In this document: positions 1 through 64,000 of the stretch, one piece after another
How positions within the stretch are numbered: the first letter of the stretch is position 1
Layout of the letters: the number at the start of each line of letters is the position of its first letter
Origin: Candidatus Zixiibacteriota bacterium
GTDB taxonomy: Bacteria; Zixibacteria; MSB-5A5; GN15; PGXB01
Length of the DNA stretch: 64,000 nt
Reading direction: 5' to 3'
NCBI GenBank assembly: GCA_016933955.1
Contig: JAFGTT010000019.1
Location: 1-64,000, forward strand
Made by a program: the position numbers and the translations under genes
Notes under the pieces: generated by a model
Database searches by the model: none
What the model saw: the letters and a program-made list of their open reading frames with translations, nothing else
Told to the model about the DNA's origin: nothing

Positions 1-238
1 ATCCTTCTTCGCATAACCTTTCAATCATTTTTGACATTATATGCAAAACGCCTATAGAATGAGTAAAACGCGTATGTTCAGCCGCCGGGAACACAAAGCT
101 TGCCAAACCCAAATGCTTGATTTTTTTTAATCTTTGAAAAGTCTGTGTATTGATTATTTCTTGCTCTAATGCAGATATGCCAATTGATCCATGAACGCTG
201 TCTGTGATGATTTTATTATTAAAATCGTTTTTAGTCAT
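1..238 (-). CDS. HD-superfamily phosphohydrolase, YwfO-like (partial, 5' end only)
   Basis: The first 79 codons of a minus-strand gene that runs off the left edge. Its ATG (238-236) overlaps the stop of the upstream gene by 8 bases, so the two are probably translationally coupled. The N-terminus carries the pattern of the dNTPase-like HD family (COG1078: YwfO, distant SAMHD1 relatives): 'DSVHGSIGI' near residue 13, then 'FQRLKKIKHLG', then 'HTRFTHSIGVLHI', whose histidine before RFTHS is normally the first metal ligand. The remaining HD residues lie outside the window, so catalytic competence cannot be judged. Family members hydrolyse nucleoside triphosphates or act in nucleotide-linked stress and immunity; the substrate here is unknown. 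Confidence 0.8.
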   Translation of the reverse strand, partial: MTKNDFNNKIITDSVHGSIGISALEQEIINTQTFQRLKKIKHLGLASFVFPAAEHTRFTHSIGVLHIMSKMIERLCEEG

Positions 239-782
239 TTTCAGGATTATATCGTTTTGATATTTTATTTAGACGGATTTTTCCAATAAGCCCCAAATTG
301 TTTAATTGTTCCCAGGCAGATTCTATTTCTTCTGAATTATAGTTGGATTTACCGGCTTTTTTTAAGATCTCCTCTATATTGTCAGACGTTACACTTGCCG
401 GATTTGAAGATGAGATATGTTTTAGATAATGTATTGAACTAAGAAGTTCTAGCCATCTTGCGCCATCCAGGGACTGAGGTCTTTTTTGTAAAACATTCTC
501 CAGTTTTACTATTCTCTCGAGAACATCGTCTCTTAATTCAGCATTCTTGGTCATTTCCAGGTATTCATTCTTACGCGAATCGATTTCATATGCCAATGAT
601 GTCAATTCTTTAGAATATGGCCCTCTTAAATACCAATCATAACGTAGGCGAAAATCTATACCAAATAACTGAAGTAAATATATAACCTTTTGAAGAAATA
701 GCCTGTCAGAAAAGGAATCTATGCAGAAATCTTTAATCCTTTTCATTATTAAATAAACGCCAACTGAACGGATATCCACCAC
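231..782 (-). CDS. YwgA-like protein (Panacea/SocA-related fold), partner of HD phosphohydrolase
   Basis: A 183-residue soluble protein with no signal peptide. The N-terminal half holds 'LQKVIYLLQLFG' followed by 'YLRGPYSKEL', the pattern of YwgA and SocA/Panacea-related proteins. A second match to YwgA as I remember it is 'ARWLELLSSIHYL' (about residue 108) and 'NYNSEEIESAW' near the C-terminus. In Bacillus subtilis ywgA lies beside the HD-phosphohydrolase gene ywfO, and here the next gene downstream is also a YwfO-like HD protein. The gene is visibly more AT-rich than the 1.2-20 kb region, which may indicate transfer. Start: GTG at 782 or GTG at 779; an AGGAGG at 789-784 fits 779 slightly better. 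The function of the family is not established. Confidence 0.65.
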   Translation of the reverse strand: MVDIRSVGVYLIMKRIKDFCIDSFSDRLFLQKVIYLLQLFGIDFRLRYDWYLRGPYSKELTSLAYEIDSRKNEYLEMTKNAELRDDVLERIVKLENVLQKRPQSLDGARWLELLSSIHYLKHISSSNPASVTSDNIEEILKKAGKSNYNSEEIESAWEQLNNLGLIGKIRLNKISKRYNPEND

Positions 783-970
783 TCCTCCTCTTTACATGTA
801 TTATATAGGCAAGTTACCATTTACATAAATCACATTATATTTCAAATCAACAAAAATTTTAACAACGACTCGGTTTAAATCTCACCTGGATGGGCGATAG
901 ATAATTCTCAACGCATTTAGCTGAAATCGAAGGGTAAATTGTCATGATATTCCACAACCCCATAGAATTT

Positions 971-1009
971 AAAAAGCCCCGGAATCTCCCTTTGAGGGCG
1001 GGGCTTTTT
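971..1009. terminator. Bidirectional Rho-independent terminator-like hairpin
   Basis: An 11-bp perfect stem (AAAAAGCCCCG / CGGGGCTTTTT) around a 17-nt loop, with a T run on either strand. It lies between two divergent genes (starts at 782 and 1225), where no recognised transcript needs to stop. The rest of 783-1159 shows no supported gene. Confidence 0.75.
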
Positions 1010-1159
1010 GCTGTGATTGTTAGAGGCAGATGAAACTCCTCCAAAGAGGCCTTCCTAAGCTCCACTAACAACATGAAAAAGTATTTGGCAAATGTCAATC
1101 TTTTTTGAAAAATAAATTAAATATGTGAAAATACTTGAAAATACCCAGAAATTTGAGGT

Positions 1160-1188
1160 TTGACAGCGGTATAAGAAGGAGATATATT
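1160..1188 (+). promoter_or_regulatory. Sigma-70-type promoter for the cyclophilin gene
   Basis: TTGACA at 1160-1165, a 17-bp spacer, then TATATT at 1183-1188. This is close to consensus and sits 37 bp before the cyclophilin start codon, with a GGAGG ribosome-binding site at 1209-1213. Transcription would start near 1195. No experimental support. Confidence 0.7.
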
Positions 1189-1224
1189 AATAAGTTTAAC
1201 AACGAAACGGAGGAAAAAGTCATT

Positions 1225-1839
1225 ATGAAAAAACTTGGCATTATCACCCTGGCCCTGTTATTCCTTATGCCCGCGGTTTTAGCCCAGGACAAAAAAGATC
1301 AACCCACCAAGGATAAAAAAGTGAGCGAATACAAAAAACGCCAACCCGATAACCCTGAAATAGCTATCGAAACCGATTTCGGAACCATGAAACTGGAGCT
1401 GTTCCGCGATGTCGCCCCGATCCATGTCGACAGCATGCTGTCACTGGTGAAAAAGGGTTTCTACGACGGCCTGATTTTCCACCGGATTATCGACGGTTTC
1501 ATGATCCAGGGCGGCGATCCCAAAGGCAACGGCACCGGCGGCCCGGGCTATACCCTTCCGGCCGAGTTCAATAAAATCAAGCATGTCGAGGGTTCGCTCT
1601 CGATGGCTCGTTCCCAGGATCCTAATTCGGCGGGGAGCCAGTTCTTTATCTGTCTCGCTCCGGCGCCTCATCTGGATGGCCAGTATACCAATTTCGGGAT
1701 GCTCATGGATGGCTTCGATACCCTGCACAAAATCGGCAAGGTCGAGACCGGCGCCATGGATAAACCGGTCAAGGATGTCTATATCCGGAAAATGTACGTG
1801 ATCAAAGATATCACGCCGGTTAAGAAGGCCACGGAATAA
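1225..1839 (+). CDS. Exported cyclophilin-type peptidyl-prolyl cis-trans isomerase
   Basis: Catalyses proline cis-trans isomerisation during folding of exported proteins. The start is placed at ATG 1225 because GGAGG lies 11 bases upstream and the protein then begins with a typical signal peptide (MKKLGIITLALLFLMPAVLA, cleaved before QDKK). An earlier in-frame ATG at 1135 would overlap the promoter. After a lysine-rich linker the cyclophilin fold is clear: 'FHRIIDGFMIQGGDP' (catalytic Arg in FHR, substrate-binding Phe and Gln), 'SMARSQDPNSAGSQFFI' and 'HLDGQYTNFG'. At 204 residues it is normal for a secreted bacterial cyclophilin. It lies 69 bp ahead of dxr on the same strand and may be co-transcribed with it. 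Confidence 0.95.
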   Translation: MKKLGIITLALLFLMPAVLAQDKKDQPTKDKKVSEYKKRQPDNPEIAIETDFGTMKLELFRDVAPIHVDSMLSLVKKGFYDGLIFHRIIDGFMIQGGDPKGNGTGGPGYTLPAEFNKIKHVEGSLSMARSQDPNSAGSQFFICLAPAPHLDGQYTNFGMLMDGFDTLHKIGKVETGAMDKPVKDVYIRKMYVIKDITPVKKATE

Positions 1840-1908
1840 GTTTTAATCGGGGCCGATCAAAGCGAAAATAATACGGAACCGGTCATCGGGCCGGTCGTTA
1901 TATAAATT

Positions 1909-3060
1909 GTGAAAAAAAGACTCGTCATACTGGGTTCAACCGGCTCAATCGGTCGCTCGGCGCTTGATGTGGCGTCGCGACACACCGACCGGATCGAAAT
2001 TGTCGGCCTGTCGGTTCATGCCAATATCGATCTTCTGGCCGAACAAATCCGCCGGTTCCATCCCAAATATGTGGCCGTAACCGAGCCGCGGGCCTATGAC
2101 AAGCTGGCCCGGTCGTTTAATTACCCGGAAACCCGTCTCCTTGATTTCTCCGAAGGGATCAGGTTTCTGACCGGTTTGCCCGAGGCCGATGTCATTCTCA
2201 ATGCCATCGTTGGGGCGGCCGGACTGAAAGCCTCGCTGGATATCGTTCATTCCGGTAAACGGCTGGCCCTGGCCAACAAGGAATCAATGGTGATCGGCGG
2301 CGAGCTGATTAATCGGGTGGCTTCCAAATCAAGGGCCGAGATCGTTCCGGTCGATTCGGAACATTCGGCCATCTGGCAAGCTTTGTGTTCCGGGCGTAAA
2401 CGGGAAGTTAAAAAAATTATCCTGACCGGTTCCGGCGGGCCGTTTCGCGATTTGCCTCTGGATAAGTTTAAAGACATCACCCGCGAACAGGCCCTTCACC
2501 ATCCGACCTGGAACATGGGCCCCAAAATAACGATTGATTCGGCGACCATGATGAATAAAGGGCTGGAAATCATCGAGGCCATGCGCCTTTTCGATATACC
2601 GGCGGAGAAAATCGAGGTGGTCATCCATCCCCAGTCGATAATCCATTCCATGGTCGAATTTGTCGATTCCTCGATAATAGCCCAGATGTCCAACCCGGAT
2701 ATGCGTCTGCCGATTGCCTACGCCATCTTCTTCCCGGAACGTCTCCCCAGCGCCAATGGGCGTCTGGACCTGATGGCCGCCGGAAAACTTGAATTTTATC
2801 CGCCCGATTATCAGAAATTCCCGCTTCTCAAACTGGCTTTCGATGTGGCCGCGCGGGGCGGGACGGTCCCGGCGGTATATAATGCCGCCAATGAGATCGC
2901 AGTCGAGGCATTCTTGAATAGCGCTGTTGAATTCGTTAAAATTCCCGAAATAGTTATTAATACTGTAAATAAACATGAACCGATCAAAAACCCATCGCTC
3001 GATGATATCCTTGAGGCCGACCGATGGGCCAGAGATACTGCAATAAAACAGGTGGGGTGA
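1909..3060 (+). CDS. dxr: 1-deoxy-D-xylulose 5-phosphate reductoisomerase
   Basis: Second step of the MEP isoprenoid pathway: converts DXP to 2-C-methyl-D-erythritol 4-phosphate with NADPH in the cytoplasm. The 383-residue length is normal. Visible signatures are the Rossmann motif GSTGSIG at residues 9-15, 'ALANKESMV' around 121-128, the metal-binding 'PVDSEHSAIW' with D149 and E151, and 'PTWNMGPKITIDSATMMNKG'. The start is GTG at 1909. The stop is only 4 bp before the TTG start of rseP, a common dxr-rseP arrangement, and lepB follows, so these three form a likely operon for isoprenoid and envelope maintenance. Confidence 0.97.
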   Translation: MKKRLVILGSTGSIGRSALDVASRHTDRIEIVGLSVHANIDLLAEQIRRFHPKYVAVTEPRAYDKLARSFNYPETRLLDFSEGIRFLTGLPEADVILNAIVGAAGLKASLDIVHSGKRLALANKESMVIGGELINRVASKSRAEIVPVDSEHSAIWQALCSGRKREVKKIILTGSGGPFRDLPLDKFKDITREQALHHPTWNMGPKITIDSATMMNKGLEIIEAMRLFDIPAEKIEVVIHPQSIIHSMVEFVDSSIIAQMSNPDMRLPIAYAIFFPERLPSANGRLDLMAAGKLEFYPPDYQKFPLLKLAFDVAARGGTVPAVYNAANEIAVEAFLNSAVEFVKIPEIVINTVNKHEPIKNPSLDDILEADRWARDTAIKQVG

Positions 3061-3064
3061 TATT

Positions 3065-4105
3065 TTGACTACAATCCTGGCAACGGTCTTCGTCCTTGGC
3101 GTGCTGGTTTTTATTCATGAACTGGGTCATTTCCTGGTTGCCAAATGGGCCGGTATCAGGGTCGATAAATTTTCTCTTGGTTTTCCGCCCAAAATTATTT
3201 CCAGGAAGTGGGGCGAAACAGAATATGCCATCGGCGCAATTCCGCTGGGTGGCTATGTTAAAATGGCCGGCGAGAATCCCGATGATGATGCTCGCGGCGA
3301 ACCATATGAATTCATGTCAAAACCGGTCTGGAAAAGATTCATGGTGATCTTTGCCGGACCGTTCATGAATTTCGTCCTGGCCGTACTGGTTCTGACGGGT
3401 TTGTATATGGTCCGTGGTAAGGAAATCCAGGCCGTTTTCATCGGCCAGGTGGCGCCCGACAGCCCGGCCGCCGCCGCCGGTATCCGGACCGGGGATAAAA
3501 TTCTAAGTGTCGATGGGGTCAGGGTTACCAGTTTCCGCGAGATGGCGGATATTGTCTATAAGAAAGTGGAACAACCGGTCGAGATTTCCTGGGAACGGGA
3601 CAACCGGGTTTTCACCGATACCCTGGTAACCTACCGGAACAAGGTGGAACTGGTCTCGGGCGATTCGGCCGAGGTCGGCATGATCGGTATCGGCAGTCAG
3701 GCGGTTTATCGGAAATATGGTGTTTTTACCGCCCTGGGCGCCGGTTTCGAGCAGTCAGTGGTCTATGTCAGGATGGTTTTTGAATTCGTTTGGGGGTTGC
3801 TAAGCCGCCAGGTTGATGCCCGCGAAATCGGCGGCCCCATCCTGATCGGTAAACTGGCCGGGGCCACGGCCCGGGCCGGCTTCGATGTCCTCCTGGAATT
3901 TTTAGCCCTGCTCTCCATCAACCTGGCCGTCCTCAATGTCCTGCCGATTCCGGTTTTCGACGGCGGACACCTGCTGTTTCTGCTGGTGGAAAAACTGAAA
4001 GGCTCGCCGCTTTCTATCAAGGCGCGGTTAATCGCCCAGCAGGTAGGCATTGCTTTTATTCTGATTCTGGTGATTTTTGTGACTTTTAACGATATCACCC
4101 GTTAA
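3065..4105 (+). CDS. rseP: RIP zinc metalloprotease RseP (site-2 protease)
   Basis: An inner-membrane intramembrane protease that cleaves transmembrane segments, classically of anti-sigma factors already cut on the periplasmic side. The HELGH zinc motif is at H18-H22 in the first membrane helix, the second conserved motif N-x-x-P-x-P-x-x-D-G-G begins at N291 with ligand D299, and one PDZ domain sits at about 120-190 ('PDSPAAAAGIRTGDKIL'). At 346 residues it resembles single-PDZ forms rather than the longer E. coli form with two. The start is TTG at 3065. A possible client elsewhere in the window is the single-pass anti-sigma factor at 38733-39431; that link is inference. Confidence 0.95.
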   Translation: MTTILATVFVLGVLVFIHELGHFLVAKWAGIRVDKFSLGFPPKIISRKWGETEYAIGAIPLGGYVKMAGENPDDDARGEPYEFMSKPVWKRFMVIFAGPFMNFVLAVLVLTGLYMVRGKEIQAVFIGQVAPDSPAAAAGIRTGDKILSVDGVRVTSFREMADIVYKKVEQPVEISWERDNRVFTDTLVTYRNKVELVSGDSAEVGMIGIGSQAVYRKYGVFTALGAGFEQSVVYVRMVFEFVWGLLSRQVDAREIGGPILIGKLAGATARAGFDVLLEFLALLSINLAVLNVLPIPVFDGGHLLFLLVEKLKGSPLSIKARLIAQQVGIAFILILVIFVTFNDITR

Positions 4106-4137
4106 AACGGGGGAGCGGACAAAGACAGGATGTTTCG

Positions 4138-4836
4138 ATGAAAAAAGATATTTTCGATGTTGCCTGGGAAAACATTAAATCGCTTTTAATCGCCATCGTT
4201 CTGGCCGTTATTATCAAAACCTCGATTGTTGAAGCTTATAAGATACCTTCGGCCTCCATGGAGGATACCCTGCTGGTCGGCGATTTCCTGATTGCTAATA
4301 AATTTATCTACGGTGCCCGTATTCCCCTGATCAACTGGCGTTTGCCCGAGATCAGGAATCCCGAACCCGGGGATGTGGTTATTTTCAAATGGCCCGGCGA
4401 CGGGGTGACCAATTATATTAAACGCTGTGTCGCCGCCGAGGGCCAGACCGTGGAGATTATCGATAAAGTCTTATATGTCGATGGCAAAATTTTCCCCAAC
4501 CCGCCCGAGGCCAAATTTACCGGGACTATCCAGCCCCGCCCCGGGCCGGGACAAAATTCCCGTGACAACTGGGGTCCCTATGTCGTCCCCAAGGATTGCT
4601 ATTTTATGATGGGCGACAACCGGGATAATTCCTATGACTCGCGCTTCTGGTACGCCGTTCATAAGAATCTTATTCTGGGTAAAGCCCTGCTGATTCACTG
4701 GTCATGGGAACCCGATGCCGATTCTCCGGAAGTGTCCGTGGCCGATCCGATGTCGGTGCCACGGTTATTCATGTATAATGTTATCCATCTTCCCGAGAGG
4801 GTCCGCTGGGAGCGGCTTTTCACGCTCATCCACTGA
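4138..4836 (+). CDS. lepB: Signal peptidase I
   Basis: Cleaves signal peptides from Sec- and Tat-exported proteins on the outer face of the inner membrane. One N-terminal membrane segment (about 13-28) is followed by box B 'PSASMEDTLL' with nucleophile S40, box D 'YIKRCVAAEGQ' with general base K95, and box E 'MMGDNRDNSYDSR'. The 232-residue length is normal. It follows rseP by 32 bp and converges with queG, whose stop is only 8 bp away; no hairpin separates them. The many signal-peptide-bearing proteins in this window would be its substrates. Confidence 0.97.
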   Translation: MKKDIFDVAWENIKSLLIAIVLAVIIKTSIVEAYKIPSASMEDTLLVGDFLIANKFIYGARIPLINWRLPEIRNPEPGDVVIFKWPGDGVTNYIKRCVAAEGQTVEIIDKVLYVDGKIFPNPPEAKFTGTIQPRPGPGQNSRDNWGPYVVPKDCYFMMGDNRDNSYDSRFWYAVHKNLILGKALLIHWSWEPDADSPEVSVADPMSVPRLFMYNVIHLPERVRWERLFTLIH

Positions 4837-4843
4837 CCGGCGG

Positions 4844-5791
4844 TCATTCCCCTGATATCCGGGTTGCCCGGATATTACGCAGCAATCCTTTCAGACCGGG
4901 ACGCCGAAGGGGAGAAGAAGCGAATTTGAGATCGAATTCGCCTTCCGTCATGTTTGTAACCGCCCCGGTTTCGACCATTCCGATTTCTTCCCGCCGGGTC
5001 AACTCCTTTTGATGCCTTGGTTTTTGAAACCGGTTGAAGGGGCAGACTTCCAGACAAATATCACAACCGAATACCCAACCTTTAGACAATAAGGCGATGT
5101 TTTCGGGTATGGTGTCGGATTTATTCTCAATGGTTTGATAGCTGATACATCGGGTGGCATCAAGGCAGTACGGGGCGGTAATGGCCCCTGTCGGGCAGGC
5201 CTCGATACAGGCGGTACATCGTCCGCAATGATCGTCCGAAGGATGATCGTATTCATCGATGGCGATATCGATAACCAGACTGCCCAGAAGAAGCCAGCTT
5301 CCATAAGTAGTCGAGACCAGGTTGGTATGTTTACCCGGCCACCCCAATCCGGCCTGTGACGCCCAGTATTTATCCATGAATGGAGCCGTGTCGACGCATA
5401 TCCGGCCTTTCAGATCGGGAACAATGAGTCTCAGACGGGCGCGAAGTTTCTCCAGCATTTGGCGAATAATCCGGTGGTAATCATTCCCCCAGGCATACCG
5501 GGCCACCCGGTATGGGCCTTTTATCATTCGGTAATTGTTTTCATCCGGACAATAATTGAATCCCGTCACGATTATCGACTGCGCGCCCGGCAAAAGCCGT
5601 CCCGGATCGAAACGTTCCTCCTGATATCGGGCCAGATAGGCCATTTCCCCATGATAACCGCGCGACAGCCAGGTTAAATATGCATCTTTGACGCTGACCG
5701 GATTAACCGGGGCAATACCAACTGCATCAGCCCCGAGTCTTTTGGCAATTTCCTTTATTTCAACTGATATAAGGATTTTCGCGTTCTTCAT
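4844..5791 (-). CDS. queG: Epoxyqueuosine reductase QueG
   Basis: Last step of queuosine synthesis: a cobalamin and [4Fe-4S] enzyme that reduces epoxyqueuosine to queuosine in the wobble position of GUN-anticodon tRNAs. Visible are 'ICVDTAPFMDKYW' (the conserved Asp region), the ferredoxin-like cluster 'CGRCTACIEACPTGAI' and the second 'CDICLEVCPFN'. The 315-residue length is typical of the shorter form without a C-terminal HEAT repeat. It is transcribed away from the serpin region, with no obvious operon partner here. Like the methyltransferase operon at 17-21 kb it would need cobalamin. Confidence 0.95.
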   Translation of the reverse strand: MKNAKILISVEIKEIAKRLGADAVGIAPVNPVSVKDAYLTWLSRGYHGEMAYLARYQEERFDPGRLLPGAQSIIVTGFNYCPDENNYRMIKGPYRVARYAWGNDYHRIIRQMLEKLRARLRLIVPDLKGRICVDTAPFMDKYWASQAGLGWPGKHTNLVSTTYGSWLLLGSLVIDIAIDEYDHPSDDHCGRCTACIEACPTGAITAPYCLDATRCISYQTIENKSDTIPENIALLSKGWVFGCDICLEVCPFNRFQKPRHQKELTRREEIGMVETGAVTNMTEGEFDLKFASSPLRRPGLKGLLRNIRATRISGE

Positions 5792-5830
5792 CAGTCAGAA
5801 TATAGCCTGTCAGCCGCCCCGGTCCAAGCA

Positions 5831-5872
5831 AAACAAAAAACGGCCGCGATCCGGAATGCAATATCGCGGCCG
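5831..5872 (-). terminator. Rho-independent terminator after the serpin gene
   Basis: A perfect 10-bp stem (CGGCCGCGAT at 5841-5850 pairs with ATCGCGGCCG at 5863-5872) followed on the minus strand by TTTTTTGTTTT. It lies 24 bp beyond the serpin stop and before queG. Confidence 0.85.
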
Positions 5873-5895
5873 CTGTTGTTAGGAATTACCCGGCT

Positions 5896-7134
5896 TTACG
5901 GTTCCATGAGTTTGCCCATGAATAAAATCGCCCCGGAGTTAACCTCGTGAATGATGTACACGAATGGGCGATTCAACCGGATGATGGTCATCTGGGGTCC
6001 ATCCGAAGTATTCCCGAATTCAATACTGGTCACCGCCGCGGCTTCCGTCCCTTCCTCGTTGACCTCGATAAATCCTTTATGTTTCACGCGGGAAATATAA
6101 ATATCCCTATTTCCGGTTATTCCGGAAAAATCTGCGGTATATGGCAAAAAAGCGATTCCCATTCCCAGATCACTAAGGGGTTTCTCGAGAGAATATTCCG
6201 TCTCGACCTGGAAACGAGGCATCCATAAATTGACTTCATTCAGAGAAAGCTGCCCCTGCCATGATTTCCAATTGTCGCAATTGATTCGGCCGACAAATTC
6301 ATTGATATCCACCCCGGGATTCGGGAGCAGAACCGTCATATTAAATGCCCCCAGATTATACGGAATCTCTGCCATCACGAAGTCGTCACCCAAAAAAACA
6401 TCGAGACTGCACTTTTGAGACATCATCTGACACGATACTTCGGAACCGTTGTAAGCATAAAATGGTGCTTCCTGAGTATATTCGGGGTCAAACCGGAAAG
6501 TCCAGGTACCTTTGAAATATACGGCATTAATCAGAAAGAGAATAGTCTCAGGGCTGATTGGAGGTGTCACGATGGATTCGATTTTATCATTGGTTTTCTC
6601 TGCCACCCACCGGTTAATGATATCGGCGGCCTCCGGATCATCGAAATCCAGCGGTTCAATTTCGGCCGCAAAATACTTCTGGTTGGTGCTGACGAAATCC
6701 TCGAGAAGAATGAATCCCATCCGGGGCCACATGGAATTGGCAATCGACATTTGTACCTGGGAGTCAACCCCAATTAGAAAACTCATCAGGTTATAATAAG
6801 ATTGATTGAATTCTTCCGACTCCATTCCCAAAACCTGCAGAACCGCGGCGATGGAATCGCGGGTATCGCCGGCCGCGCCGTTGTAGGCCATTCCCAGAGC
6901 ATAGGATATCGATAAAGGGGAAATAAAAAGATTGTTGTTTTCTTCACCGGCATTGATTACTTCCAGCAAATTGAAGGCAAAGGCATTACCGGATTCGGCC
7001 AGGGCTTTTTCCGTTTCGCCCAGATTCTGCGGGATATCCGGTTTACCGGATTCCGAGGGATTTTTGGAACAACTTACCAGAACCAAACCGACCCCCAGAA
7101 GCAGGAAAACTGTCATTTTTCTGAAATAAAACAT
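5896..7134 (-). CDS. Serpin-family protease inhibitor, predicted lipoprotein
   Basis: A full-length serpin of 412 residues. The N-terminus has a lipoprotein signal with a Cys lipobox ('LVLVSCSKNPSES', Cys about 22), so it is predicted to be membrane-anchored and periplasmic or surface-exposed. The reactive-centre hinge 'EEGTEAAAVTS' is of the inhibitory type (small residues at P12-P9), and the C-terminus has the serpin signature 'RPFVYIIHEVNSGAILFMGK'. Counting from the hinge by analogy with antitrypsin puts P1-P1' at Thr-Ser in 'EFGNTSDG', which would suit an elastase- or subtilisin-like target; this is inference. Serpins are irregular in bacteria. It stands alone with its own terminator. 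The window also encodes several secreted proteases it could guard against, though the clan CD and zinc types are not classical serpin targets. Confidence 0.95.
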   Translation of the reverse strand: MFYFRKMTVFLLLGVGLVLVSCSKNPSESGKPDIPQNLGETEKALAESGNAFAFNLLEVINAGEENNNLFISPLSISYALGMAYNGAAGDTRDSIAAVLQVLGMESEEFNQSYYNLMSFLIGVDSQVQMSIANSMWPRMGFILLEDFVSTNQKYFAAEIEPLDFDDPEAADIINRWVAEKTNDKIESIVTPPISPETILFLINAVYFKGTWTFRFDPEYTQEAPFYAYNGSEVSCQMMSQKCSLDVFLGDDFVMAEIPYNLGAFNMTVLLPNPGVDINEFVGRINCDNWKSWQGQLSLNEVNLWMPRFQVETEYSLEKPLSDLGMGIAFLPYTADFSGITGNRDIYISRVKHKGFIEVNEEGTEAAAVTSIEFGNTSDGPQMTIIRLNRPFVYIIHEVNSGAILFMGKLMEP

Positions 7135-7594
7135 AAAACCCTCCTGATTATTTATTCGAATATGACAATATTAATCTAATGTCACAAGCGCCTTATTTCT
7201 ATAAAATAATCAATCCGCCCTTTAGAAGAAATCCCGATGACCCTGGTCTCACGATTATGACGCTTAGTTATGTTAATACAATTCAATGACTTACATAGAC
7301 CCCGAAGGAGTTCGGACAGTGAATCCGTAATATCATCAGGGAATTTATTTAATTCCTGCTATTAATGCCTAAATCTCCGGATTTACCTTATTCATGACGC
7401 GGCTGACCTGATTCTGTTGTAAAAAAAAGTTCACTCTCCAACTCCATGATTTTGTTCCGAGTCTGTAAAGCCCGGTGTAATCCTGTCGATAACATAAATA
7501 ATATCAACATCTTTTCAATGGATAGAAAGAGGGTTCAAACAAAATTGGGAATCAAAATTAAATTAATAATCATCCATCAACAGGGAGAAACCCC
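7135..7594. other. Intergenic spacer between divergent serpin and porin genes
   Basis: 460 bp without a supported gene. It must contain the divergent promoters; the part near the porin (7490-7590) is AT-rich. I see no strong -35/-10 pair, riboswitch or repeat. Confidence 0.5.
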
Positions 7595-8785
7595 ATGAAA
7601 ACCACTTTCAAACTGACAGCTCTGGTGATCGGCCTTGTCCTGGCCGCTTTTGCGCTTGCGACCGCCGACCAGAAACCGTCTTTTGATGTCAATGTCTACG
7701 GGTACTTCAAGCTGGATGGTGCCTACGATCAGAATGAAACCAGTCATGGTAATTTCGTGATGTGGGTAAATCAGCAGGAGTACGATGACAACGACGAGCA
7801 GTTCAATATGACCGCCAATGAAACTCGTCTTGGTATTAATCTGAAAGGTAAGAATTACGGGAATATCAATGTCAATGCCAAAATCGAGTTCGATCTTTAT
7901 GCCAGTGTCACCGGCGGAGTCGCCGAGAACAAGGCGATGCTTCAACTGCGCCACGCCTATTTCGAGGTGATTTCGGGTCAGTTCAAACTGCTGGCCGGTC
8001 AGAGCTGGGATATTGTCAGTCCCCTCAATCCCTCGACCCTGAATTACCCGGTTCTCTGGGGCGTCGGTAATATCGGTTATCGCCGTCCTCAGGTCAGCAT
8101 GTGGTACACCATGCCGGCCGGATCAGGAACCAATGTCACAGTCGCGGGCGGATTCTTCCGGACGATCGGAAGCAATCTCACGCCGACTTTCTCTCTGGCT
8201 CTGGGCGAGGAAACCGAAGGCGCCGATGACGGTACCGATGCCGGAATCCCGACCTTCCAGGGAATGTTGGATATCAAACACGAATCGTCGGACTGGTCGA
8301 TCAGAACCGGTGTTTCCGGTCTGTGGGGCGAATTAAAAGCCGAGACCAATATGGGCAATTCAGAAACCTATAACAGCTGGGGTGTCAACGGCCACCTGAT
8401 GATTTCTTCCAATTCGGGCTATGGGCTGGCCGGCGAGGTTTATTCCGGCTCCAACCTCGGCAGTTATTTCGGCGGCATTCTCAACAACAGCACGGTCGAT
8501 GGAGTCAATTCCTTCGGCGGCTGGGGAAGTGCCTGGTTTACGCCGATTCCCAAAGTCAAATTCAGCGGCGGTGTCGGTGTCGATGATCCCGATGATAAAG
8601 ACCTGGGTAACAACACCCGTTCCAAAAATACCGCCTATTTCGGCAACATCCGTTACAGCCTGGTTCCGAATGTTACCCTCGGTCTCGAGGTGTCCTTCTG
8701 GGAAACCGACTATAAGATGAGCGCCGATGTCACCGAATCATATGACGACGTTCGGGTTCAAACATCCTTCATATTCAATTACTAA
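7595..8785 (+). CDS. DcaP-like outer-membrane porin
   Basis: A predicted trimeric-type beta-barrel porin for small organic solutes. It has a signal peptide ending in 'ALATA' (cleavage about residue 24), then 'VNVYGYFKLDGAYDQNET', typical of the DcaP group. Alternating hydrophobic/polar strands run to a C-terminal phenylalanine-rich strand ending 'QTSFIFNY', a usual Bam-recognition end. 'AYFEVISGQFKLLAGQSWDIVSPLNPST' matches the family's conserved central region. At 396 residues it is normal. A GGGAGAAA ribosome-binding site lies just upstream of ATG 7595. It is monocistronic, ending in a strong terminator. Confidence 0.85.
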   Translation: MKTTFKLTALVIGLVLAAFALATADQKPSFDVNVYGYFKLDGAYDQNETSHGNFVMWVNQQEYDDNDEQFNMTANETRLGINLKGKNYGNINVNAKIEFDLYASVTGGVAENKAMLQLRHAYFEVISGQFKLLAGQSWDIVSPLNPSTLNYPVLWGVGNIGYRRPQVSMWYTMPAGSGTNVTVAGGFFRTIGSNLTPTFSLALGEETEGADDGTDAGIPTFQGMLDIKHESSDWSIRTGVSGLWGELKAETNMGNSETYNSWGVNGHLMISSNSGYGLAGEVYSGSNLGSYFGGILNNSTVDGVNSFGGWGSAWFTPIPKVKFSGGVGVDDPDDKDLGNNTRSKNTAYFGNIRYSLVPNVTLGLEVSFWETDYKMSADVTESYDDVRVQTSFIFNY

Positions 8786-8801
8786 TATTTTTCTGGATTT
8801 T

Positions 8802-8832
8802 AAAGCCCCCGGCTAACGGGGGCTTTTTTTTT
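8802..8832 (+). terminator. Rho-independent terminator after the porin gene
   Basis: Stem AAGCCCCCG / CGGGGGCTT with a 5-nt loop and a run of nine T at 8824-8832, beginning 16 bp after the porin stop. The following 270 bp to the next start hold no supported gene. Confidence 0.92.
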
Positions 8833-9104
8833 GCTCTTTTCAGAGAATTACTATATTCAATCCGGCCGCCGTTCAAACCATGATCATTATTCCGGAATAT
8901 TTTTGGCATACCTGTTCAAAATCTGACCATTGCGCGGAAATTCAACCGCTTTCCTGTGCGTTTTTCGGGCCTTACCGTTTCTTGTAAACGGCCATTATCA
9001 TGGGGTTAAAGGGATTAATTCTATTCTTGTCTTCGGGCATACCATTTGTATTACACCCCTCTGCCCTCAAACCGAAAATGCTAACTGACAGGGGGAACAT
9101 TTTG

Positions 9105-10856
9105 ATGGGGTTTAATGAATTGAAGCCGCGGGGCGGATTATGGCTATTGGCTATTTATCTGCCTCTATTTCTGTGTCTATTGACCGGATCGGCCCCGGCC
9201 ACCTCACCGACCTCGGTGACCCTGACCTGGACCGCGCCGGGCGATGATGATGATATCGGAACCGCCGCCGAATACGATCTCCGTTATTCGCTGGAACCGA
9301 TCACCGAAGACAACTGGAACAGCGCCGAACAGGCTAACGGCGAACCATCGCCACAACCGGCCGGATCGGCCGAGACTTTTGAAGTCACCGGATTACAGCC
9401 GGGGACATCCTATTATTTTGCGATCAAGACCGCCGATGAGATTCCCAACTGGTCGGAGCTGTCCAACGTTATTGCCCGCTCGACTCTTCCCGAGGATACT
9501 CCGCCCGGGGATGTATCTACGCTGGTAGCGGGAACACCCACCCAAGCCACTATCACGCTGGGCTGGCTGGCACCGGGCGATGATGGTTCATCCGGAACCG
9601 CATCCCAGTATGATATTCGTTATTCCACGGCAACGATCACCTCGGCCAACTGGGATGCCGCCCTTCAGGCAAGCGGCGAACCATCGCCCCAGACGGCCGG
9701 GACACCACAAACTTTTATTGTCACCGGTCTCGATGCCGGGACGACTTACTATTTTGCCCTCAAGACGGCCGACGAAGTCCCCAACTGGTCGGGATTATCG
9801 AATATCGCCTCGGCCACGACTGAGGAAGAACCGACCGTGCCCGATGCACCTCTGGTTATCGGGCCGGATAATGGTGTGATCGATCTTGTCCAGCCGGTCG
9901 ATCTCAGCTGGGTGGATGTCGGCGAGGCCGATATGTACCGGGTCCAGCTCGATGATAATGCCGATTTCGGCAGCATTATTATCGACACTACTATCACCAC
10001 TGTCACCTTCGCCGCCTCCGGGCTTGACGATGGATTAACCTGCTACTGGCGGGTGGCCGCCCATAATGATGTCGGCTGGGGTGACTGGAGTTCTGTCCGG
10101 AGTTTCACCACCGTCTGTCCGCTCCTCGATCCGCCGTCGCTGGCCTCACCGGCCGATGGGGCTGTCAATGTTACTTTGCCGATCGCGCTCGACTGGACCG
10201 ATGTGGCCTCTATCCTGCAGTACCGTCTCCAGGTCGATGACCAGTCCGATTTCTCCTCGCTGGTGACGGATATTCTGACCTCCGGGTCGGCATATACTCT
10301 CTCGGGACTGGCCGAAGCCACCACCTATTACTGGCGGGTCCGCTCCAATAACGCCTGCGGTTCGGGCGCATGGAGCGCGGTGCAATCATTCACAACCCGC
10401 GATAATACCCTTCCGACGGCTATTTCCAACCTGGTCGCTTCGGCAGGTAATGACAACGGCGAAATCATCCTGACCTGGACAGCCACCGGTGATGATGGTA
10501 CTGTCGGAACCGCCTCGCAGTACGATATCCGCTACGCCATCACGCCGATCACTCTCCAGAACTGGGATCTGGCCTCGCAGGTCAGCGGCGAACCTTCACC
10601 GCAGACATCGGGAACTACCGAATCGTTTGCGATCGGCAATCTCAATCCCAACCAGACCTATTATTTCGCTATCAAGGTGGTCGATGAGGCCGGCAACTGG
10701 TCCGGATTATCGAATGTGGCTGGCGGTCTTCCGGCCGATCTGATGCCCCCGGCGAAAATCAACGACCTTGGTTTTCTGCAGGATTTCGATATTGAGGATG
10801 GGTTGTTAAGACCGCGAGGTATATTGGGTCACAGGAATGAAATGATTATCGGTTGA
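9105..10856 (+). CDS. Secreted fibronectin type III repeat protein, abruptly ended
   Basis: The start is set at ATG 9105: AGGGGG lies just upstream and the protein then opens with a signal peptide (hydrophobic 'WLLAIYLPLFLCLL', cleavage near SAPA). Five FN3-like domains follow. Domains 1, 2 and 5 share the unusual long loop 'NW..A.Q..GEPSPQ' and the motif 'YYFA.K..DE..NWS.LSN'; domains 3 and 4 form a second type with 'YRVQLDD' / 'YRLQVDD' and 'YWRV'. A sixth domain appears to begin at 'PPAKINDL' but the frame stops about 25 residues later in unrelated sequence. There is no YPNPFN-type sorting domain, unlike the other large secreted proteins here. It may be a 3'-truncated surface protein; its ligand is unknown. 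Confidence 0.8.
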   Translation: MGFNELKPRGGLWLLAIYLPLFLCLLTGSAPATSPTSVTLTWTAPGDDDDIGTAAEYDLRYSLEPITEDNWNSAEQANGEPSPQPAGSAETFEVTGLQPGTSYYFAIKTADEIPNWSELSNVIARSTLPEDTPPGDVSTLVAGTPTQATITLGWLAPGDDGSSGTASQYDIRYSTATITSANWDAALQASGEPSPQTAGTPQTFIVTGLDAGTTYYFALKTADEVPNWSGLSNIASATTEEEPTVPDAPLVIGPDNGVIDLVQPVDLSWVDVGEADMYRVQLDDNADFGSIIIDTTITTVTFAASGLDDGLTCYWRVAAHNDVGWGDWSSVRSFTTVCPLLDPPSLASPADGAVNVTLPIALDWTDVASILQYRLQVDDQSDFSSLVTDILTSGSAYTLSGLAEATTYYWRVRSNNACGSGAWSAVQSFTTRDNTLPTAISNLVASAGNDNGEIILTWTATGDDGTVGTASQYDIRYAITPITLQNWDLASQVSGEPSPQTSGTTESFAIGNLNPNQTYYFAIKVVDEAGNWSGLSNVAGGLPADLMPPAKINDLGFLQDFDIEDGLLRPRGILGHRNEMIIG

Positions 10857-10918
10857 TGTGCCGATGATCGGATAAAAGTGTAAACCTCCGGTTAACCCGG
10901 AGCCCGACACCTCGAAAT

Positions 10919-10954
10919 ATCCCCGCCGCCGTGATATGGCGCCGGGGATTTTTT
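10919..10954 (+). terminator. Rho-independent terminator after the FN3 gene
   Basis: A 12-bp stem with one mismatch (ATCCCCGCCGCC / GGCGCCGGGGAT) around a 7-nt loop, followed by a short T run. It separates the FN3 gene from the aconitase-family gene. Confidence 0.8.
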
Positions 10955-11084
10955 ATATGCGGAATCTTGTCAATAATCGGAAAAGCCCCCCTTTTTCCCC
11001 CTTTGCTTTTCGGGTCAAAGTGCCGTATAATTGGGCGTTGAATATGCTTGAAAATCAATACCCTTTTTAAAAACAGGTGCTTAT

Positions 11085-13070
11085 ATGGCGGGACAAAATC
11101 TGATCGAAAAAATAGCCCGGAAACATGCCGTCGGACTCGAACCAAACCATATCGTCCACTCCGGCGATTATTTGTCCATCAAACCGGGTCATGTCATGAC
11201 TCACGACAACACCGGCGCGGTAATCCCCAAATTCAAAGGAATCGGCGCCGCCAGAATCGCCAACCCTCGGCAGGTGGTTTTTACCCTCGACCATGATATC
11301 CAGAACAAATCCGAGGAAAACCTGGCCAAATACTCCAAAATCGAGGCCTTTGCAAAGGAGATGGGGGTCGATTTTTATCCCGCCGGACGCGGTATCGGCC
11401 ACCAGATCATGTGCGAGGAAGGCTACGCCTGGCCGGGTACCATGGCGGTCGCCTCGGACAGCCATTCCAATATGTACGGCGGCCTGGGCTGTCTGGGCAC
11501 CCCGGTAGTGCGAACCGATGCCGCCGCTATCTGGGCCACCGGGCGCACCTGGTGGCAGGTCCCGCCGGTGGCGCTGGTGGAATTAAAAGGGCAACTTCGG
11601 CCGGGAGTAACCGGCAAAGATGTCATTATCACCCTGTGCGGGTTTTTCAACAAGGATGAGGTCCTCAACCACGTCCTCGAGTTCACCGGTGACGGGGTCG
11701 CCGGGCTATCGATCGATCAGCGGCTGACTATCGCCAATATGACTACCGAATGGGGGGCGCTGGCCGGGGTGTTTCCGATTGATGAGCGGACCTGCCAATG
11801 GCTTGAGAATCGCGCCGAATATATTGTCAAACGCGGTCCGGCCCGGGTCCCGTCCGATGCCGATGGCGGCGAATTTCATCCCCGGATGAACCCCGACCGT
11901 ATTCATGCTCTTCGGGCCGAGAATTTAAAGGCCGATACCGATGCGTTCTACGCCCGCAGACTGACCCTTGACCTGGCCACGGTTCAGCCGTATATCTCCG
12001 GCCCCAACACGGTCAAAGTGATGACCTCGGCGGCCGAGATGGATAAGAAGAATGTCAGGATTCACAAGGCTTATTTGATCTCGTGCGTCAACAGCCGGGT
12101 CGAGGATATCGCCCAGGCCGCGGCCGTGGTGAAAGGTCACCGGGTTGCCGATGGGGTCGAGTTTTATATCGCCGCGGCATCATCGGAGGTCCAGGCCGAA
12201 GCTGAAAAACGGGGCGACTGGCAGACTTTGATCGAGGCCGGGGCAATCGAACTACCGCCCGGATGCGGGACCTGTATTGGCCTGGGCCGGGGAACCCTTA
12301 ATGACGGCGAAGTGGGCATCTCAGCCACCAACCGCAACTTTAAAGGACGGATGGGTTCCCGGAGCGCCGAGGCCTATCTGGCCTCACCGGCCGTGGTCGC
12401 CGCCTCGGCAATCGCAGGGAAAATCACGCTACCCGGAGAATTCGGTCAAATTCCCCTGAACGGTGAAATAACCATCAATAAGAAGCCCGAAAGCAAACCG
12501 GGGCTGGTCAGCATTATCGATGGTTTCCCGGATATTGTCGAGGGGGAATTGATTTTCTGTCACCAGGATAATCTCAACACTGATGGCATCTATCCCGGTA
12601 AATATACCTATATCGACGATTTCACTCCCGAACAACAGGCGCGCGTGGTGATGGAAAATTATGATCCGCAGTTCGGGAAAATCGTCAAAAAAGGCGATAT
12701 TCTGGTTGGCGGCTTCACCTTTGGAAGCGGTTCCTCGCGCGAGCAGGCCGCCACGGCTCTGAAATACCGCGGTATAAGATTGGTCCTGGCCGGATCGTTC
12801 TCGGAGACGTACAAACGCAATGCCATCAATAATGGTTTTCTGGTCATCGAGGCGCCCGATCTGGTAACCGACCTGAAGCAGAAATTCGGGACCTCGCAGT
12901 TGACCGTCCGGACCGGAATCAACTGCAGTATTGATTTCAGGATGTCGATCTTGAACGCCCACGGAAAGTCATACTCCATCGATCCGGTCGGGGCGGCCGC
13001 CCAGGAATTGATTGTTATCGGCGGTTTGGAAAACTGGGTCAAAGAGAAACTCCGGGCCGGCGGGGAATAG
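11085..13070 (+). CDS. Aconitase-superfamily hydratase, homoaconitase-like
   Basis: A [4Fe-4S] hydro-lyase of 661 residues with the large and small (swivel) parts fused. Cluster cysteines are visible at '[10 protein letters not shown]' and '[14 protein letters not shown]'; '[14 protein letters not shown]' and the swivel motif '[13 protein letters not shown]' are intact. The segment '[19 protein letters not shown]' is characteristic of homoaconitase and fungal Lys4-like members rather than standard AcnA/AcnB. The substrate could be homoaconitate (lysine via aminoadipate), citrate/isocitrate or another tricarboxylate. Neighbours favour a tricarboxylate role: an MFS carrier starts 6 bp downstream and an MmgE/PrpD enzyme, often a methylcitrate or aconitate enzyme, follows. 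No lysine genes are nearby. Confidence 0.85.
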
Positions 13071-13076
13071 GGCGGG

Positions 13077-14372
13077 TTGTCATTTGTGAATCAGCCGATC
13101 AGGCTTCTGAATAGGAATTTTTTCCTTCTCTGGCAGGGGCAACTGGTCAGCCAGCTCGGCAACCAGGTGCATGGTATTGCCATGATGTTCTGGCTGAAAC
13201 ATGCCACCGGGTCGGCAGGACTGATGGGTACCCTGATGATGCTTTCGATGTTGCCGGGAGTACTTCTGGGGCCGATCGGCGGGACCGTGGCCGACAATTT
13301 CTCACGCCGCAAAATTATAATCGCCAGTGATATTATCTGCGGTCTGGCCGTTCTTTCACTGGCCGGATTGCTGTTATGTTCTCCCGAAAATATATCCCTG
13401 GCCGTTGTCTGGTTATTCGTGGCCGGGATTCTGGTTGGAACCGTCAGCGCTTTTTTCCGTCCCGCGATTACGGCCGCCATTCCCGATCTGGTCCCGACCG
13501 ATAAAGTGGCCGCGGCCAATTCGATGAATCAATCCTCCTTTCAGATTTCGTCACTTCTGGGTCAGGGGGCCGGGGGAGTCTTGTACCGCGTCCTGGGGGC
13601 ACCGGTACTTTTTTTGATCGATGGTCTGACATACCTTTTTTCCGCAATAAGCGAAATGTTTATTATCATTCCACAAAACATTCCCGAGAAAACCCCCGGT
13701 TTCAAACCAATCATGAGAAAATTCCTTACCGATACCGCCGTCGGGTTTGATTATGTCTGGAGGAACCGGGGAATGAAAACCGTGTTTCTGACAGCCGCCG
13801 TCCTCAATTTCCTGATATCCCCGGTAGTTGTACTGCTCCCGTTCTATGTCGAAGATCACCTGAAAACCACGTCAGACTGGTTCGGTTTTATGATTGCCGC
13901 CCTCGGGGCCGGATCGCTGATCGGTTATGCGCTGGCCGGAATGTTGAAGATCGCCGGCAAAACAAGGAGTCTTCTGTTGATTCTGTTCCTGATTTTGCTC
14001 AGTCTGGATTTTGCCCTGCTTGGTATTTCCGGTAACAGGTTTTTTTCCCTTTTGCTTTTTTTGATAATGGGAATTATGACCGGAGTAATCAATATCAATA
14101 TTATTACCGTCCTTCAGGTTATGACTCCGGGTGAAATCCGGGGACGGGTGTTTGGTCTTTTGGGAACCATCACCGGCGGGCTTATGCCGATCGGGATGGG
14201 CCTGGCCGGAGCCGTCTCCGAGATACTTGACAATAATATCCCGCTGATCTTTATTATCTGCGGCCTGGCTATGGCCGGTGTGAATATAGTCATGGCTTTT
14301 GATAAACATTTTCGAGAATTTTTGGCGTGCGAGATAAATAATAATAATAATACCGAATCGAAAGAGGAATAA
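13077..14372 (+). CDS. MFS transporter
   Basis: A major facilitator protein of 431 residues with about 12 membrane segments. It opens with 'NFFLLWQGQLVSQLGNQV', and the loop after helix 2 has 'GPIGGTVADNFSRRKIII', the usual MFS D-x-x-x-R-R/K motif. The subgroup is that of MFS_3 / enterobactin-exporter-like drug and metabolite effluxers. It starts at TTG 13077 (or GTG 13086), 6 bp after the aconitase-family stop, and its stop adjoins the next ATG by one base, so the three genes form a tight operon and it probably carries a substrate or product of the flanking enzymes. The C-terminus ends in a run of Asn encoded by five AAT repeats. Confidence 0.85.
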   Translation: MSFVNQPIRLLNRNFFLLWQGQLVSQLGNQVHGIAMMFWLKHATGSAGLMGTLMMLSMLPGVLLGPIGGTVADNFSRRKIIIASDIICGLAVLSLAGLLLCSPENISLAVVWLFVAGILVGTVSAFFRPAITAAIPDLVPTDKVAAANSMNQSSFQISSLLGQGAGGVLYRVLGAPVLFLIDGLTYLFSAISEMFIIIPQNIPEKTPGFKPIMRKFLTDTAVGFDYVWRNRGMKTVFLTAAVLNFLISPVVVLLPFYVEDHLKTTSDWFGFMIAALGAGSLIGYALAGMLKIAGKTRSLLLILFLILLSLDFALLGISGNRFFSLLLFLIMGIMTGVININIITVLQVMTPGEIRGRVFGLLGTITGGLMPIGMGLAGAVSEILDNNIPLIFIICGLAMAGVNIVMAFDKHFREFLACEINNNNNTESKEE

Positions 14373-14373
14373 C

Positions 14374-15741
14374 ATGGACAAGTCAATATCCCGGCAAATC
14401 GCCGAATTCGCGGTTGGTCTCAAATATGAGGATTTACCCGAAAACGTCGTCACTGAAGTCAAGCGATACCTGTACGACTCCGTCGGTTGCGCCTATGGCG
14501 GCTATCATACCAGGGATGTGAAAATTCTCCGGGATATTTACCTGGAAATGGCCGGGACCGGCCAGGCCACCGTTATCGGCTATGGTGACCGTATCCCGGC
14601 GGTCAACGCCACCCTGGTTAATTCCCTGATGATTCGCGCTCTCGATTTCAACGATATCTATTGGAAGGAAGACCCTTCCCACCCCTCCGACCTGATTCCG
14701 GCCGCTCTCTCGGCCGGGGAACTGACGGCGAAATCAATGAAAGATGTTATCGTCGCCATTGTCCTGGCCTATGAATTCGAGCAGAGGTTGTGCGAATTCG
14801 CCGTCCCGGGTGTCCGGGAACGCAAGTGGCACCATGCCACCCTGACCCAGTTTGTCTCGCCCATAGTGGCCGGTAAACTGCTCGGTCTCACGGTCGATCA
14901 GATGGTTCATGCCATCGGCATCAATGGTTCCCACAACCATACCATCGGGTGTCCTACGGCGGGGCAGTTGACCATGATGAAAAATACGGTTGATCCAATG
15001 GCTGTCCAGTCCGGTGTCTTCGCCGCCCTGATGGCCCGCAAGGGATACACCGGCACAGAGAAAGTTTTCGAGGGGAAAGAAGGTCTGATGGATGTTTTCG
15101 GACCCGAATGGGCACTCGATAAGTTGGTCGGAAATCTCGGCAAGAAATTCAAAATACTTGAATGCGGAATGAAAGCCTTTCCGACCGAGGCTCTGACCCA
15201 TACCCATCTTTCCGCCACCCTGAAGGTCGTACGGGGGAATAACATCACCTACGATCAAATAGAAAGCGTTACTATCACTACCATTGCCCGCGCCTGCGAT
15301 ATTCTCTTCGATCCCCATAAGTACCGCCCCGAATCGCGTGAAACCGCCGATCATTCATTGCCCTATTGCGTCGCCTGCTGTTTGGTCGATCACGGAATCT
15401 CGACCCGGTCGTTTTCCGAAGAAAAATTGAAAGATAAGCGGATCTGGGAGGTGATCGATAAAATCAAGGGCGAGGCCTCGCAGGAATTCGAGAAAATGTT
15501 TCCGGCCAAACAGCCTTCAAAAGTCGCCGTGAGAACCAATGACAACCGTGAATACTGGGAATATCTTGAATATCCCAAGGGTGACCCACGGGAACCGATG
15601 ACCATCGAGGATCTGGAATCGAAATTCAACGGTCTTTCGGCCGGATTATTATCACCGGAACGGCAAAAGCAGATCAAGGATATGATTTTTTCATGTGAAA
15701 AGATTCCGGCCGGCGAGTTTTTGAAAAGTCTGATTGTCTGA
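14374..15741 (+). CDS. MmgE/PrpD family protein (2-methylcitrate dehydratase-like)
   Basis: 455 residues, full length for the family, which includes 2-methylcitrate dehydratase PrpD, cis-aconitate decarboxylase and iminodisuccinate epimerase. Visible family features are 'RALDFNDIYWKEDPSHPSD' (active-site Asp and the HPSD motif), 'NGSHNHTIGCP' and the lysine-rich 'GMKAFPTEALTHTHL' region in the middle. Being last in an operon with an aconitase-family enzyme suggests chemistry on citrate-like acids, for example the methylcitrate cycle, in which PrpD and an aconitase act in sequence. No PrpB or PrpC is present nearby, so the pathway is unproven. Confidence 0.85.
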   Translation: MDKSISRQIAEFAVGLKYEDLPENVVTEVKRYLYDSVGCAYGGYHTRDVKILRDIYLEMAGTGQATVIGYGDRIPAVNATLVNSLMIRALDFNDIYWKEDPSHPSDLIPAALSAGELTAKSMKDVIVAIVLAYEFEQRLCEFAVPGVRERKWHHATLTQFVSPIVAGKLLGLTVDQMVHAIGINGSHNHTIGCPTAGQLTMMKNTVDPMAVQSGVFAALMARKGYTGTEKVFEGKEGLMDVFGPEWALDKLVGNLGKKFKILECGMKAFPTEALTHTHLSATLKVVRGNNITYDQIESVTITTIARACDILFDPHKYRPESRETADHSLPYCVACCLVDHGISTRSFSEEKLKDKRIWEVIDKIKGEASQEFEKMFPAKQPSKVAVRTNDNREYWEYLEYPKGDPREPMTIEDLESKFNGLSAGLLSPERQKQIKDMIFSCEKIPAGEFLKSLIV

Positions 15742-15763
15742 TTTCACATAAGTACAATTGAAA

Positions 15764-15793
15764 GGTGCCGGACCATATAAACAATCCGGCACC
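15764..15793. terminator. Shared hairpin between convergent genes
   Basis: A perfect 9-bp stem GGTGCCGGA / TCCGGCACC with a 12-nt loop, between the MmgE/PrpD stop (15741) and the convergent porin stop (15817). The U tract is weak on both sides, so it is a plausible bidirectional terminator only. Confidence 0.6.
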
Positions 15794-15816
15794 ATATTAT
15801 TCCCTATTATCTTTGA

Positions 15817-16995
15817 TCAGATATTGATTTGCAGTTGGGTTCGAAGGCTGATATCTTTCCAGGTATCGCCGTTACGGGTATGACCGTACCAGGTGAGATC
15901 ATTCTGCAATTCCAGATAGCCCCCGATTATTTCATAATTGAGTCCGGCACCGATCTCGACCTCCCGATCGAGCACTTTCCCGGTGGATTCGTAAGCGTCT
16001 CGCGCCAGATCGCTTTTGAAATCCACCCGGGCGTAACGGATTGAAATGTCCAGCCGGGGATTAATCGTATAAGCTGCTTGAAGCAGTAAACCGGTCATGC
16101 CCAATCTTGTCAGGGGCGGATGACCCATATCCACAAAACCGGCATAGCCGATAACCAGAAACGATGCCCCATGATATTTCACCAGCAGTTCCGGGGCCAG
16201 TCGAATCGAAAAATCCTGGTGTTCGGTCAGCTCGATATCCCAGCCGCCGCTTATTCCCAGGCTGTATCGCAAACCGCCGCCTTCCTTATCGGCGTTGCTT
16301 TTCACATTAATACCGTTGGCGTTATAAGATAAATTTAAAAACAGCTCGGGATGGAAATCGGCCCGTGAGGCGGAATTGGCCAAATCCGAGGGATTGGGAC
16401 GGTCTTGGTTATAAACCAGCGGAACCCCGATTCCATGAGAAGCGCGGGCATTAACCCCGGTGAAAACACCGGCGGCATAAGCCCATTCGGGCGGGCTGGT
16501 ATAACCGTTGTGAACCATTAGACCCATCTGGCGCTCGCCTCCGAAATACTTGGAAACAACGGCCCAATCAGGGTAAATCAACCGGCTGAATGACTGCATC
16601 CTGTAATTGGTAAACGGGACTTTGTACTGCCCGGCCCGGAACTGCAAATTGTCATTGAAGCGATAATTCAAATAAAGATCCATCAACTCCAGCGACTTGG
16701 GGGCGAAGCTGAGATGGGTCCGGTAGGTCAGATCAGGCGAACCGAGTATTCCCGACAGAATCAGCCTGAGCCGCCGCGCTTCCATATAAACCTTATCGGA
16801 CCGCTCATTACTCGGGTCATTGTCCTTGTTTTCATATTCCATTTTGAGTTGGCCGATAAGCTGGATTCTCAGACTGCTGTTGCCGTCCTGACTTTTAAAT
16901 TCAAACGGGCCGATTTTGGATTCGGCCGATGTATTCCGGCTGATAATTGCCGCCAGGGCCAGAAGCCATATCACCGAAATTGATTTGCCTAACAT
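15817..16995 (-). CDS. OprO/OprP-type outer-membrane porin
   Basis: A 392-residue outer-membrane barrel of the phosphate-selective porin O/P family. A signal peptide ends near 'SRNTSA', then come 'RIQLIGQLKMEYEN', 'RRLRLILSGILGSPDLTYRTHL', 'LQFRAGQYKVPFTNYRMQS' and 'GGERQMGLMVHNGY', all typical of the family. The C-terminal strand ends 'RTQLQINI'. Family members pass phosphate, pyrophosphate or other organic anions, and in environmental bacteria they are often linked to unrelated nutrient loci. It is divergent from the mttB operon (220 bp between starts), so it could admit a methylated substrate for that operon; this is inference. Confidence 0.85.
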   Translation of the reverse strand: MLGKSISVIWLLALAAIISRNTSAESKIGPFEFKSQDGNSSLRIQLIGQLKMEYENKDNDPSNERSDKVYMEARRLRLILSGILGSPDLTYRTHLSFAPKSLELMDLYLNYRFNDNLQFRAGQYKVPFTNYRMQSFSRLIYPDWAVVSKYFGGERQMGLMVHNGYTSPPEWAYAAGVFTGVNARASHGIGVPLVYNQDRPNPSDLANSASRADFHPELFLNLSYNANGINVKSNADKEGGGLRYSLGISGGWDIELTEHQDFSIRLAPELLVKYHGASFLVIGYAGFVDMGHPPLTRLGMTGLLLQAAYTINPRLDISIRYARVDFKSDLARDAYESTGKVLDREVEIGAGLNYEIIGGYLELQNDLTWYGHTRNGDTWKDISLRTQLQINI

Positions 16996-17214
16996 ATAGA
17001 CCTCTTGGGCATCAGGGAATTGTCTGTTTTTCCGGTAAATCTCATATTCCGCCTCATATTGGCGCGATTTTAATCAAAAAAACATCATCCGGCAAGATAC
17101 AAAATGAAATATTTATTCGGATATGGTCCCATGTTCCTTTGAGGATTAGGTTGTATAATAATTATTAGATTGTTATTATTAAATATCGGACAATAGTCTT
17201 TACGGGGGATACAA

Positions 17215-18675
17215 ATGAGGCCGCGGGTCAGATTTCTGGATGACAGCCTGATCGAACGGATTATCTCCGAAGCCAGGGATATTCTCTGTCAACTGGGTGT
17301 GACCATTCACAATGATAGAGTTCTCTCATTACTGGCCGACAATGGTGCCACCGTCGATATTTCCGAACGCCTGGTCCGCTTCACCCCGGCTCTTATCGAC
17401 CGCGCCCTGGGGACGACACCGGACTCGATTACGCTCTATGATGTTCTGGGTCTCAAGGCGGTCGATATTTCCGGAGATAAGGTTCATTTCACTCCCGGCT
17501 CATCGGCTGTTTATATGCTTGACAGCGGGGCTCATGAATCGCGCTGGGCAACTTCGGCCGACTATATCAAATTCGCCAAAATAATCGGTCAACTGGAATA
17601 TCTGCATTCCCAGAGCACAGCTATGGTGCCGTCCGATGTCCATGAAAAAATCGCTGACAGTTACCGGCTGTTTTTAAGCCTGCTTTACTGCGAGAAACCG
17701 GTGGTCACCGGCACCTTCACCATCGAGTCGTTCAAATTGATGAAAAACCTGCAGGTGACCGTGCGCGGCTCGGAGAAAGAACTGGCGGCTAAACCGCTGA
17801 CCATCTTTTCGGCTTGCCCGACTTCGCCGCTCAAATGGAGTGATGTCACCTCGCAAAACCTGCTCGATTGCGCCCGGTATAAAATTCCGGTTGAATTAGT
17901 GGCTATGCCGATGGCCGGGTTTATCGCCCCGGTGACCCTGGTTGGGACCCTGGTCCAGCATACGGCCGAAACCCTGAGCGGCCTGGTTATCAGCCAGACC
18001 GCCAATCCCGGGACACCGGTTCTTTATGGCGGTTCGCCGGGAATTTTCGATATCCGCTATGAAACCACCCCGATGGGCGCCCCGGAGACCGAGATGATCG
18101 ATTGTGCCTACGGCGAGATCGGAAAATATCTTAAAATTCCGACTCAGGCTTATATCGCCTTGAGCGATGCCAAACATCTGGATGCTCAGGCCGGGTTGGA
18201 GACCTCGATGGGGGCTGTTCTGGCGGGTCTGGCGGGGATAAATCATATTTCCGGCCCCGGGATGCTCGATTTCGAGAATTGCTTCAGCCTCGAAAAACTG
18301 GTGGTGGATAATGAAATCTGCGGCATGGTTTACCGTATTCTGGCCGGGATTGAGCCAAAAGAGGATTTTCCGGCAATCCCCCGGTTTGAGGAATTATTGA
18401 AAGAACAACATTTACTGATTTCGAAACATACGCGTAAATATCTTAAAGAGGAACATTTCCAGCCGGGACCGGTTATCGAGCGGGCCAATCGCGCCCGATG
18501 GCTTAAAGAAGGTTCGCTGACCCTCGGTGAAAAGGCCCGAAAAGAAGTCGAAAAACTTGTCAATAGATATGAACCATCCCGGCTCGATAGAGATATAAAG
18601 AAAGAACTGGTTCGGTTGATGGAAGAAGAAGCCCGGCGGTATGGGTTTACAAAATTACCGCCAATAGAATTATGA
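17215..18675 (+). CDS. MttB-family (non-pyrrolysine) corrinoid methyltransferase
   Basis: A 486-residue member of the trimethylamine methyltransferase (MttB) family. These enzymes move a methyl group from a methylated amine to a cob(I)alamin protein. The frame has no internal amber codon, so it belongs to the pyrrolysine-free branch, whose characterised members (such as MtgB) act on quaternary amines such as glycine betaine, proline betaine or carnitine. Family features include 'FTPGSSAVYMLDS', 'FSACPTSPLKWSD', 'PVLYGGSPGIFD' and 'GLETSMGAVLAGLAGINHISGPGML'. It heads a four-gene operon and overlaps the next gene by 4 bp (ATGA). The partner corrinoid protein lies two genes on. The actual substrate is unknown. 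Confidence 0.92.
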   Translation: MRPRVRFLDDSLIERIISEARDILCQLGVTIHNDRVLSLLADNGATVDISERLVRFTPALIDRALGTTPDSITLYDVLGLKAVDISGDKVHFTPGSSAVYMLDSGAHESRWATSADYIKFAKIIGQLEYLHSQSTAMVPSDVHEKIADSYRLFLSLLYCEKPVVTGTFTIESFKLMKNLQVTVRGSEKELAAKPLTIFSACPTSPLKWSDVTSQNLLDCARYKIPVELVAMPMAGFIAPVTLVGTLVQHTAETLSGLVISQTANPGTPVLYGGSPGIFDIRYETTPMGAPETEMIDCAYGEIGKYLKIPTQAYIALSDAKHLDAQAGLETSMGAVLAGLAGINHISGPGMLDFENCFSLEKLVVDNEICGMVYRILAGIEPKEDFPAIPRFEELLKEQHLLISKHTRKYLKEEHFQPGPVIERANRARWLKEGSLTLGEKARKEVEKLVNRYEPSRLDRDIKKELVRLMEEEARRYGFTKLPPIEL

Positions 18676-19388
18676 GACAGATAACCAAATTCGAACCGAA
18701 CAATATAAAACCGGATCATTCCGCGGTTCTTGCGGCCCAGGGTGTCCCGAAAAACAACGGTACCTCACCCAGAATTGAAAAACTGGCTGATGATGCCATT
18801 AATATTTTTCTGGGACTTTGCGATGCCAATGCCATCATTTCGGATATCTCACCGGCCCATTTCGATCAGGTTTACCGGGGCGAGGGGAAGAATGAAAAAG
18901 AGACGCCGGTAGCCGAAATTTTCCCCCATGCCGATCATCTGGCCCTTTTCGCCATTACGGTCGGCGAGAATCTTTCCACCAGAATCGAACAGCTTTTCCG
19001 CGATAATGATTTTGCTCTGGGGGCGATGCTCGATGCGGCGGCTTCCGAGGCGACCGAACTGGCCGGGAAAATCGCCGAACGGAAATACCTTGATGACCTG
19101 ATCAACAACCGGATGACTTCGCCCAACCATGTCGCCGTGCGCTACAGCCCCGGTTACTGCGGCTGGCATATCAGCGGGCAGAAAAAATTGTTCGAATACC
19201 TCTATCCCAATGAAATCGGGATTTATCTTAATCATTCGTACCTGATGAAACCGCTCAAGTCCATCTCCGGGGTGATCCTGGTTGGCCCGCCGGATATACA
19301 TGATTTCGAAATCACCTACGATTTCTGTAATCAGTGCCGCGATATGGGTTGCCGGGAAAGAATCAGGACCATTATGGGCCGGGGCTGA
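18672..19388 (+). CDS. Stand-alone MetH activation-domain protein
   Basis: A 238-residue protein resembling the C-terminal AdoMet-binding activation domain of cobalamin-dependent methionine synthase, here as a separate polypeptide. The core is 'RYSPGYCGWHISGQKKLF' followed by 'NEIGIYLNHSYLMKPLKSISG', matching the MetH pattern R-x-x-P-G-Y and a conserved M-x-P. It probably re-activates oxidised cob(II)alamin on the corrinoid protein by reductive methylation with S-adenosylmethionine. An unusual extra is a Cys cluster near the C-terminus, 'CNQCRDMGC', absent from E. coli MetH, which might bind metal or an iron-sulfur centre. Its ATG overlaps the mttB stop and it is followed after 9 bp by the corrinoid protein gene. 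Confidence 0.88.
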   Translation: MRQITKFEPNNIKPDHSAVLAAQGVPKNNGTSPRIEKLADDAINIFLGLCDANAIISDISPAHFDQVYRGEGKNEKETPVAEIFPHADHLALFAITVGENLSTRIEQLFRDNDFALGAMLDAAASEATELAGKIAERKYLDDLINNRMTSPNHVAVRYSPGYCGWHISGQKKLFEYLYPNEIGIYLNHSYLMKPLKSISGVILVGPPDIHDFEITYDFCNQCRDMGCRERIRTIMGRG

Positions 19389-19397
19389 GGAAACCGG

Positions 19398-20036
19398 ATG
19401 GATATACTGGCGGAAATTTCGAAAAATCTTGAGAACGGCGATGATGAACAAGTCGGCCGCCTGACCCGCGAGGCGCTGGATCAGAAAATACCGGCCAAAA
19501 CCATACTCGATAACGGTCTTCTGGCCGGGATGAAGACGATCGGCGCGAAATTCAAAAATCATGAAATATTTTTGCCGGATGTCCTTCTGGCGGCCCGGGC
19601 GATGTATGCCGGGCTGGATTTGCTTAAACCGCATCTGATCGCCGATGATGTCCCCATGGTCGGACGGGTGGTGCTGGGAACCGTCCAGGGGGATCTGCAT
19701 GATATCGGGAAAAACCTGGTGGGGATCATGCTCAAGGGAGCGGGTTTCGAAATTGTCGATCTGGGGAACGATGTCCCGCCGGAGAGATTTATCAACGCCG
19801 CCCTCGAAAACGAGGCCTCGGTAATCGGCCTTTCGGCTCTCCTGACCACCACCATGCCGAATATGAAGAAAGTGGTCGATCTGGTTCGGGAGAAAGGGCT
19901 TTCGGACCGGATCAAGGTGATTATCGGCGGGGCCCCGGTGACCGAGGAATATGCCGGGGATATCGGCGCCGATGCCTATGCTTTCGACGGGGTCAATTCG
20001 GTCGACCGAATCAAACAGCTTTTAAATATAGAGTAA
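19398..20036 (+). CDS. Corrinoid (cobalamin-binding) methyltransferase subunit, MtbC/MetH-like
   Basis: A 212-residue two-domain methyl carrier. Residues 1-85 form the helical cap domain ('MDILAEISKNLENGD'). Residues 88-212 form the Rossmann-type B12 domain with the histidine-ligand motif D-x-H-x-x-G at D99, H101 and G104 ('GDLHDIGKNLV'), then 'VIGLSALLTTTM' and 'VIIGGAPVT'. H101 would replace the lower axial ligand of cobalamin. It accepts the methyl group from the MttB-like enzyme and, by neighbourhood, passes it to homocysteine through the next gene product. The stop is one base from the next ATG. Length and motif are those of a complete, active family member. Confidence 0.95.
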   Translation: MDILAEISKNLENGDDEQVGRLTREALDQKIPAKTILDNGLLAGMKTIGAKFKNHEIFLPDVLLAARAMYAGLDLLKPHLIADDVPMVGRVVLGTVQGDLHDIGKNLVGIMLKGAGFEIVDLGNDVPPERFINAALENEASVIGLSALLTTTMPNMKKVVDLVREKGLSDRIKVIIGGAPVTEEYAGDIGADAYAFDGVNSVDRIKQLLNIE

Positions 20037-20037
20037 C

Positions 20038-20934
20038 ATGACAAATTTTCTGGACCGCATCGCGCGGGGCGACATCCTGGTGGCCGACGGCGCGATGGGG
20101 ACGCAGTTGATGGAGCGCGGGGTCGATGTGACCCGGTGCCCCGAACAAATCAACCTGACTCATCCGGAGATACTCGAGGATATCGCCCGGAGATATTTTG
20201 AGGCCGGGGCGGAGATCGTGCAGGCCAATACCTTCGGTGCTTCGCCTCTCAAACTGGCCCGGTACGGTCTCGAGGATCGGACTGAGGAAATTATCGGCAA
20301 CGCCGTGGCCGCGGTCCGCCGGGCGGTCGGGGCTAAAGCTTATATCTACGGATCCTGCGGGCCATGCACCAGAATACTCAAACCCTTCGGCGATGCCGAC
20401 CCCGATGACGTTTACGGCAGTTTTGTGCGGCAGATGCGCTCTTTTGTCGAGTTCGGAGTCGATATTATCGGTATCGAAACCATGACCGATATCACCGAGG
20501 CGGTCCTGGCGGTCCGGGCGGCGCGAAGCGTTTCGGACAGCATCCCGGTTATGGCCGCCATGACTTTCGATCCCACCCCGCGCGGGTTTTTTACCATCAT
20601 GGGAGTCGATATCCGGACAGCCGTGAAGAAACTGACCGAGGCCGGGGCCGATCTGGTCGGCTCTAACTGCGGTAACGGGATCGAGCGGATGGTTGAAATC
20701 GCCGGGGAGTTTAAAAACTATACCGACCGGCCGCTGGTGATTCAGTCCAATGCCGGATTGCCGCAGATCAAAGACGGGCGGGCGGTGTACCCGGAAAGCC
20801 CGGAATTCATGGCCGACAAGGCCATCCGTCTGGTCGAGATCGGGGTGGCCGTTATCGGGGGATGTTGCGGCACGACCCCGGAACATATCGCGGCCTTATG
20901 CCGGATGGTCGATTCCCACCACCGTGTGCAATAG
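20038..20934 (+). CDS. Homocysteine S-methyltransferase (MetH N-terminal-domain type, stand-alone)
   Basis: A 298-residue TIM barrel that transfers a methyl group to homocysteine to make methionine. The zinc-binding cysteines are visible at 'GSNCGNG' (about residue 210) and 'GGCCGTTPEHI' (about 275). The N-terminus 'ILVADGAMGTQLMERG' and 'EIVQANTFGAS' match the MetH homocysteine domain. No methyltetrahydrofolate-binding, cobalamin or activation domain is attached; the latter two are encoded just upstream as separate genes. Together the operon holds every MetH function except the folate site, which is replaced by the MttB-like enzyme. Likely role: methionine from a methylated amine. BHMT-like direct transfer is an alternative. 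Confidence 0.92.
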   Translation: MTNFLDRIARGDILVADGAMGTQLMERGVDVTRCPEQINLTHPEILEDIARRYFEAGAEIVQANTFGASPLKLARYGLEDRTEEIIGNAVAAVRRAVGAKAYIYGSCGPCTRILKPFGDADPDDVYGSFVRQMRSFVEFGVDIIGIETMTDITEAVLAVRAARSVSDSIPVMAAMTFDPTPRGFFTIMGVDIRTAVKKLTEAGADLVGSNCGNGIERMVEIAGEFKNYTDRPLVIQSNAGLPQIKDGRAVYPESPEFMADKAIRLVEIGVAVIGGCCGTTPEHIAALCRMVDSHHRVQ

Positions 20935-21017
20935 TATAGTACATACATCGTACCTTTTTGTCATTCCCGCCTCTTTCCCTTCATTCCGCCTCTTACTCGT
21001 CATTCCCGAAAAAAGTC
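20935..21017. repeat. Cluster of degenerate TCATTCCCG motifs
   Basis: Three to four imperfect copies of GTCATTCCCG / TCATTCC run in tandem just before the first long repeat copy. They resemble the ends of dispersed palindromic repeats. Confidence 0.6.
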
Positions 21018-21146
21018 TGTCATTCCCGCCCCTTTTCATGTCATTCCCATGAAAATGGGAATCCAGTCTTAGTAATCCCCTCTCGAGAGGGGTGGATCCG
21101 CCGCAGGCATTCATGCCGCAGGCGGAGACGGGGTGTGTCATCCAAT
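21018..21146. repeat. Long direct repeat, copy 1 (129 bp)
   Basis: Nearly identical to 22043-22170, differing by a few bases around CCAGTCTTAGT / CCATCTTATT. It is built of nested palindromes: CATTCCCATGAAAATGGGAATC, CCCCTCTCGAGAGGGG and CGCAGGCATTCATGCCGCAGGCGG. This looks like a dispersed palindromic (REP/MITE-like) element rather than coding sequence. Confidence 0.9.
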
Positions 21147-21296
21147 CTGCCCAAGAGGATATTGATTTTAGGCTTGGCAGTATTGCGGTTTCCATCTTTC
21201 TTAATATGGAAGAAAACAAAAATATCATATTTGCGGAAAGAAATCAAAATAAAAGGATACCCATATTTTGTTTTAAAAGACCGGGAGGTTACTATT

Positions 21297-21724
21297 ATGA
21301 AAATTACCCTATTATTGTCTATATGTTTTATTATGATTGGATGTGCGCACACATCAATGATGAGTCTAACACCCGAAGAAAAAACTGTCTTGAAATGGCA
21401 AAAAGATGCCCGTTGGAATTTTCTATGCCAATTGAAGAATCTGAAAATGCATGGGGGCGTGCCCAAAGCTTTATAGGCAGGTTTAGTTCTATTAAACTGC
21501 AAACTGCAACTGATTATGTTATTCAAACATATAATCCAATTTCTGGAGACACCGATTTTGGTTATTATGTAATAAAGACCCCTTATAATGGAGAAGTCCA
21601 ATTTTCAGTCGAGTGCGTTAGCGGAAATATATTTGGAGAGAGTGATGCAAAAACAAATGCTCATTTGTTAGCCTATTATATGAAAACTGGTATTTTGTGT
21701 AATCCCAAAATGGTTGCCCAATAG
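21297..21724 (+). pseudogene. Small lipoprotein gene interrupted by a one-base frameshift
   Basis: ATG 21297 follows GGGAGG (21283-21288) and opens a lipoprotein signal peptide, 'LLSICFIMIGCAHTS', with Cys at residue 15. That frame stops at 21476. The neighbouring frame continues with coherent protein: 'CPLEFSMPIEESENAWGRA', 'DFGYYVIKTPYNGEVQF', ending 'CNPKMVAQ' at 21724. The switch point lies at or just after an A6 run at 21379-21384; one extra A would give an unbroken lipoprotein of about 141 residues. It may be a broken gene, a sequencing error in the homopolymer, or a slippage site. No family recognised. The segment is AT-rich compared with the genes on either side. Confidence 0.65.
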
Positions 21725-21887
21725 AAAAGTATTGAAAGCCCGCCCGCCCTTTAGTCGGGTTTCTTGTCTGAATTCAGTACAAGCCTCCCATTTTTACCAC
21801 CAAATTTCCCTTAATCCGTTCCCTCTCCCGATTTGTATGAAAACCCCTACATCCCAAAAGATCCGGCATAAAACCTTTTTTACTGAG

Positions 21888-22000
21888 GAAACGAACCCAT
21901 TTCATGGCCTTTTTAAAACAACGAGGCATTAAAAAGAAACCGCCGGATGAAACGAACCCATTTTTGCCGAAAACCTTTTTATGAGGAAACGAACCCATTT
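21888..22000. repeat. Three copies of a 15-bp repeat (GAAACGAACCCATTT)
   Basis: Exact copies at 21888-21902, 21949-21963 and 21986-22000, each in a slightly longer similar context (…ACCTTTTT…TGAGGAAACGAACCCATTT). They lie between the lipoprotein remnant and the second long repeat. No gene is supported in 21725-22331. Confidence 0.85.
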
Positions 22001-22042
22001 GGCGAGGGCTTCCGGGCGGGTCACGCCCTCAGATGTGGCATT

Positions 22043-22170
22043 TGTCATTCCCGCCCCTTTTCATGTCATTCCCATGAAAATGGGAATCCATCTTATTAAT
22101 CCCCTCTCGAGAGGGGTGGATCCGCCGCAGGCATTCATGCCGCAGGCGGAGACGGGGTGTGTCATCCAAT
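22043..22170. repeat. Long direct repeat, copy 2 (128 bp)
   Basis: Second copy of the 21018-21146 element, same orientation, about 1.0 kb away. It has the same three nested palindromes. The pair flanks the AT-rich segment with the broken lipoprotein gene. Confidence 0.9.
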
Positions 22171-22331
22171 CCGCTTTACATACCCCTAAAATCCCCTGCT
22201 CATACGCGTCAGACGCTTTCGTCTGCCCCTGTGTCACGGATAAACAACGGCCCAAAAAGCGGAGTTGACAAAACGGGGGAAATTCTTTTCATTACCGGCC
22301 AAATATTAAGCGAGTACACCGGAGAAAAGGA

Positions 22332-24185
22332 TTGAAAATCGACAGTATCGCCATTCTCGATTGCGGCGGCCAGTATACCAAGGTGATTGACCGCCGGGTT
22401 CGGCAGTTATCGGTCAGATCCGAGGTTTACCCCCTTGATATCTCCCCGGAAACGATCAAAGGCTATGACGGGATAATTCTGTCCGGCGGACCGAAATCGG
22501 TCTGGGATGGCGGGCTCGATTATGATGCGGGAATACTCGAGATGAGCCTTCCGGTCCTGGGAATTTGCTACGGGATGCATCTGCTGAATAAACATTTCGG
22601 GGGAATTGTCTCGCCGGGGGTCCGTCATGAGTACGGCGAAACCGAAATCGAGATCGAACCCGGGTGTCCTCTGTTTGACGATCTGGCGAAAGACCAGCGG
22701 GTGCTGATGAGTCATGGCGATTCGGTCGAAGTCCTGGCCCCGGGTTTCAAACAGGCGGCCCATTCGGATAAAGTCTGCGCCGCGCTTTATGACGAAAAAC
22801 GGAAATTGTACGGGGTGCAGTTCCATCCCGAGGTGGACTTGACGGTCAACGGCATGAAAATGCTCGCCAATTTTGTACATAAGATTTGCGGCCTGGAAGG
22901 CAACTACATCCTCGAGGACCGGATCGAAACAGCCATTGCCAAAATCAGGCAACAGGTGGGCGATGGAAAAGTGCTGGTGCTGGTCAGCGGGGGAGTCGAT
23001 TCGGCCGTGAGCGCCGCCCTTCTGGCCAAAGCGCTCGATGAGGACCAGATTTATGCAATCCATGTCGATCACGGTTTGATGCGCAAAAACGAAAGCGATT
23101 TGATCTGCCGGCAGTTGGAACGGATGGGCTTGAAACATCTGATCCGCGAAAACGCCGAAAAGAAATTCTTCAATTCGATAGTCAAAGTAAACGGTCACGA
23201 AATCGGCCCGCTGGTGAAAACAACCGACCCGGAAGAAAAACGGAATATTATCGGCGAGGTTTTTGTCGAGGTTATCAGGGAAGTTTCCGACCGCCTGGGT
23301 CTTGACCCGGAAACCACCTTCTGGGCGCAGGGAACCCTGCGGCCCGATTTAATCGAGAGCGGCAATCCCGATGTCAGCAAAACGGCTCATAAAATCAAGA
23401 CTCATCACAACGATGTCGAGATGATCCGGCAGGCCCGGGCTCGCGGGATGGTGATCGAGACTAACTGGGACTGGCATAAGGACGAGGTTCGGCAGGTAGC
23501 CCGGCGGATGGGAATCGATGAGAGTATCGCCTCACGTCAGCCGTTTCCCGGGCCGGGACTGGCGATCCGCCTGATCTGCAACCGGGCCGGCGGAGAGGTT
23601 GCGCCCGGGGTAATCGAGCAGTTCAAGCAGGTGATGGCCAATATCGGAGGCGAATACAAGGGGGCGGTGTTGCCGGTGCGGAGTGTCGGGGTGCAGGGAG
23701 ATGTCCGCAGTTATCGGCACCTGTCGCTGATCTGGGGCAAGGGACTCGATTTCGACTGGCCGCAGATTTATAAAATCGGGACCAGCCTGCCAAACCGGGT
23801 CGAGGGTGTCAACCGGGTGGCCTATATCCTGAATAAAACCGGGATCGAACGACCGATTACGACTCATGAAATGTATCTCAACCGTGAGACGGTGGATTTA
23901 CTCCGGGAGCTCGATCATGTGGTGACCGGCAAACTCAATAAGCCGCCGATGAGCCAGGTGCTGGCGGTGCTGGTTCCGATCGGGATCGATCGGAAGTACT
24001 CCGTGGCGATCCGGACCTTTATCACCAATGATTATATGACCGGCCGTCCGGCTGTTATCGGCGAGGATGTGATACGGGAAGATATCGCCGATCTGACCGC
24101 TGAAATCGAAAACAAGTTCCGTGAAATCGACCTGGTGCTCTACGATGTCACCAGTAAACCACCCGCCACGGTCGAGTGGGAATAG
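22332..24185 (+). CDS. guaA: GMP synthase (glutamine-hydrolysing), eukaryote-like long form
   Basis: Converts XMP to GMP using ATP and glutamine. Domain order: class I glutamine amidotransferase (about 1-190, nucleophile C79 in 'VLGICYGMH', later 'VQFHPEVD'), then the ATP pyrophosphatase (PP-loop 'LVSGGVDSAV'), then the dimerisation domain. At 617 residues it is about 90 longer than E. coli GuaA. The extra length lies in the C-terminal domain ('LPVRSVGVQGDVRSYRHLS' through 'IRTFITNDYMTG') and, with 'KTHHNDVEMIRQ' and 'HKDEVR', resembles the human enzyme more than E. coli. The start is TTG 22332 with GGAGAAAAGGA upstream. It appears monocistronic. Confidence 0.95.
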   Translation: MKIDSIAILDCGGQYTKVIDRRVRQLSVRSEVYPLDISPETIKGYDGIILSGGPKSVWDGGLDYDAGILEMSLPVLGICYGMHLLNKHFGGIVSPGVRHEYGETEIEIEPGCPLFDDLAKDQRVLMSHGDSVEVLAPGFKQAAHSDKVCAALYDEKRKLYGVQFHPEVDLTVNGMKMLANFVHKICGLEGNYILEDRIETAIAKIRQQVGDGKVLVLVSGGVDSAVSAALLAKALDEDQIYAIHVDHGLMRKNESDLICRQLERMGLKHLIRENAEKKFFNSIVKVNGHEIGPLVKTTDPEEKRNIIGEVFVEVIREVSDRLGLDPETTFWAQGTLRPDLIESGNPDVSKTAHKIKTHHNDVEMIRQARARGMVIETNWDWHKDEVRQVARRMGIDESIASRQPFPGPGLAIRLICNRAGGEVAPGVIEQFKQVMANIGGEYKGAVLPVRSVGVQGDVRSYRHLSLIWGKGLDFDWPQIYKIGTSLPNRVEGVNRVAYILNKTGIERPITTHEMYLNRETVDLLRELDHVVTGKLNKPPMSQVLAVLVPIGIDRKYSVAIRTFITNDYMTGRPAVIGEDVIREDIADLTAEIENKFREIDLVLYDVTSKPPATVEWE

Positions 24186-24204
24186 CCGTTTGGCGGTATC
24201 AATC

Positions 24205-25413
24205 TTATCCGAACAACAGAGCCAGAATTATAACCGCCGCGATTATTATGGCGGTCGGCAGTACCATCCTCTTGATCATTTCCCTGATGGAGACATGGAA
24301 ATATTCACAGGTAACCACCAGGCAGGGATGGACCGGGGAAATGATATATCCGAAATAGATGGCGATATAGATCAGGGCGAATATAAACGGCGTTATCTGG
24401 CTTTGGGCGCCGAGATAAATCGGCAGGACAATCGAGGCCGGGAGCTGCACCCGTCCGGTGAGAAGACCCAGTAAAAAACCGGCGATAATGGCCAGCATGA
24501 GAGGCGGCAGGGGGAGTTCGGCGATAACCGTGGAGGTGTCTGACGCCTGAAAAATATGCAGATATAAAAACATGCCCAGAATAATCAGGGCGAAATTCCA
24601 CGGTTTCATGCGTCTGGTAAGGTCCTTTAAGTCCAGCTTTTTCCGGCTGAGGGCGATTGACAGGGTAAAACCGGTGACGACACCGATCAGGGTGGCCAGC
24701 GATCCCATCCCAAGAGCCTTCTTCAGGATGAAATCAAGCACCGGGGCTGAAAGGATTATTAAAAGAGGCACCGACAGAGCTTTCAGGGAGAATTGACCGG
24801 TGTAAGTCAGACGGCCGTTGATATGTCGCAGAAAAAAGAGGTGGCCGAGAATATAGGCGAACACGGCGCCGGGCAGGATATAGAGAATAGCGCGATAGAC
24901 ATCGAGATCGCATATCTCGGCCGCGACAATCAGGGCCGGGGCCAGCGGGTAAATCAGGATGAAAATATGCCGGAACCAATTGTTGATGACGGCATTAAGC
25001 TCACCGGGAATATCCTGACCGGCTTTTTCCAGAATCGGAGCCGAGAGAAGCGCTCCTCCGGGCATCGGCAGAAGACCCATCAGGGCGGCAGAGGTAGCCA
25101 GCAGGTATTTGCGGCTGATTCTGAGGTTTTCGACCAGGTTATCGATCTGGCCGCTTTCTTTGAGAGTCCCGCCGATCATGGGGATAATCCCCATCGCCAG
25201 GGTGAGGAGAATGATGGACGGATCGGTGATGGTGAAGATGATACGGTCGAGCAGGCGGGCCGGAGAGAGAGTCATCAAGCCCAGGATAAGGGAGCCGGAG
25301 ACAAGGCCGAGGGAGAGATTTTTCCGGGAAATAATTAGGATACCGGAAAGCGAGATCAGAAAAGCAAGCCAGAGCATAAGGAGAATAGTAGCCCGAACCG
25401 GTAATATTGTCAA
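24205..25413 (-). CDS. DUF401-family integral membrane protein (putative transporter)
   Basis: A 402-residue membrane protein with about 10-12 hydrophobic segments. The core 'LMGLLPMPGGALLSAPIL' followed by 'NAVINNWFRHIFILIYPLAPAL' is the signature of DUF401 (PF04165), an uncharacterised family related to secondary transporters. The C-terminal part has 'GYIISPVHPCLVVTCEYF', also family-typical. It is convergent with guaA (stops 20 bp apart) and starts about 90 bp beyond the end of the secreted-protein operon. The transported substrate is unknown. Confidence 0.82.
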   Translation of the reverse strand: MTILPVRATILLMLWLAFLISLSGILIISRKNLSLGLVSGSLILGLMTLSPARLLDRIIFTITDPSIILLTLAMGIIPMIGGTLKESGQIDNLVENLRISRKYLLATSAALMGLLPMPGGALLSAPILEKAGQDIPGELNAVINNWFRHIFILIYPLAPALIVAAEICDLDVYRAILYILPGAVFAYILGHLFFLRHINGRLTYTGQFSLKALSVPLLIILSAPVLDFILKKALGMGSLATLIGVVTGFTLSIALSRKKLDLKDLTRRMKPWNFALIILGMFLYLHIFQASDTSTVIAELPLPPLMLAIIAGFLLGLLTGRVQLPASIVLPIYLGAQSQITPFIFALIYIAIYFGYIISPVHPCLVVTCEYFHVSIREMIKRMVLPTAIIIAAVIILALLFG

Positions 25414-25448
25414 GGGGAAGGGCTGAAGATATTTGCTGGATAAACGGA

Positions 25449-25476
25449 ACCGGCCGTCCGTTAACGGACGGCCGGT
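25449..25476 (-). terminator. Hairpin after the secreted-protein operon
   Basis: A perfect 12-bp inverted repeat ACCGGCCGTCCG / CGGACGGCCGGT with a TTAA loop, 31 bp beyond the stop of the 25507-26703 gene. The downstream U tract on the minus strand is poor, so it may be a weak terminator or a transcript-stabilising structure. Confidence 0.65.
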
Positions 25477-25506
25477 GGGATCATAGGCTTGCTCGAATCC
25501 CTGTTA

Positions 25507-26703
25507 TCAATGTTGCGGATCCATAATTGTCCGGTAACTCTCGCCTAGAAGAGTTATTCTTGATGGCTTGGACGAATTCGATTCCGGTAACTGGTAACGC
25601 GGGTCGATGAAACCGGCAGATTCATCTTTTTGAAGTTGCCGATAAGTTGTATAGGAATCATGTTCGGTAATAAATGAAACCTCCAAGTTGTCATCGATAC
25701 CGAAGTATACAGCCTGTTTACTATTCAGGTCGCCCTTTCGATGAGCAAACATGCCGTATGCCTGGCCTTTATCGGGATTGGGAGTGATAAACCCGATGGT
25801 CAGCCGGCCGATCCCGGGTTTGACAAGCCTGACGGGGATTGAGAACTGGTATATGCTGTTTGAATCCACCGGATAGTTTAGACTTGCGGGGCATTCAGGA
25901 ATTTCCATGTTGTCGCTGTAATTGATTTTGACCGCGATGCCCTCCGTGAAAGAATGGTAAGGTTGTACAAAGCAATCGATTATATAACCGTGATCATTGG
26001 CGATATCAGGGCGGATGACGGTTTTAATACTGAAAATGTGTTTGTACAGTTTTTCATTGATTCGCCGACAGAGTGACGGATAAAATTCCGGCTGGCAGAT
26101 TCTGGGATCGGACTGAAATATGATTTCCTTATCCAGTTGATTGGCCGAAGGTCCCAGAGCGGAAGCGTTTTTCGAAGTGCAGATATCGGACGCAAGTCCG
26201 GATATGGTTCCCTCGGGGCTGATAAGAAGATCGGCTTTGAATGAGCCACCGGTTTTAACTGATCTCCCGGATTCCAGGGCTTCTTTCAAGAAACAATTTT
26301 CATATACAATGAAATCCACCGGTATCCACCCGATTTTCATCGGTTTGATAGTAAACTCGATTGCAACCGTATCGCCTGCTTTTACAGGTTCATTGATAGT
26401 CTTACCATAATTATCCAGTTCAACTGATCCGTCAAACCTCCTGTTATATTTGAAAGCCAGGCCGGTTTCACTGTCGAATTGAGCATAGTGCTCGATAATT
26501 ACTCTGGTTTCCTGATTGTAGGCAGGCAGGGGATCAAAACTGATTGTTCCGATCAGGATCGAATCCCTGAAACCTCCGTCAGGCGAGCCATCCATCAGTC
26601 GATAACAAGGCACCGGATTATTAATGTCTGCGGCGTGCAACCCCGATACCAGAAACATCAACATCAGAAAAGCCGGAAATAGACTTCGTTTTATATCAAT
26701 CAT
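25507..26703 (-). CDS. Secreted protein of unknown function
   Basis: 398 residues with an N-terminal signal peptide (cleavage after 'SGLHA'). No domain is recognised. Two beta-rich halves seem present: the first has 'GDTVAIEFTIKPMKIGWIPVDF', resembling an immunoglobulin-like or adhesion domain, and the second has 'YQFSIPVRLVKPGIGRLTIGF', a similar strand pattern. There are six or more cysteines in the exported part (for example 'DICTS', 'RICQPEFYPSLC'). It lacks a YPNPFN sorting domain. It lies 11 bp after the metalloprotease gene and is the last gene of that operon, so it may assist or be handled with the secreted proteases. Confidence 0.6.
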   Translation of the reverse strand: MIDIKRSLFPAFLMLMFLVSGLHAADINNPVPCYRLMDGSPDGGFRDSILIGTISFDPLPAYNQETRVIIEHYAQFDSETGLAFKYNRRFDGSVELDNYGKTINEPVKAGDTVAIEFTIKPMKIGWIPVDFIVYENCFLKEALESGRSVKTGGSFKADLLISPEGTISGLASDICTSKNASALGPSANQLDKEIIFQSDPRICQPEFYPSLCRRINEKLYKHIFSIKTVIRPDIANDHGYIIDCFVQPYHSFTEGIAVKINYSDNMEIPECPASLNYPVDSNSIYQFSIPVRLVKPGIGRLTIGFITPNPDKGQAYGMFAHRKGDLNSKQAVYFGIDDNLEVSFITEHDSYTTYRQLQKDESAGFIDPRYQLPESNSSKPSRITLLGESYRTIMDPQH

Positions 26704-26714
26704 TTGACTGACTC

Positions 26715-29138
26715 CTATTTTAGAAAGTTGAGTTTCTTCGTTGCGGTTTTGTTGTCGAATCTCGCATTCAGGAAATATATGCCGCTGGCCAGAGCATTAT
26801 TATCGAGGTTATCGAAATCAAGAATATAATGATAACTCCCGGCCGATATTTGTTCAAGAGCCTCGCCGTAGACTTTCCGACCGAGAACATTATATATCGT
26901 TATGTCCAGATTTCCCGAATGAGGAATATCAAAAAGCAGTTTGGTCGAGCTGTTAAAAGGATTGGGATAACACTCACTGATAGCGAATTCCCGCGGAATC
27001 AGGGGTGTTTCCTCCTCTTCAAAAACGGAGGTAGCCGGACACCCGATTGAATTCAAAACATCGGCTGGATAGTTGCCATTGCGGAGTAAGGCGCAAAAAT
27101 CGCTTCCCAGGTAATCGAAGGCACTGGCAAATTTCCCGGTTGCCATGATGAGGTCGGATCCCAATCGTTGGTAGATTTCTCTGAAGGATATATCGAGATT
27201 ATCCTTTTCCGGATCCATTTCGATCGGGGAATAATCATACATATCATAGAGAATGCTGGCGATAACACCTTCAACTTCATTACCGTCGCAAATTCCGCCG
27301 GTATTTTCCCAGTCATTATCTTCGATATTGACGTACAAGGGATCAATTACGGAATAATTATGGTTGACCATAACGGCACATTCTTTGTAATCGGGAACAA
27401 TTGCCGAGAAAAACTCGGCCCATCCTTCGGCAAAGGCGGTGATAGTATCGGTGCACCAATCGACATCATGATATGGATAAGTCGTAAAATACCAGGGTGC
27501 CACAGCGTCAAAGTGAACCATATGACCGAATTCGTGTTGAATCACCCGATTATAGTACATGTCTTCTTCATATCCGCTTGGCAGGCTCAGAGTTCTGGTT
27601 GTTCTCGAATACGAACCAACATCATCCCCAAGTTCGTGGATAACGCGGAAAGTAATCAGGTTGTTGGTAAAACTACAGCCATTATTGTTCATAAAATTTC
27701 TGGTTTTATTCATTGTGGAGACGGCATTCATTCCGGAGTTGAAGACTGAATCATCATAGGCGTCGGGATAATCATCGAAAGCATTAAGACATACTTCATA
27801 GGGATCGGGTTCATAATAATATTCGGATATGGCGCCGATGGTATAACTTGAAGGTCCATCATAGACGATATATTCGTTCGGCTTATCGAGATAGGCTTCT
27901 ATATAGAAGAAAGTTTCATTTTGGGGAATCTCCAGCTGGAAATATCCCCAGGAATCGGTTGTAGTTTCATCAATTGTGTTAAATCCGGCATATGCCCTTA
28001 CCGGAATTCCGACCGCCTCATCGAATCCCCATTGCGTGTATGGGGGGCCGTCCCATTCATCCCAGTCAAAGTATTCTACGCATCCTTCCATTATTATATT
28101 CCAGTACAAATCAGCAAGATGTTCGCAATTATTCATCTGTTCAAGATAGGATTCCTCGTAGTAATTATCGGGATCGACAACACCAAGGATGTGAAAAACA
28201 TCATCACTGGTCATTTCGGGATAATATATTTCCAGATTAACCAGCACTTCATTACCCCATTGGAATTCAACGCATTCGAAATCCTGTTCATCATCATAAT
28301 AATAATCATCGCAGGTAACGGGGCCGGAAGCATACAAGCGGGCTTCGACTTCAAAGCCGGGAGGAACATCATCAGGGCCGGTATTTTGGACGTAAAATGA
28401 TATCGTCGGGGGATCGGTGCGTGGAGCGTAAAGCTCAACGAATGATGGCCAGGTATAACTGGTGACACGGAAATCCAAATCCAGGGGATCATGTTCCAGG
28501 GTAATCTCCGGGTTGTCCCCGCCATAGTCGGCGTATTCGACATAGACCATTAATTCCTCGGCTTGAGAAACATAGTATGAAATCGTGACGCTGCTATAGT
28601 AGTTGCAATAGTCATCACAACTGTAGTCACTAGCATACCATGCATTTTCGGGATCGGAAGCATCGGCCGGGCAGATGCCCACAAAAGCCCAGCTTTCAGC
28701 CCAATCGCCAATGTTGTCTATGGTTACAGTCACCCATCCGGTGTCGGGATAAAATTCCCATGTAAAACAGGAATATTCCTCGAACCAGGGGTAGAAATAA
28801 TCATAGTAATATTGACTGCCCCAGTAAAGCTGATAAACGTCATCACAATAATCGCACCAATAGGGGCAATACCGGCTTTGAGAACCGGCCTCATCTTCCG
28901 GGGTTTTTGCCTCCAGATTGTGTTTTGCCCGATCTACCTTCATAAATTCGAGTACCGACTGGGGCAAATCAGGAATCTGGCGTGGTTCCATCTGATCGGG
29001 ATCGATTACCTTTTTGACTGTACAGCAGGTTTTCTCGGAGGAAAAGACTGCTGTTGAGCCGAACAGGAAAATTAGAATCAGAAGCAGGATGACCTGTGGA
29101 ACCGCCCTTGACCTGTTTAATATTATCATATTTGGCAT
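26715..29138 (-). CDS. Secreted zinc metalloprotease with C-terminal sorting domain
   Basis: About 807 residues from ATG 29138 (AAGGAA lies 8 bases upstream; a TTG two codons earlier is less likely). A signal peptide is followed by a cysteine- and Tyr/Asp-rich region, an Ig-like middle ('LDFRVTSYTWPSFVELYAP'), and a catalytic domain with HEFGH (first His at residue 535) and a downstream 'AEGWAEFFSAIVPD' that should supply the third, glutamate ligand of a gluzincin. The last 85 residues form a sorting domain: 'CYPNPFNSSTKLLFDIP', 'YNVLGRKVYG', 'ASGIYFLNA'. Such domains direct export through type IX-like systems. It is a close paralogue of the upstream gene, whose zinc motif is destroyed. Exact peptidase family not assigned. 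Confidence 0.85.
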   Translation of the reverse strand: MPNMIILNRSRAVPQVILLLILIFLFGSTAVFSSEKTCCTVKKVIDPDQMEPRQIPDLPQSVLEFMKVDRAKHNLEAKTPEDEAGSQSRYCPYWCDYCDDVYQLYWGSQYYYDYFYPWFEEYSCFTWEFYPDTGWVTVTIDNIGDWAESWAFVGICPADASDPENAWYASDYSCDDYCNYYSSVTISYYVSQAEELMVYVEYADYGGDNPEITLEHDPLDLDFRVTSYTWPSFVELYAPRTDPPTISFYVQNTGPDDVPPGFEVEARLYASGPVTCDDYYYDDEQDFECVEFQWGNEVLVNLEIYYPEMTSDDVFHILGVVDPDNYYEESYLEQMNNCEHLADLYWNIIMEGCVEYFDWDEWDGPPYTQWGFDEAVGIPVRAYAGFNTIDETTTDSWGYFQLEIPQNETFFYIEAYLDKPNEYIVYDGPSSYTIGAISEYYYEPDPYEVCLNAFDDYPDAYDDSVFNSGMNAVSTMNKTRNFMNNNGCSFTNNLITFRVIHELGDDVGSYSRTTRTLSLPSGYEEDMYYNRVIQHEFGHMVHFDAVAPWYFTTYPYHDVDWCTDTITAFAEGWAEFFSAIVPDYKECAVMVNHNYSVIDPLYVNIEDNDWENTGGICDGNEVEGVIASILYDMYDYSPIEMDPEKDNLDISFREIYQRLGSDLIMATGKFASAFDYLGSDFCALLRNGNYPADVLNSIGCPATSVFEEEETPLIPREFAISECYPNPFNSSTKLLFDIPHSGNLDITIYNVLGRKVYGEALEQISAGSYHYILDFDNLDNNALASGIYFLNARFDNKTATKKLNFLK

Positions 29139-29238
29139 GAGCAAATTTCCTTTTTGATTAAGTGAATCTGGTCAAATCGAAAAATCTGTTATTCCCATAA
29201 TTCAAAATTGTTTACCGCCATCAATCCGGTTTCCGGGC

Positions 29239-29270
29239 TGAGGATGCAGGTGTTCGAGACGCCCGCATCC
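29239..29270 (-). other. Stem-loop in the leader of the metalloprotease gene
   Basis: GGATGCAGGTGT (29242-29253) and ACGCCCGCATCC (29259-29270) can form a 12-bp stem with one mismatch and one wobble in the minus-strand transcript. It lies in the 196-bp gap between the two protease-like genes and could be an intercistronic processing or attenuation structure. No U tract. Confidence 0.5.
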
Positions 29271-29334
29271 CCCGGCACCGGTTGCAAGAGAATCAGTGAT
29301 AATGTACTCCGCCTAAATACATATCCCGAATCTC

Positions 29335-31575
29335 CTACTTCAAATAATTCATTTTCCGTGTCGCCGTTTCCGCGCCAAACGTAACCTTCATCAGGTAGAT
29401 TCCACTGGCCATATGGCGTCCGGACAGGTTGTCGAAATCGATGGAATAACTGTAATGCCCGGCGGCCACCTGTTCAAGTGTCTCGGAATAGACACGCCGG
29501 CCAAGAATATCGAAAATCTCAACCGCCACATCGCCGCTTCGGGGAATATCGAATTCCAGGCGGGTCAGACTGTTGAACGGGTTGGGATAATTCTGGCCGA
29601 TGGCGAATTGCTCCGGAATCAGCGAGGCATCCTCTCGTTCAAAGACCGAGGTGGCAATACAGCCGATCTGACTGGAAAGAAAATCCATGTCGTACTGGGC
29701 ATTCTCCATCAGGTTACACCAGGGTTGCTGCTGATCCTGGAATTCGATGTAGGTGAAGACATTGGCCAGATCGCAGGCATCCTGTGGATTATCCTGATTG
29801 ATATGATTGTAAATACCGCTGAAGGCGACATTGAGTTTCTCATTGAAATGGGCCGGTGGATTATCATAAGTCTCCGACGGCGAATTATCGTAGAGGTCGA
29901 AAAGAAGGCGGGCAATTATACCCTCGATCTTTTCTCCCTGTTGGCTGGATTCCCAGTCATTGGTTTCGATGTTGTCGGCCAGATAGCCGCCGGAGTTATA
30001 TAACTGGTTGAGCGAGACGGCGTTGACATCAATGTCAGGAATAATTGCCGCCATGAAGGCATCCCATCCCTTGATATAGGCCCAAGTCGCGTTGGTTACG
30101 ACGTTAAGACCACTGGTTCCGGGGGTGGTCAGGGAAATATTGCCGACCAAATCGTAGAGGACCATTTCGGCTATCTGTCGCTGAACGATACGGTTATAGT
30201 AATACAGATTATTGTACCGTTCCGGGAGATAAATAGTCCTATTACTACTATTGTAGTTACGGTTAAAACCGGTCGGGGCAATATCGGATGTAACCCGGAA
30301 ATTGACCTGACCCGGATTGTATGTGATACCATTGGCGGCCAGGAATTGCTTGACTTCATTAAGCATGTTCCTGGCGTTAAGACCGATATTGAAAGCCTGA
30401 TCATTATGAGAAGTCGAAGGTGACAGGATAATCGGGGCGGGATCAATGGTTAACTGATCATAGCCTATTTTAATCTGCTCGCTGGTAGCATCATCACGAA
30501 CAATAAAATCCCCGTATTCATAAAGGTCAGCGTAGCAATTGAAAGTCTGGCCAGCTGGTAAGGACTGCTGAGATATTTCGATTTCGAAATCACCTTCAGC
30601 ATCGGTATAAGTGGAGTTCAAATAGTAGCCGCTGGAGTTGTAGATAGTCACCTCGATGCCATCGCCATAGTCGCTATAAACAATGGGATAAGTGGGTCCG
30701 GGCCAGTTTTCCAGATCGTTATACCTGACAAAGCCGTTAATCACATGATTCCAGTAGATATCGGCTATTTTCAGGGCATTATTCCCGGTTGTCGGATAGA
30801 CACTGGGTGTCGGATCTACCACCGCCACGACATTGAAATGGGTTCCGGAGGACATATTAGGATTGCTGATATTAAGGGTGATAGTTTCATCCTGAAAGAC
30901 AGTGAAATAGACGTACCAGTAGTCCTGCCTGGTGTGAGTGGTATAATTGGAAATCGTCACACTCTGATCGGCATAAAGCTCAACCGGGATCTCCCAGAGT
31001 TCAGGGGGGAAGTCATCGTGACCGATATTTTCCACTTTGAAAGTAAAGGAAAGGTCATCATCCTTGGAGGCGTAGACCGCCTGCACGGCCGGGTTGGTTA
31101 CGCTGGTGATCTTAACATCCAGATCCAGAGGATCATGGGTGATATGAACCACCGGTTCATCCCAGGGGCCGCCGGCATAATATTCGATATGGGCGATCCA
31201 TTCCTCGGCGTAGGTTACGCTGTAGGATACGCTGACACTATTTCCGGTGCTGGTGGCCTGTCGGACCCAGGAACCGCTTAATACCGGGCGTATGGCCACC
31301 ATAGCGTGACTGCCCTCGGTGTTATTAATGTTGGTAACAGATAAGGACAAACCTCCGGTATCGGGATAGAAATAGAAATCATGGCAATAGGTTTCATACT
31401 GGAACGGATCGAGTTCCAGCGAATAACTACTGCTGTGATAATCAAGATCATCCCAGTATTCCACATCACAATCGGCCCGGGCTGACCGTAATCCGAAGGC
31501 TATTATAAAGATGACCAGAACGGTTATCAGCAGAAACCGTAAAGGTTTATATTCAGTTTCAGGTTTATTTAACAT
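29335..31575 (-). CDS. Secreted metalloprotease homologue lacking zinc ligands (pseudo-protease)
   Basis: 746 residues with signal anchor/peptide, Ig-like region, protease-like domain and C-terminal sorting domain ('QNYPNPFNSLTRLEFDIP', 'FDILGRRVYS', 'MASGIYLMKV'). It aligns along its length with the product of 26715-29138. At the place of the neighbour's HEFGH it reads R466-Q-I-A-E470 ('NRIVQRQIAEMVLYDL' against 'NRVIQHEFGHMVHFDA'), and the neighbour's 'AEGWAEFF' is 'IKGWDAFM'. All three expected zinc ligands and the catalytic glutamate are gone, so it should be inactive although the reading frame is intact. It follows the gingipain-like gene by 15 bp. Possible roles: inhibitor, chaperone or adhesin partner. 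Confidence 0.85.
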   Translation of the reverse strand: MLNKPETEYKPLRFLLITVLVIFIIAFGLRSARADCDVEYWDDLDYHSSSYSLELDPFQYETYCHDFYFYPDTGGLSLSVTNINNTEGSHAMVAIRPVLSGSWVRQATSTGNSVSVSYSVTYAEEWIAHIEYYAGGPWDEPVVHITHDPLDLDVKITSVTNPAVQAVYASKDDDLSFTFKVENIGHDDFPPELWEIPVELYADQSVTISNYTTHTRQDYWYVYFTVFQDETITLNISNPNMSSGTHFNVVAVVDPTPSVYPTTGNNALKIADIYWNHVINGFVRYNDLENWPGPTYPIVYSDYGDGIEVTIYNSSGYYLNSTYTDAEGDFEIEISQQSLPAGQTFNCYADLYEYGDFIVRDDATSEQIKIGYDQLTIDPAPIILSPSTSHNDQAFNIGLNARNMLNEVKQFLAANGITYNPGQVNFRVTSDIAPTGFNRNYNSSNRTIYLPERYNNLYYYNRIVQRQIAEMVLYDLVGNISLTTPGTSGLNVVTNATWAYIKGWDAFMAAIIPDIDVNAVSLNQLYNSGGYLADNIETNDWESSQQGEKIEGIIARLLFDLYDNSPSETYDNPPAHFNEKLNVAFSGIYNHINQDNPQDACDLANVFTYIEFQDQQQPWCNLMENAQYDMDFLSSQIGCIATSVFEREDASLIPEQFAIGQNYPNPFNSLTRLEFDIPRSGDVAVEIFDILGRRVYSETLEQVAAGHYSYSIDFDNLSGRHMASGIYLMKVTFGAETATRKMNYLK

Positions 31576-31590
31576 ATTTCTCCCACCTCC

Positions 31591-34500
31591 TTATTTCACC
31601 AGCTGGAGACACATGGTGCGGACATGTTCGGCATACTGCAGACGAACGAAGTATATTCCGCTAGCCACCGGTGAACCGGAATCGTTGCGGCTGTTCCATT
31701 GAACGGTGTTGTAACCGGCCGAAGCCTCATCATCCCAGAGCGTTCGGACATGCTGACCGAGAATATTGATCACGTCGATACGAACCTTGCCGGTTTGGGG
31801 CAGGGAGAACGGAATGACCGTGATCGGGTTGAATGGGTTGGGATAATTCTGGAACAATTCGGGTGTTTCCGGAAGCATGGTATGATCCTGTTGATCATCG
31901 AAGCTGGTATAATAACCGGTCGAACGGAAAACGAATTCGTAATGATACCCAACGGGTGCGTCCGGAATGTCGGTAAAAGTCAGCCGGATAATATCGGTAG
32001 GCATCAGGTTGACAAATTTCCCATCGGCGCTGAGAATGTCATTGGGATCAATTTCATTGTCATTAAATGAGGCCGAGTGCGGCATAATTTCGCGTATAAT
32101 TACTTCCTTCCGCAGGGCCGGAGTGATTTCAATACGATCGATATCCAGTTTGGTCTGCCAGCTCAGGGTAATCATGCCGTCCCGAACAAAATCGCGGGGT
32201 ATTTTATAGGAAATAGTGGATGGATAAACCCTGGGTGCTGCGGCCAGTTCCAGTATTCCGTCTTTCTCCGAAGACACCATCAATTTCATGGGTGTGAAGG
32301 TGTCGGTCAGGCCGTTGGGCTTGTTAATTATATGCGACAGTTTCGTTCCGGTACCATCGTTATTTGCACTTTCCTTGTTGAGATGGACATTCACGAGAAG
32401 ATCATCATAATCGGCATCCTCGGGAATATTGACATTGATATAGAGCGGGCCATAACCGATATAAGTTTCCGAATCATAAAGAGTCACAAGATCGGTGATA
32501 TCGGCTTCATCGGTGGTGACGGTTGACAGGCACTGAGCCTCGGGTGAAATGTAAGCATTATCACCGTTCGACGAGAAGGCCAGATCGAGATCATCGGGGA
32601 CTTCAACCAGGAGGAGCGATAAACGATCAAGGTAGGAACGCTCGAACTCGATTTCGCGGACGTCGAGATCGATTGAGCCGTTTGTCACTTCCGGGTAGTA
32701 TTGCAATTTATAGAAGTCGGTCACGATCTGACCGCGATTGGCCGGATCTTCCGACTGAGTCAAAATAGTATTATCGACGACAAAACCCTCGGAGGTTTTA
32801 ACATAAACAAACGGACAACTGCCGCCGGAACTCCCGGTTGTCACCGAAATGGTGCGTTTTTTGATGACAGTATTGCCGCCCTTGTCGTACACCTTGAGCG
32901 TGACATAATCGGTACAGGTATAGCTCGGGGCGTTATAGGTTACCGATGGACCGGAACCGGTAATGGTTCCCCGAACAGCGCTCCAGACATAAGTCAGTTC
33001 ATCGCCCCACCGTTCATCGTATTCAAGGACGGTAGCACTGACGGTGGTGGAATGACTGTAAACAATGGAACTGGGGCAACTGAACGAATACAGGAAAGGT
33101 TTAGTTCCGAGGATATTATGGGTCCGGTGGGAATCGTGGCCATAAACGGGCCAGGCGAACTCCGCTCCGGCATAGGTTTCCTCAAGATCCCAAACCTTGA
33201 CTTCATCACCGGCACAGACCAGATGAAGGTCATCATATGATATCATGGGCGTCAGGGCGGGAATTCCGCCGGCGCCATCGGAAATCGGGAAACCCGGAAC
33301 CTGGTCACCGTTGATTTCATAGGCATAGGTACTACTGCCGTAATTTAGAACGATTTCGAAATCCCCGTCGCCATCGATATCGCCGACCATAGGATTATTG
33401 ACAAAATCGGTGACGACGATATTACGTAGTGTTTTCGGCCAGCCGTCGATGAAATTACCGGCCTGATCGATGATAAAGAGCTGGTCATGTATGATACCGA
33501 CGATTTCGAGAACACCATCATCGTTGACATCAATAACCGAAGGCATGGTAATCGAGTACCAGATCTCTTCCGAACCGAATGGTTCTTCGGGCCAGTCGAA
33601 AATAACCGAACCATCGGCATCGATAATATATAGGTTGTCCATGGCATTGTTGACCAGGATTTCGAGGCCCTCATCGGTGACATCGAAATTGGCCAGTAGC
33701 GGCGTCGAGAGCAAACCGCTGGAGGCCACGCTGACAGGGAAATTGGGCAGGAGATCACCTGAAAGATCGAAAGCATAAACATAGCGGTAGTGTAAACCGT
33801 TTCCATCAACTCTGCCGGTGACAACGAGTTCAAGCTGTCCATCGCCGGTCAGATCCCCGAGGGCCACGCCGGAATAGGTACTGCAAGTATCAGGCATCTG
33901 ATAGAAATCGATGGTTGATCCAATCAGGGGCGTCCCATCATGGTTCATGGCGCAGACGGCGCCTTTATAGGTCACGGTGAAAAGTTCATAATAGCCGTCG
34001 TGATCGACATCGGCAATAGTAACCGGGCAGAACATGCTATTATGGTTTTCCGGAAGGGAAACCGGCCAGCCGCTTAAAGCGCTGCCACCCGAGGAATTGC
34101 CATTATTCTGGAAAGCGTAAATTTTATGGTCGGTTCCACTGGAAGTGGCAAAAAGATCGTACTTGCCATCATTGTTGACATCCTCGCCCGAAAGCGTACT
34201 CCAGGCCAGGGAGGCGTCGGCATCGAGAGCGGCATAAATCGGACAAGTTTCCGATTTGGGTGCCCCGACGCAGTTAAACCAGTAGATATTATTCTGATGG
34301 CCGACAAAAGTTGTCCGGTAATAATATGAAGGTTCAATCGGGGCGATCAGGGGAGCGGAAGTGTATGAGGACTGCTCACCCGGCCAGAAATTCGGCATTA
34401 ACGGGTTGGTGGCCGTTTCATATTCTTCGGAAATCGGTCCCTGGCCCATATCCTGATGGAGCAATTCCACTTTGTAAAAATAGGTGGTATTGGCCTCCAG

Positions 34501-37371
34501 GCCTTCATCGATATAATAGGTCGCGCCGGTTATCGGCAATTCATTGACCTTGACAAAAGCACTTGTAGTTGTTCGCCGATAGAGGTTGTACCCGGACAGC
34601 TCGGAATTATCCTCATGGTACCAGGTGAGGTATATTTTATCCGGATAACAACGGAAAAGAATACTGTCGATGACGGCTGTATTGCAGTGAGCGACAATCG
34701 GCAGCGGGTAAATATTGTTATAGAAATCGTGAAATTCAAGAGTATAAGTGGCCAGCGTGTCACCGGTGACAAAATAAAATTCAAAGGGATCACCGGTGAC
34801 CGTGCTCATAGGGGGGATATCACCGAAGAAGATTGAATCTATACCCGGATCAAATATCGCCCAGTAAGGATCATCAGGGATCAGTCTACCCCAGACCTCC
34901 TCGAGAACACCCTTACCGATATTGTTAACGGTCACGGTGAAATCGATATCTTCGAAGCCACCCAGGCAGCCGTCATCGTTTCCGAATTCGGAGTCATCAA
35001 TAGTATAACCGCCTATTTCGGGGACGCCGCCGCCGATCGGGATGGTCAGCGGGAAATCAATGACAACCCAGTTAGACATGATTTCCAGATAAGGTCCCGA
35101 GAGATATTGAATATCGCTGATGGTTTCGGAGACAGTAAAATTAATGGTGTAATCTGTGACAATGGTTTCGCCGGCACCGATGGAACTGACCATGAGGTAT
35201 GGCGTATTGACAGTTATATCCGAATTGGTATTGGCCAGATAGAGAACAACATTTTCAAGGTCGGTGGTACCGGTATTGGTCAGGGTAAAAGCCATGGCGA
35301 TCTGTTCGCCGGCCTCGATCATGCCGTTACCGTTTCCGGCCGAAACAGCTGTGGAATCATCGAGATACGAGACACCTTCGAGAGTGGCAAAAGAGGTGTT
35401 GTCGTCAACCTGGATGGTTCTTGTGGCGTGCCAGTAGTTGCGTTTAGTGACACCGACGGTGATGTCATCATTGGAGGATATTTCCAGGGTGAATGATGCT
35501 ATCCCCGAGGCGTTGGTCAGGGCCGTCCCATGGAAAAAATCCTTGTAGCGAAGGGCCACCATGGCTCCCTCCACCGGGACGGTATTATCGGTGACCGTGA
35601 TCTGAATAGTTTGCTCGCCTTTGGCCACTGAGGTCGGGCAGGCGATTTCGAATTGAGAGGGCGCGTCCGACCAGACATAGAGGGTCGGGTCACCAATATA
35701 CATATAAGACAGCAGGGCTTGACGCGAAAGCCCGTCGATATCAGCACCGCGGCTGGCATTGACCAGATGGGCCATGGTGGTCATTTCCCCGATGGTCATG
35801 GCGACCGGGGATTGATAGGCATTTTCGAACATCTGGGTGTGATAGCGGAAGGAGGCATAACCGGCATCACGGGCCGGAGCCCCGATATAACCGATGGCGC
35901 CTCCGATGGGATTGTTGATCAGATGTATTGAAAGGCAATCATGGGTAATATCATTATTATGACAGGTGACGGTGCTAAATATGGGATACATCCCGTAGTT
36001 GGTCAGAAGGTCGGCATCAGCATTGGTGAAGGAAACCCGCTCATAATATTTGCGGATAATGAAGTTGTCGACATTGCTGGAATGGCCATACGCAAAAAAA
36101 ACGCTGCATCCCGAATTGAAGGCGTCGATAAGATCCTGTTTGGTATATTCCTGCTCCTCGTCACCGATGAATTCGAGGAATTTTGTGGGGGTATAACCGG
36201 ACGGTGTCAAAGCATCCAGTTCATCGATAATCCATTCGGAATCGCCTTTATAGCTGACGTAGGAACCCATATAAAGGGATTTTTGCTGGTAGCCTGAAAA
36301 CTGGGTGTCGGTTTCATACTGCTGCAGTTTATTGAAATAATTGGTAACTTCCGAAGGTGTCGAAACCGGAAGACGGCCGACAAAAACTTCCGGTAAATAA
36401 TCGACATTATCAGCCACCAATCCGATATATTCATCGAGATTTTCATTCCAGTCGCCATCAAGACAGGCATAATAATAATCGGATGGAATATAGTCGCCGC
36501 CGAGTTTATCCGACCAGATCAGTTTGGTCGGGAGAATTTCATGGCTTGCTCCCAGAAGGATGTACTGAGTTCCCCAGTTCTGATAAGCGAACCTGATGAA
36601 CTCGCGGACGTAATCAGGGGTTTCGGCCCCGACGGCAAAGTTTTCGGCGATCCAATCGAGATCGACGACTTTGGTATAGTAGCCTTGGAGAGTTTTGTAA
36701 TCGGCATAAGTTTCAAATTCGGATACCATTTCCGGGGCGGTTATGATAACAAAGGGAACGGTATTATCAATCAGATCGGGGAAAAGCGAGGCCGCCATAT
36801 CGCTTTTCAGGCGCGGGGTTGACAGAGTCAAGTAGGCGGTGATGTTTTCGCTGTAGCCGAGGCAGTTATCGGCCACGAAGCGGTCCGAGGCAACCGTGGT
36901 TATCCGCGGCTGGGCGTCGAATTTGGCCGGTTCGCTTTCAAGGTCAAATGACAGGCCGGAGACTACCATAATATTACCGCTGGTTTCGTCGAAATAGACC
37001 GGATTACATATAATGGTGGCCAGGTTGTACCGGGCCAGGCGGCCTGATCCGGCCAGAGTAATCGGTTCATGAGGAAGAATTTCCTCGATTTCCTCAATAT
37101 CCGCGGCCGTGATTTCATATGCAATCACAACATTGTTGACGTTGAGGGTGGTGGCTCGATGGTCGGGCGGCAGGAGAACCTGCCGTAATTCCGACAGGCC
37201 GGCAGAAGCCTGCGCCAGATTAGCCGGGTTCGGTTCATTCAGCATTGACTGTAAATAATCGTTATTGATCTCATAATTGATTTCAAATGAGAATCCACTG
37301 ACCGTCATGAATAGCCCCCAGGCGGCGATAACGGCGACAATCAGCCTCAGGGTAGATGCCCTGTTAAGCAT
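31591..37371 (-). CDS. Gingipain-family (peptidase C25) giant secreted protease with sorting domain
   Basis: 1926 residues with a signal peptide. Residues about 220-570 match the C25 caspase-like fold: 'CSVFFAYGHSSN' gives catalytic His430, 'IFSTVTCHNNDI' gives catalytic Cys470, and 'GGAIGYIGAPARDAGY' follows as in RgpB. Beyond it lie Ig-like domains, an FN3-like domain ('CYPDKIYLTWYHEDNSELSGYNLYRR' region, about 905-1000), and FG-GAP/VCBS-like propeller repeats ('DVDHDGYYELF', 'GDLTGDGQLELV', 'DVNDDGVLEIV', 'GDIDGDGDFEIV'; about 1090-1390) that probably bind calcium. The C-terminal 85 residues are a sorting domain ('QNYPNPFNPITVIPFSLP', 'VASGIYFVRLQY'). It heads the secreted-protease operon. 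Confidence 0.92.
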   Translation of the reverse strand: MLNRASTLRLIVAVIAAWGLFMTVSGFSFEINYEINNDYLQSMLNEPNPANLAQASAGLSELRQVLLPPDHRATTLNVNNVVIAYEITAADIEEIEEILPHEPITLAGSGRLARYNLATIICNPVYFDETSGNIMVVSGLSFDLESEPAKFDAQPRITTVASDRFVADNCLGYSENITAYLTLSTPRLKSDMAASLFPDLIDNTVPFVIITAPEMVSEFETYADYKTLQGYYTKVVDLDWIAENFAVGAETPDYVREFIRFAYQNWGTQYILLGASHEILPTKLIWSDKLGGDYIPSDYYYACLDGDWNENLDEYIGLVADNVDYLPEVFVGRLPVSTPSEVTNYFNKLQQYETDTQFSGYQQKSLYMGSYVSYKGDSEWIIDELDALTPSGYTPTKFLEFIGDEEQEYTKQDLIDAFNSGCSVFFAYGHSSNVDNFIIRKYYERVSFTNADADLLTNYGMYPIFSTVTCHNNDITHDCLSIHLINNPIGGAIGYIGAPARDAGYASFRYHTQMFENAYQSPVAMTIGEMTTMAHLVNASRGADIDGLSRQALLSYMYIGDPTLYVWSDAPSQFEIACPTSVAKGEQTIQITVTDNTVPVEGAMVALRYKDFFHGTALTNASGIASFTLEISSNDDITVGVTKRNYWHATRTIQVDDNTSFATLEGVSYLDDSTAVSAGNGNGMIEAGEQIAMAFTLTNTGTTDLENVVLYLANTNSDITVNTPYLMVSSIGAGETIVTDYTINFTVSETISDIQYLSGPYLEIMSNWVVIDFPLTIPIGGGVPEIGGYTIDDSEFGNDDGCLGGFEDIDFTVTVNNIGKGVLEEVWGRLIPDDPYWAIFDPGIDSIFFGDIPPMSTVTGDPFEFYFVTGDTLATYTLEFHDFYNNIYPLPIVAHCNTAVIDSILFRCYPDKIYLTWYHEDNSELSGYNLYRRTTTSAFVKVNELPITGATYYIDEGLEANTTYFYKVELLHQDMGQGPISEEYETATNPLMPNFWPGEQSSYTSAPLIAPIEPSYYYRTTFVGHQNNIYWFNCVGAPKSETCPIYAALDADASLAWSTLSGEDVNNDGKYDLFATSSGTDHKIYAFQNNGNSSGGSALSGWPVSLPENHNSMFCPVTIADVDHDGYYELFTVTYKGAVCAMNHDGTPLIGSTIDFYQMPDTCSTYSGVALGDLTGDGQLELVVTGRVDGNGLHYRYVYAFDLSGDLLPNFPVSVASSGLLSTPLLANFDVTDEGLEILVNNAMDNLYIIDADGSVIFDWPEEPFGSEEIWYSITMPSVIDVNDDGVLEIVGIIHDQLFIIDQAGNFIDGWPKTLRNIVVTDFVNNPMVGDIDGDGDFEIVLNYGSSTYAYEINGDQVPGFPISDGAGGIPALTPMISYDDLHLVCAGDEVKVWDLEETYAGAEFAWPVYGHDSHRTHNILGTKPFLYSFSCPSSIVYSHSTTVSATVLEYDERWGDELTYVWSAVRGTITGSGPSVTYNAPSYTCTDYVTLKVYDKGGNTVIKKRTISVTTGSSGGSCPFVYVKTSEGFVVDNTILTQSEDPANRGQIVTDFYKLQYYPEVTNGSIDLDVREIEFERSYLDRLSLLLVEVPDDLDLAFSSNGDNAYISPEAQCLSTVTTDEADITDLVTLYDSETYIGYGPLYINVNIPEDADYDDLLVNVHLNKESANNDGTGTKLSHIINKPNGLTDTFTPMKLMVSSEKDGILELAAAPRVYPSTISYKIPRDFVRDGMITLSWQTKLDIDRIEITPALRKEVIIREIMPHSASFNDNEIDPNDILSADGKFVNLMPTDIIRLTFTDIPDAPVGYHYEFVFRSTGYYTSFDDQQDHTMLPETPELFQNYPNPFNPITVIPFSLPQTGKVRIDVINILGQHVRTLWDDEASAGYNTVQWNSRNDSGSPVASGIYFVRLQYAEHVRTMCLQLVK

Positions 37372-38202
37372 ATTAACCTCCCATAGATTTTGGTTAACTA
37401 AGGTTTAAGTTCGCGGGCAATCGGAAAAGACGGCACCGCATCGGTGGATGGGACATGTGCAGAAATGTGCAATCAAGACGGATGGCGGACAATTCTAAAT
37501 ATATATTTCAATAAGAGGTTGTACCATGGTACATTGATTTACGTAATAGTCGGCGGTCCGATGCGCATGCATAATCATTTTCCTAAATCAGCCTTTTAAC
37601 CGATAAAACAGCATGCTTCTCATTCCGGTCTGGCGGAGAAACCGATTTCGATGTTATGACTGCCGGATTTCGATGCAGGTTATCGGGTAGAGATCATAAT
37701 ATTCAATCCTGATATCCTGCGGAAACATGCCTTTACAGCTCCGGATAGCTTGAGCGGCAACCATTTTAAGACCCGGCGCTTGACTTCCTGATGAAATTCG
37801 TCCAAGCGAGGGGTATTAAAGCCGTTTCTGGAAAGATCCCGGGCCAAGCATTAAATAACCAAGTGGTGCCTATCACCCCCAATCATTGTGTAGCAGAGCG
37901 ACTCGCCCCCCGGCCGAAGTCGTCCGGGTTCATAAATCAAATGGTCTCGCCAAGTTAAATTTATTTATCCTTTGAGCCGGTTAAATCGAATATTATCAAT
38001 CCGTTTGGCCACCGGTATATTTGATAACAATGGCGTCGGATACTTAACCGGGACAATATTTGCTTTTTCGTCTCATTGCATTAATTTCCGCGAGATGGGA
38101 AATCTTACAAATTTTTTTAAAGACTTTATTTATCCGGTAAAAAGCGCTTGGTGCCGGCGTGATTGCATACTATATTGTATTCAAGTACTTGTGAGGCCCC
38201 CC
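37372..38202. other. Intergenic region between divergent protease and sigma-factor operons
   Basis: 831 bp with no supported gene. A frame open upstream of the sigma factor from 37972 has no ribosome-binding site and no family-like sequence, so I leave it out. The region must carry the promoters of both operons; I cannot pick a convincing ECF-type AAC…CGTC pair by eye. Confidence 0.55.
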
Positions 38203-38736
38203 GTGAATCAATTGGTACAGCAGGCGGCCAAGGGTGATAAATTGGCCGAGGAAAGACTTTTCCGGCATTTACATGCCCGATTTGTCTTTCTGGCAAGAAA
38301 ACGAATAGGTTTGGATTACGCCGAAGACGTGGCGCAGGAAGCCTGTATGATTATCATTCAGAAACTGAAATCGCATGAAAAACCGCCGAATTTCGAAGCC
38401 TGGGCTTATATGATTCTCAGAAACAGTATCGGTAATTATCTTAAAAAAAGCATGGTTCGCCAGAACCGGATAGGGGCGGGCGATTATGTCGATCATCCCG
38501 ATAAGGTTCATGTTTCCGATCCCGATTATGATTTGCGGCCGCTCCTGATCGAGTGCCTTAGGAAACTGGTATCGATATTTCCGCGCTATGCCAGGGTGTT
38601 GAATCTTATTCACCATGGCTATGAAACCGATGAAATCTGCCTGCGGCTGAAGGTCAAACCCAACCACCTATATGTTATTTTAAATCGAAGCCGTAAAATG
38701 CTGAACAGGTGCATGGATAAAAGAGAGGCTGGATGA
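38203..38736 (+). CDS. ECF-family RNA polymerase sigma factor
   Basis: About 177 residues from GTG 38203, chosen because the family domain starts there ('NQLVQQAAKGDKLAEERLF') and GTGAGG precedes it. Region 2 has 'YAEDVAQEACMII', the usual D-x-A-Q-E motif that contacts core polymerase and melts DNA. Region 4 is 'LRPLLIECLRKLVSIFPRYARVLNL … YETDEICLRLKVKPNHLYVILNRSRKML', a helix-turn-helix for the -35 element, with somewhat divergent residues. The stop overlaps the anti-sigma start by 4 bp, the classic sign of a sigma/anti-sigma pair. The third gene is an exported TPR-CHAT protein. The divergent protease operon is a natural candidate target. Confidence 0.85.
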   Translation: MNQLVQQAAKGDKLAEERLFRHLHARFVFLARKRIGLDYAEDVAQEACMIIIQKLKSHEKPPNFEAWAYMILRNSIGNYLKKSMVRQNRIGAGDYVDHPDKVHVSDPDYDLRPLLIECLRKLVSIFPRYARVLNLIHHGYETDEICLRLKVKPNHLYVILNRSRKMLNRCMDKREAG

Positions 38737-39431
38737 TGAAAAACCAATGCACTAATCCCAAATTGGGGGAAATGATTCATGCCTATGAGCTGAACGCGCT
38801 TTCGGAAGAAAAACGAGATCAGTTCGAGATACATTTGCTGGAATGTGAGTCCTGTTTCGAGGAGGTCCGATCTTTCGAGGCCAGAGCCGATATTATCCTG
38901 AATGATCCTGAGGTTCGACGCGATTTGAAAGCGGCGGCCGTTGAAACATCCGGTGAAAATATCCGCACCGGTATTTTCAGACGATTTCTCTGGCCTGAGG
39001 CGCCTTTTATCTTGCGACCCGCCGTGGCTTTTATATTGATACTGCTGCTTCTCTATCCCGCCTATCTCGGATTAAGGCGCAGCAGCAACCAATTAGCCCG
39101 GCCGGTGGTGTCGGTGGGATTGTTTCCCACCCGTTCTAACGGTATTGAGGCAGTTTCCGTTACGCCGGGGATGGACTTGGTGGTGTCTTTTGTCTATCAT
39201 GGGGCAACACCCGGAACCGTTTACCGGGTCAATATTTCCGATGAATCGGGCCTTCTGGTTTTTCATGATGATAACTATTCCGATTTCGATCGCTATGAAA
39301 TCGGAAATGTGCTGGTGCCGGGAAGATATCTTCATCCCGGGAAATATGTGGTAACGATAGCCGAAACCGGAGGGAAGAGGACCGACGGACGGCAGGTGTA
39401 CGAGTTCCGGATTGAGATAGAAAATAAGTAA
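38733..39431 (+). CDS. Zinc-finger anti-sigma factor, single-pass membrane protein
   Basis: 232 residues. The N-terminal domain has the ZAS motif H-x3-C-x2-C in 'EIHLLECESCFEEV' with upstream 'LGEMIHAYELNALSEEKRDQF', which should bind the sigma factor in the cytoplasm. One membrane segment follows ('PAVAFILILLLLYPAYLGL', about 90-110), then a beta-rich periplasmic domain of about 120 residues ('MDLVVSFVYHGATPGTVYRVNI', 'PGRYLHPGKYVVTIAE') that looks Ig/FN3-like and may sense a ligand. Release of the sigma factor would need proteolysis; RseP is encoded at 3065-4105. It starts inside the sigma gene's stop and lies 53 bp before the CHAT gene. Confidence 0.85.
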   Translation: MMKNQCTNPKLGEMIHAYELNALSEEKRDQFEIHLLECESCFEEVRSFEARADIILNDPEVRRDLKAAAVETSGENIRTGIFRRFLWPEAPFILRPAVAFILILLLLYPAYLGLRRSSNQLARPVVSVGLFPTRSNGIEAVSVTPGMDLVVSFVYHGATPGTVYRVNISDESGLLVFHDDNYSDFDRYEIGNVLVPGRYLHPGKYVVTIAETGGKRTDGRQVYEFRIEIENK

Positions 39432-39484
39432 CTTTCGAAATTTATATTTTTCCGGGTCAGGTCATAAATCTTTAAGGTGGGGTC

Positions 39485-42400
39485 ATGATTATTAAAAGAG
39501 CACATGGTCTGCTGATTTTCCTTATTTCTATTTTTATCGCCGGCTCTGGCCAGGGGGGGGAACAGAATGCCGGGGTTGGATTCCATGATGAAATCCGCGG
39601 TCTGCTTATAAAGGCGCGCGAATTTATGGATAACGGCGAATTTGATTCGATGCTGACGCTGGCCACACAGGCACAAGAATTGGGCGAAAGTAATCCGAGT
39701 ACGCCGGACTCGACCATGGCGGGCATACTCAATATGGTTGGCCTGAGTTACTACTGCCGGGGAAATTACGGTCTCAGCGATTCCATATACAGTCTGGCCC
39801 TGGAGTACCGGGAGAAAACCGATCCGCCCGAGGATTCTCTTATATCCGATATAATCGGGAACATTGCCAAACTCAAGATTATAACAAGTCAGTACAGTGA
39901 AGCCGCGGAGTATCTCAATCAATCGCTGGCTATTCGCGAGAGGATTTTCGGGGAGGATCACCTGGAGACGGCCAAATGTGTGAGTTATCTGGCGGTTCTG
40001 TATTATTACATGGATGAATTTCAGAAAGCGATCGATTACAACAATCGCGCTCTTGATATTCAGATAAAAAATCTCGGCCCCAATCATTATGACGTGGGGA
40101 TGACCCTGAACAACCTGGCTATTGTATATGATGATATGGGCCGATATACCGAGGCGGAATCGCTGTATCATAGATCCCTGGAAGTCCAACAGGATGTTTT
40201 CGGGCCGGGGCATTACAATATCCTGAGTATTATGTACAACCTGACGCTACTGAAGACCAACCTTGGCAAGTACAATGAAGCCGATTCCCTTAACAGGGAA
40301 ATTCTCGAACAGGCCAAAACAACGATCGGACTGGAGCATCCTTTGATCGCCATGGTGATGGATGTATATGCTCTCAACGATCGGCAGATGGGCAGATATT
40401 CCTCGGCCATTATTTATCATCAAAAAGCGCTGGAGATAAGAAAACGGGTATTCGGGGAGAAAAACGCCGATGTGGTTATGAGCCTGAGTAATATCGGTCG
40501 TTTGAACCTGGAGATGGGCCAGTATGACAGGGCTCTTGCGAATTTCGAGAGAGTCCTGGCAATTGAGGAGGATCTGGAAGATATCCGCCCGCTGAACCGG
40601 GCCAGTACCTACGCCAATCTGGCGGTTATTTACAATGTCACCAGAGAATATGATAAGGCATTGGAATACGGCAAAAAATCTCTTGATATCAAGATCGAGA
40701 TTCTCGGAAATGAACATCCGCTGTTAGCCAGCGATTATCAGAACTTATCCAACGTTTATGATAATCTGGGGGATTATAAACTCGCGGAGTCACTGAATGT
40801 CCTGGCCAACCAAATCTATGAGACCGCTTACGGCCGGAAAAGCTCAAGTTATGCCAAAAGTGTCAATAATCTAGGGCATCTGTACTACGGGACGGGGAAA
40901 TACGAGGAGTCGGAAAAACTGCTACTTGAGGCCCTTGATATCTATGGAGTCGATTTCGATCGAATGGCCAGTTTGCATGGTCTGGCACGTCTTTATGCGG
41001 CGATGGATAATTATGACAAAAGCCTGGAATACTACCGGCTATATATCGAAACAATGCGGAAGTTTATCAATTATGCTTTTACCTTTTCATCGGAAGAGCA
41101 AAAACTCAGGTGGATTGATCAGTATTCGCCGATGGAACATTCGCTGTTTTCCATGGCGCTTAAGTCAAACGATGAAGGGGCGCGCCGACTGGCCCTGGAT
41201 ATGGTGCTGAAGAGCAAATCCCTGGTGGTCGATGCCATTATGTCTGAGGGTGAGACCGCTTATTGCTCATACAACGACCAGATCACCGCGAAACTCAAAC
41301 AGCGTGGGAAAATTTGCACGATTATTGCCAACCTGGTAATGGCCGCTATGGGCGAAGATGAGGAGAATCCATATGGCGACAGCCTGCAGGTTCTCTATTA
41401 TATCCAGGACTCGCTGGAGACGGAAATCAGCCGGATGTGCGCCGATTTCAAGAATGATCTGGAAACCGGGGGTTTTACGCCGGAGGATATCGCCGCGGCC
41501 ATACCGGAAAATACCGTTCTCTGGGAATACGTGCGCTTTAAACCGCATGATTTCAAAGCCAGGGGCAACGATTTTATCAAGACAGGGGCGCCGCATTACC
41601 TGGCCTTTATTCTGGATCATAATGGCCGGGTCGGCCTGGTTGATCTCGGCGAGGCGACGATTATCGACAGCCTGGTGACGGTGGCAAGACGAATGATATA
41701 TGAATCCGGTTCCCGTGCTTATTCTCCACTTATCGTGCAAATGGAAAAGGAACTGAGTGAGATTACTTCACAATTAAAGGAATTGCTGTTCCGGCCGCTG
41801 GCGGAAAAAAATCCGGAGGTAAAGGATATTTATCTGGCGCCTGATGGTCTTCTAAATCTTTTGCCTTTTGAAATCCTTCCGGACAGTGGCAGTTCCTATA
41901 TAATTGAGCATTATCGCCTGTGCTACCTGTCCTCGGGACGGGACCTGCTTCGTCCGGAGGAAATATTTCCGCCAAACCCGGAAGTGGTGATAATCGCCGA
42001 TCCGGATTTCGATAATAATACCTCGGAAATGATCGCCATGAAGGGTAAGGCGACCGATGACTCCGGAATGGTAAGTCTGTTGATATCGCAACCCGACCGG
42101 GGATCGGTGGAATGTCTTAAGGATGGTTTCCGTCCACTTCGATACGGGCGCGAGGAATCCGCTTTGGTGGCCGAGGCTTTCTGGAAAAATGGGGCAAACG
42201 ACGTTCGAGAATTTTGCGGATCCGAGGCCCGGGAGGAGATAATCAAGGGACTGGATCGCCCTCCCCGCGTTTTGCATTTTACGACCCATGGTTTTTTCTG
42301 CAGTTCCGAGAATGATGATCATGAGAAAATACTGGTCAATCCGCTACTCCGCTCCGGTCTCGCCCTGGCGGGGGCCAACCGGATTATAAAAGACAGGACC

Positions 42401-42781
42401 AAACCGGCATCGGGTATTGAAGACGGTTTGCTGACCGCATTTGAGGTTTCCCGAATCAACCTGATGGGGACCGAGCTGGCGACGCTATCCGCCTGCGAAA
42501 CCGGGGTCGGCGAAACATCGAGCGGGCAGGGCGTATTCGGCCTGAGGCGGGCTTTTGCCCATACCGGGGTACGATCTATCCTGATGACTCTCTGGAAAAT
42601 TCCCGACCGGGAAACGGCGGAATTGATGGATGGATTTTATCGGGGCTGGCTGGGGGGCAAATCGAAGCAGGATGCTCTCCGGGAATCGGCCCTGGCTATT
42701 TTGAATCGTCTCCGCGCCGAACGGGGAACCGGCCATCCGGTTTTATGGGGTGGTTTTGTTTTGAACGGGAATCCGGATTAA
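39485..42781 (+). CDS. Exported TPR-CHAT protein (caspase-fold protease)
   Basis: 1098 residues. A signal peptide ('LLIFLISIFIAGSGQG') predicts export, which is notable because characterised CHAT proteases act in the cytoplasm. Residues about 50-530 carry some ten kinesin-light-chain-like TPR units of 42 residues, each with a pattern like 'YDVGMTLNNLAIVYDDMGRY'. A helical linker is followed by the C-terminal CHAT domain (about 800-1098) with catalytic His935 in 'LHFTTHGFF' and Cys1004 in 'TLSACETGVG', then 'GLRRAFAHTGVRSILMTLW' and 'WGGFVLNG'. The dyad is intact. It is the third gene of the sigma/anti-sigma operon (53-bp gap). TPRs probably present a partner to the protease; the substrate is unknown, and the anti-sigma factor is one candidate. 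Confidence 0.92.
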   Translation: MIIKRAHGLLIFLISIFIAGSGQGGEQNAGVGFHDEIRGLLIKAREFMDNGEFDSMLTLATQAQELGESNPSTPDSTMAGILNMVGLSYYCRGNYGLSDSIYSLALEYREKTDPPEDSLISDIIGNIAKLKIITSQYSEAAEYLNQSLAIRERIFGEDHLETAKCVSYLAVLYYYMDEFQKAIDYNNRALDIQIKNLGPNHYDVGMTLNNLAIVYDDMGRYTEAESLYHRSLEVQQDVFGPGHYNILSIMYNLTLLKTNLGKYNEADSLNREILEQAKTTIGLEHPLIAMVMDVYALNDRQMGRYSSAIIYHQKALEIRKRVFGEKNADVVMSLSNIGRLNLEMGQYDRALANFERVLAIEEDLEDIRPLNRASTYANLAVIYNVTREYDKALEYGKKSLDIKIEILGNEHPLLASDYQNLSNVYDNLGDYKLAESLNVLANQIYETAYGRKSSSYAKSVNNLGHLYYGTGKYEESEKLLLEALDIYGVDFDRMASLHGLARLYAAMDNYDKSLEYYRLYIETMRKFINYAFTFSSEEQKLRWIDQYSPMEHSLFSMALKSNDEGARRLALDMVLKSKSLVVDAIMSEGETAYCSYNDQITAKLKQRGKICTIIANLVMAAMGEDEENPYGDSLQVLYYIQDSLETEISRMCADFKNDLETGGFTPEDIAAAIPENTVLWEYVRFKPHDFKARGNDFIKTGAPHYLAFILDHNGRVGLVDLGEATIIDSLVTVARRMIYESGSRAYSPLIVQMEKELSEITSQLKELLFRPLAEKNPEVKDIYLAPDGLLNLLPFEILPDSGSSYIIEHYRLCYLSSGRDLLRPEEIFPPNPEVVIIADPDFDNNTSEMIAMKGKATDDSGMVSLLISQPDRGSVECLKDGFRPLRYGREESALVAEAFWKNGANDVREFCGSEAREEIIKGLDRPPRVLHFTTHGFFCSSENDDHEKILVNPLLRSGLALAGANRIIKDRTKPASGIEDGLLTAFEVSRINLMGTELATLSACETGVGETSSGQGVFGLRRAFAHTGVRSILMTLWKIPDRETAELMDGFYRGWLGGKSKQDALRESALAILNRLRAERGTGHPVLWGGFVLNGNPD

Positions 42782-42847
42782 ATCCGATTGATTCAGGTGT
42801 CGGGGTACGCGAACCGACAATATTGATTTTCGAAAATAAAAAGGCAC

Positions 42848-45800
42848 TTATTGATTCCGGGGACCGATCGGCAGGGGCTGAGCGGCATCAGTTACGGCTC
42901 CGATTTTGGCGGCATAATTGCTTTTTTTCTCAATGTCTTCATCGGTGATTATCTGGACATCGAGAAAATTGGCGACCCTGTAACCGGTCCGCATGAAGTT
43001 GATTTCCTCGAGACAGGAACTCCAGGCCGAAAACCATAATTTGAGATCATTCAACTGCCGCTGGTCGCCGCGGAAATGCACCATGATGTCGATATCGGAA
43101 TCGGGTCGGGCGCTGGCATTTTTGGTACTTCCGAGAATATAGAAAGCGACGATTCCGAAATGACTGGGATCGATTTCCCCGGCGATTTTTTCCACCATCT
43201 GCATCCGCCAGCGCCAGTGATTTTCCTTTTGTTTCTGCTGGATTTCTTCGGCCGTCATGGCAATCTCGGTCTGGTCGGTCGGCTCGGTAATAAGACCCAC
43301 GGCCTCTTTCAAATCGGCATTCATCAACACCTTCATGACCTGGCCGCCGGTTGTCCTGGGGATATCGATCAGACGGATGGTCTCAGCCAGGTTGGCATGC
43401 TCCGGAAGAATATCAGCCAGGAAATTGGGTGATTCGAGCAGAAATTGCTCGTTGAAGATGATGCCTTTATCATCCGGGTAGAGGGGCAGATACCTGATTT
43501 CGGCCTCGACCAAATCCTGGAAAAAATGGGTTCCGAAAGACAGATCGGGAACATAGCCGCCTTTCTGCCGGGCGATTTCAATCAACAGCGAGGTATTGTT
43601 AATTTCCGAGTAGGTCACGTTGACGCCCAGTTTGATATCGCCGCGACTTCCCCATCGTCCCGGCCCCATCAGGATAAACTGCCGTTTGGGCAGGAGTTTG
43701 TTCAGTTTGCCGACGGCGCGGGCCACGCCGATCATATCTCCCCGATCCGGCAGGGCCCCGTAGCGCTCGGGATCGACATAGACAATATGGGTGATATTGT
43801 TGACCTTGCCATTGGAGATATGACGGTTGGCCGAAAAGACGATTTTTTCGGCGGGAATGTCTTTGGGAATCGGTTCCGGGGCGCTCTGCCCGGAATAACT
43901 CTGAGGCCGGCATTGCAATAGATAGAAATCCTCGCCGTCGGAGGCAAATTCGATATCGACCGGACGGCCGAGTGTTTCCTCGAGAACTTTCAGCATGGTC
44001 TGCATCTGCTTGATAAACGGTGTCCGCGTCAAAAGACCTTCAAACGTGATAACCAGGTCCTCATTTTCGAAGTCGATATTCATTCCCAGCGGTTTGGTCA
44101 GGCGGTTATCCCGGAAGATAGACACCATATTGTTTATGGCCGGGATTTCATAGCCGACCCTTTTGATGAACTGGTCAATATCAATCGACTCGAAGCTGTC
44201 ATTTTCCAGATTGATGACATCGATTTTTTTGGGAGAATAGCGGATAACTTCATCGGGGCTGACATTAACCCGCAACCCGGGCTGTCCCGGGGCGATAAGA
44301 ATAGGATAATCATCGCTAAGGCGGTCGACAGCGCGAGTTCCCAGGCCGGGGACAATCCTGACCAGCCCGTCTTTACGCTGAATGCGCGGCGACCAGCGGA
44401 ATTCGTTGTTGCTGAAAGCCACCCCGGCGAAGGAGGGAAGGAAATATTTGCCCACCCGGGTGCCGACGACTTCCTGGATAATGACACCCATTTCTTCGCC
44501 GAAATCGATCAGGCCGCGTTCGGACCGGTACTCGATCGGGTCGGGACTGAAAGTGGAGGCATAAACTTCAGCAATAGCATCCATCAGGGCATCGAGCCGC
44601 TTCTGCTTGCTTCCCTGATTGGCCAGAAACAGGCTTTTATATTTACCTGAAAAGGCGGCCCCGATCCGATCCTCGAGAAGGCTGGAGCTTCTGACAATCA
44701 AAGGACGGTCGCCGAAATCATCAAGCGCCACAGAAAGGCTTTTTTTAATATCGACCGGGAAACGACCATTTTTAAAAGTCTGGACGATATGGGGATATTC
44801 GAGCCGGACCTGATTGAGGTCTTTATACTTCTGCTCGACGACTTCATCGAGATCGTTATAGTGCATGAAGTGCAGGACGACATCGGAGGTGATATACCAG
44901 GTTTTGGGTATCTTGACATTTCCCAGCAGGTCCAAATCTTTGGCTTTTTTCTTCAATATCTGTGAGGCGAGAAACATCCCGGCGCTTTTACCGCCCAGTT
45001 TACCCTGACTTTCGGCACTGAAGATGAGATTCTGGAGGAGATGGTAAAAATCGCGGACCTCGATGAAATTTTTGGCGATATTGATGTATTGGAGCTGGTC
45101 CGAAAGAAAACGCCGGATCAGGGAGACCTGGATGCCGCGTTTGCTCGGGGAAAAGACCTCGGGTTCATCCGGGGCGAGATGGTGATAGCGGCGGATGGCA
45201 TCGGCTACCTCGGCCAGCGACAGATTGCGGTTGACCACCTGAACCAGAAAACTGAGCTTATCCTCCTCGATCCATTTCTGAATAACGCGCATAATTTCCC
45301 GGTCACTCATGTGATCCGAAGCGATTTTGAAGGCGGCTGAACTGAAATCGGCCGAAAATCCGAGAACCCGGCGCCGGTGAGGGATATTCCAGTCTTCGCG
45401 GAGTTCTTCCTCCTCCTGTTTCTGGTCACTGCCGAAGGAACGAAGGAGTAATTCAGCTTCCGTGACGCCGCTCCAGCAAAGGTGGTTGAGCATTTTGCGG
45501 GAGATACTCAGGAACAGGTTACGGTCGGTTTTACGGAGCATATCCATGATAACCTGCCATTGGGTACATTCACCGTCGGCGATTGGTCTGGACTCACTGT
45601 TGAATTCGCCGAACACCTGTTTCATTTTGTATTGCAGGATAAAATGACCCAGCCGATCGGAAATGGTTTTAATCAGGCGGGATTCCTCTTTCAGGAAAGG
45701 ACCGTGGTCAGCCTCGGGGCGTTTTTCGGAATAATAGACGCTGAGGGTGCCGATAACCATTTCCTGAACGAGAATATCGGCGGTAAGGACCCATTCGGTA

Positions 45801-46036
45801 CGGATCAGATCCGGGGATGAGAAGGTTTTATCTTCGAGGATTATTTCAGCTTGGCAAATATCGGGATACTGCCAGCCCCAGGGCATGGCCTGAATGATTT
45901 TGCGGCAGATTTCATCGAGCGATTCATCGGATGACACCAGAATCTCTTCAATACGGTAGAGGCAGTTGAGTTCATTGGCGCGCTGTTTTAAGGCCTCCAG
46001 AAGCTTATCAGTAGATTTCCCGTTATCCGCCATCAT
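42848..46036 (-). CDS. GAF / PEP-synthase-like ATP-binding / nucleotidyltransferase fusion
   Basis: 1062 residues, cytoplasmic. Domain order: a GAF-like sensor (about 15-150; 'LYRIEEILVSSDESLDEICR', 'PWGWQYPD'); a helical linker; a PPDK/PEP-synthase N-terminal ATP-grasp region (about 345-720) with 'LGGKSAGMFLAS', 'RPLIVRSSSLLEDRIGAAFS', 'MGVIIQEVVG' and 'FYLLQCRPQS'; a conserved but unnamed region ('LMGPGRWGSRGDIKLGV', 'SFGTHFFQDLVEAEIRY'); and a C-terminal nucleotidyltransferase-like domain with G-S at about 969 and D979, D981, D983 ('ARPDSDIDIMVHF'). The phosphohistidine domain and PEP-binding barrel of true PEP synthases are missing. It might phosphorylate or nucleotidylate a target in response to a GAF ligand; the real reaction is unknown. 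It is convergent with the CHAT gene. Confidence 0.8.
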   Translation of the reverse strand: MMADNGKSTDKLLEALKQRANELNCLYRIEEILVSSDESLDEICRKIIQAMPWGWQYPDICQAEIILEDKTFSSPDLIRTEWVLTADILVQEMVIGTLSVYYSEKRPEADHGPFLKEESRLIKTISDRLGHFILQYKMKQVFGEFNSESRPIADGECTQWQVIMDMLRKTDRNLFLSISRKMLNHLCWSGVTEAELLLRSFGSDQKQEEEELREDWNIPHRRRVLGFSADFSSAAFKIASDHMSDREIMRVIQKWIEEDKLSFLVQVVNRNLSLAEVADAIRRYHHLAPDEPEVFSPSKRGIQVSLIRRFLSDQLQYINIAKNFIEVRDFYHLLQNLIFSAESQGKLGGKSAGMFLASQILKKKAKDLDLLGNVKIPKTWYITSDVVLHFMHYNDLDEVVEQKYKDLNQVRLEYPHIVQTFKNGRFPVDIKKSLSVALDDFGDRPLIVRSSSLLEDRIGAAFSGKYKSLFLANQGSKQKRLDALMDAIAEVYASTFSPDPIEYRSERGLIDFGEEMGVIIQEVVGTRVGKYFLPSFAGVAFSNNEFRWSPRIQRKDGLVRIVPGLGTRAVDRLSDDYPILIAPGQPGLRVNVSPDEVIRYSPKKIDVINLENDSFESIDIDQFIKRVGYEIPAINNMVSIFRDNRLTKPLGMNIDFENEDLVITFEGLLTRTPFIKQMQTMLKVLEETLGRPVDIEFASDGEDFYLLQCRPQSYSGQSAPEPIPKDIPAEKIVFSANRHISNGKVNNITHIVYVDPERYGALPDRGDMIGVARAVGKLNKLLPKRQFILMGPGRWGSRGDIKLGVNVTYSEINNTSLLIEIARQKGGYVPDLSFGTHFFQDLVEAEIRYLPLYPDDKGIIFNEQFLLESPNFLADILPEHANLAETIRLIDIPRTTGGQVMKVLMNADLKEAVGLITEPTDQTEIAMTAEEIQQKQKENHWRWRMQMVEKIAGEIDPSHFGIVAFYILGSTKNASARPDSDIDIMVHFRGDQRQLNDLKLWFSAWSSCLEEINFMRTGYRVANFLDVQIITDEDIEKKSNYAAKIGAVTDAAQPLPIGPRNQ

Positions 46037-46153
46037 CTACTCCTTGATATCGGCATTAATCGGAGAAATTCATAATATTGCCGCTGCGGCCGGTATCCAG
46101 CCGCAACGGCATCCAATGAAATATATAAAAACAGAAAAATTAAAGCCAGCAGT

Positions 46154-47443
46154 TTATGCAACCCAGCCCCGGCTACGGCAAGCCTCGGCGACACGCCCGA
46201 CCGCAATTACATAAGCGGCATCGCGCATATACAATTTACGTTTTTCCGACAGACCGCTGACGGCCAGGAAGGCTGAGGTCATCTTGGTATCCAGTTTGCT
46301 CAGGACCTCGCTTTTTTCCCAGAAATAGTTCATGTTGCACTGGACTTGTTCAAAGTAGCTGCAGGTCACCCCACCGGCGTTAGCCAGGAAATCCGGGATG
46401 ACGAAAATATTGTTTTTTTCCAGGATGACATCGGCTTCCGGAGTAGTCGGGCCATTGGCTCCCTCGGCAACCACTTTCACCCGCGAGCTAATCTTTTTGA
46501 CGGTTTCGCCAGTGATCTGGTTTTCGATGGCGGCCGGGATAAGGATATCGACATCCTGCTCGATCCAGGCATTGCCGGGAAGAATTTCATAGCCCAGGTC
46601 TTTGGCCTTGTTTTTGTCGATACCGCCGAAACGGTCGGTGATTTTCAGCAGTGATTTCAACTCAACCCCGGCTGGATTTTTATAGGTATATGATTTCTGG
46701 TCGGCCTGATCCCAGCATGAGACGCAGATGACTTTGCCCCCGAGCTGTTCATAGAGATCGATAGCATACTGGGCGACATTACCGAAGCCCTGGACACTGG
46801 CGACCGTATCGGCCGGGTTAATGCCCATTTGCTTCAAGGCTTCGCGGACGGTGTAAATGACGCCGTATCCGGTCGCCTCGGTACGTCCCAGCGAACCTCC
46901 CAATCCGACCGGCTTTCCGGTGATGAAGCCGGGATACTTGGAGCCGTGGATGGCTTCGAATTCATCGAGCATCCAGAGCATATGCTGGGAATTGGTCATG
47001 ACATCGGGTGCAGGAACGTCGCTGATAGGGCCAACGTTTTTGGCCAGTTGACGAACCCAGCCGCGGCAGATCTGTTCCTGTTCGTAGGCACTCAAATTAT
47101 GAGGATCACAGATAACACCACCCTTACCGCCGCCGAGAGGAATATCCACGACGGCACATTTCCAGGTCATCCACATCGACAAGGCTCGAACGGTATCGAT
47201 GGTTTCCTGGGGATGGAAACGGATACCGCCCTTACACGGTCCGCGGGAATCGTTGTGCTGAACGCGGAAACCGCGCAGAACCTGGGTGGATCCGTCATCC
47301 GTGCGGATCGGAATATTGAAATGATATTCCCTCATCGGATTGCGAAGAAGGTCCCGCGTCCCTTTATCCAGATCGAGGATATCGGCGACTTTATCAAACT
47401 GGGCCTGAGCCATCCGAAAAGGATTGAATGATTCGCTACTCAT
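46154..47443 (-). CDS. gdhA: Glutamate dehydrogenase
   Basis: Interconverts glutamate and 2-oxoglutarate plus ammonium. 429 residues, the length of the hexameric NAD(P)-dependent form. Visible are 'GGKGGVICDPHNLSAYE' (catalytic Lys region), 'PAPDVMTNSQHMLWMLDEFE', 'TGYGVIYTVREALKQMG', the Rossmann 'VQGFGNVAQYA' and 'VAEGANGPTTPEADVIL'. The ring 'KGGIRFHPQETIDTVRALSMWMTWK' is fully conserved. It stands upstream of the GAF/PPDK-like gene on the same strand, separated by 117 bp, so co-regulation is possible. Cofactor preference cannot be read with confidence by eye. Confidence 0.96.
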   Translation of the reverse strand: MSSESFNPFRMAQAQFDKVADILDLDKGTRDLLRNPMREYHFNIPIRTDDGSTQVLRGFRVQHNDSRGPCKGGIRFHPQETIDTVRALSMWMTWKCAVVDIPLGGGKGGVICDPHNLSAYEQEQICRGWVRQLAKNVGPISDVPAPDVMTNSQHMLWMLDEFEAIHGSKYPGFITGKPVGLGGSLGRTEATGYGVIYTVREALKQMGINPADTVASVQGFGNVAQYAIDLYEQLGGKVICVSCWDQADQKSYTYKNPAGVELKSLLKITDRFGGIDKNKAKDLGYEILPGNAWIEQDVDILIPAAIENQITGETVKKISSRVKVVAEGANGPTTPEADVILEKNNIFVIPDFLANAGGVTCSYFEQVQCNMNYFWEKSEVLSKLDTKMTSAFLAVSGLSEKRKLYMRDAAYVIAVGRVAEACRSRGWVA

Positions 47444-48210
47444 TTTGGCAACCTCTCATGATTTAACTTTGTATAAAATATATGGTAAATGGCGGTAATG
47501 ACGGTTATTGGGAAACGGAATCCCGATATTATCAAGTCAGTCTCAGCTCCTTGGGAAATCATAAGAAAATCGGGGTTTTGAATCATCAATCGGCGCTTCA
47601 TTACTCACACCACTTAGTTACTTTTTTCACAAGCAACATATGTCGCTTGTTGGGACTTGTCAAGCCCCCAATTAATATACAAGCGGTGTTTAAGCAAATA
47701 CTTTTTGAGCTATTTTGAAAGAAAAAATCCGATGACTCTGCCCAAAAACACTCCGGCGGGATATTTACAACCAATAGCCAATGGCGTGTAAGATGCTGAT
47801 GTCCAGTGGATTAGATCTTGCGCTGGCCGTGGGGCGCATGGTTGGGATGCTGTGAGTTTATTGGAGGAGAAAGTCCTGTTTATAATAATCGGGAGGCCGG
47901 ATTTTAAAAATTCGATCTTTGACCCCGATTTTCCCCCGAATTTTCCCCCGGGCGGGATAATATATAAATCAGGATGGATATTCCGGGTCCATGAAAAGCA
48001 GGCAGGAGACAACCGAGATTTTTGGCAGTAAGTCTCCATCTTGTCAGGATAACGGGCGGATGAATAGTGAATCGAAAGGCAGTACAATGTCAGTACGGCG
48101 GCCTAATGATATTGGACGAAATCATAAAGGTACAGATAAAATGACCGGACCGATAAGATATATCAAATGGCCGCAATGAATTTGTTTGATATTGTTTAAC
48201 CTGGCCGGGA
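47444..48210. other. Gene-poor spacer
   Basis: 767 bp with no supported gene. Several frames are open but lack ribosome-binding sites and protein-like composition. A short inverted repeat (AAGC…GCTT around 47630-47650) and runs of C near 47930-47955 are the only visible structure. Confidence 0.5.
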
Positions 48211-48651
48211 TCAGAAGTACTTAACTTTTTTGATTCCGGTTAGTTCTTTCCAGGCCCGGTGCATTCTGGCCAAATTATTATTGGCTTCTTCGGTGAGATC
48301 ATCCAGCCGGGTCATATCCAGATTATCTTCCAGATCGGCGATTTTGACCCGCACGGCCAGAGAACTGACCCGGGTTCGCTTGATGAAATCCTCGTATGTT
48401 TCATAGGAACGCTTGACCAGGCAATCCAGCGCTTCAAGAATCTCGTCGGAGAAACCCTCGATTCTGAAATCCTGAAGAGTCCAGTCGGTTTTGTCGATCA
48501 CATCGTGCAAAACGGCCACGATTTTTTCCGGTTCCGACGACATACGCATCATGACACGCAGGGGATGCAGAATATAAGGTTCACCATAGGCATCAATCTG
48601 GCCCTGGTGAGCCTGAGCGGCAATTAAAATAGCTTTATCCAAAGTCGACAT
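48211..48651 (-). CDS. Single-domain HD phosphohydrolase of the RelA/SpoT hydrolase type
   Basis: 146 residues, close to the single-domain (MESH1-like) size. The family pattern is clear: 'AAQAHQGQIDAYGEPYILHPLRV' with the first metal histidines, then 'VAVLHDVIDKTDW', 'EALDCLVKR', 'YEDFIKR' and 'VRVKIADLEDNLD'. Classical alarmone hydrolases have HDVVED(T); here the acidic pair after HD is D-K rather than E-D, so ppGpp hydrolysis may be weakened or the substrate different. Metal ligands H-H-D-D appear retained. It has no synthetase domain and no operon partner on its strand. Confidence 0.82.
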   Translation of the reverse strand: MSTLDKAILIAAQAHQGQIDAYGEPYILHPLRVMMRMSSEPEKIVAVLHDVIDKTDWTLQDFRIEGFSDEILEALDCLVKRSYETYEDFIKRTRVSSLAVRVKIADLEDNLDMTRLDDLTEEANNNLARMHRAWKELTGIKKVKYF

Positions 48652-49017
48652 TTCCTTAGCTCGGTTTAATGGTCGTCATAAAATATATATCGGATCGAAT
48701 TCGTCAATCCCTATCTTTGCATTGAGGTTCGAATTATTAATCAGATATGAGGAATAGGGACGGAAGGACAAGACGCCGGTTTCCGGGTCGGGTGGGATAA
48801 ATCGGCCTGATAATCAGGTCCGATGGTGACAGGAATGAAGTTTAAAGGCCGGGGCATTCATCATTATTAAGAACAATATAGAAAAGGCAACTCAATTAGT
48901 TTTAGTTATTTCCGTGTTCTCTATCAGCAACAAGTGAACTGGATGTTTAATATATTGAATTACAATTGAATAGGCGTCTGGCGGGTCATTTGGCGTAAAT
49001 TGCGGAATATCGTAATT
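48652..49017. other. Spacer between the HD gene and the Rrf2 control region
   Basis: 366 bp with no gene or hairpin that I can support; it becomes AT-rich toward the Rrf2 promoter. Confidence 0.5.
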
Positions 49018-49061
49018 AAGTGAATAATTTCACTTGACATTTACATTATTAATATTATCAT
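49018..49061 (+). promoter_or_regulatory. Rrf2 operon promoter with overlapping palindromic operator
   Basis: AAGTGAATAATTTCACTT (49018-49035) is a perfect 7-bp inverted repeat with a 4-bp centre. Its end overlaps TTGACA (49034-49039), which is followed after 16 bp by TATCAT (49056-49061). A repressor bound to the palindrome would block the -35 element. Autoregulation by the adjacent Rrf2 protein is the obvious guess. Confidence 0.55.
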
Positions 49062-49101
49062 TTTACTAATGTTAACTGTATAATGTTGTGGAAAGGCCAA
49101 A

Positions 49102-49623
49102 ATGAAGTTTTCTACGAGGAATAGATATGGGCTTCGCCTGATGGTGGAACTGGCCCGGGAGCTTAAAAAGAATAACCTGGTTCATCTGGGACGAATCGCC
49201 GGGATAACGGGTGTTTCCGAGAATTATCTGGCGCAACTGGCCATTCCTTTGAAAAATGAGGGGTTATTGATTGGTGTCTCCGGGAAAAAAGGGGGATATC
49301 ACCTTTCACGGTCACCGGAAGAGATCAAAATTATGGATGTAGTGCGGGCAGTCGATGGGCCGATCAATCTGACCGATTGTGTCAATAATCCCGATATTTG
49401 TCTGAACAGCAGTTTTTGTGAAGCCAGAATTATGTGGGCGATTTTAAGCGGGCGTATGGTTGAGGTTCTGGAGAAATACACTCTGGCGGATTTGATCGAT
49501 AAGGATCGATTGCAACGGATTAAGGATGAGTACGCTTTTTTGCCGATGCTCAATCCTGATCGAATAATGGCTCCAGAGGATGAGGGGGAGGAATCAGAAC
49601 CGGGGTGCCCTGTCAAGAAATAA
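49102..49623 (+). CDS. Rrf2-family iron-sulfur transcription regulator
   Basis: 173 residues. The N-terminus is typical ('MKFSTRNRYGLRLMVELA'), with winged helix-turn-helix 'LGRIAGITGVSENYLAQLAIPLKNEGLL' and wing 'SGKKGGYHLSR'. Three cysteines in 'DCVNNPDICLNSSFC' (C-x6-C-x5-C) match the cluster-binding site of IscR/RsrR/NsrR-like members, so it probably senses redox state, iron-sulfur status or nitric oxide. The C-terminal tail is acidic. It lies 22 bp before a DsrMK-like membrane redox pair, which it most likely regulates, and a palindrome overlaps its own promoter. Confidence 0.93.
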   Translation: MKFSTRNRYGLRLMVELARELKKNNLVHLGRIAGITGVSENYLAQLAIPLKNEGLLIGVSGKKGGYHLSRSPEEIKIMDVVRAVDGPINLTDCVNNPDICLNSSFCEARIMWAILSGRMVEVLEKYTLADLIDKDRLQRIKDEYAFLPMLNPDRIMAPEDEGEESEPGCPVKK

Positions 49624-49645
49624 AGGCATTTGAGGAGTCCGATTT

Positions 49646-50566
49646 ATGATGATGGTACAAATTGTGTCTTATATCTCGTTTCTGGTGGCGATCATTGCCA
49701 TGGTCGTCAAGACCATGAGGTATATCAATGCCCCGGAGGGCCTGCGGTGGGAATTGTATCCGGTTCCGCATGAAAAAGGCCGGTCCGATTACGGCGGTTC
49801 GTATCTTGAAGAATTGGATTGGTGGACCAAACCGAGACATTCGGATATGTTCAACGAGTTGAAAGAGATGGCCGAGGAGATAATCCTGTTCAAAGGAGTT
49901 TGGCGTAACAATCTCAAGGTCTGGCTGTTTTCTTTCCCTTTCCATTTCGGTCTTTACCTGTCAATCGGCTGGCTGGCTTTATTGCTTCTGGGCGGAATAT
50001 TGCAGGCGGCCGGGATGGCGATTGGGAATACAGCCGGTTTTTTAGGAGTTCTGATTCACTATGCCACCTTGATAACGGGTTACGCCGGATTGATTTTGGC
50101 CGGATTCGGGGCGCTGGGACTTCTGGTCTGGCGTTTAACGGACAAAGGCCAAAGGGCCTATAATTCACCCATGGAATATTTCAATCTTCTGGCTTTCGAT
50201 GTCGTGGTGGCCATCGCCCTGATTGCACAATTCAGCACCGATCCGGGATTTCTGGCGGTTCGATCATACATGCAATCACTTGTGACTTTTTCCACGCCGA
50301 TTGTTACCGGCGGTTGGCTGAAAGCCGAAATTATCGCGGTCTCGTTGATGATTATGTATATACCGTTGACGCGAATGTCACATTTCGTGGCCAAGTATTT
50401 CCTGTACCATGCGGTGCGATGGAACGATAAACCCAATGAACGAGGGAGTCGTCTGGAAAAAAGCCTGGTGAAAATGCTGAATCAGAAAGTCGGCTGGAGC
50501 GCGCCTCATGTCAAGACCGGTAAATCTTGGGCTGAAGTCGTAACGGAGGCCAAAGATGAGCAGTAA
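49646..50566 (+). CDS. DsrM/HmeC-like cytochrome b-type quinone-interacting membrane subunit
   Basis: 306 residues with about five or six membrane segments. Histidines suited to heme b lie in 'FPFHFGLYLSIGW', 'VLIHYATLITGY' and 'RMSHFVAKYFLYH', as in the NarI-like domain of DsrM, HmeC and HdrE. The conserved basic loop 'WRLTDKGQRAYNSPMEYFNL' is present. Its function would be to exchange electrons between menaquinone and the iron-sulfur partner encoded next. It overlaps that gene by 11 bp, strong evidence for a two-subunit complex. The downstream acceptor and direction of electron flow are not known. Confidence 0.85.
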   Translation: MMMVQIVSYISFLVAIIAMVVKTMRYINAPEGLRWELYPVPHEKGRSDYGGSYLEELDWWTKPRHSDMFNELKEMAEEIILFKGVWRNNLKVWLFSFPFHFGLYLSIGWLALLLLGGILQAAGMAIGNTAGFLGVLIHYATLITGYAGLILAGFGALGLLVWRLTDKGQRAYNSPMEYFNLLAFDVVVAIALIAQFSTDPGFLAVRSYMQSLVTFSTPIVTGGWLKAEIIAVSLMIMYIPLTRMSHFVAKYFLYHAVRWNDKPNERGSRLEKSLVKMLNQKVGWSAPHVKTGKSWAEVVTEAKDEQ

Positions 50567-52166
50567 TTTCATTAAGGTGAAAGATTTCGGTAAGAAAACC
50601 GACCGGTTATATACTATCGATCCCAAAGAACTGGTTAAACTACCGTATCCCTACGAAGATTGGGAGGATCCGCCGGTACCGGAGATATCCGATAGCCGAA
50701 GACAGGGGAAAGATATATCACTCGATGGTATCCTTAATGTCACCATCCCGATTCCGGAAACGGAAGAAGAGAAGGAGAAGATGGTGGCGAAATTTCTCGA
50801 GGGACTCAGGAAGCTATTGACATCGGAAAACAACTGGACCTTCATCCGGCCGCTGATGTTGTCGCTGGACAATTGTGTCAAGTGCAACACCTGTTCGGAG
50901 GCCTGCCCGATTTATGAGATGAGCGGAGGAGCCGAGATATACCGGCCGCTGTTCCGCTCCGATGTCCTGCGGCGAATTGTCAACAAGTATATCAAGCCGG
51001 GCGGCAGGCTGACGGCCAAATTTACCGGAGCCGATATCGATCTTAACTGGGAGACAGTGGCCCGCTTGGGCCAGCTGGCTTACCGCTGTAATCTCTGTCG
51101 GCGCTGTGCCCAGACCTGCCCGATGGGAGTCGATAACGGATTGATCGCCCGGGAAATAAGAAAATTATTCAGCCAGGAACTGGGTATTGCGCCCTCGGAA
51201 CTGCACCAGGATGGAACCGTCAAACAACTGAAAACCGGTTCCTCAACCGGGATATCACCGGTGGCCCTCATGGACCTGATGGAATTCGCCGAAGAGGATA
51301 TCACCGATCGAACCGGTTTGAATATCAAAATTCCGTTCGATAAAACGGGAGCGGATATTCTGCTGATTCATAACGCCGGCGAATTTTTATCCTGGCCGGA
51401 GAATCTCGAGGCCTTTACTATCATTTTCGAACTGGCCGGGCTGAGCTGGACGCTGTCGAGCGAGATGGTCGGTTATGATTCGGTCAATTACGGCTTATTT
51501 TACGATGATGTACAGCTGGCCAAGGTGACTTTGAAACATGCCGAAGCGGCCAAAAAACTGGGAGTGAAGAAAGTCGTTGTGGCCGAATGCGGGCATGCTC
51601 ACAAGGCGGCCATGGCTATCGGGGATCGGATCTGGCTGGGCGAAAGCAATATTCCCAGGGAATCGAGCATGGTCACGCTGGAGGATATTATTCTGAATGG
51701 CCGGGTTAAGGTTGACCCGGAACGCAACGATTTTCCGATAACGCTGCATGATCCCTGCAATATGATCCGCTCTATGGGTATCGTACAACCGCAACGGCGG
51801 GTGCTGAAAAAAATCGCCCCGAAATTCCGCGAGATGACGCCTCACGGGGTGGATAACTACTGCTGTGGCGGGGGAAGCGGATTCGCCATCATGCAATCCA
51901 ACAATTTCCCCAACTGGCGATTCCTTTTTCCCGGCCGGAAGAAGTTCGCCCAGATTCTGAACGCCTTTACCCATGAGGAACTTGATCCATCGGTCAACAA
52001 GTATGTCTGTGCTCCCTGTTCCAACTGCAAGGGCCAGATGCGGGATCTGCTGACCTATTATGATGCCTGGGAGAGAACGCGGATGCTCTATGGCGGTCTG
52101 GTGGAACTGATTGTCAATGCCATGACCGATGTCAGGGAAGGTTTTGTCGAGTGGGAATTCCATTGA
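50556..52166 (+). CDS. DsrK/HdrD-like iron-sulfur disulfide-reductase subunit
   Basis: 536 residues. Two ferredoxin-type [4Fe-4S] motifs lie in the first half: 'CVKCNTCSEACPIYE' (about 109-123) and 'CNLCRRCAQTCPMG'. The C-terminal half has CCG-type cysteine motifs: 'HDPCNMIRSMG', 'NYCCGGGSGFA' and 'CAPCSNCKGQ', which in HdrB/HdrD and DsrK hold the noncubane cluster that splits or forms disulfides. It starts inside the DsrM-like gene. With no dsrAB or dsrC visible, the complex may reduce another protein or small-molecule disulfide. A terminator follows at once. Confidence 0.88.
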   Translation: MSSNFIKVKDFGKKTDRLYTIDPKELVKLPYPYEDWEDPPVPEISDSRRQGKDISLDGILNVTIPIPETEEEKEKMVAKFLEGLRKLLTSENNWTFIRPLMLSLDNCVKCNTCSEACPIYEMSGGAEIYRPLFRSDVLRRIVNKYIKPGGRLTAKFTGADIDLNWETVARLGQLAYRCNLCRRCAQTCPMGVDNGLIAREIRKLFSQELGIAPSELHQDGTVKQLKTGSSTGISPVALMDLMEFAEEDITDRTGLNIKIPFDKTGADILLIHNAGEFLSWPENLEAFTIIFELAGLSWTLSSEMVGYDSVNYGLFYDDVQLAKVTLKHAEAAKKLGVKKVVVAECGHAHKAAMAIGDRIWLGESNIPRESSMVTLEDIILNGRVKVDPERNDFPITLHDPCNMIRSMGIVQPQRRVLKKIAPKFREMTPHGVDNYCCGGGSGFAIMQSNNFPNWRFLFPGRKKFAQILNAFTHEELDPSVNKYVCAPCSNCKGQMRDLLTYYDAWERTRMLYGGLVELIVNAMTDVREGFVEWEFH

Positions 52167-52192
52167 TTGAGACGTAACATTGATAAGATTGG

Positions 52193-52220
52193 AAGGCGGT
52201 TTTTTAAGACCGCCTTTTTT
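52193..52220 (+). terminator. Rho-independent terminator of the Rrf2-DsrMK-like operon
   Basis: Stem AAGGCGGT / ACCGCCTT with an 8-nt loop followed by TTTTTT, 27 bp after the DsrK-like stop. Confidence 0.9.
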
Positions 52221-52252
52221 AAGAGAGTTTTATTTATATGATTGCTGGCCTA

Positions 52253-54613
52253 TCAGGTCTGGAAGAGGTACTGCAATTTCATGAAAAACTGGCGCGAGGA
52301 CAGCTCCCAGCCCGAGGACAAATCGGGATTGGGGGTCGGGTGATAGAATGGGTAGAGATCGTCGGGGAGGCGGTCATAATCGTAGGTGGTTCCGAAATAA
52401 AAGACCGAAAAGGGACTGATGCGGACGGTTATCAGAGGATCGAAATCCCAGTGACGGTTTTCATACTCGGCATATTCGAGCAGTCCATCGTTATCAATCG
52501 GGACAAGCATGCTTCGATAGGTGTACTGCACAACCAGCCTGACCGACAAAGTCCGGGTGGCCTGGTAGCTGAACCGGGTTCGGAAAATATAGTTCTCGAA
52601 CAGCTGTTCGTTGGTATCGACATGATTGCTGACCAGGTAATCACCCTCCGGTTCGATAATCAGGCGGTCGAAAGGTTTGATGCTCAAGCCCGATGAGAAT
52701 GACCACTCACGACCTTTTTCAAGAACATTCAGGGCCGCACCGACACCGGTTTCGACGGAGAAGTTGACGCCCAAGCGATCGCTGATGGCACTGCTGCCGT
52801 CAAAATGAAGATTCCAGAGATTGTCGAATTCCCGGCCGCTCCATGATTCCCAACCGGTATTATAGGCGATGGCGTAATGGGTCTGGGCTAAGCGAAGCTG
52901 ATTTTCCAGGGCAATATTGACATTGGTCCATTTGCGGGAGCCATCGAAATTCCACCGGGTTTCGGTATAGAGTTGCGGTGTAATCTGTTCGAATAAGCCA
53001 TGATTGAAATATATGTTATAGCCGCTCCAGACAACGAAATTACGGTAGTTGATCCAGGGGTCATAACCGGTTTCGGTGCGATAGGTTCGGCCGACCTGAT
53101 CGTAGTTAATCAGGAAATTCCAGTGGCGGGCGTTGCGCAGGAACCGGGAAATGAATCCGTGCCCGGTATATGATTCACCGTCAAAACCGATTGTGTACCT
53201 GCCGCGGTCGAAAGTCGCCTGATTGTAGTACAGAGCGCTGTCGTCGGGCTCATCGGTATAGGTCATAATGTACTGGCCGTCAATGACATAATTACGCGAT
53301 AACCTGATTCTCTGGTCTAATGCCACGACCGAATTGGAGCCACCCCGCTCATAACGGCAATCGTTGAAAATGAATCCGAACTGGGAACTTTCGCCGAAAG
53401 AATACATGCCGCGAAAGATGTTGACATAGCTTTTGCCGACATTAAAGGGCCTGACAGAGGATTCTTCGAGGGGAATCAGGTAATAGCTGTTTTCGTCGAC
53501 GGCCGAAACGACGCCGAAACGGAACGGCCCGGAACGACCGGTCAGTTTTCCGGCAAATTGCGGATCATTAATGGTCCTGGTATAGAAGGAGTTGAACAGG
53601 GTTCGAAAGATATCACGTCCTTCCTGGAAAAACGGGCGTCGTTCGGGGAAAAACAGGGCAATGGTAGTATTGACATCGATCTGAGCGGCATCGGCTTCAA
53701 CCTGGCTGAAATCGGGATTGACGGTGGCTTCGAGGGTGATATCGGAGTTGATGGCATATTTCCCCCCTAGTGAAATTTCACCGTCGATATTATCATTGTC
53801 GAAAGGAATATCGGGATTGTAGACATCGGTGACCGCTCCCGCCTGGCTGGCGATCAGGGACGGCAGGATTTCTATCCCTTTACCCGGCCGGACATCGGCA
53901 AGCCCGGAAACAGTCCCCCACTGGCACGGGTCGCACTGCTCATTACGATCATGAGCCGCCCATGAGTACTGGTGATAGCTGTCACGGGGGTGGTTACGGC
54001 GGAAGTCCATCTTCCATATCTGCCGATCTTTGTTGGGGAAACGGATACTGGCAAAGGGAATGGCTATCTCCACCTGGTAGCCGAAATCGGTTATCCGGGC
54101 GGCTGAATTCCAGACCAGATCATAGCCGGAATCGTCGCCGACAATATTGGTCCAGAGATAATCCTTCTGGACGCCATAAGGATTTACGAAGAATTTGTAG
54201 GCCCAGGCGGCGTCACCATAAGTGTCAATAAAGACCCCAACGGCATCATCGCCGTTAAATTGGTCGCGCTGGCACATGGTTGCTCTGATGTTACCTCTAT
54301 TATCATAGCAGATAAAAGCGACATAAAGACACTTTTCATCATAGGTGACCATTACCCCGGTTTCGGCGAGCGGGGCAATATTATCGCCTGGATAACTCTC
54401 GATAAAGTTATCCGACTGAACGGCGTTTTTCCATCCGGCATCGTTCAGATCGCCATTGACATCGATATTGGCCGATGTCCGACTGATTTCCATGGTGGGT
54501 TTGAAAACCGGTTGATTGGCCGCGGCTGGCGAGATCGGGGCAAGAAGGCTAATAATCAGGGAAATTATCACGGCAACCGGTCCCCGCGATCCCTTAAAGT
54601 ATTTGGTAACCAT
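52253..54613 (-). CDS. DUF5916-type outer-membrane protein with CBM9-like N-terminal domain
   Basis: About 786 residues from ATG 54613, preceded by AAAGGGA; longer upstream frames lack a signal peptide. The signal peptide ends near 'APISPAAA'. Residues about 35-240 form a CBM9-like beta sandwich ('IDVNGDLNDAGWKNAV', 'VMVTYDEKCLYVAFICYD', 'VEIAIPFASIRFP'). The rest is a long beta barrel with 'FFPERRPFFQEGRDIF', 'SGPFRFGVVSAVDENSY' and aromatic strand ends, the pattern of DUF5916 proteins, ending in 'FMKLQYLFQT'. Such proteins are common in Bacteroidetes-like bacteria and may bind or import polymers; the ligand is unknown. The gene is alone. Confidence 0.82.
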   Translation of the reverse strand: MVTKYFKGSRGPVAVIISLIISLLAPISPAAANQPVFKPTMEISRTSANIDVNGDLNDAGWKNAVQSDNFIESYPGDNIAPLAETGVMVTYDEKCLYVAFICYDNRGNIRATMCQRDQFNGDDAVGVFIDTYGDAAWAYKFFVNPYGVQKDYLWTNIVGDDSGYDLVWNSAARITDFGYQVEIAIPFASIRFPNKDRQIWKMDFRRNHPRDSYHQYSWAAHDRNEQCDPCQWGTVSGLADVRPGKGIEILPSLIASQAGAVTDVYNPDIPFDNDNIDGEISLGGKYAINSDITLEATVNPDFSQVEADAAQIDVNTTIALFFPERRPFFQEGRDIFRTLFNSFYTRTINDPQFAGKLTGRSGPFRFGVVSAVDENSYYLIPLEESSVRPFNVGKSYVNIFRGMYSFGESSQFGFIFNDCRYERGGSNSVVALDQRIRLSRNYVIDGQYIMTYTDEPDDSALYYNQATFDRGRYTIGFDGESYTGHGFISRFLRNARHWNFLINYDQVGRTYRTETGYDPWINYRNFVVWSGYNIYFNHGLFEQITPQLYTETRWNFDGSRKWTNVNIALENQLRLAQTHYAIAYNTGWESWSGREFDNLWNLHFDGSSAISDRLGVNFSVETGVGAALNVLEKGREWSFSSGLSIKPFDRLIIEPEGDYLVSNHVDTNEQLFENYIFRTRFSYQATRTLSVRLVVQYTYRSMLVPIDNDGLLEYAEYENRHWDFDPLITVRISPFSVFYFGTTYDYDRLPDDLYPFYHPTPNPDLSSGWELSSRQFFMKLQYLFQT

Positions 54614-54875
54614 AAGTATCCCTTTCACTTTGTGCATCGAGGGGAATATGCGGGAATATTTGTGTGAGGGTGTCTTGTCGGCGGCCCACCTGACACCGAA
54701 ATTCATGTTTTTAACGCGTAAGCGGCTTAATTCCCAATCCAGTCTACTATACGGAAATGGGCCGTGAAGGTTTTATAAAAGCCTGATAATTTTTGTGGTT
54801 TTAATTTTTGTGTGAAAAATAGAGTGCCCGATTGGTATTCCATGGGCCATGATCTGAAAATAATGACTTTAAAAG

Positions 54876-54911
54876 AAGCCGGATGACTTCCCAAAAGGCG
54901 TCACCCGGCTT
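54876..54911 (-). terminator. Rho-independent terminator after tRNA-Glu
   Basis: AAGCCGGATGAC pairs with GTCACCCGGCTT (one mismatch), followed on the minus strand by CTTCTTTT. It starts a few bases beyond the tRNA 3' end. Confidence 0.8.
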
Positions 54912-54915
54912 TATT

Positions 54916-54991
54916 TGGTACCGGTACGGGGAATCGAACCCCGGTTTGAGGACTGAGAATCCCCCGTCCTGGGCCACTAGACGATACCGGC
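54916..54991 (-). tRNA. tRNA-Glu (anticodon CTC), CCA encoded
   Basis: A complete cloverleaf on the minus strand: acceptor GCCGGTA / TACCGGT (one terminal G-U), D arm in the Glu-typical TCGTCTAGTGGCCCAGGAC, anticodon stem GGGGA / TCCTC around loop TTCTCAG giving anticodon CTC, and T arm CGGGG-TTCGATT-CCCCG. Discriminator A and a genomically encoded CCA end the gene (54919-54916). It reads GAG codons. Confidence 0.95.
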
Positions 54992-55102
54992 GTGAGATTT
55001 CAATTTCGGCCAAATATAACAGGTTTCCCTTAATTGTCAAGAAGGCTTGTTTTGTAAATAAAAAGAATATATATTGGACGAAATTAAATTCAGGAGGGTA
55101 AT

Positions 55103-57595
55103 ATGGCGCCCCGCAAAGCCAGGGAATTGAAAATCAAGGATCTTGTTCCCCAAATAAATCTGGGCAAACTCAAAATAAAAACCTCCGATGATGTTTCTCC
55201 TTGCGGCAATATTATCAGCCAGGAGCGGGCTATCAAGGCGATCAAGCTCGGGCTCAAGGTTAAAAGCCGGGGTTACAATATATTTGTCACTGGTTTGACG
55301 GGGACTGGTCGGACGACGACCATCAAACATCTTCTCGAAGGACTTCATAATAACCATACACCGAATTTGATGGATATCTGTTATGTCAACAATTTTCGCG
55401 ATTCGGATCAGCCTCGGGCGTTGATTTTCCGGGCCGGCGATGGGCGTAAGTTTAAGAACAGTGTTGAGTTAACGATCTCGGCCCTGCGAAAGTCGATACC
55501 CAAGATATTCGACAGTGAAGACTATAAAAATCGGCGCAACCGGATTGCGGCTGATTTTGAAAGCCGCCAGAAAAAACTGATTGAGGATTTCGAGAAGAAG
55601 ATGAATGAGGCCGGTTTTGTAATGGTTCAGTACCAGGTCGGAACCGGTATCAAAAACGAGTTGCAGCCACTGGTGGACAATGAACCATCGCCCCTGGAAA
55701 AACTGGAACGGCTGGCCCAGGACGGTAAGTTTCCCAAAGAGCGGCTGGATGAGTTGATTCGCAGCCGCGAAAGACTTCGCCGGGAAATGGGTATTGTGGA
55801 AATAGAATCCAAAAAGATGCTGAATAAACTTGATGAGGCGTTGGAAAAGCTGGATCAGTCTATGATGGCCCCGATCATAAGCGATAAAATAAATGTTTTG
55901 AAAAAGAAATATCCTAATGAAAGGGCGGTCGAGTATCTGACCGAGGTGGAACGGGCTTTGCTTGAAGATTTGGATCGATTCAAAGAGGCCCGGCCGCGAC
56001 GGGGGGAGCAGGAAGCCCCGGGATTTCGTAAGAAAGAACCGTTTGAGGAATTTGCCGTCAATCTTTTTCTTGACAATGCCGAGACAGAAAGTACTCCGGT
56101 GGTGATTGAAAACTCCCCGGCCTACCGTAATCTGTTCGGGACCATGGAGCGGGTGGTCGATCGTTTCGGGTACTGGCGGACCGATTTCTCCCGTATAAAA
56201 GCCGGATCGCTGCACCAGGCATCGGGCGGTTTCCTGGTTATCAACGCTCTTGATCTATTTACCGAGCCGGGAGTATGGAAAAACCTCAAACGGGTTCTGA
56301 TGAGCGGCGAGGTGGCGGTTTCGGCCTATGATCCGTTTTACATGATGGCTGGTTCGGCTCTTAAACCGGAACCGGTGCCGATCAATGTCAAAGTAGTATT
56401 AATCGGCGAGCGGCGAATTTACAATATTCTCTGGTACCAGGAAGAAGATTTCAAGAAGATATTCAAGATCAAGGCCGATTTCGACCATGTCATGGAGCTG
56501 AATGCCAAAACGCTTCGCCAGTACGTATCCTTCGTCAGGAAAATAACCGATGATGAAAAGCTGATTCCCTTTGATCGGGGGGCGCTCGAGGAAGTGGCTG
56601 GATACGGCAGCCGCCTGGCCGGCCGGAAAGACAAACTTTCAACCCGCTTCACCAATATCGCCGATCTCATTCGTGAAGCCGCCTTTTGTGCCATTGACGG
56701 GAATCGTAAGGCTGTAACGCGAAAGGATGTCTGCGAGGCGGTCAAATCGAGAATCCATCGGGTCAACATGATCGAGGATAAGTACCAGGAGTTTTATGAT
56801 GACAATATCATCATGGTGGCCACGAAAGGCAAAGCGGTCGGACAGATAAACGGGCTTTCGGTTTTCGATACCGGGGAACACAGTTTCGGCCGCCCGGCGC
56901 GAATAACAGCCCGAATATCAGTCGGACGGGCCGGGGTAATCAATGTCGAACGGGAATCGGATCTCTCGGGGCCGATTCACAACAAAGGTATCCTGGTGTT
57001 AACCGGATTTTTGAGGGGGAAATTCGCCGCCAATAAACCGCTGGTGATGTCGGCATCGATCTGTTTCGAGCAGTCGTATTCCGGAATTGATGGCGACTCG
57101 GCCTCATCAACCGAAATTTATGTCATCCTCTCGGCCCTGTCCGGAGTACCGATCAATCAGGGTATTGCAGTGACGGGTTCCGTCAATCAGTTCGGTGATA
57201 TTCAACCGATCGGCGGGGTCAATGAAAAGATCGAAGGCTTTTTCGATGTCTGTAAATCAAGGAAACTGACCGGCCGTCAGGGCGTGATTATCCCCAGACA
57301 GAATGTCGAGGAACTTCATTTGAAACAGGAAGTGGTTGAAGCCGTGAAGGAAGGCAAATTCCATATTTACCCGATTTCCCGCATCGAGGAAGGGATCGAA
57401 ATCCTGACCGGCAAACCGGCTGGACGGGAATTGAAAAACGGCGGTTTCACCAGGGGAAGTATTTACGATCTGGCCGATAAAGAACTCGACCGTCTGGCCC
57501 GGCAGTATAAAAGCTCCGCCGAGGATGAGAGTAAGAAGGCCAGCAATGGCGATGGCAAAGATGCCGTTGAGCCGAAGAAAAAACGCGAGAAGTAA
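55103..57595 (+). CDS. LonB-like ATP-dependent protease (AAA_32 type)
   Basis: 830 residues, of the COG1067 Lon-related group lacking the substrate-binding N domain of LonA. The Walker A motif is GLTGTGRTT (residues 64-72), with Arg in the place of the usual Lys, as is common in this group. A long coiled-coil insert spans about 140-290. Walker B lies near 'GGFLVINALDLF'. The C-terminal protease domain has catalytic Ser666 in 'GDSASSTE' and Lys709 in 'GGVNEKIEGFF'; their 43-residue spacing equals that of E. coli Lon (S679/K722). No membrane segment is seen, unlike archaeal LonB, so it is cytoplasmic. It starts at ATG 55103 after AGGAGG and ends in a strong terminator. Confidence 0.95.
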   Translation: MAPRKARELKIKDLVPQINLGKLKIKTSDDVSPCGNIISQERAIKAIKLGLKVKSRGYNIFVTGLTGTGRTTTIKHLLEGLHNNHTPNLMDICYVNNFRDSDQPRALIFRAGDGRKFKNSVELTISALRKSIPKIFDSEDYKNRRNRIAADFESRQKKLIEDFEKKMNEAGFVMVQYQVGTGIKNELQPLVDNEPSPLEKLERLAQDGKFPKERLDELIRSRERLRREMGIVEIESKKMLNKLDEALEKLDQSMMAPIISDKINVLKKKYPNERAVEYLTEVERALLEDLDRFKEARPRRGEQEAPGFRKKEPFEEFAVNLFLDNAETESTPVVIENSPAYRNLFGTMERVVDRFGYWRTDFSRIKAGSLHQASGGFLVINALDLFTEPGVWKNLKRVLMSGEVAVSAYDPFYMMAGSALKPEPVPINVKVVLIGERRIYNILWYQEEDFKKIFKIKADFDHVMELNAKTLRQYVSFVRKITDDEKLIPFDRGALEEVAGYGSRLAGRKDKLSTRFTNIADLIREAAFCAIDGNRKAVTRKDVCEAVKSRIHRVNMIEDKYQEFYDDNIIMVATKGKAVGQINGLSVFDTGEHSFGRPARITARISVGRAGVINVERESDLSGPIHNKGILVLTGFLRGKFAANKPLVMSASICFEQSYSGIDGDSASSTEIYVILSALSGVPINQGIAVTGSVNQFGDIQPIGGVNEKIEGFFDVCKSRKLTGRQGVIIPRQNVEELHLKQEVVEAVKEGKFHIYPISRIEEGIEILTGKPAGRELKNGGFTRGSIYDLADKELDRLARQYKSSAEDESKKASNGDGKDAVEPKKKREK

Positions 57596-57612
57596 AATTC
57601 TTCATCAGCACT

Positions 57613-57640
57613 AAAAAACCCGCCATCGGCGGGTTTTTTT
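57613..57640. terminator. Bidirectional terminator between lonB-like and surface-peptidase genes
   Basis: AAAAAACCCGCC / GGCGGGTTTTTT with a 3-nt loop, between two convergent stops (57595 and 57663). It has T runs on both strands. Confidence 0.92.
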
Positions 57641-57662
57641 ACTCATTCCGTTTTTTTGTGTT

Positions 57663-60600
57663 TTAGAAATCGGCGCCGATCGAGAAATAGTACTTGGGAT
57701 GAGCCGCCACAGTAGCCAGATCGGTGGCCCAGGCCAGATCATAACGAAGGACGAATATTCCCAGATTGGCGCGGATTCCGAAACCGAATGATGATTTGAT
57801 ATCGACCAGGCGATTATCCCCCTGGGAGGTAGCGCCCTTGAAACCGGTGGAATCATTCCAGGCGGAACCGATGTCGTAGAAAATATTCCCGGTAACATAA
57901 CCGATAGTCATCGGAAGCGGGAAGTTCATTTTCAGGTAATCGACAAAGGGGTAACGGAATTCGAAATTGGCCAGGAAGTACCTATCGCCCGAAAAATCGA
58001 AATATTCATAGCCACGCAGGGGGGTGATGGTTTCGGAAAAATAAAGATTTTCCACATCGTACACCTCGGCATCGATGGTAGTATTTTCGATTTTATTGGG
58101 AGTCCCTCCGAGGAAATACCTCTTGGGCGTATCACCCCAGGAAATTCCGGCCGAACCGCGGACGGCAAATGAAAAGAGTCCTTTGATATGCCAGTATTTA
58201 CGATAATCGAACTCAGTGGCATAGAAGGAGATATTGGGATCGGATCCGAAGAGGTCATAAGCGATATCGAAATCAAGCCGGGAACGGCGGCCATTGAGCG
58301 GCCCGGTGATCCCCCAGATGATATTATCCTGGACCAGGGACAGAGTGGCCGTGGAGACTTTGGCGGACCGATCTTCGCGGATATCATCGGCATCATGATA
58401 TTTGCGGTCGATAAAATATTGGGCGACGACTCCCTCGACGCGGAAAAACTGCGAGAAGGGCCGAGACATATAACCCTGGAATCCGTACATCCGATCGGAG
58501 AATAAATAATCATAGGCATCGATGTAATAGTTTTTGGTATGGAACAGCCCCACTCCGTAATTGGTCCTCATCCGATTGTAGAAATAGTAGACCTGTAGAT
58601 TGGTCTGATCAATGGTATTGACCAGATCGGTGATCAGATAAATCTGGTGGTCACCGAGATAATCGGAGAAGACGAAGATCGAATTCCCCTGAAGACCATA
58701 GAATGTATCGTAGGAAAAGCCGCCGTTGACGTAATCCGGGGTGAATTTAACCCGATAATCATGGACCTTATATTCACCGCTGGGCAATTTATTAACCGTG
58801 GCAATGGAATCGAAAACCGCCTTTTCCTCCGGTTCCAGATAATTCATGGACGAGGTATCTTTGTGAACCGGTTCGAATAATCCGGCCAGGGGATCATCAC
58901 TGCCTTCATCAGGATTAGAGACAAAAACAAAATCGCCACCCTCGATTCGAGTCGTATCGACATGGGCCGGTTCCGGGGTCGTGGTGGAATCACCGGTCTC
59001 GGGTGCTGTTGCAGTTACCAGAGAATCGTCGCTGGCAGTCGAATCGGAGACTTCGGCAATATCGATTAATTTTGTTGAATCCTCTTTGGCAATTTCGGTT
59101 TGATGGTAATCGTATTTCCCTTTCATAAAATCGGTCGGTTCGAGCCGGCCGTTTTTAATAGCATCCTTCCAGTCTTTCAAGACAAAGATATCAAAACCGC
59201 CTTTGTTGAAAGACTGAAAAGCGATCTGCTTGCCATCGGGAGACCATGAGGGGGCATTGGCTCCGGTCAGGATGTCGGTGATCGGAAAGACGGTCGAGGA
59301 ATCGATAAAAGCGATATAGAGATTGTCGATTCCGTTCCGATTCGAAACGAAGCAGACCGTTTTGCCATCGGGAGCCACATCCGGTTCGGTATTAATTCCA
59401 GGACCGGCGTGGATCGGAAAAACCGATTTATCATCAATATCAACCATAAAGAGATTGTAATTTCCATAGCCGAAGGGGCTGTAAATTTTCCGGTAATCCA
59501 GTGAATCGGTCGGCTGATAATCGGGGTTATTTACAATAAAAGCATTATCGGGATGCGGGCGATCTGAGGAAAAGGCCAGATGTTTGGAATCGGGGAACCA
59601 TGAGGGATGATCATCATCATAGGTATCATCGGTTAGATTGTATGTCTTATTGTTTTCGATATCATAGACAACAATATTGCGTTGCCGGCCATTAAGAGCC
59701 GCGAAGGCTATTTTCTTGCCATCCGGGGACCAATGGGGATGGAGAATGCTGTTGAATTCGAAGAACTTCCTTTGATAAATGTTTTTATCCTTGATGGTCA
59801 GGAAATAGATGGCATCCCGACCATGAGATTTGGCCACGAAAGCGATTTCTTCGCCATCGGGCGAAAAGGTAATCCCCGAATAATAGGAATGAAGCGATTC
59901 CAGATCGCCGCTTCGTTCAGCCTTGACCAGGCGGTCGATTTCTTTACCATCGATGGCCGAAATCAGGTACACCTCGGTGTAGTCTTTACGAGTCGAGAAG
60001 ATGGCCAGACGGTCTCCTTTGGGGGAGAAGATGGGGTTGCCGTTAAATCCAGAGCCGTCCTCGGAATGATTGGTCAGAGCGCGTGAAAATTCTTTGGCTT
60101 CCTGCCGTTTGGCGATATCGGGCCAGTAACGGCGTTTCATTTCCTTGGAAAATTCCTCGTAAAGCTCTTTGGAAGTGATACCCAGGGATGATTTCAGGGC
60201 CTTATTTATGGTCAGGTGAATTTTGCCTTTGGCGAAAATCTCTCCGATTTTTCGTTCACCATAGTTGTCGGCGATAAAATTAATCAGGGCCTGTCCTTCT
60301 TTATAGGCCATGTACCCTGAAATATATTCGAGGGGAGCCAGGTAATTGTTGATGGTGGCATCGCGAACCACCATATCGGCCTGGTAGTCCCATCCGAACC
60401 GGGAGCTGTATTCGGCATAACCCTCAGCCAGCCACAGGGGCATTTCGAAAAACCTCTGACGGGAAATCAGCGAGGAAAAGATATTGCCGAAAAGCATATC
60501 GAAGGTAACGGCATGGGTCAACTCATGATGCAGGACATGGCGCAGGTCGGCGGTTGATCCATTGAAAGGGACGGTGATACGGTTTTTGAAAACCTCGGTA

Positions 60601-60935
60601 AAGCCGCCGACTCCTTCCGGAAGCAGTCCGGAAGTGATGTTGGTTTGCTGGAAATCATTCGGGGAATTGTAAATGAAAACGGGAATACGACGGTGGATGT
60701 GGTAATTCAGTTGATCCGAAATAATGACGTAAGCTGATTCGAGAACCGTTGCTGAGAATTTGGCCGTTTCATACATCTGATCAGCGAAATAGACATCGAA
60801 ATGCCTGGTTTGCAGGTACTGCCATTCAAAGGCTTTATACTGGACTTTGTTCTGGCCAAAGAATCTTGTTTGACCATTGGCCGCTCCGATACATAAGAAT
60901 ATCAAAAATGACAGGATAAATATTTTCTTTATCAT
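57663..60935 (-). CDS. Surface metallopeptidase: MA-type peptidase, TolB-like propeller and Omp85-like barrel in one chain
   Basis: 1090 residues with a signal peptide ending 'GAANG'. Part 1 (about 22-270) is a zinc peptidase of the MA clan: H137-E138-x-x-H141 in 'LHHELTHAVTF', third ligand E171 in 'LWLAEGYAEYSSR'. Part 2 (about 290-590) has repeated PD40/TolB motifs ('FSPDGEEIAFVAK', 'WSPDGKKIAFAAL', 'WFPDSKHLAFSSDRP', 'VAPDGKTVCFVSN', 'WSPDGKQIAFQS'), a beta propeller. A Thr/Asp-rich linker follows (about 620-710). Part 3 (about 730-1090) is an Omp85/BamA-like outer-membrane barrel ('FFLGGTPNKIE'-like region, 'TPLRGYEYFDFSGDRYFLANFEFRYPF', 'FGFGIRANLGIFVLRYDLAWA', final Phe). The whole would be anchored in the outer membrane by its own barrel. 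It is the last gene after murA on the minus strand. Confidence 0.88.
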   Translation of the reverse strand: MIKKIFILSFLIFLCIGAANGQTRFFGQNKVQYKAFEWQYLQTRHFDVYFADQMYETAKFSATVLESAYVIISDQLNYHIHRRIPVFIYNSPNDFQQTNITSGLLPEGVGGFTEVFKNRITVPFNGSTADLRHVLHHELTHAVTFDMLFGNIFSSLISRQRFFEMPLWLAEGYAEYSSRFGWDYQADMVVRDATINNYLAPLEYISGYMAYKEGQALINFIADNYGERKIGEIFAKGKIHLTINKALKSSLGITSKELYEEFSKEMKRRYWPDIAKRQEAKEFSRALTNHSEDGSGFNGNPIFSPKGDRLAIFSTRKDYTEVYLISAIDGKEIDRLVKAERSGDLESLHSYYSGITFSPDGEEIAFVAKSHGRDAIYFLTIKDKNIYQRKFFEFNSILHPHWSPDGKKIAFAALNGRQRNIVVYDIENNKTYNLTDDTYDDDHPSWFPDSKHLAFSSDRPHPDNAFIVNNPDYQPTDSLDYRKIYSPFGYGNYNLFMVDIDDKSVFPIHAGPGINTEPDVAPDGKTVCFVSNRNGIDNLYIAFIDSSTVFPITDILTGANAPSWSPDGKQIAFQSFNKGGFDIFVLKDWKDAIKNGRLEPTDFMKGKYDYHQTEIAKEDSTKLIDIAEVSDSTASDDSLVTATAPETGDSTTTPEPAHVDTTRIEGGDFVFVSNPDEGSDDPLAGLFEPVHKDTSSMNYLEPEEKAVFDSIATVNKLPSGEYKVHDYRVKFTPDYVNGGFSYDTFYGLQGNSIFVFSDYLGDHQIYLITDLVNTIDQTNLQVYYFYNRMRTNYGVGLFHTKNYYIDAYDYLFSDRMYGFQGYMSRPFSQFFRVEGVVAQYFIDRKYHDADDIREDRSAKVSTATLSLVQDNIIWGITGPLNGRRSRLDFDIAYDLFGSDPNISFYATEFDYRKYWHIKGLFSFAVRGSAGISWGDTPKRYFLGGTPNKIENTTIDAEVYDVENLYFSETITPLRGYEYFDFSGDRYFLANFEFRYPFVDYLKMNFPLPMTIGYVTGNIFYDIGSAWNDSTGFKGATSQGDNRLVDIKSSFGFGIRANLGIFVLRYDLAWATDLATVAAHPKYYFSIGADF

Positions 60936-60972
60936 AACAAATTCCGTGTAAATGATGGACTTTATTTATTTA

Positions 60973-62232
60973 TCAACTTACTCTTTTAATATCGGCTCCC
61001 AGCTTCAATAATTTCTCATCCAATTTGCTATAACCCCGGTCAACATGATATACCCGAAGTAATTCGCTGTTTCCTTCTGCGGCCAGGCAGGCCAGAGTCA
61101 GGCCTGCGCCGGCCCTGATATCGGATGCCATCACCGTCGTCCCCTTCAACTTAGAGACGCCGGTAACCAGCGCTTCGTTCAGCGTAACATTGACATTGGC
61201 CCCCAGGCGCCGGAGTTCCATGGTGTATCCGAACCTGTCTTCAAAAACAGTTTCCTTGATACTGCTGGTTCCCCCGGCTACCGTAGCCAGGGCGACGAAA
61301 CATGGCTGAAGATCAGTCGGAAAACCCGGAAATGGAAAAGTAACCACCTTGACGGGTTTCAGTTTTTTTGGTCCTTTGACCCTGATAGCCGTTTTTTTCT
61401 CCTCAATCTGACAGCCCATCTCATATAATTTACGTGAAACCATGGTCAGATGAGATGGATTTATGCCGGTCACTTCGACCTCGCCGCTGGTAATGGCCGC
61501 CCCGCACATATAAGTTCCCGCTACCAGCCGATCCCCGGAGACTTTGTGGCTGATGGATTTAAGTTCGGAGACGCCTTCAATTGTAATGGTGGCCGTCCCG
61601 GCTCCATGAATTTTGGCCCCGGCGGCCTTCAAGAATTCAGCAACATCAACCACCTCGGGATCGCAGGCGGCATTGATAATCCGGGTTGTCCCGTTGGCCA
61701 GCACGGCGCCGAACATGATATTTTCGGTGCCGGTGTGCGATGGCCGATCGAAATGGACGGTGGCGCCTTTGAGCTTCCTGGACCGGGCGATAACATAGCC
61801 GCCATCTTCGGAAACTTCGGCTCCCAGCGTTCGAAATCCGAGAATGTGGTAATCAATTGGCCTGGCACCCAGAATACAGCCTCCCGGAAGGGAAACCCGG
61901 GCTTCTCCGAGGCGACCCAGGAGCGGACCAAGAACCAGAAATGAGGCTCTCATCTGCCGCATCAGGTCATAAGGAGCTTCGTTGTTATTAATATTACTGC
62001 AATCGAGACTCATTCGGCCGGAATCGGGATCATAATCAATCACGGCGCCGATATATTCCAGGACTTTCTTAATTGTGTATATATCTCTTAAAGGGGGGAT
62101 ATTTTCAAGGACGGTTTGGCCTTTTTTAAACATGATGGTGGCGGCAATGATCGGCAACGCGGCATTTTTGGAGCCATCGGCGGCCAGACTGCCGGACAGG
62201 ATTTTTCCGCCGCGGATTTCAAACTTATCCAT
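60973..62232 (-). CDS. murA: UDP-N-acetylglucosamine 1-carboxyvinyltransferase
   Basis: First committed step of peptidoglycan synthesis: transfers enolpyruvate from PEP to UDP-GlcNAc in the cytoplasm. 419 residues, normal length. Visible features are 'SGSLAADGSKNAALPIIAA' (catalytic Lys in the S-K-N-A motif), the active-site loop 'LPGGCILGARPIDYH' with the reactive Cys (so the enzyme should be fosfomycin-sensitive), 'FPGFPTDLQPCFVA', and the C-terminal 'VYHVDRGYSKLDEKL'. It starts 37 bp upstream of the surface peptidase gene, so the two may share a transcript, perhaps by chance. Confidence 0.97.
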   Translation of the reverse strand: MDKFEIRGGKILSGSLAADGSKNAALPIIAATIMFKKGQTVLENIPPLRDIYTIKKVLEYIGAVIDYDPDSGRMSLDCSNINNNEAPYDLMRQMRASFLVLGPLLGRLGEARVSLPGGCILGARPIDYHILGFRTLGAEVSEDGGYVIARSRKLKGATVHFDRPSHTGTENIMFGAVLANGTTRIINAACDPEVVDVAEFLKAAGAKIHGAGTATITIEGVSELKSISHKVSGDRLVAGTYMCGAAITSGEVEVTGINPSHLTMVSRKLYEMGCQIEEKKTAIRVKGPKKLKPVKVVTFPFPGFPTDLQPCFVALATVAGGTSSIKETVFEDRFGYTMELRRLGANVNVTLNEALVTGVSKLKGTTVMASDIRAGAGLTLACLAAEGNSELLRVYHVDRGYSKLDEKLLKLGADIKRVS

Positions 62233-62334
62233 ATTAATCCTTATAATGCTTAATATTCCAAATCATTTCCAACTTCAAAAACATTAAAGGATAAACGTTT
62301 GCTTTACAGGTTGCAACAATAATATAATCAACAC

Positions 62335-62365
62335 GACCCGACAGCCAGCTACCGGGCCGTGGTTT
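62335..62365 (-). terminator. Weak hairpin after the glycine-rich lipoprotein gene
   Basis: Minus-strand ACGGCCCGGTA can pair with TGTCGGGTCGT through several G-U pairs just beyond the stop at 62367. There is no U tract, so this is a tentative call. Confidence 0.35.
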
Positions 62366-62366
62366 T

Positions 62367-63260
62367 TCAATAGATATCCGCGGCGGTTTCTTTATCAGCA
62401 ACATTGGTCGGTTTTGCCAGAACCGTTTTTATCCAGATTTTCTGTTCTTCCGGCATGCTGGGTTGGCCTCCCGACATTCCGCCGCCGGGGCCCATGCCGC
62501 CACCGCCGGGACCCATCCCGCCGCCTGGCGGGGAGCCGCCCATTCCGCCCGGGCCGCCTCCTCTCGGAGGACCACCGAAATCATCATCTTTGGAAGGCCG
62601 ACTCATTTGTTTCATCTCTATTTTGCCCCACTCAACTCCAATACAAACAGTTGCCCCGGGTTGAGCATCGATGCCGAAAAAGCCGGCTGACATGGGGGCC
62701 AGCGGGATACTGAATTCATAGGTATAAATGCCGTTGGTTTCACCAAAAGCGGCCTTCGGACCCATACCGCCATCGACCGGGGCCGTAAATTCAAAATCAT
62801 TGTCTTTGTCAATCAGGGTCAATTGAGGTGTTTTCAAGGTGTCGCCCGGAAACATTTGTTTCTTCTGGTCGGAATCGAAACGACTGGGTTTATCACCGCC
62901 CGGCCCGCCTCCGGAGTCGGGACGAGGGGGAGTTCCACCGCGATAGACTAGGCCGATATTTTTGTGTTTTTTACCCTGGTTATCAAACCAGAGGGTCAGG
63001 CCGCTCATCCGAATGGATTGCAGCCAGGAAGGGTCATTGAAACTGAAATAAATATTTAAGTGACTGCTGTCATTGCACATGGCCAGGACGGCTTTTTGTT
63101 TTTCGAAATAATGAAAGGGGATATCATCCCAGTCCCCTCGTTTTCCGTCGGCCGTTATACCCGCCCCAGTCCAATTTCCGGGGAGTTCCACCGTGTTACA
63201 GGCCAGCAACATAGCCAAACCGCCCAGGATTATCATGGTTATTGATTTTTTGTGGTTCAT
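62367..63260 (-). CDS. Lipoprotein with CBM9-like domain and glycine/proline/methionine-rich tail
   Basis: About 297 residues from ATG 63260, chosen because the lipoprotein signal 'IILGGLAMLLACNT' (Cys 20) follows directly; a longer upstream frame adds 22 unlikely residues. The exported part begins with 'ITADGKRGDWDDIPFHYF', as in CBM9-like or DOMON-like sandwiches, and has 'LTLWFDNQGKKHKNIGLVYRGG' and 'YTYEFSIPLAPM'. Two low-complexity stretches follow: a short Gly/Pro loop near 134-145 and a longer tail (about 228-265) of G, P, M and S. Function unknown; related proteins occur singly in FCB-group genomes. It is divergent from the redoxin gene at 63548. Confidence 0.75.
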   Translation of the reverse strand: MNHKKSITMIILGGLAMLLACNTVELPGNWTGAGITADGKRGDWDDIPFHYFEKQKAVLAMCNDSSHLNIYFSFNDPSWLQSIRMSGLTLWFDNQGKKHKNIGLVYRGGTPPRPDSGGGPGGDKPSRFDSDQKKQMFPGDTLKTPQLTLIDKDNDFEFTAPVDGGMGPKAAFGETNGIYTYEFSIPLAPMSAGFFGIDAQPGATVCIGVEWGKIEMKQMSRPSKDDDFGGPPRGGGPGGMGGSPPGGGMGPGGGGMGPGGGMSGGQPSMPEEQKIWIKTVLAKPTNVADKETAADIY

Positions 63261-63405
63261 AAATCGGATTTCACTTTCACCAAAAATGCCAATAAAAGAT
63301 TGAGACTCTTTTATTTTATTTGACAAGGCAATAGATTAGAAAGACCAATTTTATTTACATATTTTTTGCCGGAATAACCCGGTGACAGATTCTGACAAAA
63401 TATCC

Positions 63406-63434
63406 TTGACATTGTTGTCTGGTTTTGTTATGTA
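63406..63434 (+). promoter_or_regulatory. Candidate sigma-70 promoter for the redoxin gene
   Basis: TTGACA at 63406-63411, then after 17 bp TATGTA (63429-63434), with an alternative TATAAA at 63433. It lies about 115 bp before the GTG start at 63548. Confidence 0.5.
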
Positions 63435-63547
63435 TAAAATCTGTCTTTATTAAGCAACCGGATTTTACATAAAATATTTAATTGCTCAGGGAGGACCAGG
63501 GAACCTGTCCGATAAAGAGCAATCAGGTGTGAAAGGAAACGCTCGTT

Positions 63548-64000
63548 GTGAGTTCAGGGTCCAGTCGAGACCGGCTGACAATGATTTTAATTCTCATTAT
63601 TATCATAATGGGAATCGAAATAGTCTATCTGGTGATTCAAAATAATAAACTGCGCGGAATTATCGAGGATCCCAAGAAATATTTTAAAACTTTGTCGCCC
63701 GATGATATGGTCCCGCCATTCAGCGCCCAGGATATTTTCGCGGGGAATATCAGTCTGAATTATACGCCGGGAGCGCCATTTTCGATGTTGTTCTGGTTTT
63801 CACCGACCTGTACGGCGTGCGAAGATAATATCGGTTTCTGGTCCGAGATTTTCGCAGATACCTCTTTCCAGGAGATAAGGTTTTTAGGGATGTGCGCCGG
63901 GACACCCGAGGAAGCCAGGGAGTTCGCGTCGGAGAATGGTCTTAAATTCCCGATTGTCGGGGCCCAGGATCCCTATTTGATGGAAACTTATAAAGGCAAC
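63548..64000 (+). CDS. Membrane-anchored thioredoxin-like (redoxin/TlpA-type) protein, partial
   Basis: 151 codons visible from GTG 63548 (AAAGGA about 10 bases upstream) to the right edge. A single N-terminal membrane anchor ('MILILIIIIMGIEIVYLVI') is followed by a short linker and a thioredoxin fold with the active-site C-x-x-C in 'WFSPTCTACEDN', about residue 93. 'PPFSAQDIFAGNISLNY' resembles the start of the TlpA/ResA redoxin domain. It should act on the periplasmic side in reducing disulfides, for example in cytochrome c maturation or thiol repair. The C-terminus and downstream partners lie outside the window. It was read directly from the sequence. Confidence 0.85.
   Translation, partial: MSSGSSRDRLTMILILIIIIMGIEIVYLVIQNNKLRGIIEDPKKYFKTLSPDDMVPPFSAQDIFAGNISLNYTPGAPFSMLFWFSPTCTACEDNIGFWSEIFADTSFQEIRFLGMCAGTPEEAREFASENGLKFPIVGAQDPYLMETYKGN

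Follow-up and report, generated by a model that had tools for sequence, protein, structure and literature searches.

Four adjacent genes at positions 17215 to 20934 of the window, a 64,000-nucleotide stretch of contig JAFGTT010000019.1 from a Candidatus Zixiibacteriota bacterium, probably encode a methionine synthase that resembles MetH but is divided among separate proteins, with an MttB-family barrel in place of the methyl-folate barrel (a reading we put at roughly 70%). As a rule, methionine synthesis depends on methyl-folate. All four genes lie on the forward strand and comprise an MttB-family methyltransferase without pyrrolysine (17215..18675, 486 aa), the presumed methyl-donor module; a stand-alone MetH-type S-adenosylmethionine activation protein, Act (18672..19388, 238 aa); an MtgC/MttC-like corrinoid (B12-binding) protein, Cor (19398..20036, 212 aa), the putative methyl carrier; and a homocysteine S-methyltransferase of the MetH homocysteine-domain type, HMT (20038..20934, 298 aa), the putative methyl acceptor module. 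Their ORF coordinates give a 4-bp overlap followed by gaps of 9 and 1 bp. This set and its spacing, reported in the initial annotation, were confirmed by ORFs and Pfam, as was the claim that the methyl-folate module is missing, since Pfam identified no pterin-binding protein in the interval. A riboswitch link was dropped as independent evidence of methionine function, as neither the window nor 60 cluster loci had a SAM, SAH, cobalamin or T-box riboswitch match that reached the Rfam gathering score. Promoter-like sites numbered 8 compared to 4.1 +/- 1.9 in shuffles, and terminators were at chance level.

The operon holds the homocysteine, cobalamin and activation modules of MetH, differing from MetH in that the modules are separate proteins, the methyl-folate domain (PF00809) is absent and the MttB barrel is added. 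HMT matches PF02574 (4.5e-66) and scores 197 bits with the Thermotoga maritima MetH fragment 1q7m versus 68 bits with human BHMT (1lt7), a single-protein enzyme whose sequence type HMT does not share. Its C211, C276 and C277, which we take to be the Zn ligands of a MetH-type homocysteine domain, are invariant, also in rearranged clusters. Cor is a PF02607 plus PF02310 protein that scores 230 bits with the MtgC model NF047996, under the model's cut-off of 370, and its motif D99-x-H101-D102-x-G104 is likewise invariant in all arrangements. Act carries the MetH activation domain PF02965 (3.8e-11) and its profile matches T. maritima TM0269 (1j6r, 1.9e-9); Foldseek searches with its AF2 model (pLDDT 94.4) returned 1j6r (2.8e-13) and MetH reactivation domains. 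The SPGY activation motif is conserved in Act, and C163 and the cysteines of a Cys-x2-Cys-x4-Cys tail (C219, C222, C227) are invariant in 34 aligned rows.

The 486-aa protein matches PF06253 (MTTB) over its whole length (264 bits, 1.5e-78). The closest folds to its AF2 model (pLDDT 85.9) are MttB (7xcl) and MtgB (2qne, 9yce), with TM scores of 0.82-0.84 at 26-28% identity. We considered whether this protein was recruited as a methyl-folate or methyl-pterin subunit, which would make the system a conventional split MetH whose folate barrel is atypical. In fold, the barrel does bear a weak resemblance to dihydropteroate synthases and to MetH, at Foldseek ranks 15-17 and 34, and the split MetH of Ruegeria has a pterin subunit (PMC12478193), but MttB and MtgB lead the other matches by over 20 orders of magnitude and MetF (PF02219) is missing from 31 of the 43 genomes of the class that carry the cluster, leaving this explanation very improbable.

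The protein belongs to the non-pyrrolysine MttB branch, having the PF06253 fold, no in-frame pyrrolysine codon and a cognate corrinoid protein. Leu316 occupies the Pyl334 position, which is Leu in 93 and Met in 3 of 96 operon MttB homologues, and the two partner positions of pyrrolysine are likewise replaced. Of the two donor types proposed in the initial annotation, a tertiary amine is unlikely because the MttB protein lacks pyrrolysine; a quaternary amine is a plausible candidate. Operon MttBs cluster as one group, and four other MttB-family proteins fall outside it. Among neighbour families and PF04069 proteins, no gene for a donor or a transporter was linked to the operon. The window's genome has no member of the PF04069 betaine ABC uptake family, and betaine uptake was dropped as a clue to the donor since PF04069 showed no association with the cluster (5 of 43 cluster genomes versus 13 of 74 others).

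The window's genome, which is 96.6% complete, lacks MetH, MetE and MetF in searches for PF01717, MetF and PF00809; its sole PF00809 protein is FolP (TIGR01496, 335 bits), leaving no PF00809 candidate for a partner corrinoid:folate methyltransferase (MtrH/MtgA-type enzymes fall outside this family). All three genes are also missing from 26 of the 43 class cluster genomes, and from 18 of 28 cluster genomes at >=90% completeness and <=5% contamination. Of the 12 cluster genomes that have MetH or MetE, 10 also have MetF, versus 2 of the 31 that have neither, in counts drawn mostly from MAGs and, like our Fisher tests, blind to shared descent. PF00809 matches in the class are FolP-like or MetH-like, and the cluster has no co-conserved stand-alone folate methyltransferase there. 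Because the window's genome has no MetH, MetE or MetF and only folP as a pterin gene, and the same lack recurs in 26 of 43, there is good support for homocysteine being methylated without folate. The initial annotation was partly borne out: its folate-free, corrinoid-dependent route to homocysteine is supported and its tertiary amine is not.

In other phyla, a MetH-like gene occurs in 32 of 50 cluster genomes, a MetF-family gene in 36 and MetH/MetF together with the cluster in 29, so the cluster does more than just stand in for MetH. The expectation that cluster genomes would lack full-length metH held for the window's genome and 31-34 of 42 relatives (the range reflects the reading of three short pterin matches), but for only 18 of 50 genomes from other phyla. 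The folate methyltransferase named beforehand as a potential refuter, if co-conserved, appears as a stand-alone methyl-folate:corrinoid enzyme in two cross-phylum cases, adjoining the cluster in one (L208) and elsewhere in the genome in the other (L180), which does not amount to co-conservation.

Of the 43 class members whose Act match is strong, 37, the window among them, have the order MttB-Act-Cor-HMT, and in 4 of the 6 exceptions the cluster is cut by a contig end. In this class PF06253 does not occur without the cluster: of the 46 MTTB genomes, 45 have the Act gene, and in the remaining one (G014) the contig ends before the MttB frame does. All four genes are present at 56 of 80 loci in a scan of named genomes, and the order is retained across at least 15 phylum labels. 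Were the genes mere neighbours, HMT would act alone on a small methyl donor, like BHMT or MmuM, while MttB, Cor and Act would serve something else. Single-protein homocysteine methyltransferases do exist, one genome (G055) has MttB about 410 kb from Act-Cor-HMT, and four Aminicenantes loci have MttB-Act without adjacent Cor and HMT. Against this stand the order kept across phyla, an HMT sequence much nearer to the homocysteine domain of MetH than to BHMT, and rearranged Cor-HMT-Act-MttB clusters that still hold the whole set together, and we give this explanation scarcely any weight.

The MttB-superfamily enzymes studied to date are catabolic demethylases according to PMC12155760, and the operon might likewise strip methyls from an unwanted or nutritious compound, with homocysteine merely a sink. 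The coexistence of MetH/MetF with the cluster in those 29 cross-phylum genomes would fit such an extra pathway. However, MttB is single-copy in the class genomes (double matches in G009 and G031 are fragments), most class cluster genomes lack MetF for methyl oxidation, and no conserved transporter or oxidation gene adjoins the operon, whereas three plasmid MttB homologues do adjoin transporter or oxidoreductase genes. We regard a catabolic or detoxifying role as unlikely. No other neighbour family is widely shared beside the operon: the three most widespread non-core ones run antisense, next to core genes or overlapping them, and look like spurious ORFs, and the rest reach at most 4 loci.

Based on these features, we infer the following chemistry, direction and donor type for the split synthase. 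The MttB homologue would offer Co(I) on Cor a methyl group that is already activated, as in a quaternary ammonium, a sulfonium or a similar compound, and the resulting methyl-Co(III) would pass its methyl to the Zn-cysteine site of HMT, yielding methionine. Cobalt that slipped to Co(II) would be reductively remethylated by Act, which would draw on S-adenosylmethionine in the manner of MetH and T. maritima TM0269; in the TM0268/TM0269 form of MetH, TM0269 is a precedent for a free-standing activation protein. The Desulfitobacterium glycine betaine system MtgBCA and methanogen MttBC likewise pair an MttB-family protein with an MtgC/MttC-like corrinoid protein, but their acceptor is folate or coenzyme M, whereas the window's operon carries a homocysteine acceptor. 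Such systems are served by ATP-dependent RamA-type activases (RamA of methanogens), in contrast to the SAM-type activation protein here.

The closest published system is MtgBCDE of Ruegeria pomeroyi, with the split MetH of Phaeobacter inhibens (PMC12478193), which similarly has separate MttB-family (MtgB), corrinoid (MtgC) and homocysteine (MtgE) proteins and ties methionine synthesis to a methylated compound. As described there, the pterin-binding MtgD (PF00809) is essential for methionine synthesis and betaine use, whereas our operon, and the genome apart from FolP, lacks PF00809. The Ruegeria mtg genes are scattered, and RamA-like reductive activation modules would be expected of an MtgBCDE system; here one operon includes a MetH-type activation protein (PF02965). 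The core methionine synthases MesA-MesD also make methionine without a folate domain, and corrinoid proteins are the predicted methyl source of MesA-MesC, but all four are MetE-type (PF01717; PMC7857596), whereas ours is MetH-type (PF02574); PF01717 is absent from the window's genome. CdmB was rejected as an MttB precedent for non-amine substrates, being a UroD-superfamily protein (PMC13222342). We found no earlier description of the four-gene operon in PubMed Central, which mostly excludes subscription journals and preprints.

Tentatively, and at slightly less than even odds, we propose that this is a fifth class of folate-independent methionine synthase, and the first such class to be MetH-type: an operon stable over at least 15 phyla, fed by an endogenous or ubiquitous donor new to the MttB superfamily, that lets lineages drop MetF, MetH and MetE and keep the SAM cycle. 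The same four genes turn up in numerous obscure bacterial phyla, frequently where the genome lacks the standard folate route. If our reading of the operon is right, homocysteine is recycled independently of methyl-folate in many uncultured lineages of sediments and the subsurface, auxotrophy predictions change for genomes scored as lacking methionine synthase, and the methyltransferase superfamily, which is very large but has few known substrates, gains a homocysteine acceptor.

The window's genome encodes SahH and has no PF01053 or PF01837 protein, the latter being absent from all 117 genomes; by these two families, no known homocysteine-making gene was found in it. This combination makes recycling likelier: the system's likeliest role is remethylating the SAM-cycle homocysteine left by SahH, most likely without methyl-folate, rather than de novo methionine synthesis. 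The earlier wording of "making methionine" needs to change to recycling of SAM-derived homocysteine. Strong PF01053 matches occur in 12 of the 26 cluster-only genomes. We read 15 proteins from these 12, and 5 from genomes without a known synthase; the top models for these are cystathionine gamma-lyase/gamma-synthase and methionine gamma-lyase, with all scores below curated cut-offs among the 25 models listed per protein, and scores alone leave their direction unsettled. In one genome (G093), a CBS/CysK-like gene precedes one PF01053 gene.

We confirmed by ORF calling and Pfam the four genes, with the coordinates, overlap and gaps, that the initial annotation had described: an MttB-like methyltransferase (MttB, 17215-18675, MTTB family), a MetH-type activation protein (Act, 18672-19388, MetH activation domain), a corrinoid protein (Cor, 19398-20036, two B12-binding domains) and a homocysteine S-methyltransferase (HMT, 20038-20934, homocysteine methyltransferase family), all on the plus strand and spaced by a 4-bp overlap and then 9- and 1-bp gaps. 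The operon is free-standing in the window. A porin-like gene (15817-16995, Pfam) lies upstream on the opposite strand, and guaA (22332, identified by reading of the ORF) lies downstream beyond two copies of an 84-nt intergenic repeat (21067-21150 and 22091-22174, 98% identical), each preceded by an identical 48-nt repeat.

The operon had been proposed to methylate homocysteine without folate, a reading that is well supported here and in a large part of the class. The genome (3.38 Mb, 96.6% complete) has a single match to the pterin-binding family PF00809, a 289-aa dihydropteroate synthase (FolP; TIGR01496, 335 bits) with folE, ftsH and a cdaA-like gene as neighbours (named by reading), and no match to PF02219 (MetF) or PF01717 (MetE). 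Profile searches across 117 genomes of the class found MetH, MetE and MetF all missing from 26 of the 43 cluster genomes, and from 18 of the 28 of good quality (completeness at least 90%, contamination at most 5%). Others encode MetF alone (2/43), MetE alone (2/43), MetE and MetF (2/43), MetH and MetF (7/43) or all three (1/43), and 3/43 carry a short PF00809 match in addition to FolP, a possible MetH fragment. The folate-enzyme search covered PF00809; a corrinoid-to-folate branch could in principle run through PF02007-type enzymes, and would still require a source of methyl-folate without MetF. Separately, cluster, MetH, MetE and MetF are all missing from 41 of the 117, G007, G017 and G020 among them, and 22 of these genomes are of good quality. 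Most have SahH; they would be either auxotrophs or users of a methionine synthase of another, not yet known kind. We also observed adjacent pairs of MetE-domain frames of about 325-350 aa (e.g. G111, contig C16, 3183-7238, and G100, contig C17, 7062-11125) with a MetF-domain frame of 626-636 aa close by, an arrangement suggestive of a MetE in two pieces linked to a fused MetF.

The same gene order, which the initial annotation had suggested seeking elsewhere, recurs through the class. An Act search matched 50 of the 117 relatives, and flanking stretches were taken for all 50. The match is strong, at 163 bits or above, in 43 genomes (window included). Of these, 37 hold MttB-Act-Cor-HMT together in the window's order and four are interrupted by contig ends; the G004 locus, which contains 400 N, shows no MttB, and the MttB of G055 lies ~410 kb from the remaining genes. 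Weaker matches in G035, G039 and G054 sit in 1224-1230 aa frames and were rejected as MetH. Those in G100, G106, G108 and G111 represent a divergent cluster type, rearranged to Cor-HMT-Act-MttB in three and cut at the contig start in the fourth. PF06253 (MTTB) is present in 46/117 genomes, 45 of which also have an Act gene; the exception, G014, has an MttB frame that runs off the contig end.

The four-gene operon is spread unusually wide. A scan of named genomes with the Act alignment found at least 563 relatives, and of the best 80 loci, which were kept, 56 have all four genes; 11 more were interrupted by contig ends, and 13 were missing at least one gene despite sequence there, two of these with little upstream room. 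By record titles, which may be wrong for MAGs, the 80 loci come from Zixibacteria, Cloacimonadota, Stahlbacteria, WOR-3, Neomarinimicrobiota, Gemmatimonadota, Planctomycetota, Ignavibacteria, Bacteroidota, Acidobacteria, Aminicenantes, Fermentibacteria, Armatimonadetes, Eisenbacteria and others, and the tree set counts 15 phylum-level groups. At four Aminicenantes loci (L178, L189, L194 and L203) MttB adjoins Act with no Cor or HMT alongside, and in L194 a PAP2-family gene follows the pair. Loci L046, L066, L067 and L206 (the last probably on the same contig as L046) have homoserine dehydrogenase-like and aldehyde-dehydrogenase-like genes, named by eye, downstream on the other strand.

The suggested absence of metH, which holds for most cluster genomes of the class, gives a mixed picture in other phyla. 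There are 65 loci from outside Zixibacteria, and the first 50 were counted for MetH and the MetF family: MetH-like long frames occur in 32 genomes, MetF in 36, both in 29 and neither in 11. The short, 774-aa MetH of G132 has homocysteine, pterin and B12 domains and no activation domain, and six others of the 50 (G131, G138, G146, G149, G158 and G162) have frames of similar length; in such genomes Act from the operon might work for both systems. Two genomes encode a methyl-folate:corrinoid methyltransferase as a separate protein (NF005719, scoring above its cut-off), directly adjoining mttB and divergently transcribed in L208 and sharing a contig with a MetF match in G157 (the genome of L180). 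By analogy with the Mtg system of Ruegeria pomeroyi, the corrinoid protein in these two may also be a folate hub.

Mtg is the closest described system (PMC12478193); its mtgC and mtgD mutants in Ruegeria are methionine auxotrophs, and folate therefore remains part of the loop. The four folate-independent methionine synthase families defined in PMC7857596 are all MetE-like, whereas the HMT here is of the MetH type, not the BHMT type. We found no description of the operon in the accessible PubMed Central literature (subscription journals and preprints fall mostly outside), including excerpts of PMC10418091, PMC12155760, PMC9842639, PMC7154762, PMC8318568, PMC10147059 and PMC13222342. Its proposed function is readily testable.

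That the operon's role is making methionine, as initially worded, is not well supported: the window's genome has SahH and lacks both PF01053 (at E <= 1e-10) and PF01837. Twelve cluster-only genomes with a strong match supplied 15 of 20 PF01053 proteins compared with family models, and genomes without a known synthase supplied the other five; the best scores were to cystathionine gamma-lyase/synthase or methionine gamma-lyase models, with no model among the matches listed reaching its cut-off; one relative's gene is preceded by a CBS/CysK-like gene. Where MetH and MetE are both missing, PF01053 matches strongly in 12/26 genomes with the cluster versus 32/41 without it (Fisher p = 0.0095, ignoring shared descent). 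This pattern is compatible with an outlet for homocysteine that would lead to cysteine or, via the operon, back to methionine. The amine donor initially proposed also finds little support, with no conserved neighbour family at cluster loci as a clue to donor uptake and no association of the betaine uptake family PF04069 with the cluster.

A tertiary amine in particular is not borne out by the MttB site, which we mapped by hand from an alignment with M. barkeri MttB and residues named in PMC9842639. Pyl334 corresponds to Leu316 in the window MttB, Tyr364 to Ser346, Gly110 to Ser96 and Met249 to Met231. Across the operon MttBs (n = 96, counting those of the window and of the rearranged clusters), position 316 is L in 93 and M in three, S346 is kept in 90, S96 in 96 and M231 in 94, and C201, E227, H249 and F353 are invariant. 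The pyrrolysine device for tertiary amines is thus gone and the position that moves upon corrinoid protein binding is retained; an already activated methyl group would be the natural expectation. Of 60 cluster loci, 26 (among them L140, at 5489-5588, and L052, at 7432-7531) have a match at gathering score to Rfam PYLIS_3, the pyrrolysine insertion element of mttB, inside the operon mttB, and none was seen in the window; the matches start at about the pyrrolysine position, where the codon is leucine, and are coding homology, not a working element. The AF2 model of the window MttB (pLDDT 85.9) has MttB and MtgB as best fold matches. All 96 form one group against four other MttB-family proteins (99% SH-aLRT in a quick midpoint-rooted tree with long outgroup branches), within which phyla are intermixed, a topology compatible with either transfer or old age.

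The nearest solved protein to Cor is 1y80, followed by MttC. The Act model (pLDDT 94.4) is closest in fold to TM0269 and next to MetH reactivation domains, and its SPGYCGW motif and CxxCxxxxC tail are invariant or nearly so in 34 rows. Cysteines C163, C219, C222 and C227 (window 19158-19385) are invariant in the main type and absent from the rearranged type; as a guess, they form a putative metal site.

Follow-up and report, generated by a model that had tools for sequence, protein, structure and literature searches.

Does the caspase-like CHAT protein encoded directly behind an ECF sigma factor and its membrane anti-sigma factor act on that anti-sigma factor from outside the inner membrane? 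The three genes lie on the forward strand of a window of 64,000 nucleotides (the whole stretch of DNA analysed), taken from a genome within Candidatus Zixiibacteriota, its nearest named relatives all bearing that name. The first gene (38203-38736) encodes a 177-aa ECF sigma factor, matching Sigma70_r2 (3e-10), TIGR02937 (9.9e-15, spanning residues 16-170 and above its cut-off) and, in a profile search, Sigma70_ECF (1.4e-5); ECF sigma factors were defined here by Sigma70 regions 2 and 4 within 160-200 aa. The mechanically called ORF runs from a TTG at 37972, while homologues favor the GTG start at 38203. An ATGA overlap (38733-38736) joins this gene to the second (38733-39431), which encodes a 232-aa ZAS anti-sigma factor (zf-HC2, 3.1e-6). 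Its motif, H34-x3-C38-x2-C41, belongs to a helix bundle in the AF2 model that precedes a single TM helix (residues 96-118, 39018-39086; hydropathy and AF2 helix), and this arrangement, in a gene adjoining a sigma gene, is that of class I ZAS anti-sigma factors. The AF2 model shows a C-terminal beta-domain of ~110 aa, which the topology puts outside the inner membrane, and a Foldseek search with the model returned generic beta-sandwich matches, nothing more specific.

The third gene (39485-42781) encodes a 1098-aa TPR-CHAT protein (Pfam TPR_12, 8.8e-83; CHAT, 7.6e-63) with eight TPR_12 stretches and an AF2 model of pLDDT 83.7. Its predicted signal peptide, MIIKRAHGLLIFLISIFIAGSGQG, is evident from hydropathy only (residues 1 to ~24, 39485-39556), is kept in homologous triads, and corresponds in the AF2 model to a low-confidence helix (2-21) followed by disorder. 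The caspase-like domain covers residues 761-1096 (41765-42772) according to the CHAT profile, the AF2 model and structure matching, and its clan CD fold carries His935 (42287-42289) and Cys1004 (42494-42496) as a predicted catalytic dyad; the protein is thus predicted to be a CHAT (clan CD) cysteine protease. An earlier note made from the sequence had described these genes as a sigma/ZAS anti-sigma/TPR-CHAT set with a 4-bp overlap, an intact His935/Cys1004 dyad and a signal peptide. Profiles and coordinates agree with this description, with the sigma start corrected to GTG 38203; both residues were found, and the signal is read from hydropathy.

The genome survey for such sets that the earlier note proposed was conducted on 127 Zixibacteria genomes, 86 of which contain CHAT. 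ORFs were called at ~80 loci around long CHATs and subjected to iterated profile searches, yielding 56 sigma/anti-sigma/CHAT triads; of the triad CHATs, one is truncated, and the other 55, whose N-termini can be read, all carry an export signal (signal peptide or lipoprotein signal). In some triads the three genes run in the same direction; in the others, the order is convergent and the CHAT gene points toward the sigma operon. The source genome holds one triad of each geometry. The triads are deeply diverged, and their anti-sigma factors split into class A (~230 aa, with the TM around residue 90) and class B (~285 aa, with the TM around residue 150). Both dyad residues, His and Cys, are conserved in 88/88 CHATs. 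About a dozen exported Zixibacteria CHATs have no sigma neighbor, and some further loci are truncated. Each of the four CHAT genes in the source genome lies within ~5 kb of a sigma gene even though just 19 sigma70_r2 matches occur there in total, and this, together with the 56 triads across the class, indicates an association beyond chance. The triad loci are kin by descent and their counts are not independent events; the triad is a recurrent module of Zixibacteria. At L082, L084 and L103, a single sigma/anti-sigma pair is accompanied by two or three exported CHAT genes in tandem.

The location of the CHAT protein tracks the topology of its anti-sigma partner. All 56 triad anti-sigma factors have one TM and 54 have the ZAS motif, and in a third locus type (n = 3) the exported CHAT likewise has an anti-sigma-like partner with a TM. 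A sister set, also present in the source genome, comprises an ECF sigma factor, a soluble protein of ~196 aa and a CHAT without a signal peptide (n = 18; L113 and L242 on contig C8 of the source genome, L232-L251 in relatives), usually with an exported protease-like gene after CHAT. In total, exported CHATs accompany 56 + 3 anti-sigmas with a TM, and cytosolic CHATs accompany 18 soluble ones. The soluble proteins share [VI][FY]DS...P.P.GVR, in which the Arg is invariant. In addition, CHAT distances correlate with those of the extracytoplasmic anti-sigma domains (rho 0.36-0.52, p 0.002).

Gene fusion is classical evidence that separate proteins work together, and the anti-sigma and CHAT parts are fused as one protein in myxobacteria, suggesting that the separate proteins of the window do so as well. 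In a Myxococcales MAG (L263:1465-4870), an ECF sigma gene overlaps one for a 957-aa zf-HC2, TM, TPR and CHAT protein that aligns to DdvA nearly full length (E 1.7e-49). Fused ZAS-TM-TPR-CHAT relatives occur in several genomes of the myxobacterial class, with the dyad kept in 7/7, and the DdvA-like relatives share HRPY..xR[SGA] past the TM. The AF2 model of the window TPR-CHAT protein finds DdvA (8rw5/8rot) as its best PDB match, with separases and Csx29 next. DdvA is described in the PDB as a transmembrane anti-sigma factor, and M. xanthus DdvS turns active once DdvA is inactivated (PMC4374960). The assertion in the earlier note that characterized CHATs are cytoplasmic therefore has DdvA as an exception. 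Given the class-wide triads, the export signals, the matched topology and the DdvA-type fusion, the exported CHAT protein probably controls the anti-sigma factor from the periplasmic side of the inner membrane.

A candidate P1 residue for a site-1 cut is Arg134 of the window anti-sigma factor (39132-39134, forward strand), part of an R-[small] motif picked out by conservation and located in a loop (131-138) after the first strand of the AF2 model. In 55/56 triad anti-sigmas, an Arg-small pair lies 14-32 residues past the TM, the remaining one having Lys; the Arg is invariant in class A and present in >90% of class B, and outside the zinc fingers little else is conserved. Such a pair is found in 5/19 unrelated ZAS anti-sigmas (L222, being part of a triad, was excluded). 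However, the Arg is also retained in six class A sigma/anti-sigma pairs that have no CHAT gene next to them (L325-L328, L331 and L334), which rules out Arg134 as proof of CHAT cleavage; the residue may be structural, cut in trans, or cut by another protease. One CHAT-less, Arg-bearing pair belongs to a genome (G022) where just short, cytosolic-type CHATs turned up. In separase, an Asp reads the P1 Arg (PMC10317155, PMC9729208). The position equivalent to this S1 Asp (Asp2151/Asp2070), W+8, is mostly Ala/Ser in these CHATs, and a separase-type S1 Asp was rejected as a predictor of Arg specificity for lack of conservation as Asp; an Asp at W+4 is invariant. The candidate for a second cut is a housekeeping RseP-type site-2 protease (3065-4105, forward strand; Peptidase_M50, 1.8e-69, with HELGH and a PDZ region), located where the earlier note had placed it, so that the genome contains a site-2 protease for regulated intramembrane proteolysis. 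A site-1 cut in the anti-sigma factor by the CHAT domain is plausible. The more specific proposal, in which the periplasmic CHAT is the dedicated site-1 protease of class-wide ECF switches, cutting after the juxtamembrane Arg, with a cytosolic version in parallel, is possible but tentative.

Judged from sequence, the module, its recurrence, its topology, the intact dyad and the gene-fusion precedent are secure. We propose, with a probability of about 50%, that the locus encodes a trans-envelope signaling module in which CHAT acts on the anti-sigma factor, most simply by cutting near Arg134. The ZAS domain would hold the ECF sigma factor in the cytoplasm, and the C-terminal beta-domain and the exported TPR-CHAT protein would both sit on the outer side of the inner membrane. 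The TPR array may sense an envelope or secretion signal, the CHAT domain would act on the anti-sigma factor, most simply through a cut in the juxtamembrane loop near Arg134, and RseP, by analogy with RseA/RsiW, would finish cleavage and free the sigma factor. Its targets might include envelope or secreted proteins, for example divergently encoded ones. An envelope circuit with an exported CHAT acting on the anti-sigma factor had been suggested from the window, and it gains support from the triads, export signals, topology, DdvA-type fusion, invariant dyad and RseP.

The divergent gene in the window (31591-37371, reverse strand) encodes, as the earlier note had reported, a gingipain-like secreted protein (Peptidase_C25, 3.4e-62), here with a T9SS-type tail. 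Behind it, two paralogous T9SS-tailed proteins are encoded at 26715-31575, one with a HEFGH zinc-protease motif and the other with RQIAEM at that place, suggesting an inactive copy. The region between the gingipain and sigma genes (37372-38202) is unusually long at 831 bp, and an Rfam search of it returned no match. A divergent upstream gene is present in 37/50 evaluable triads, and 28/37 of these neighbors carry a signal peptide versus 54% of the background (p 0.005). C25 was found near just 4 triads, two of them in the source genome: it is divergent in the window and at L091, and it flanks the second triad of the source genome and L102. With C25 at these 4 loci only, the gingipain was rejected as a conserved part of the module, and its association is local.

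Promoter motifs were searched for with bipartite counts and EM, against shuffles. Most class A sigma genes are preceded, at a distance of 35-60 bp, by the motif cTTGaC-N17-TAtaTT (leave-one-out median 9.7 vs 3.4 for controls, p 5e-10), and its window instance, GCTTGGT-N17-CTATATT (38146-38176, forward strand), is the putative sigma-operon promoter. This element resembles a housekeeping promoter and thus cannot be taken to establish autoregulation. Nothing on the gingipain strand matches it well, no motif emerged among divergent neighbors, and class B and divergent genes scored near shuffles. An autoregulated ECF promoter common to the sigma and divergent genes was therefore rejected, as no common motif was found upstream of both, and the earlier idea that the sigma factor perhaps drives the gingipain through such a shared promoter is not supported. 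The complete circuit, in which CHAT cuts the anti-sigma factor and the sigma factor switches on the divergent gingipain operon, draws on the C25 genes beside four triads and the signal-peptide-rich divergent neighbors; however, the source genome has nine C25 matches while the association is confined to those loci, and the promoters share no motif, making this reading very improbable.

Outside Zixibacteria, the closest exported TPR-CHATs occur in Cyanobacteria, Desulfobacterota, Nitrospirae and others, mostly without sigma neighbors; a convergent triad is present at L135 (Desulfobacteraceae), and some other outside loci, few in number, are partial. Since exported TPR-CHATs are common there and usually lack sigma neighbors, CHAT is not dedicated to anti-sigma factors. 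Exported CHAT proteins are widespread among phyla, to our knowledge without an assigned role. At L088 (2065-8111), two genes in the same orientation come after an exported TPR-CHAT gene; by eye the product of one is FecR-like, and that of the other resembles a CHASE2-type sensor protein. The locus represents another envelope-signaling context for CHAT. At L335-L337 and in many genomes, the same ZAS-TM anti-sigma head is fused to a different, CHAT-free periplasmic region of ~650 aa; each genome has many such copies, which adjoin related sigma genes.

The frequency of exported CHATs without sigma genes in other phyla, together with the position of CHAT downstream of sigma in co-directional operons, would suit a downstream product of the sigma regulon, i.e., a periplasmic protease for other substrates that does not regulate the anti-sigma factor. 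However, the CHAT gene of a convergent triad has a separate promoter, for which no clear shared motif was evident, and both the topology covariation and the anti-sigma fusion point to an upstream role; we consider such an effector function unlikely. The exported TPR-CHAT protein could also bind the anti-sigma factor as RseB does, serving as a sensor or co-inhibitor that gates another site-1 protease and using its own protease for other targets or self-processing. In DdvA the CHAT domain is on the anti-sigma factor itself and can be a built-in regulatory part, retention of the Arg without an adjacent CHAT is expected for a generic site-1 protease, and periplasmic modules that are not proteases are likewise used by the sigma family. 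However, pure binding would not require the dyad, which is kept in all 88 triad-type and all 7 fused CHATs, and we regard this role as somewhat doubtful. Under the preferred reading, in which CHAT acts on the anti-sigma factor across the envelope, Cys1004 and Arg134 represent a concrete, testable pair of candidate site-1 protease residue and site, and the triad suggests what exported CHAT proteins may do.

Links between CHAT and ECF sigma factors are already known from Craspase, ECF54 and DdvA. In the open-access literature, to which the search was confined (subscription papers lay outside it), no description of the exported triad was found; there, the Craspase paper alone joins a CHAT domain with an ECF sigma factor, and a review places CHAT near ECF54. 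In Craspase (Cas7-11/gRAMP-Csx29, Csx30 and CASP-sigma), as in the triad, a TPR-CHAT protease acts on an ECF sigma inhibitor: Csx29 cuts Csx30, relieving the inhibition of the sigma factor (PMC10028731). However, that system is cytoplasmic, RNA-guided and without a membrane step, and the similarity of Csx29 to window-type CHATs is distant (profile E ~0.01-0.02). None of the main ORFs between 28 and 48 kb was recognized as gRAMP/Cas7-11 or Csx30, and the sole PADLOC result was a generic TPR match; type III-E membership was rejected on the basis of this search. The ECF54 context contains CHAT and subtilase, and proteolytic control has been proposed (PMC8999054). It resembles the cytosolic sister sets, although ECF54 is described as lacking an anti-sigma factor whereas the sister sets have an anti-sigma-like soluble partner; unlike the triad, it has neither an exported CHAT nor a TM anti-sigma factor. 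CalpL/CalpT/CalpS similarly combines protease, anti-sigma factor and ECF sigma factor (PMC11417357), but its protease is a cytoplasmic Lon activated by cyclic nucleotides. RseA/DegS/RseP and RsiW proteolysis shares the one-TM anti-sigma factor and the successive site-1 and site-2 (RseP) cuts proposed here, with DegS or PrsW in the place of the candidate caspase-like cysteine protease.

DdvS/DdvA of Myxococcus xanthus (PDB 8rot, 8rw5, 8rlz) has the same constituents as the triad, i.e., an ECF sigma factor, a ZAS TM anti-sigma factor, TPR and CHAT, with His/Cys retained. However, DdvA is one fused polypeptide, whereas the window has two separate genes, an exported CHAT and an anti-sigma factor with its own small beta-domain. 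The Craspase logic, in which a TPR-CHAT protein frees an ECF sigma factor, may thus be one case of a wider theme that also operates across the inner membrane. If CHAT is indeed a dedicated site-1 protease, Craspase and DdvA would be specialized relatives of one sigma/inhibitor/CHAT theme.
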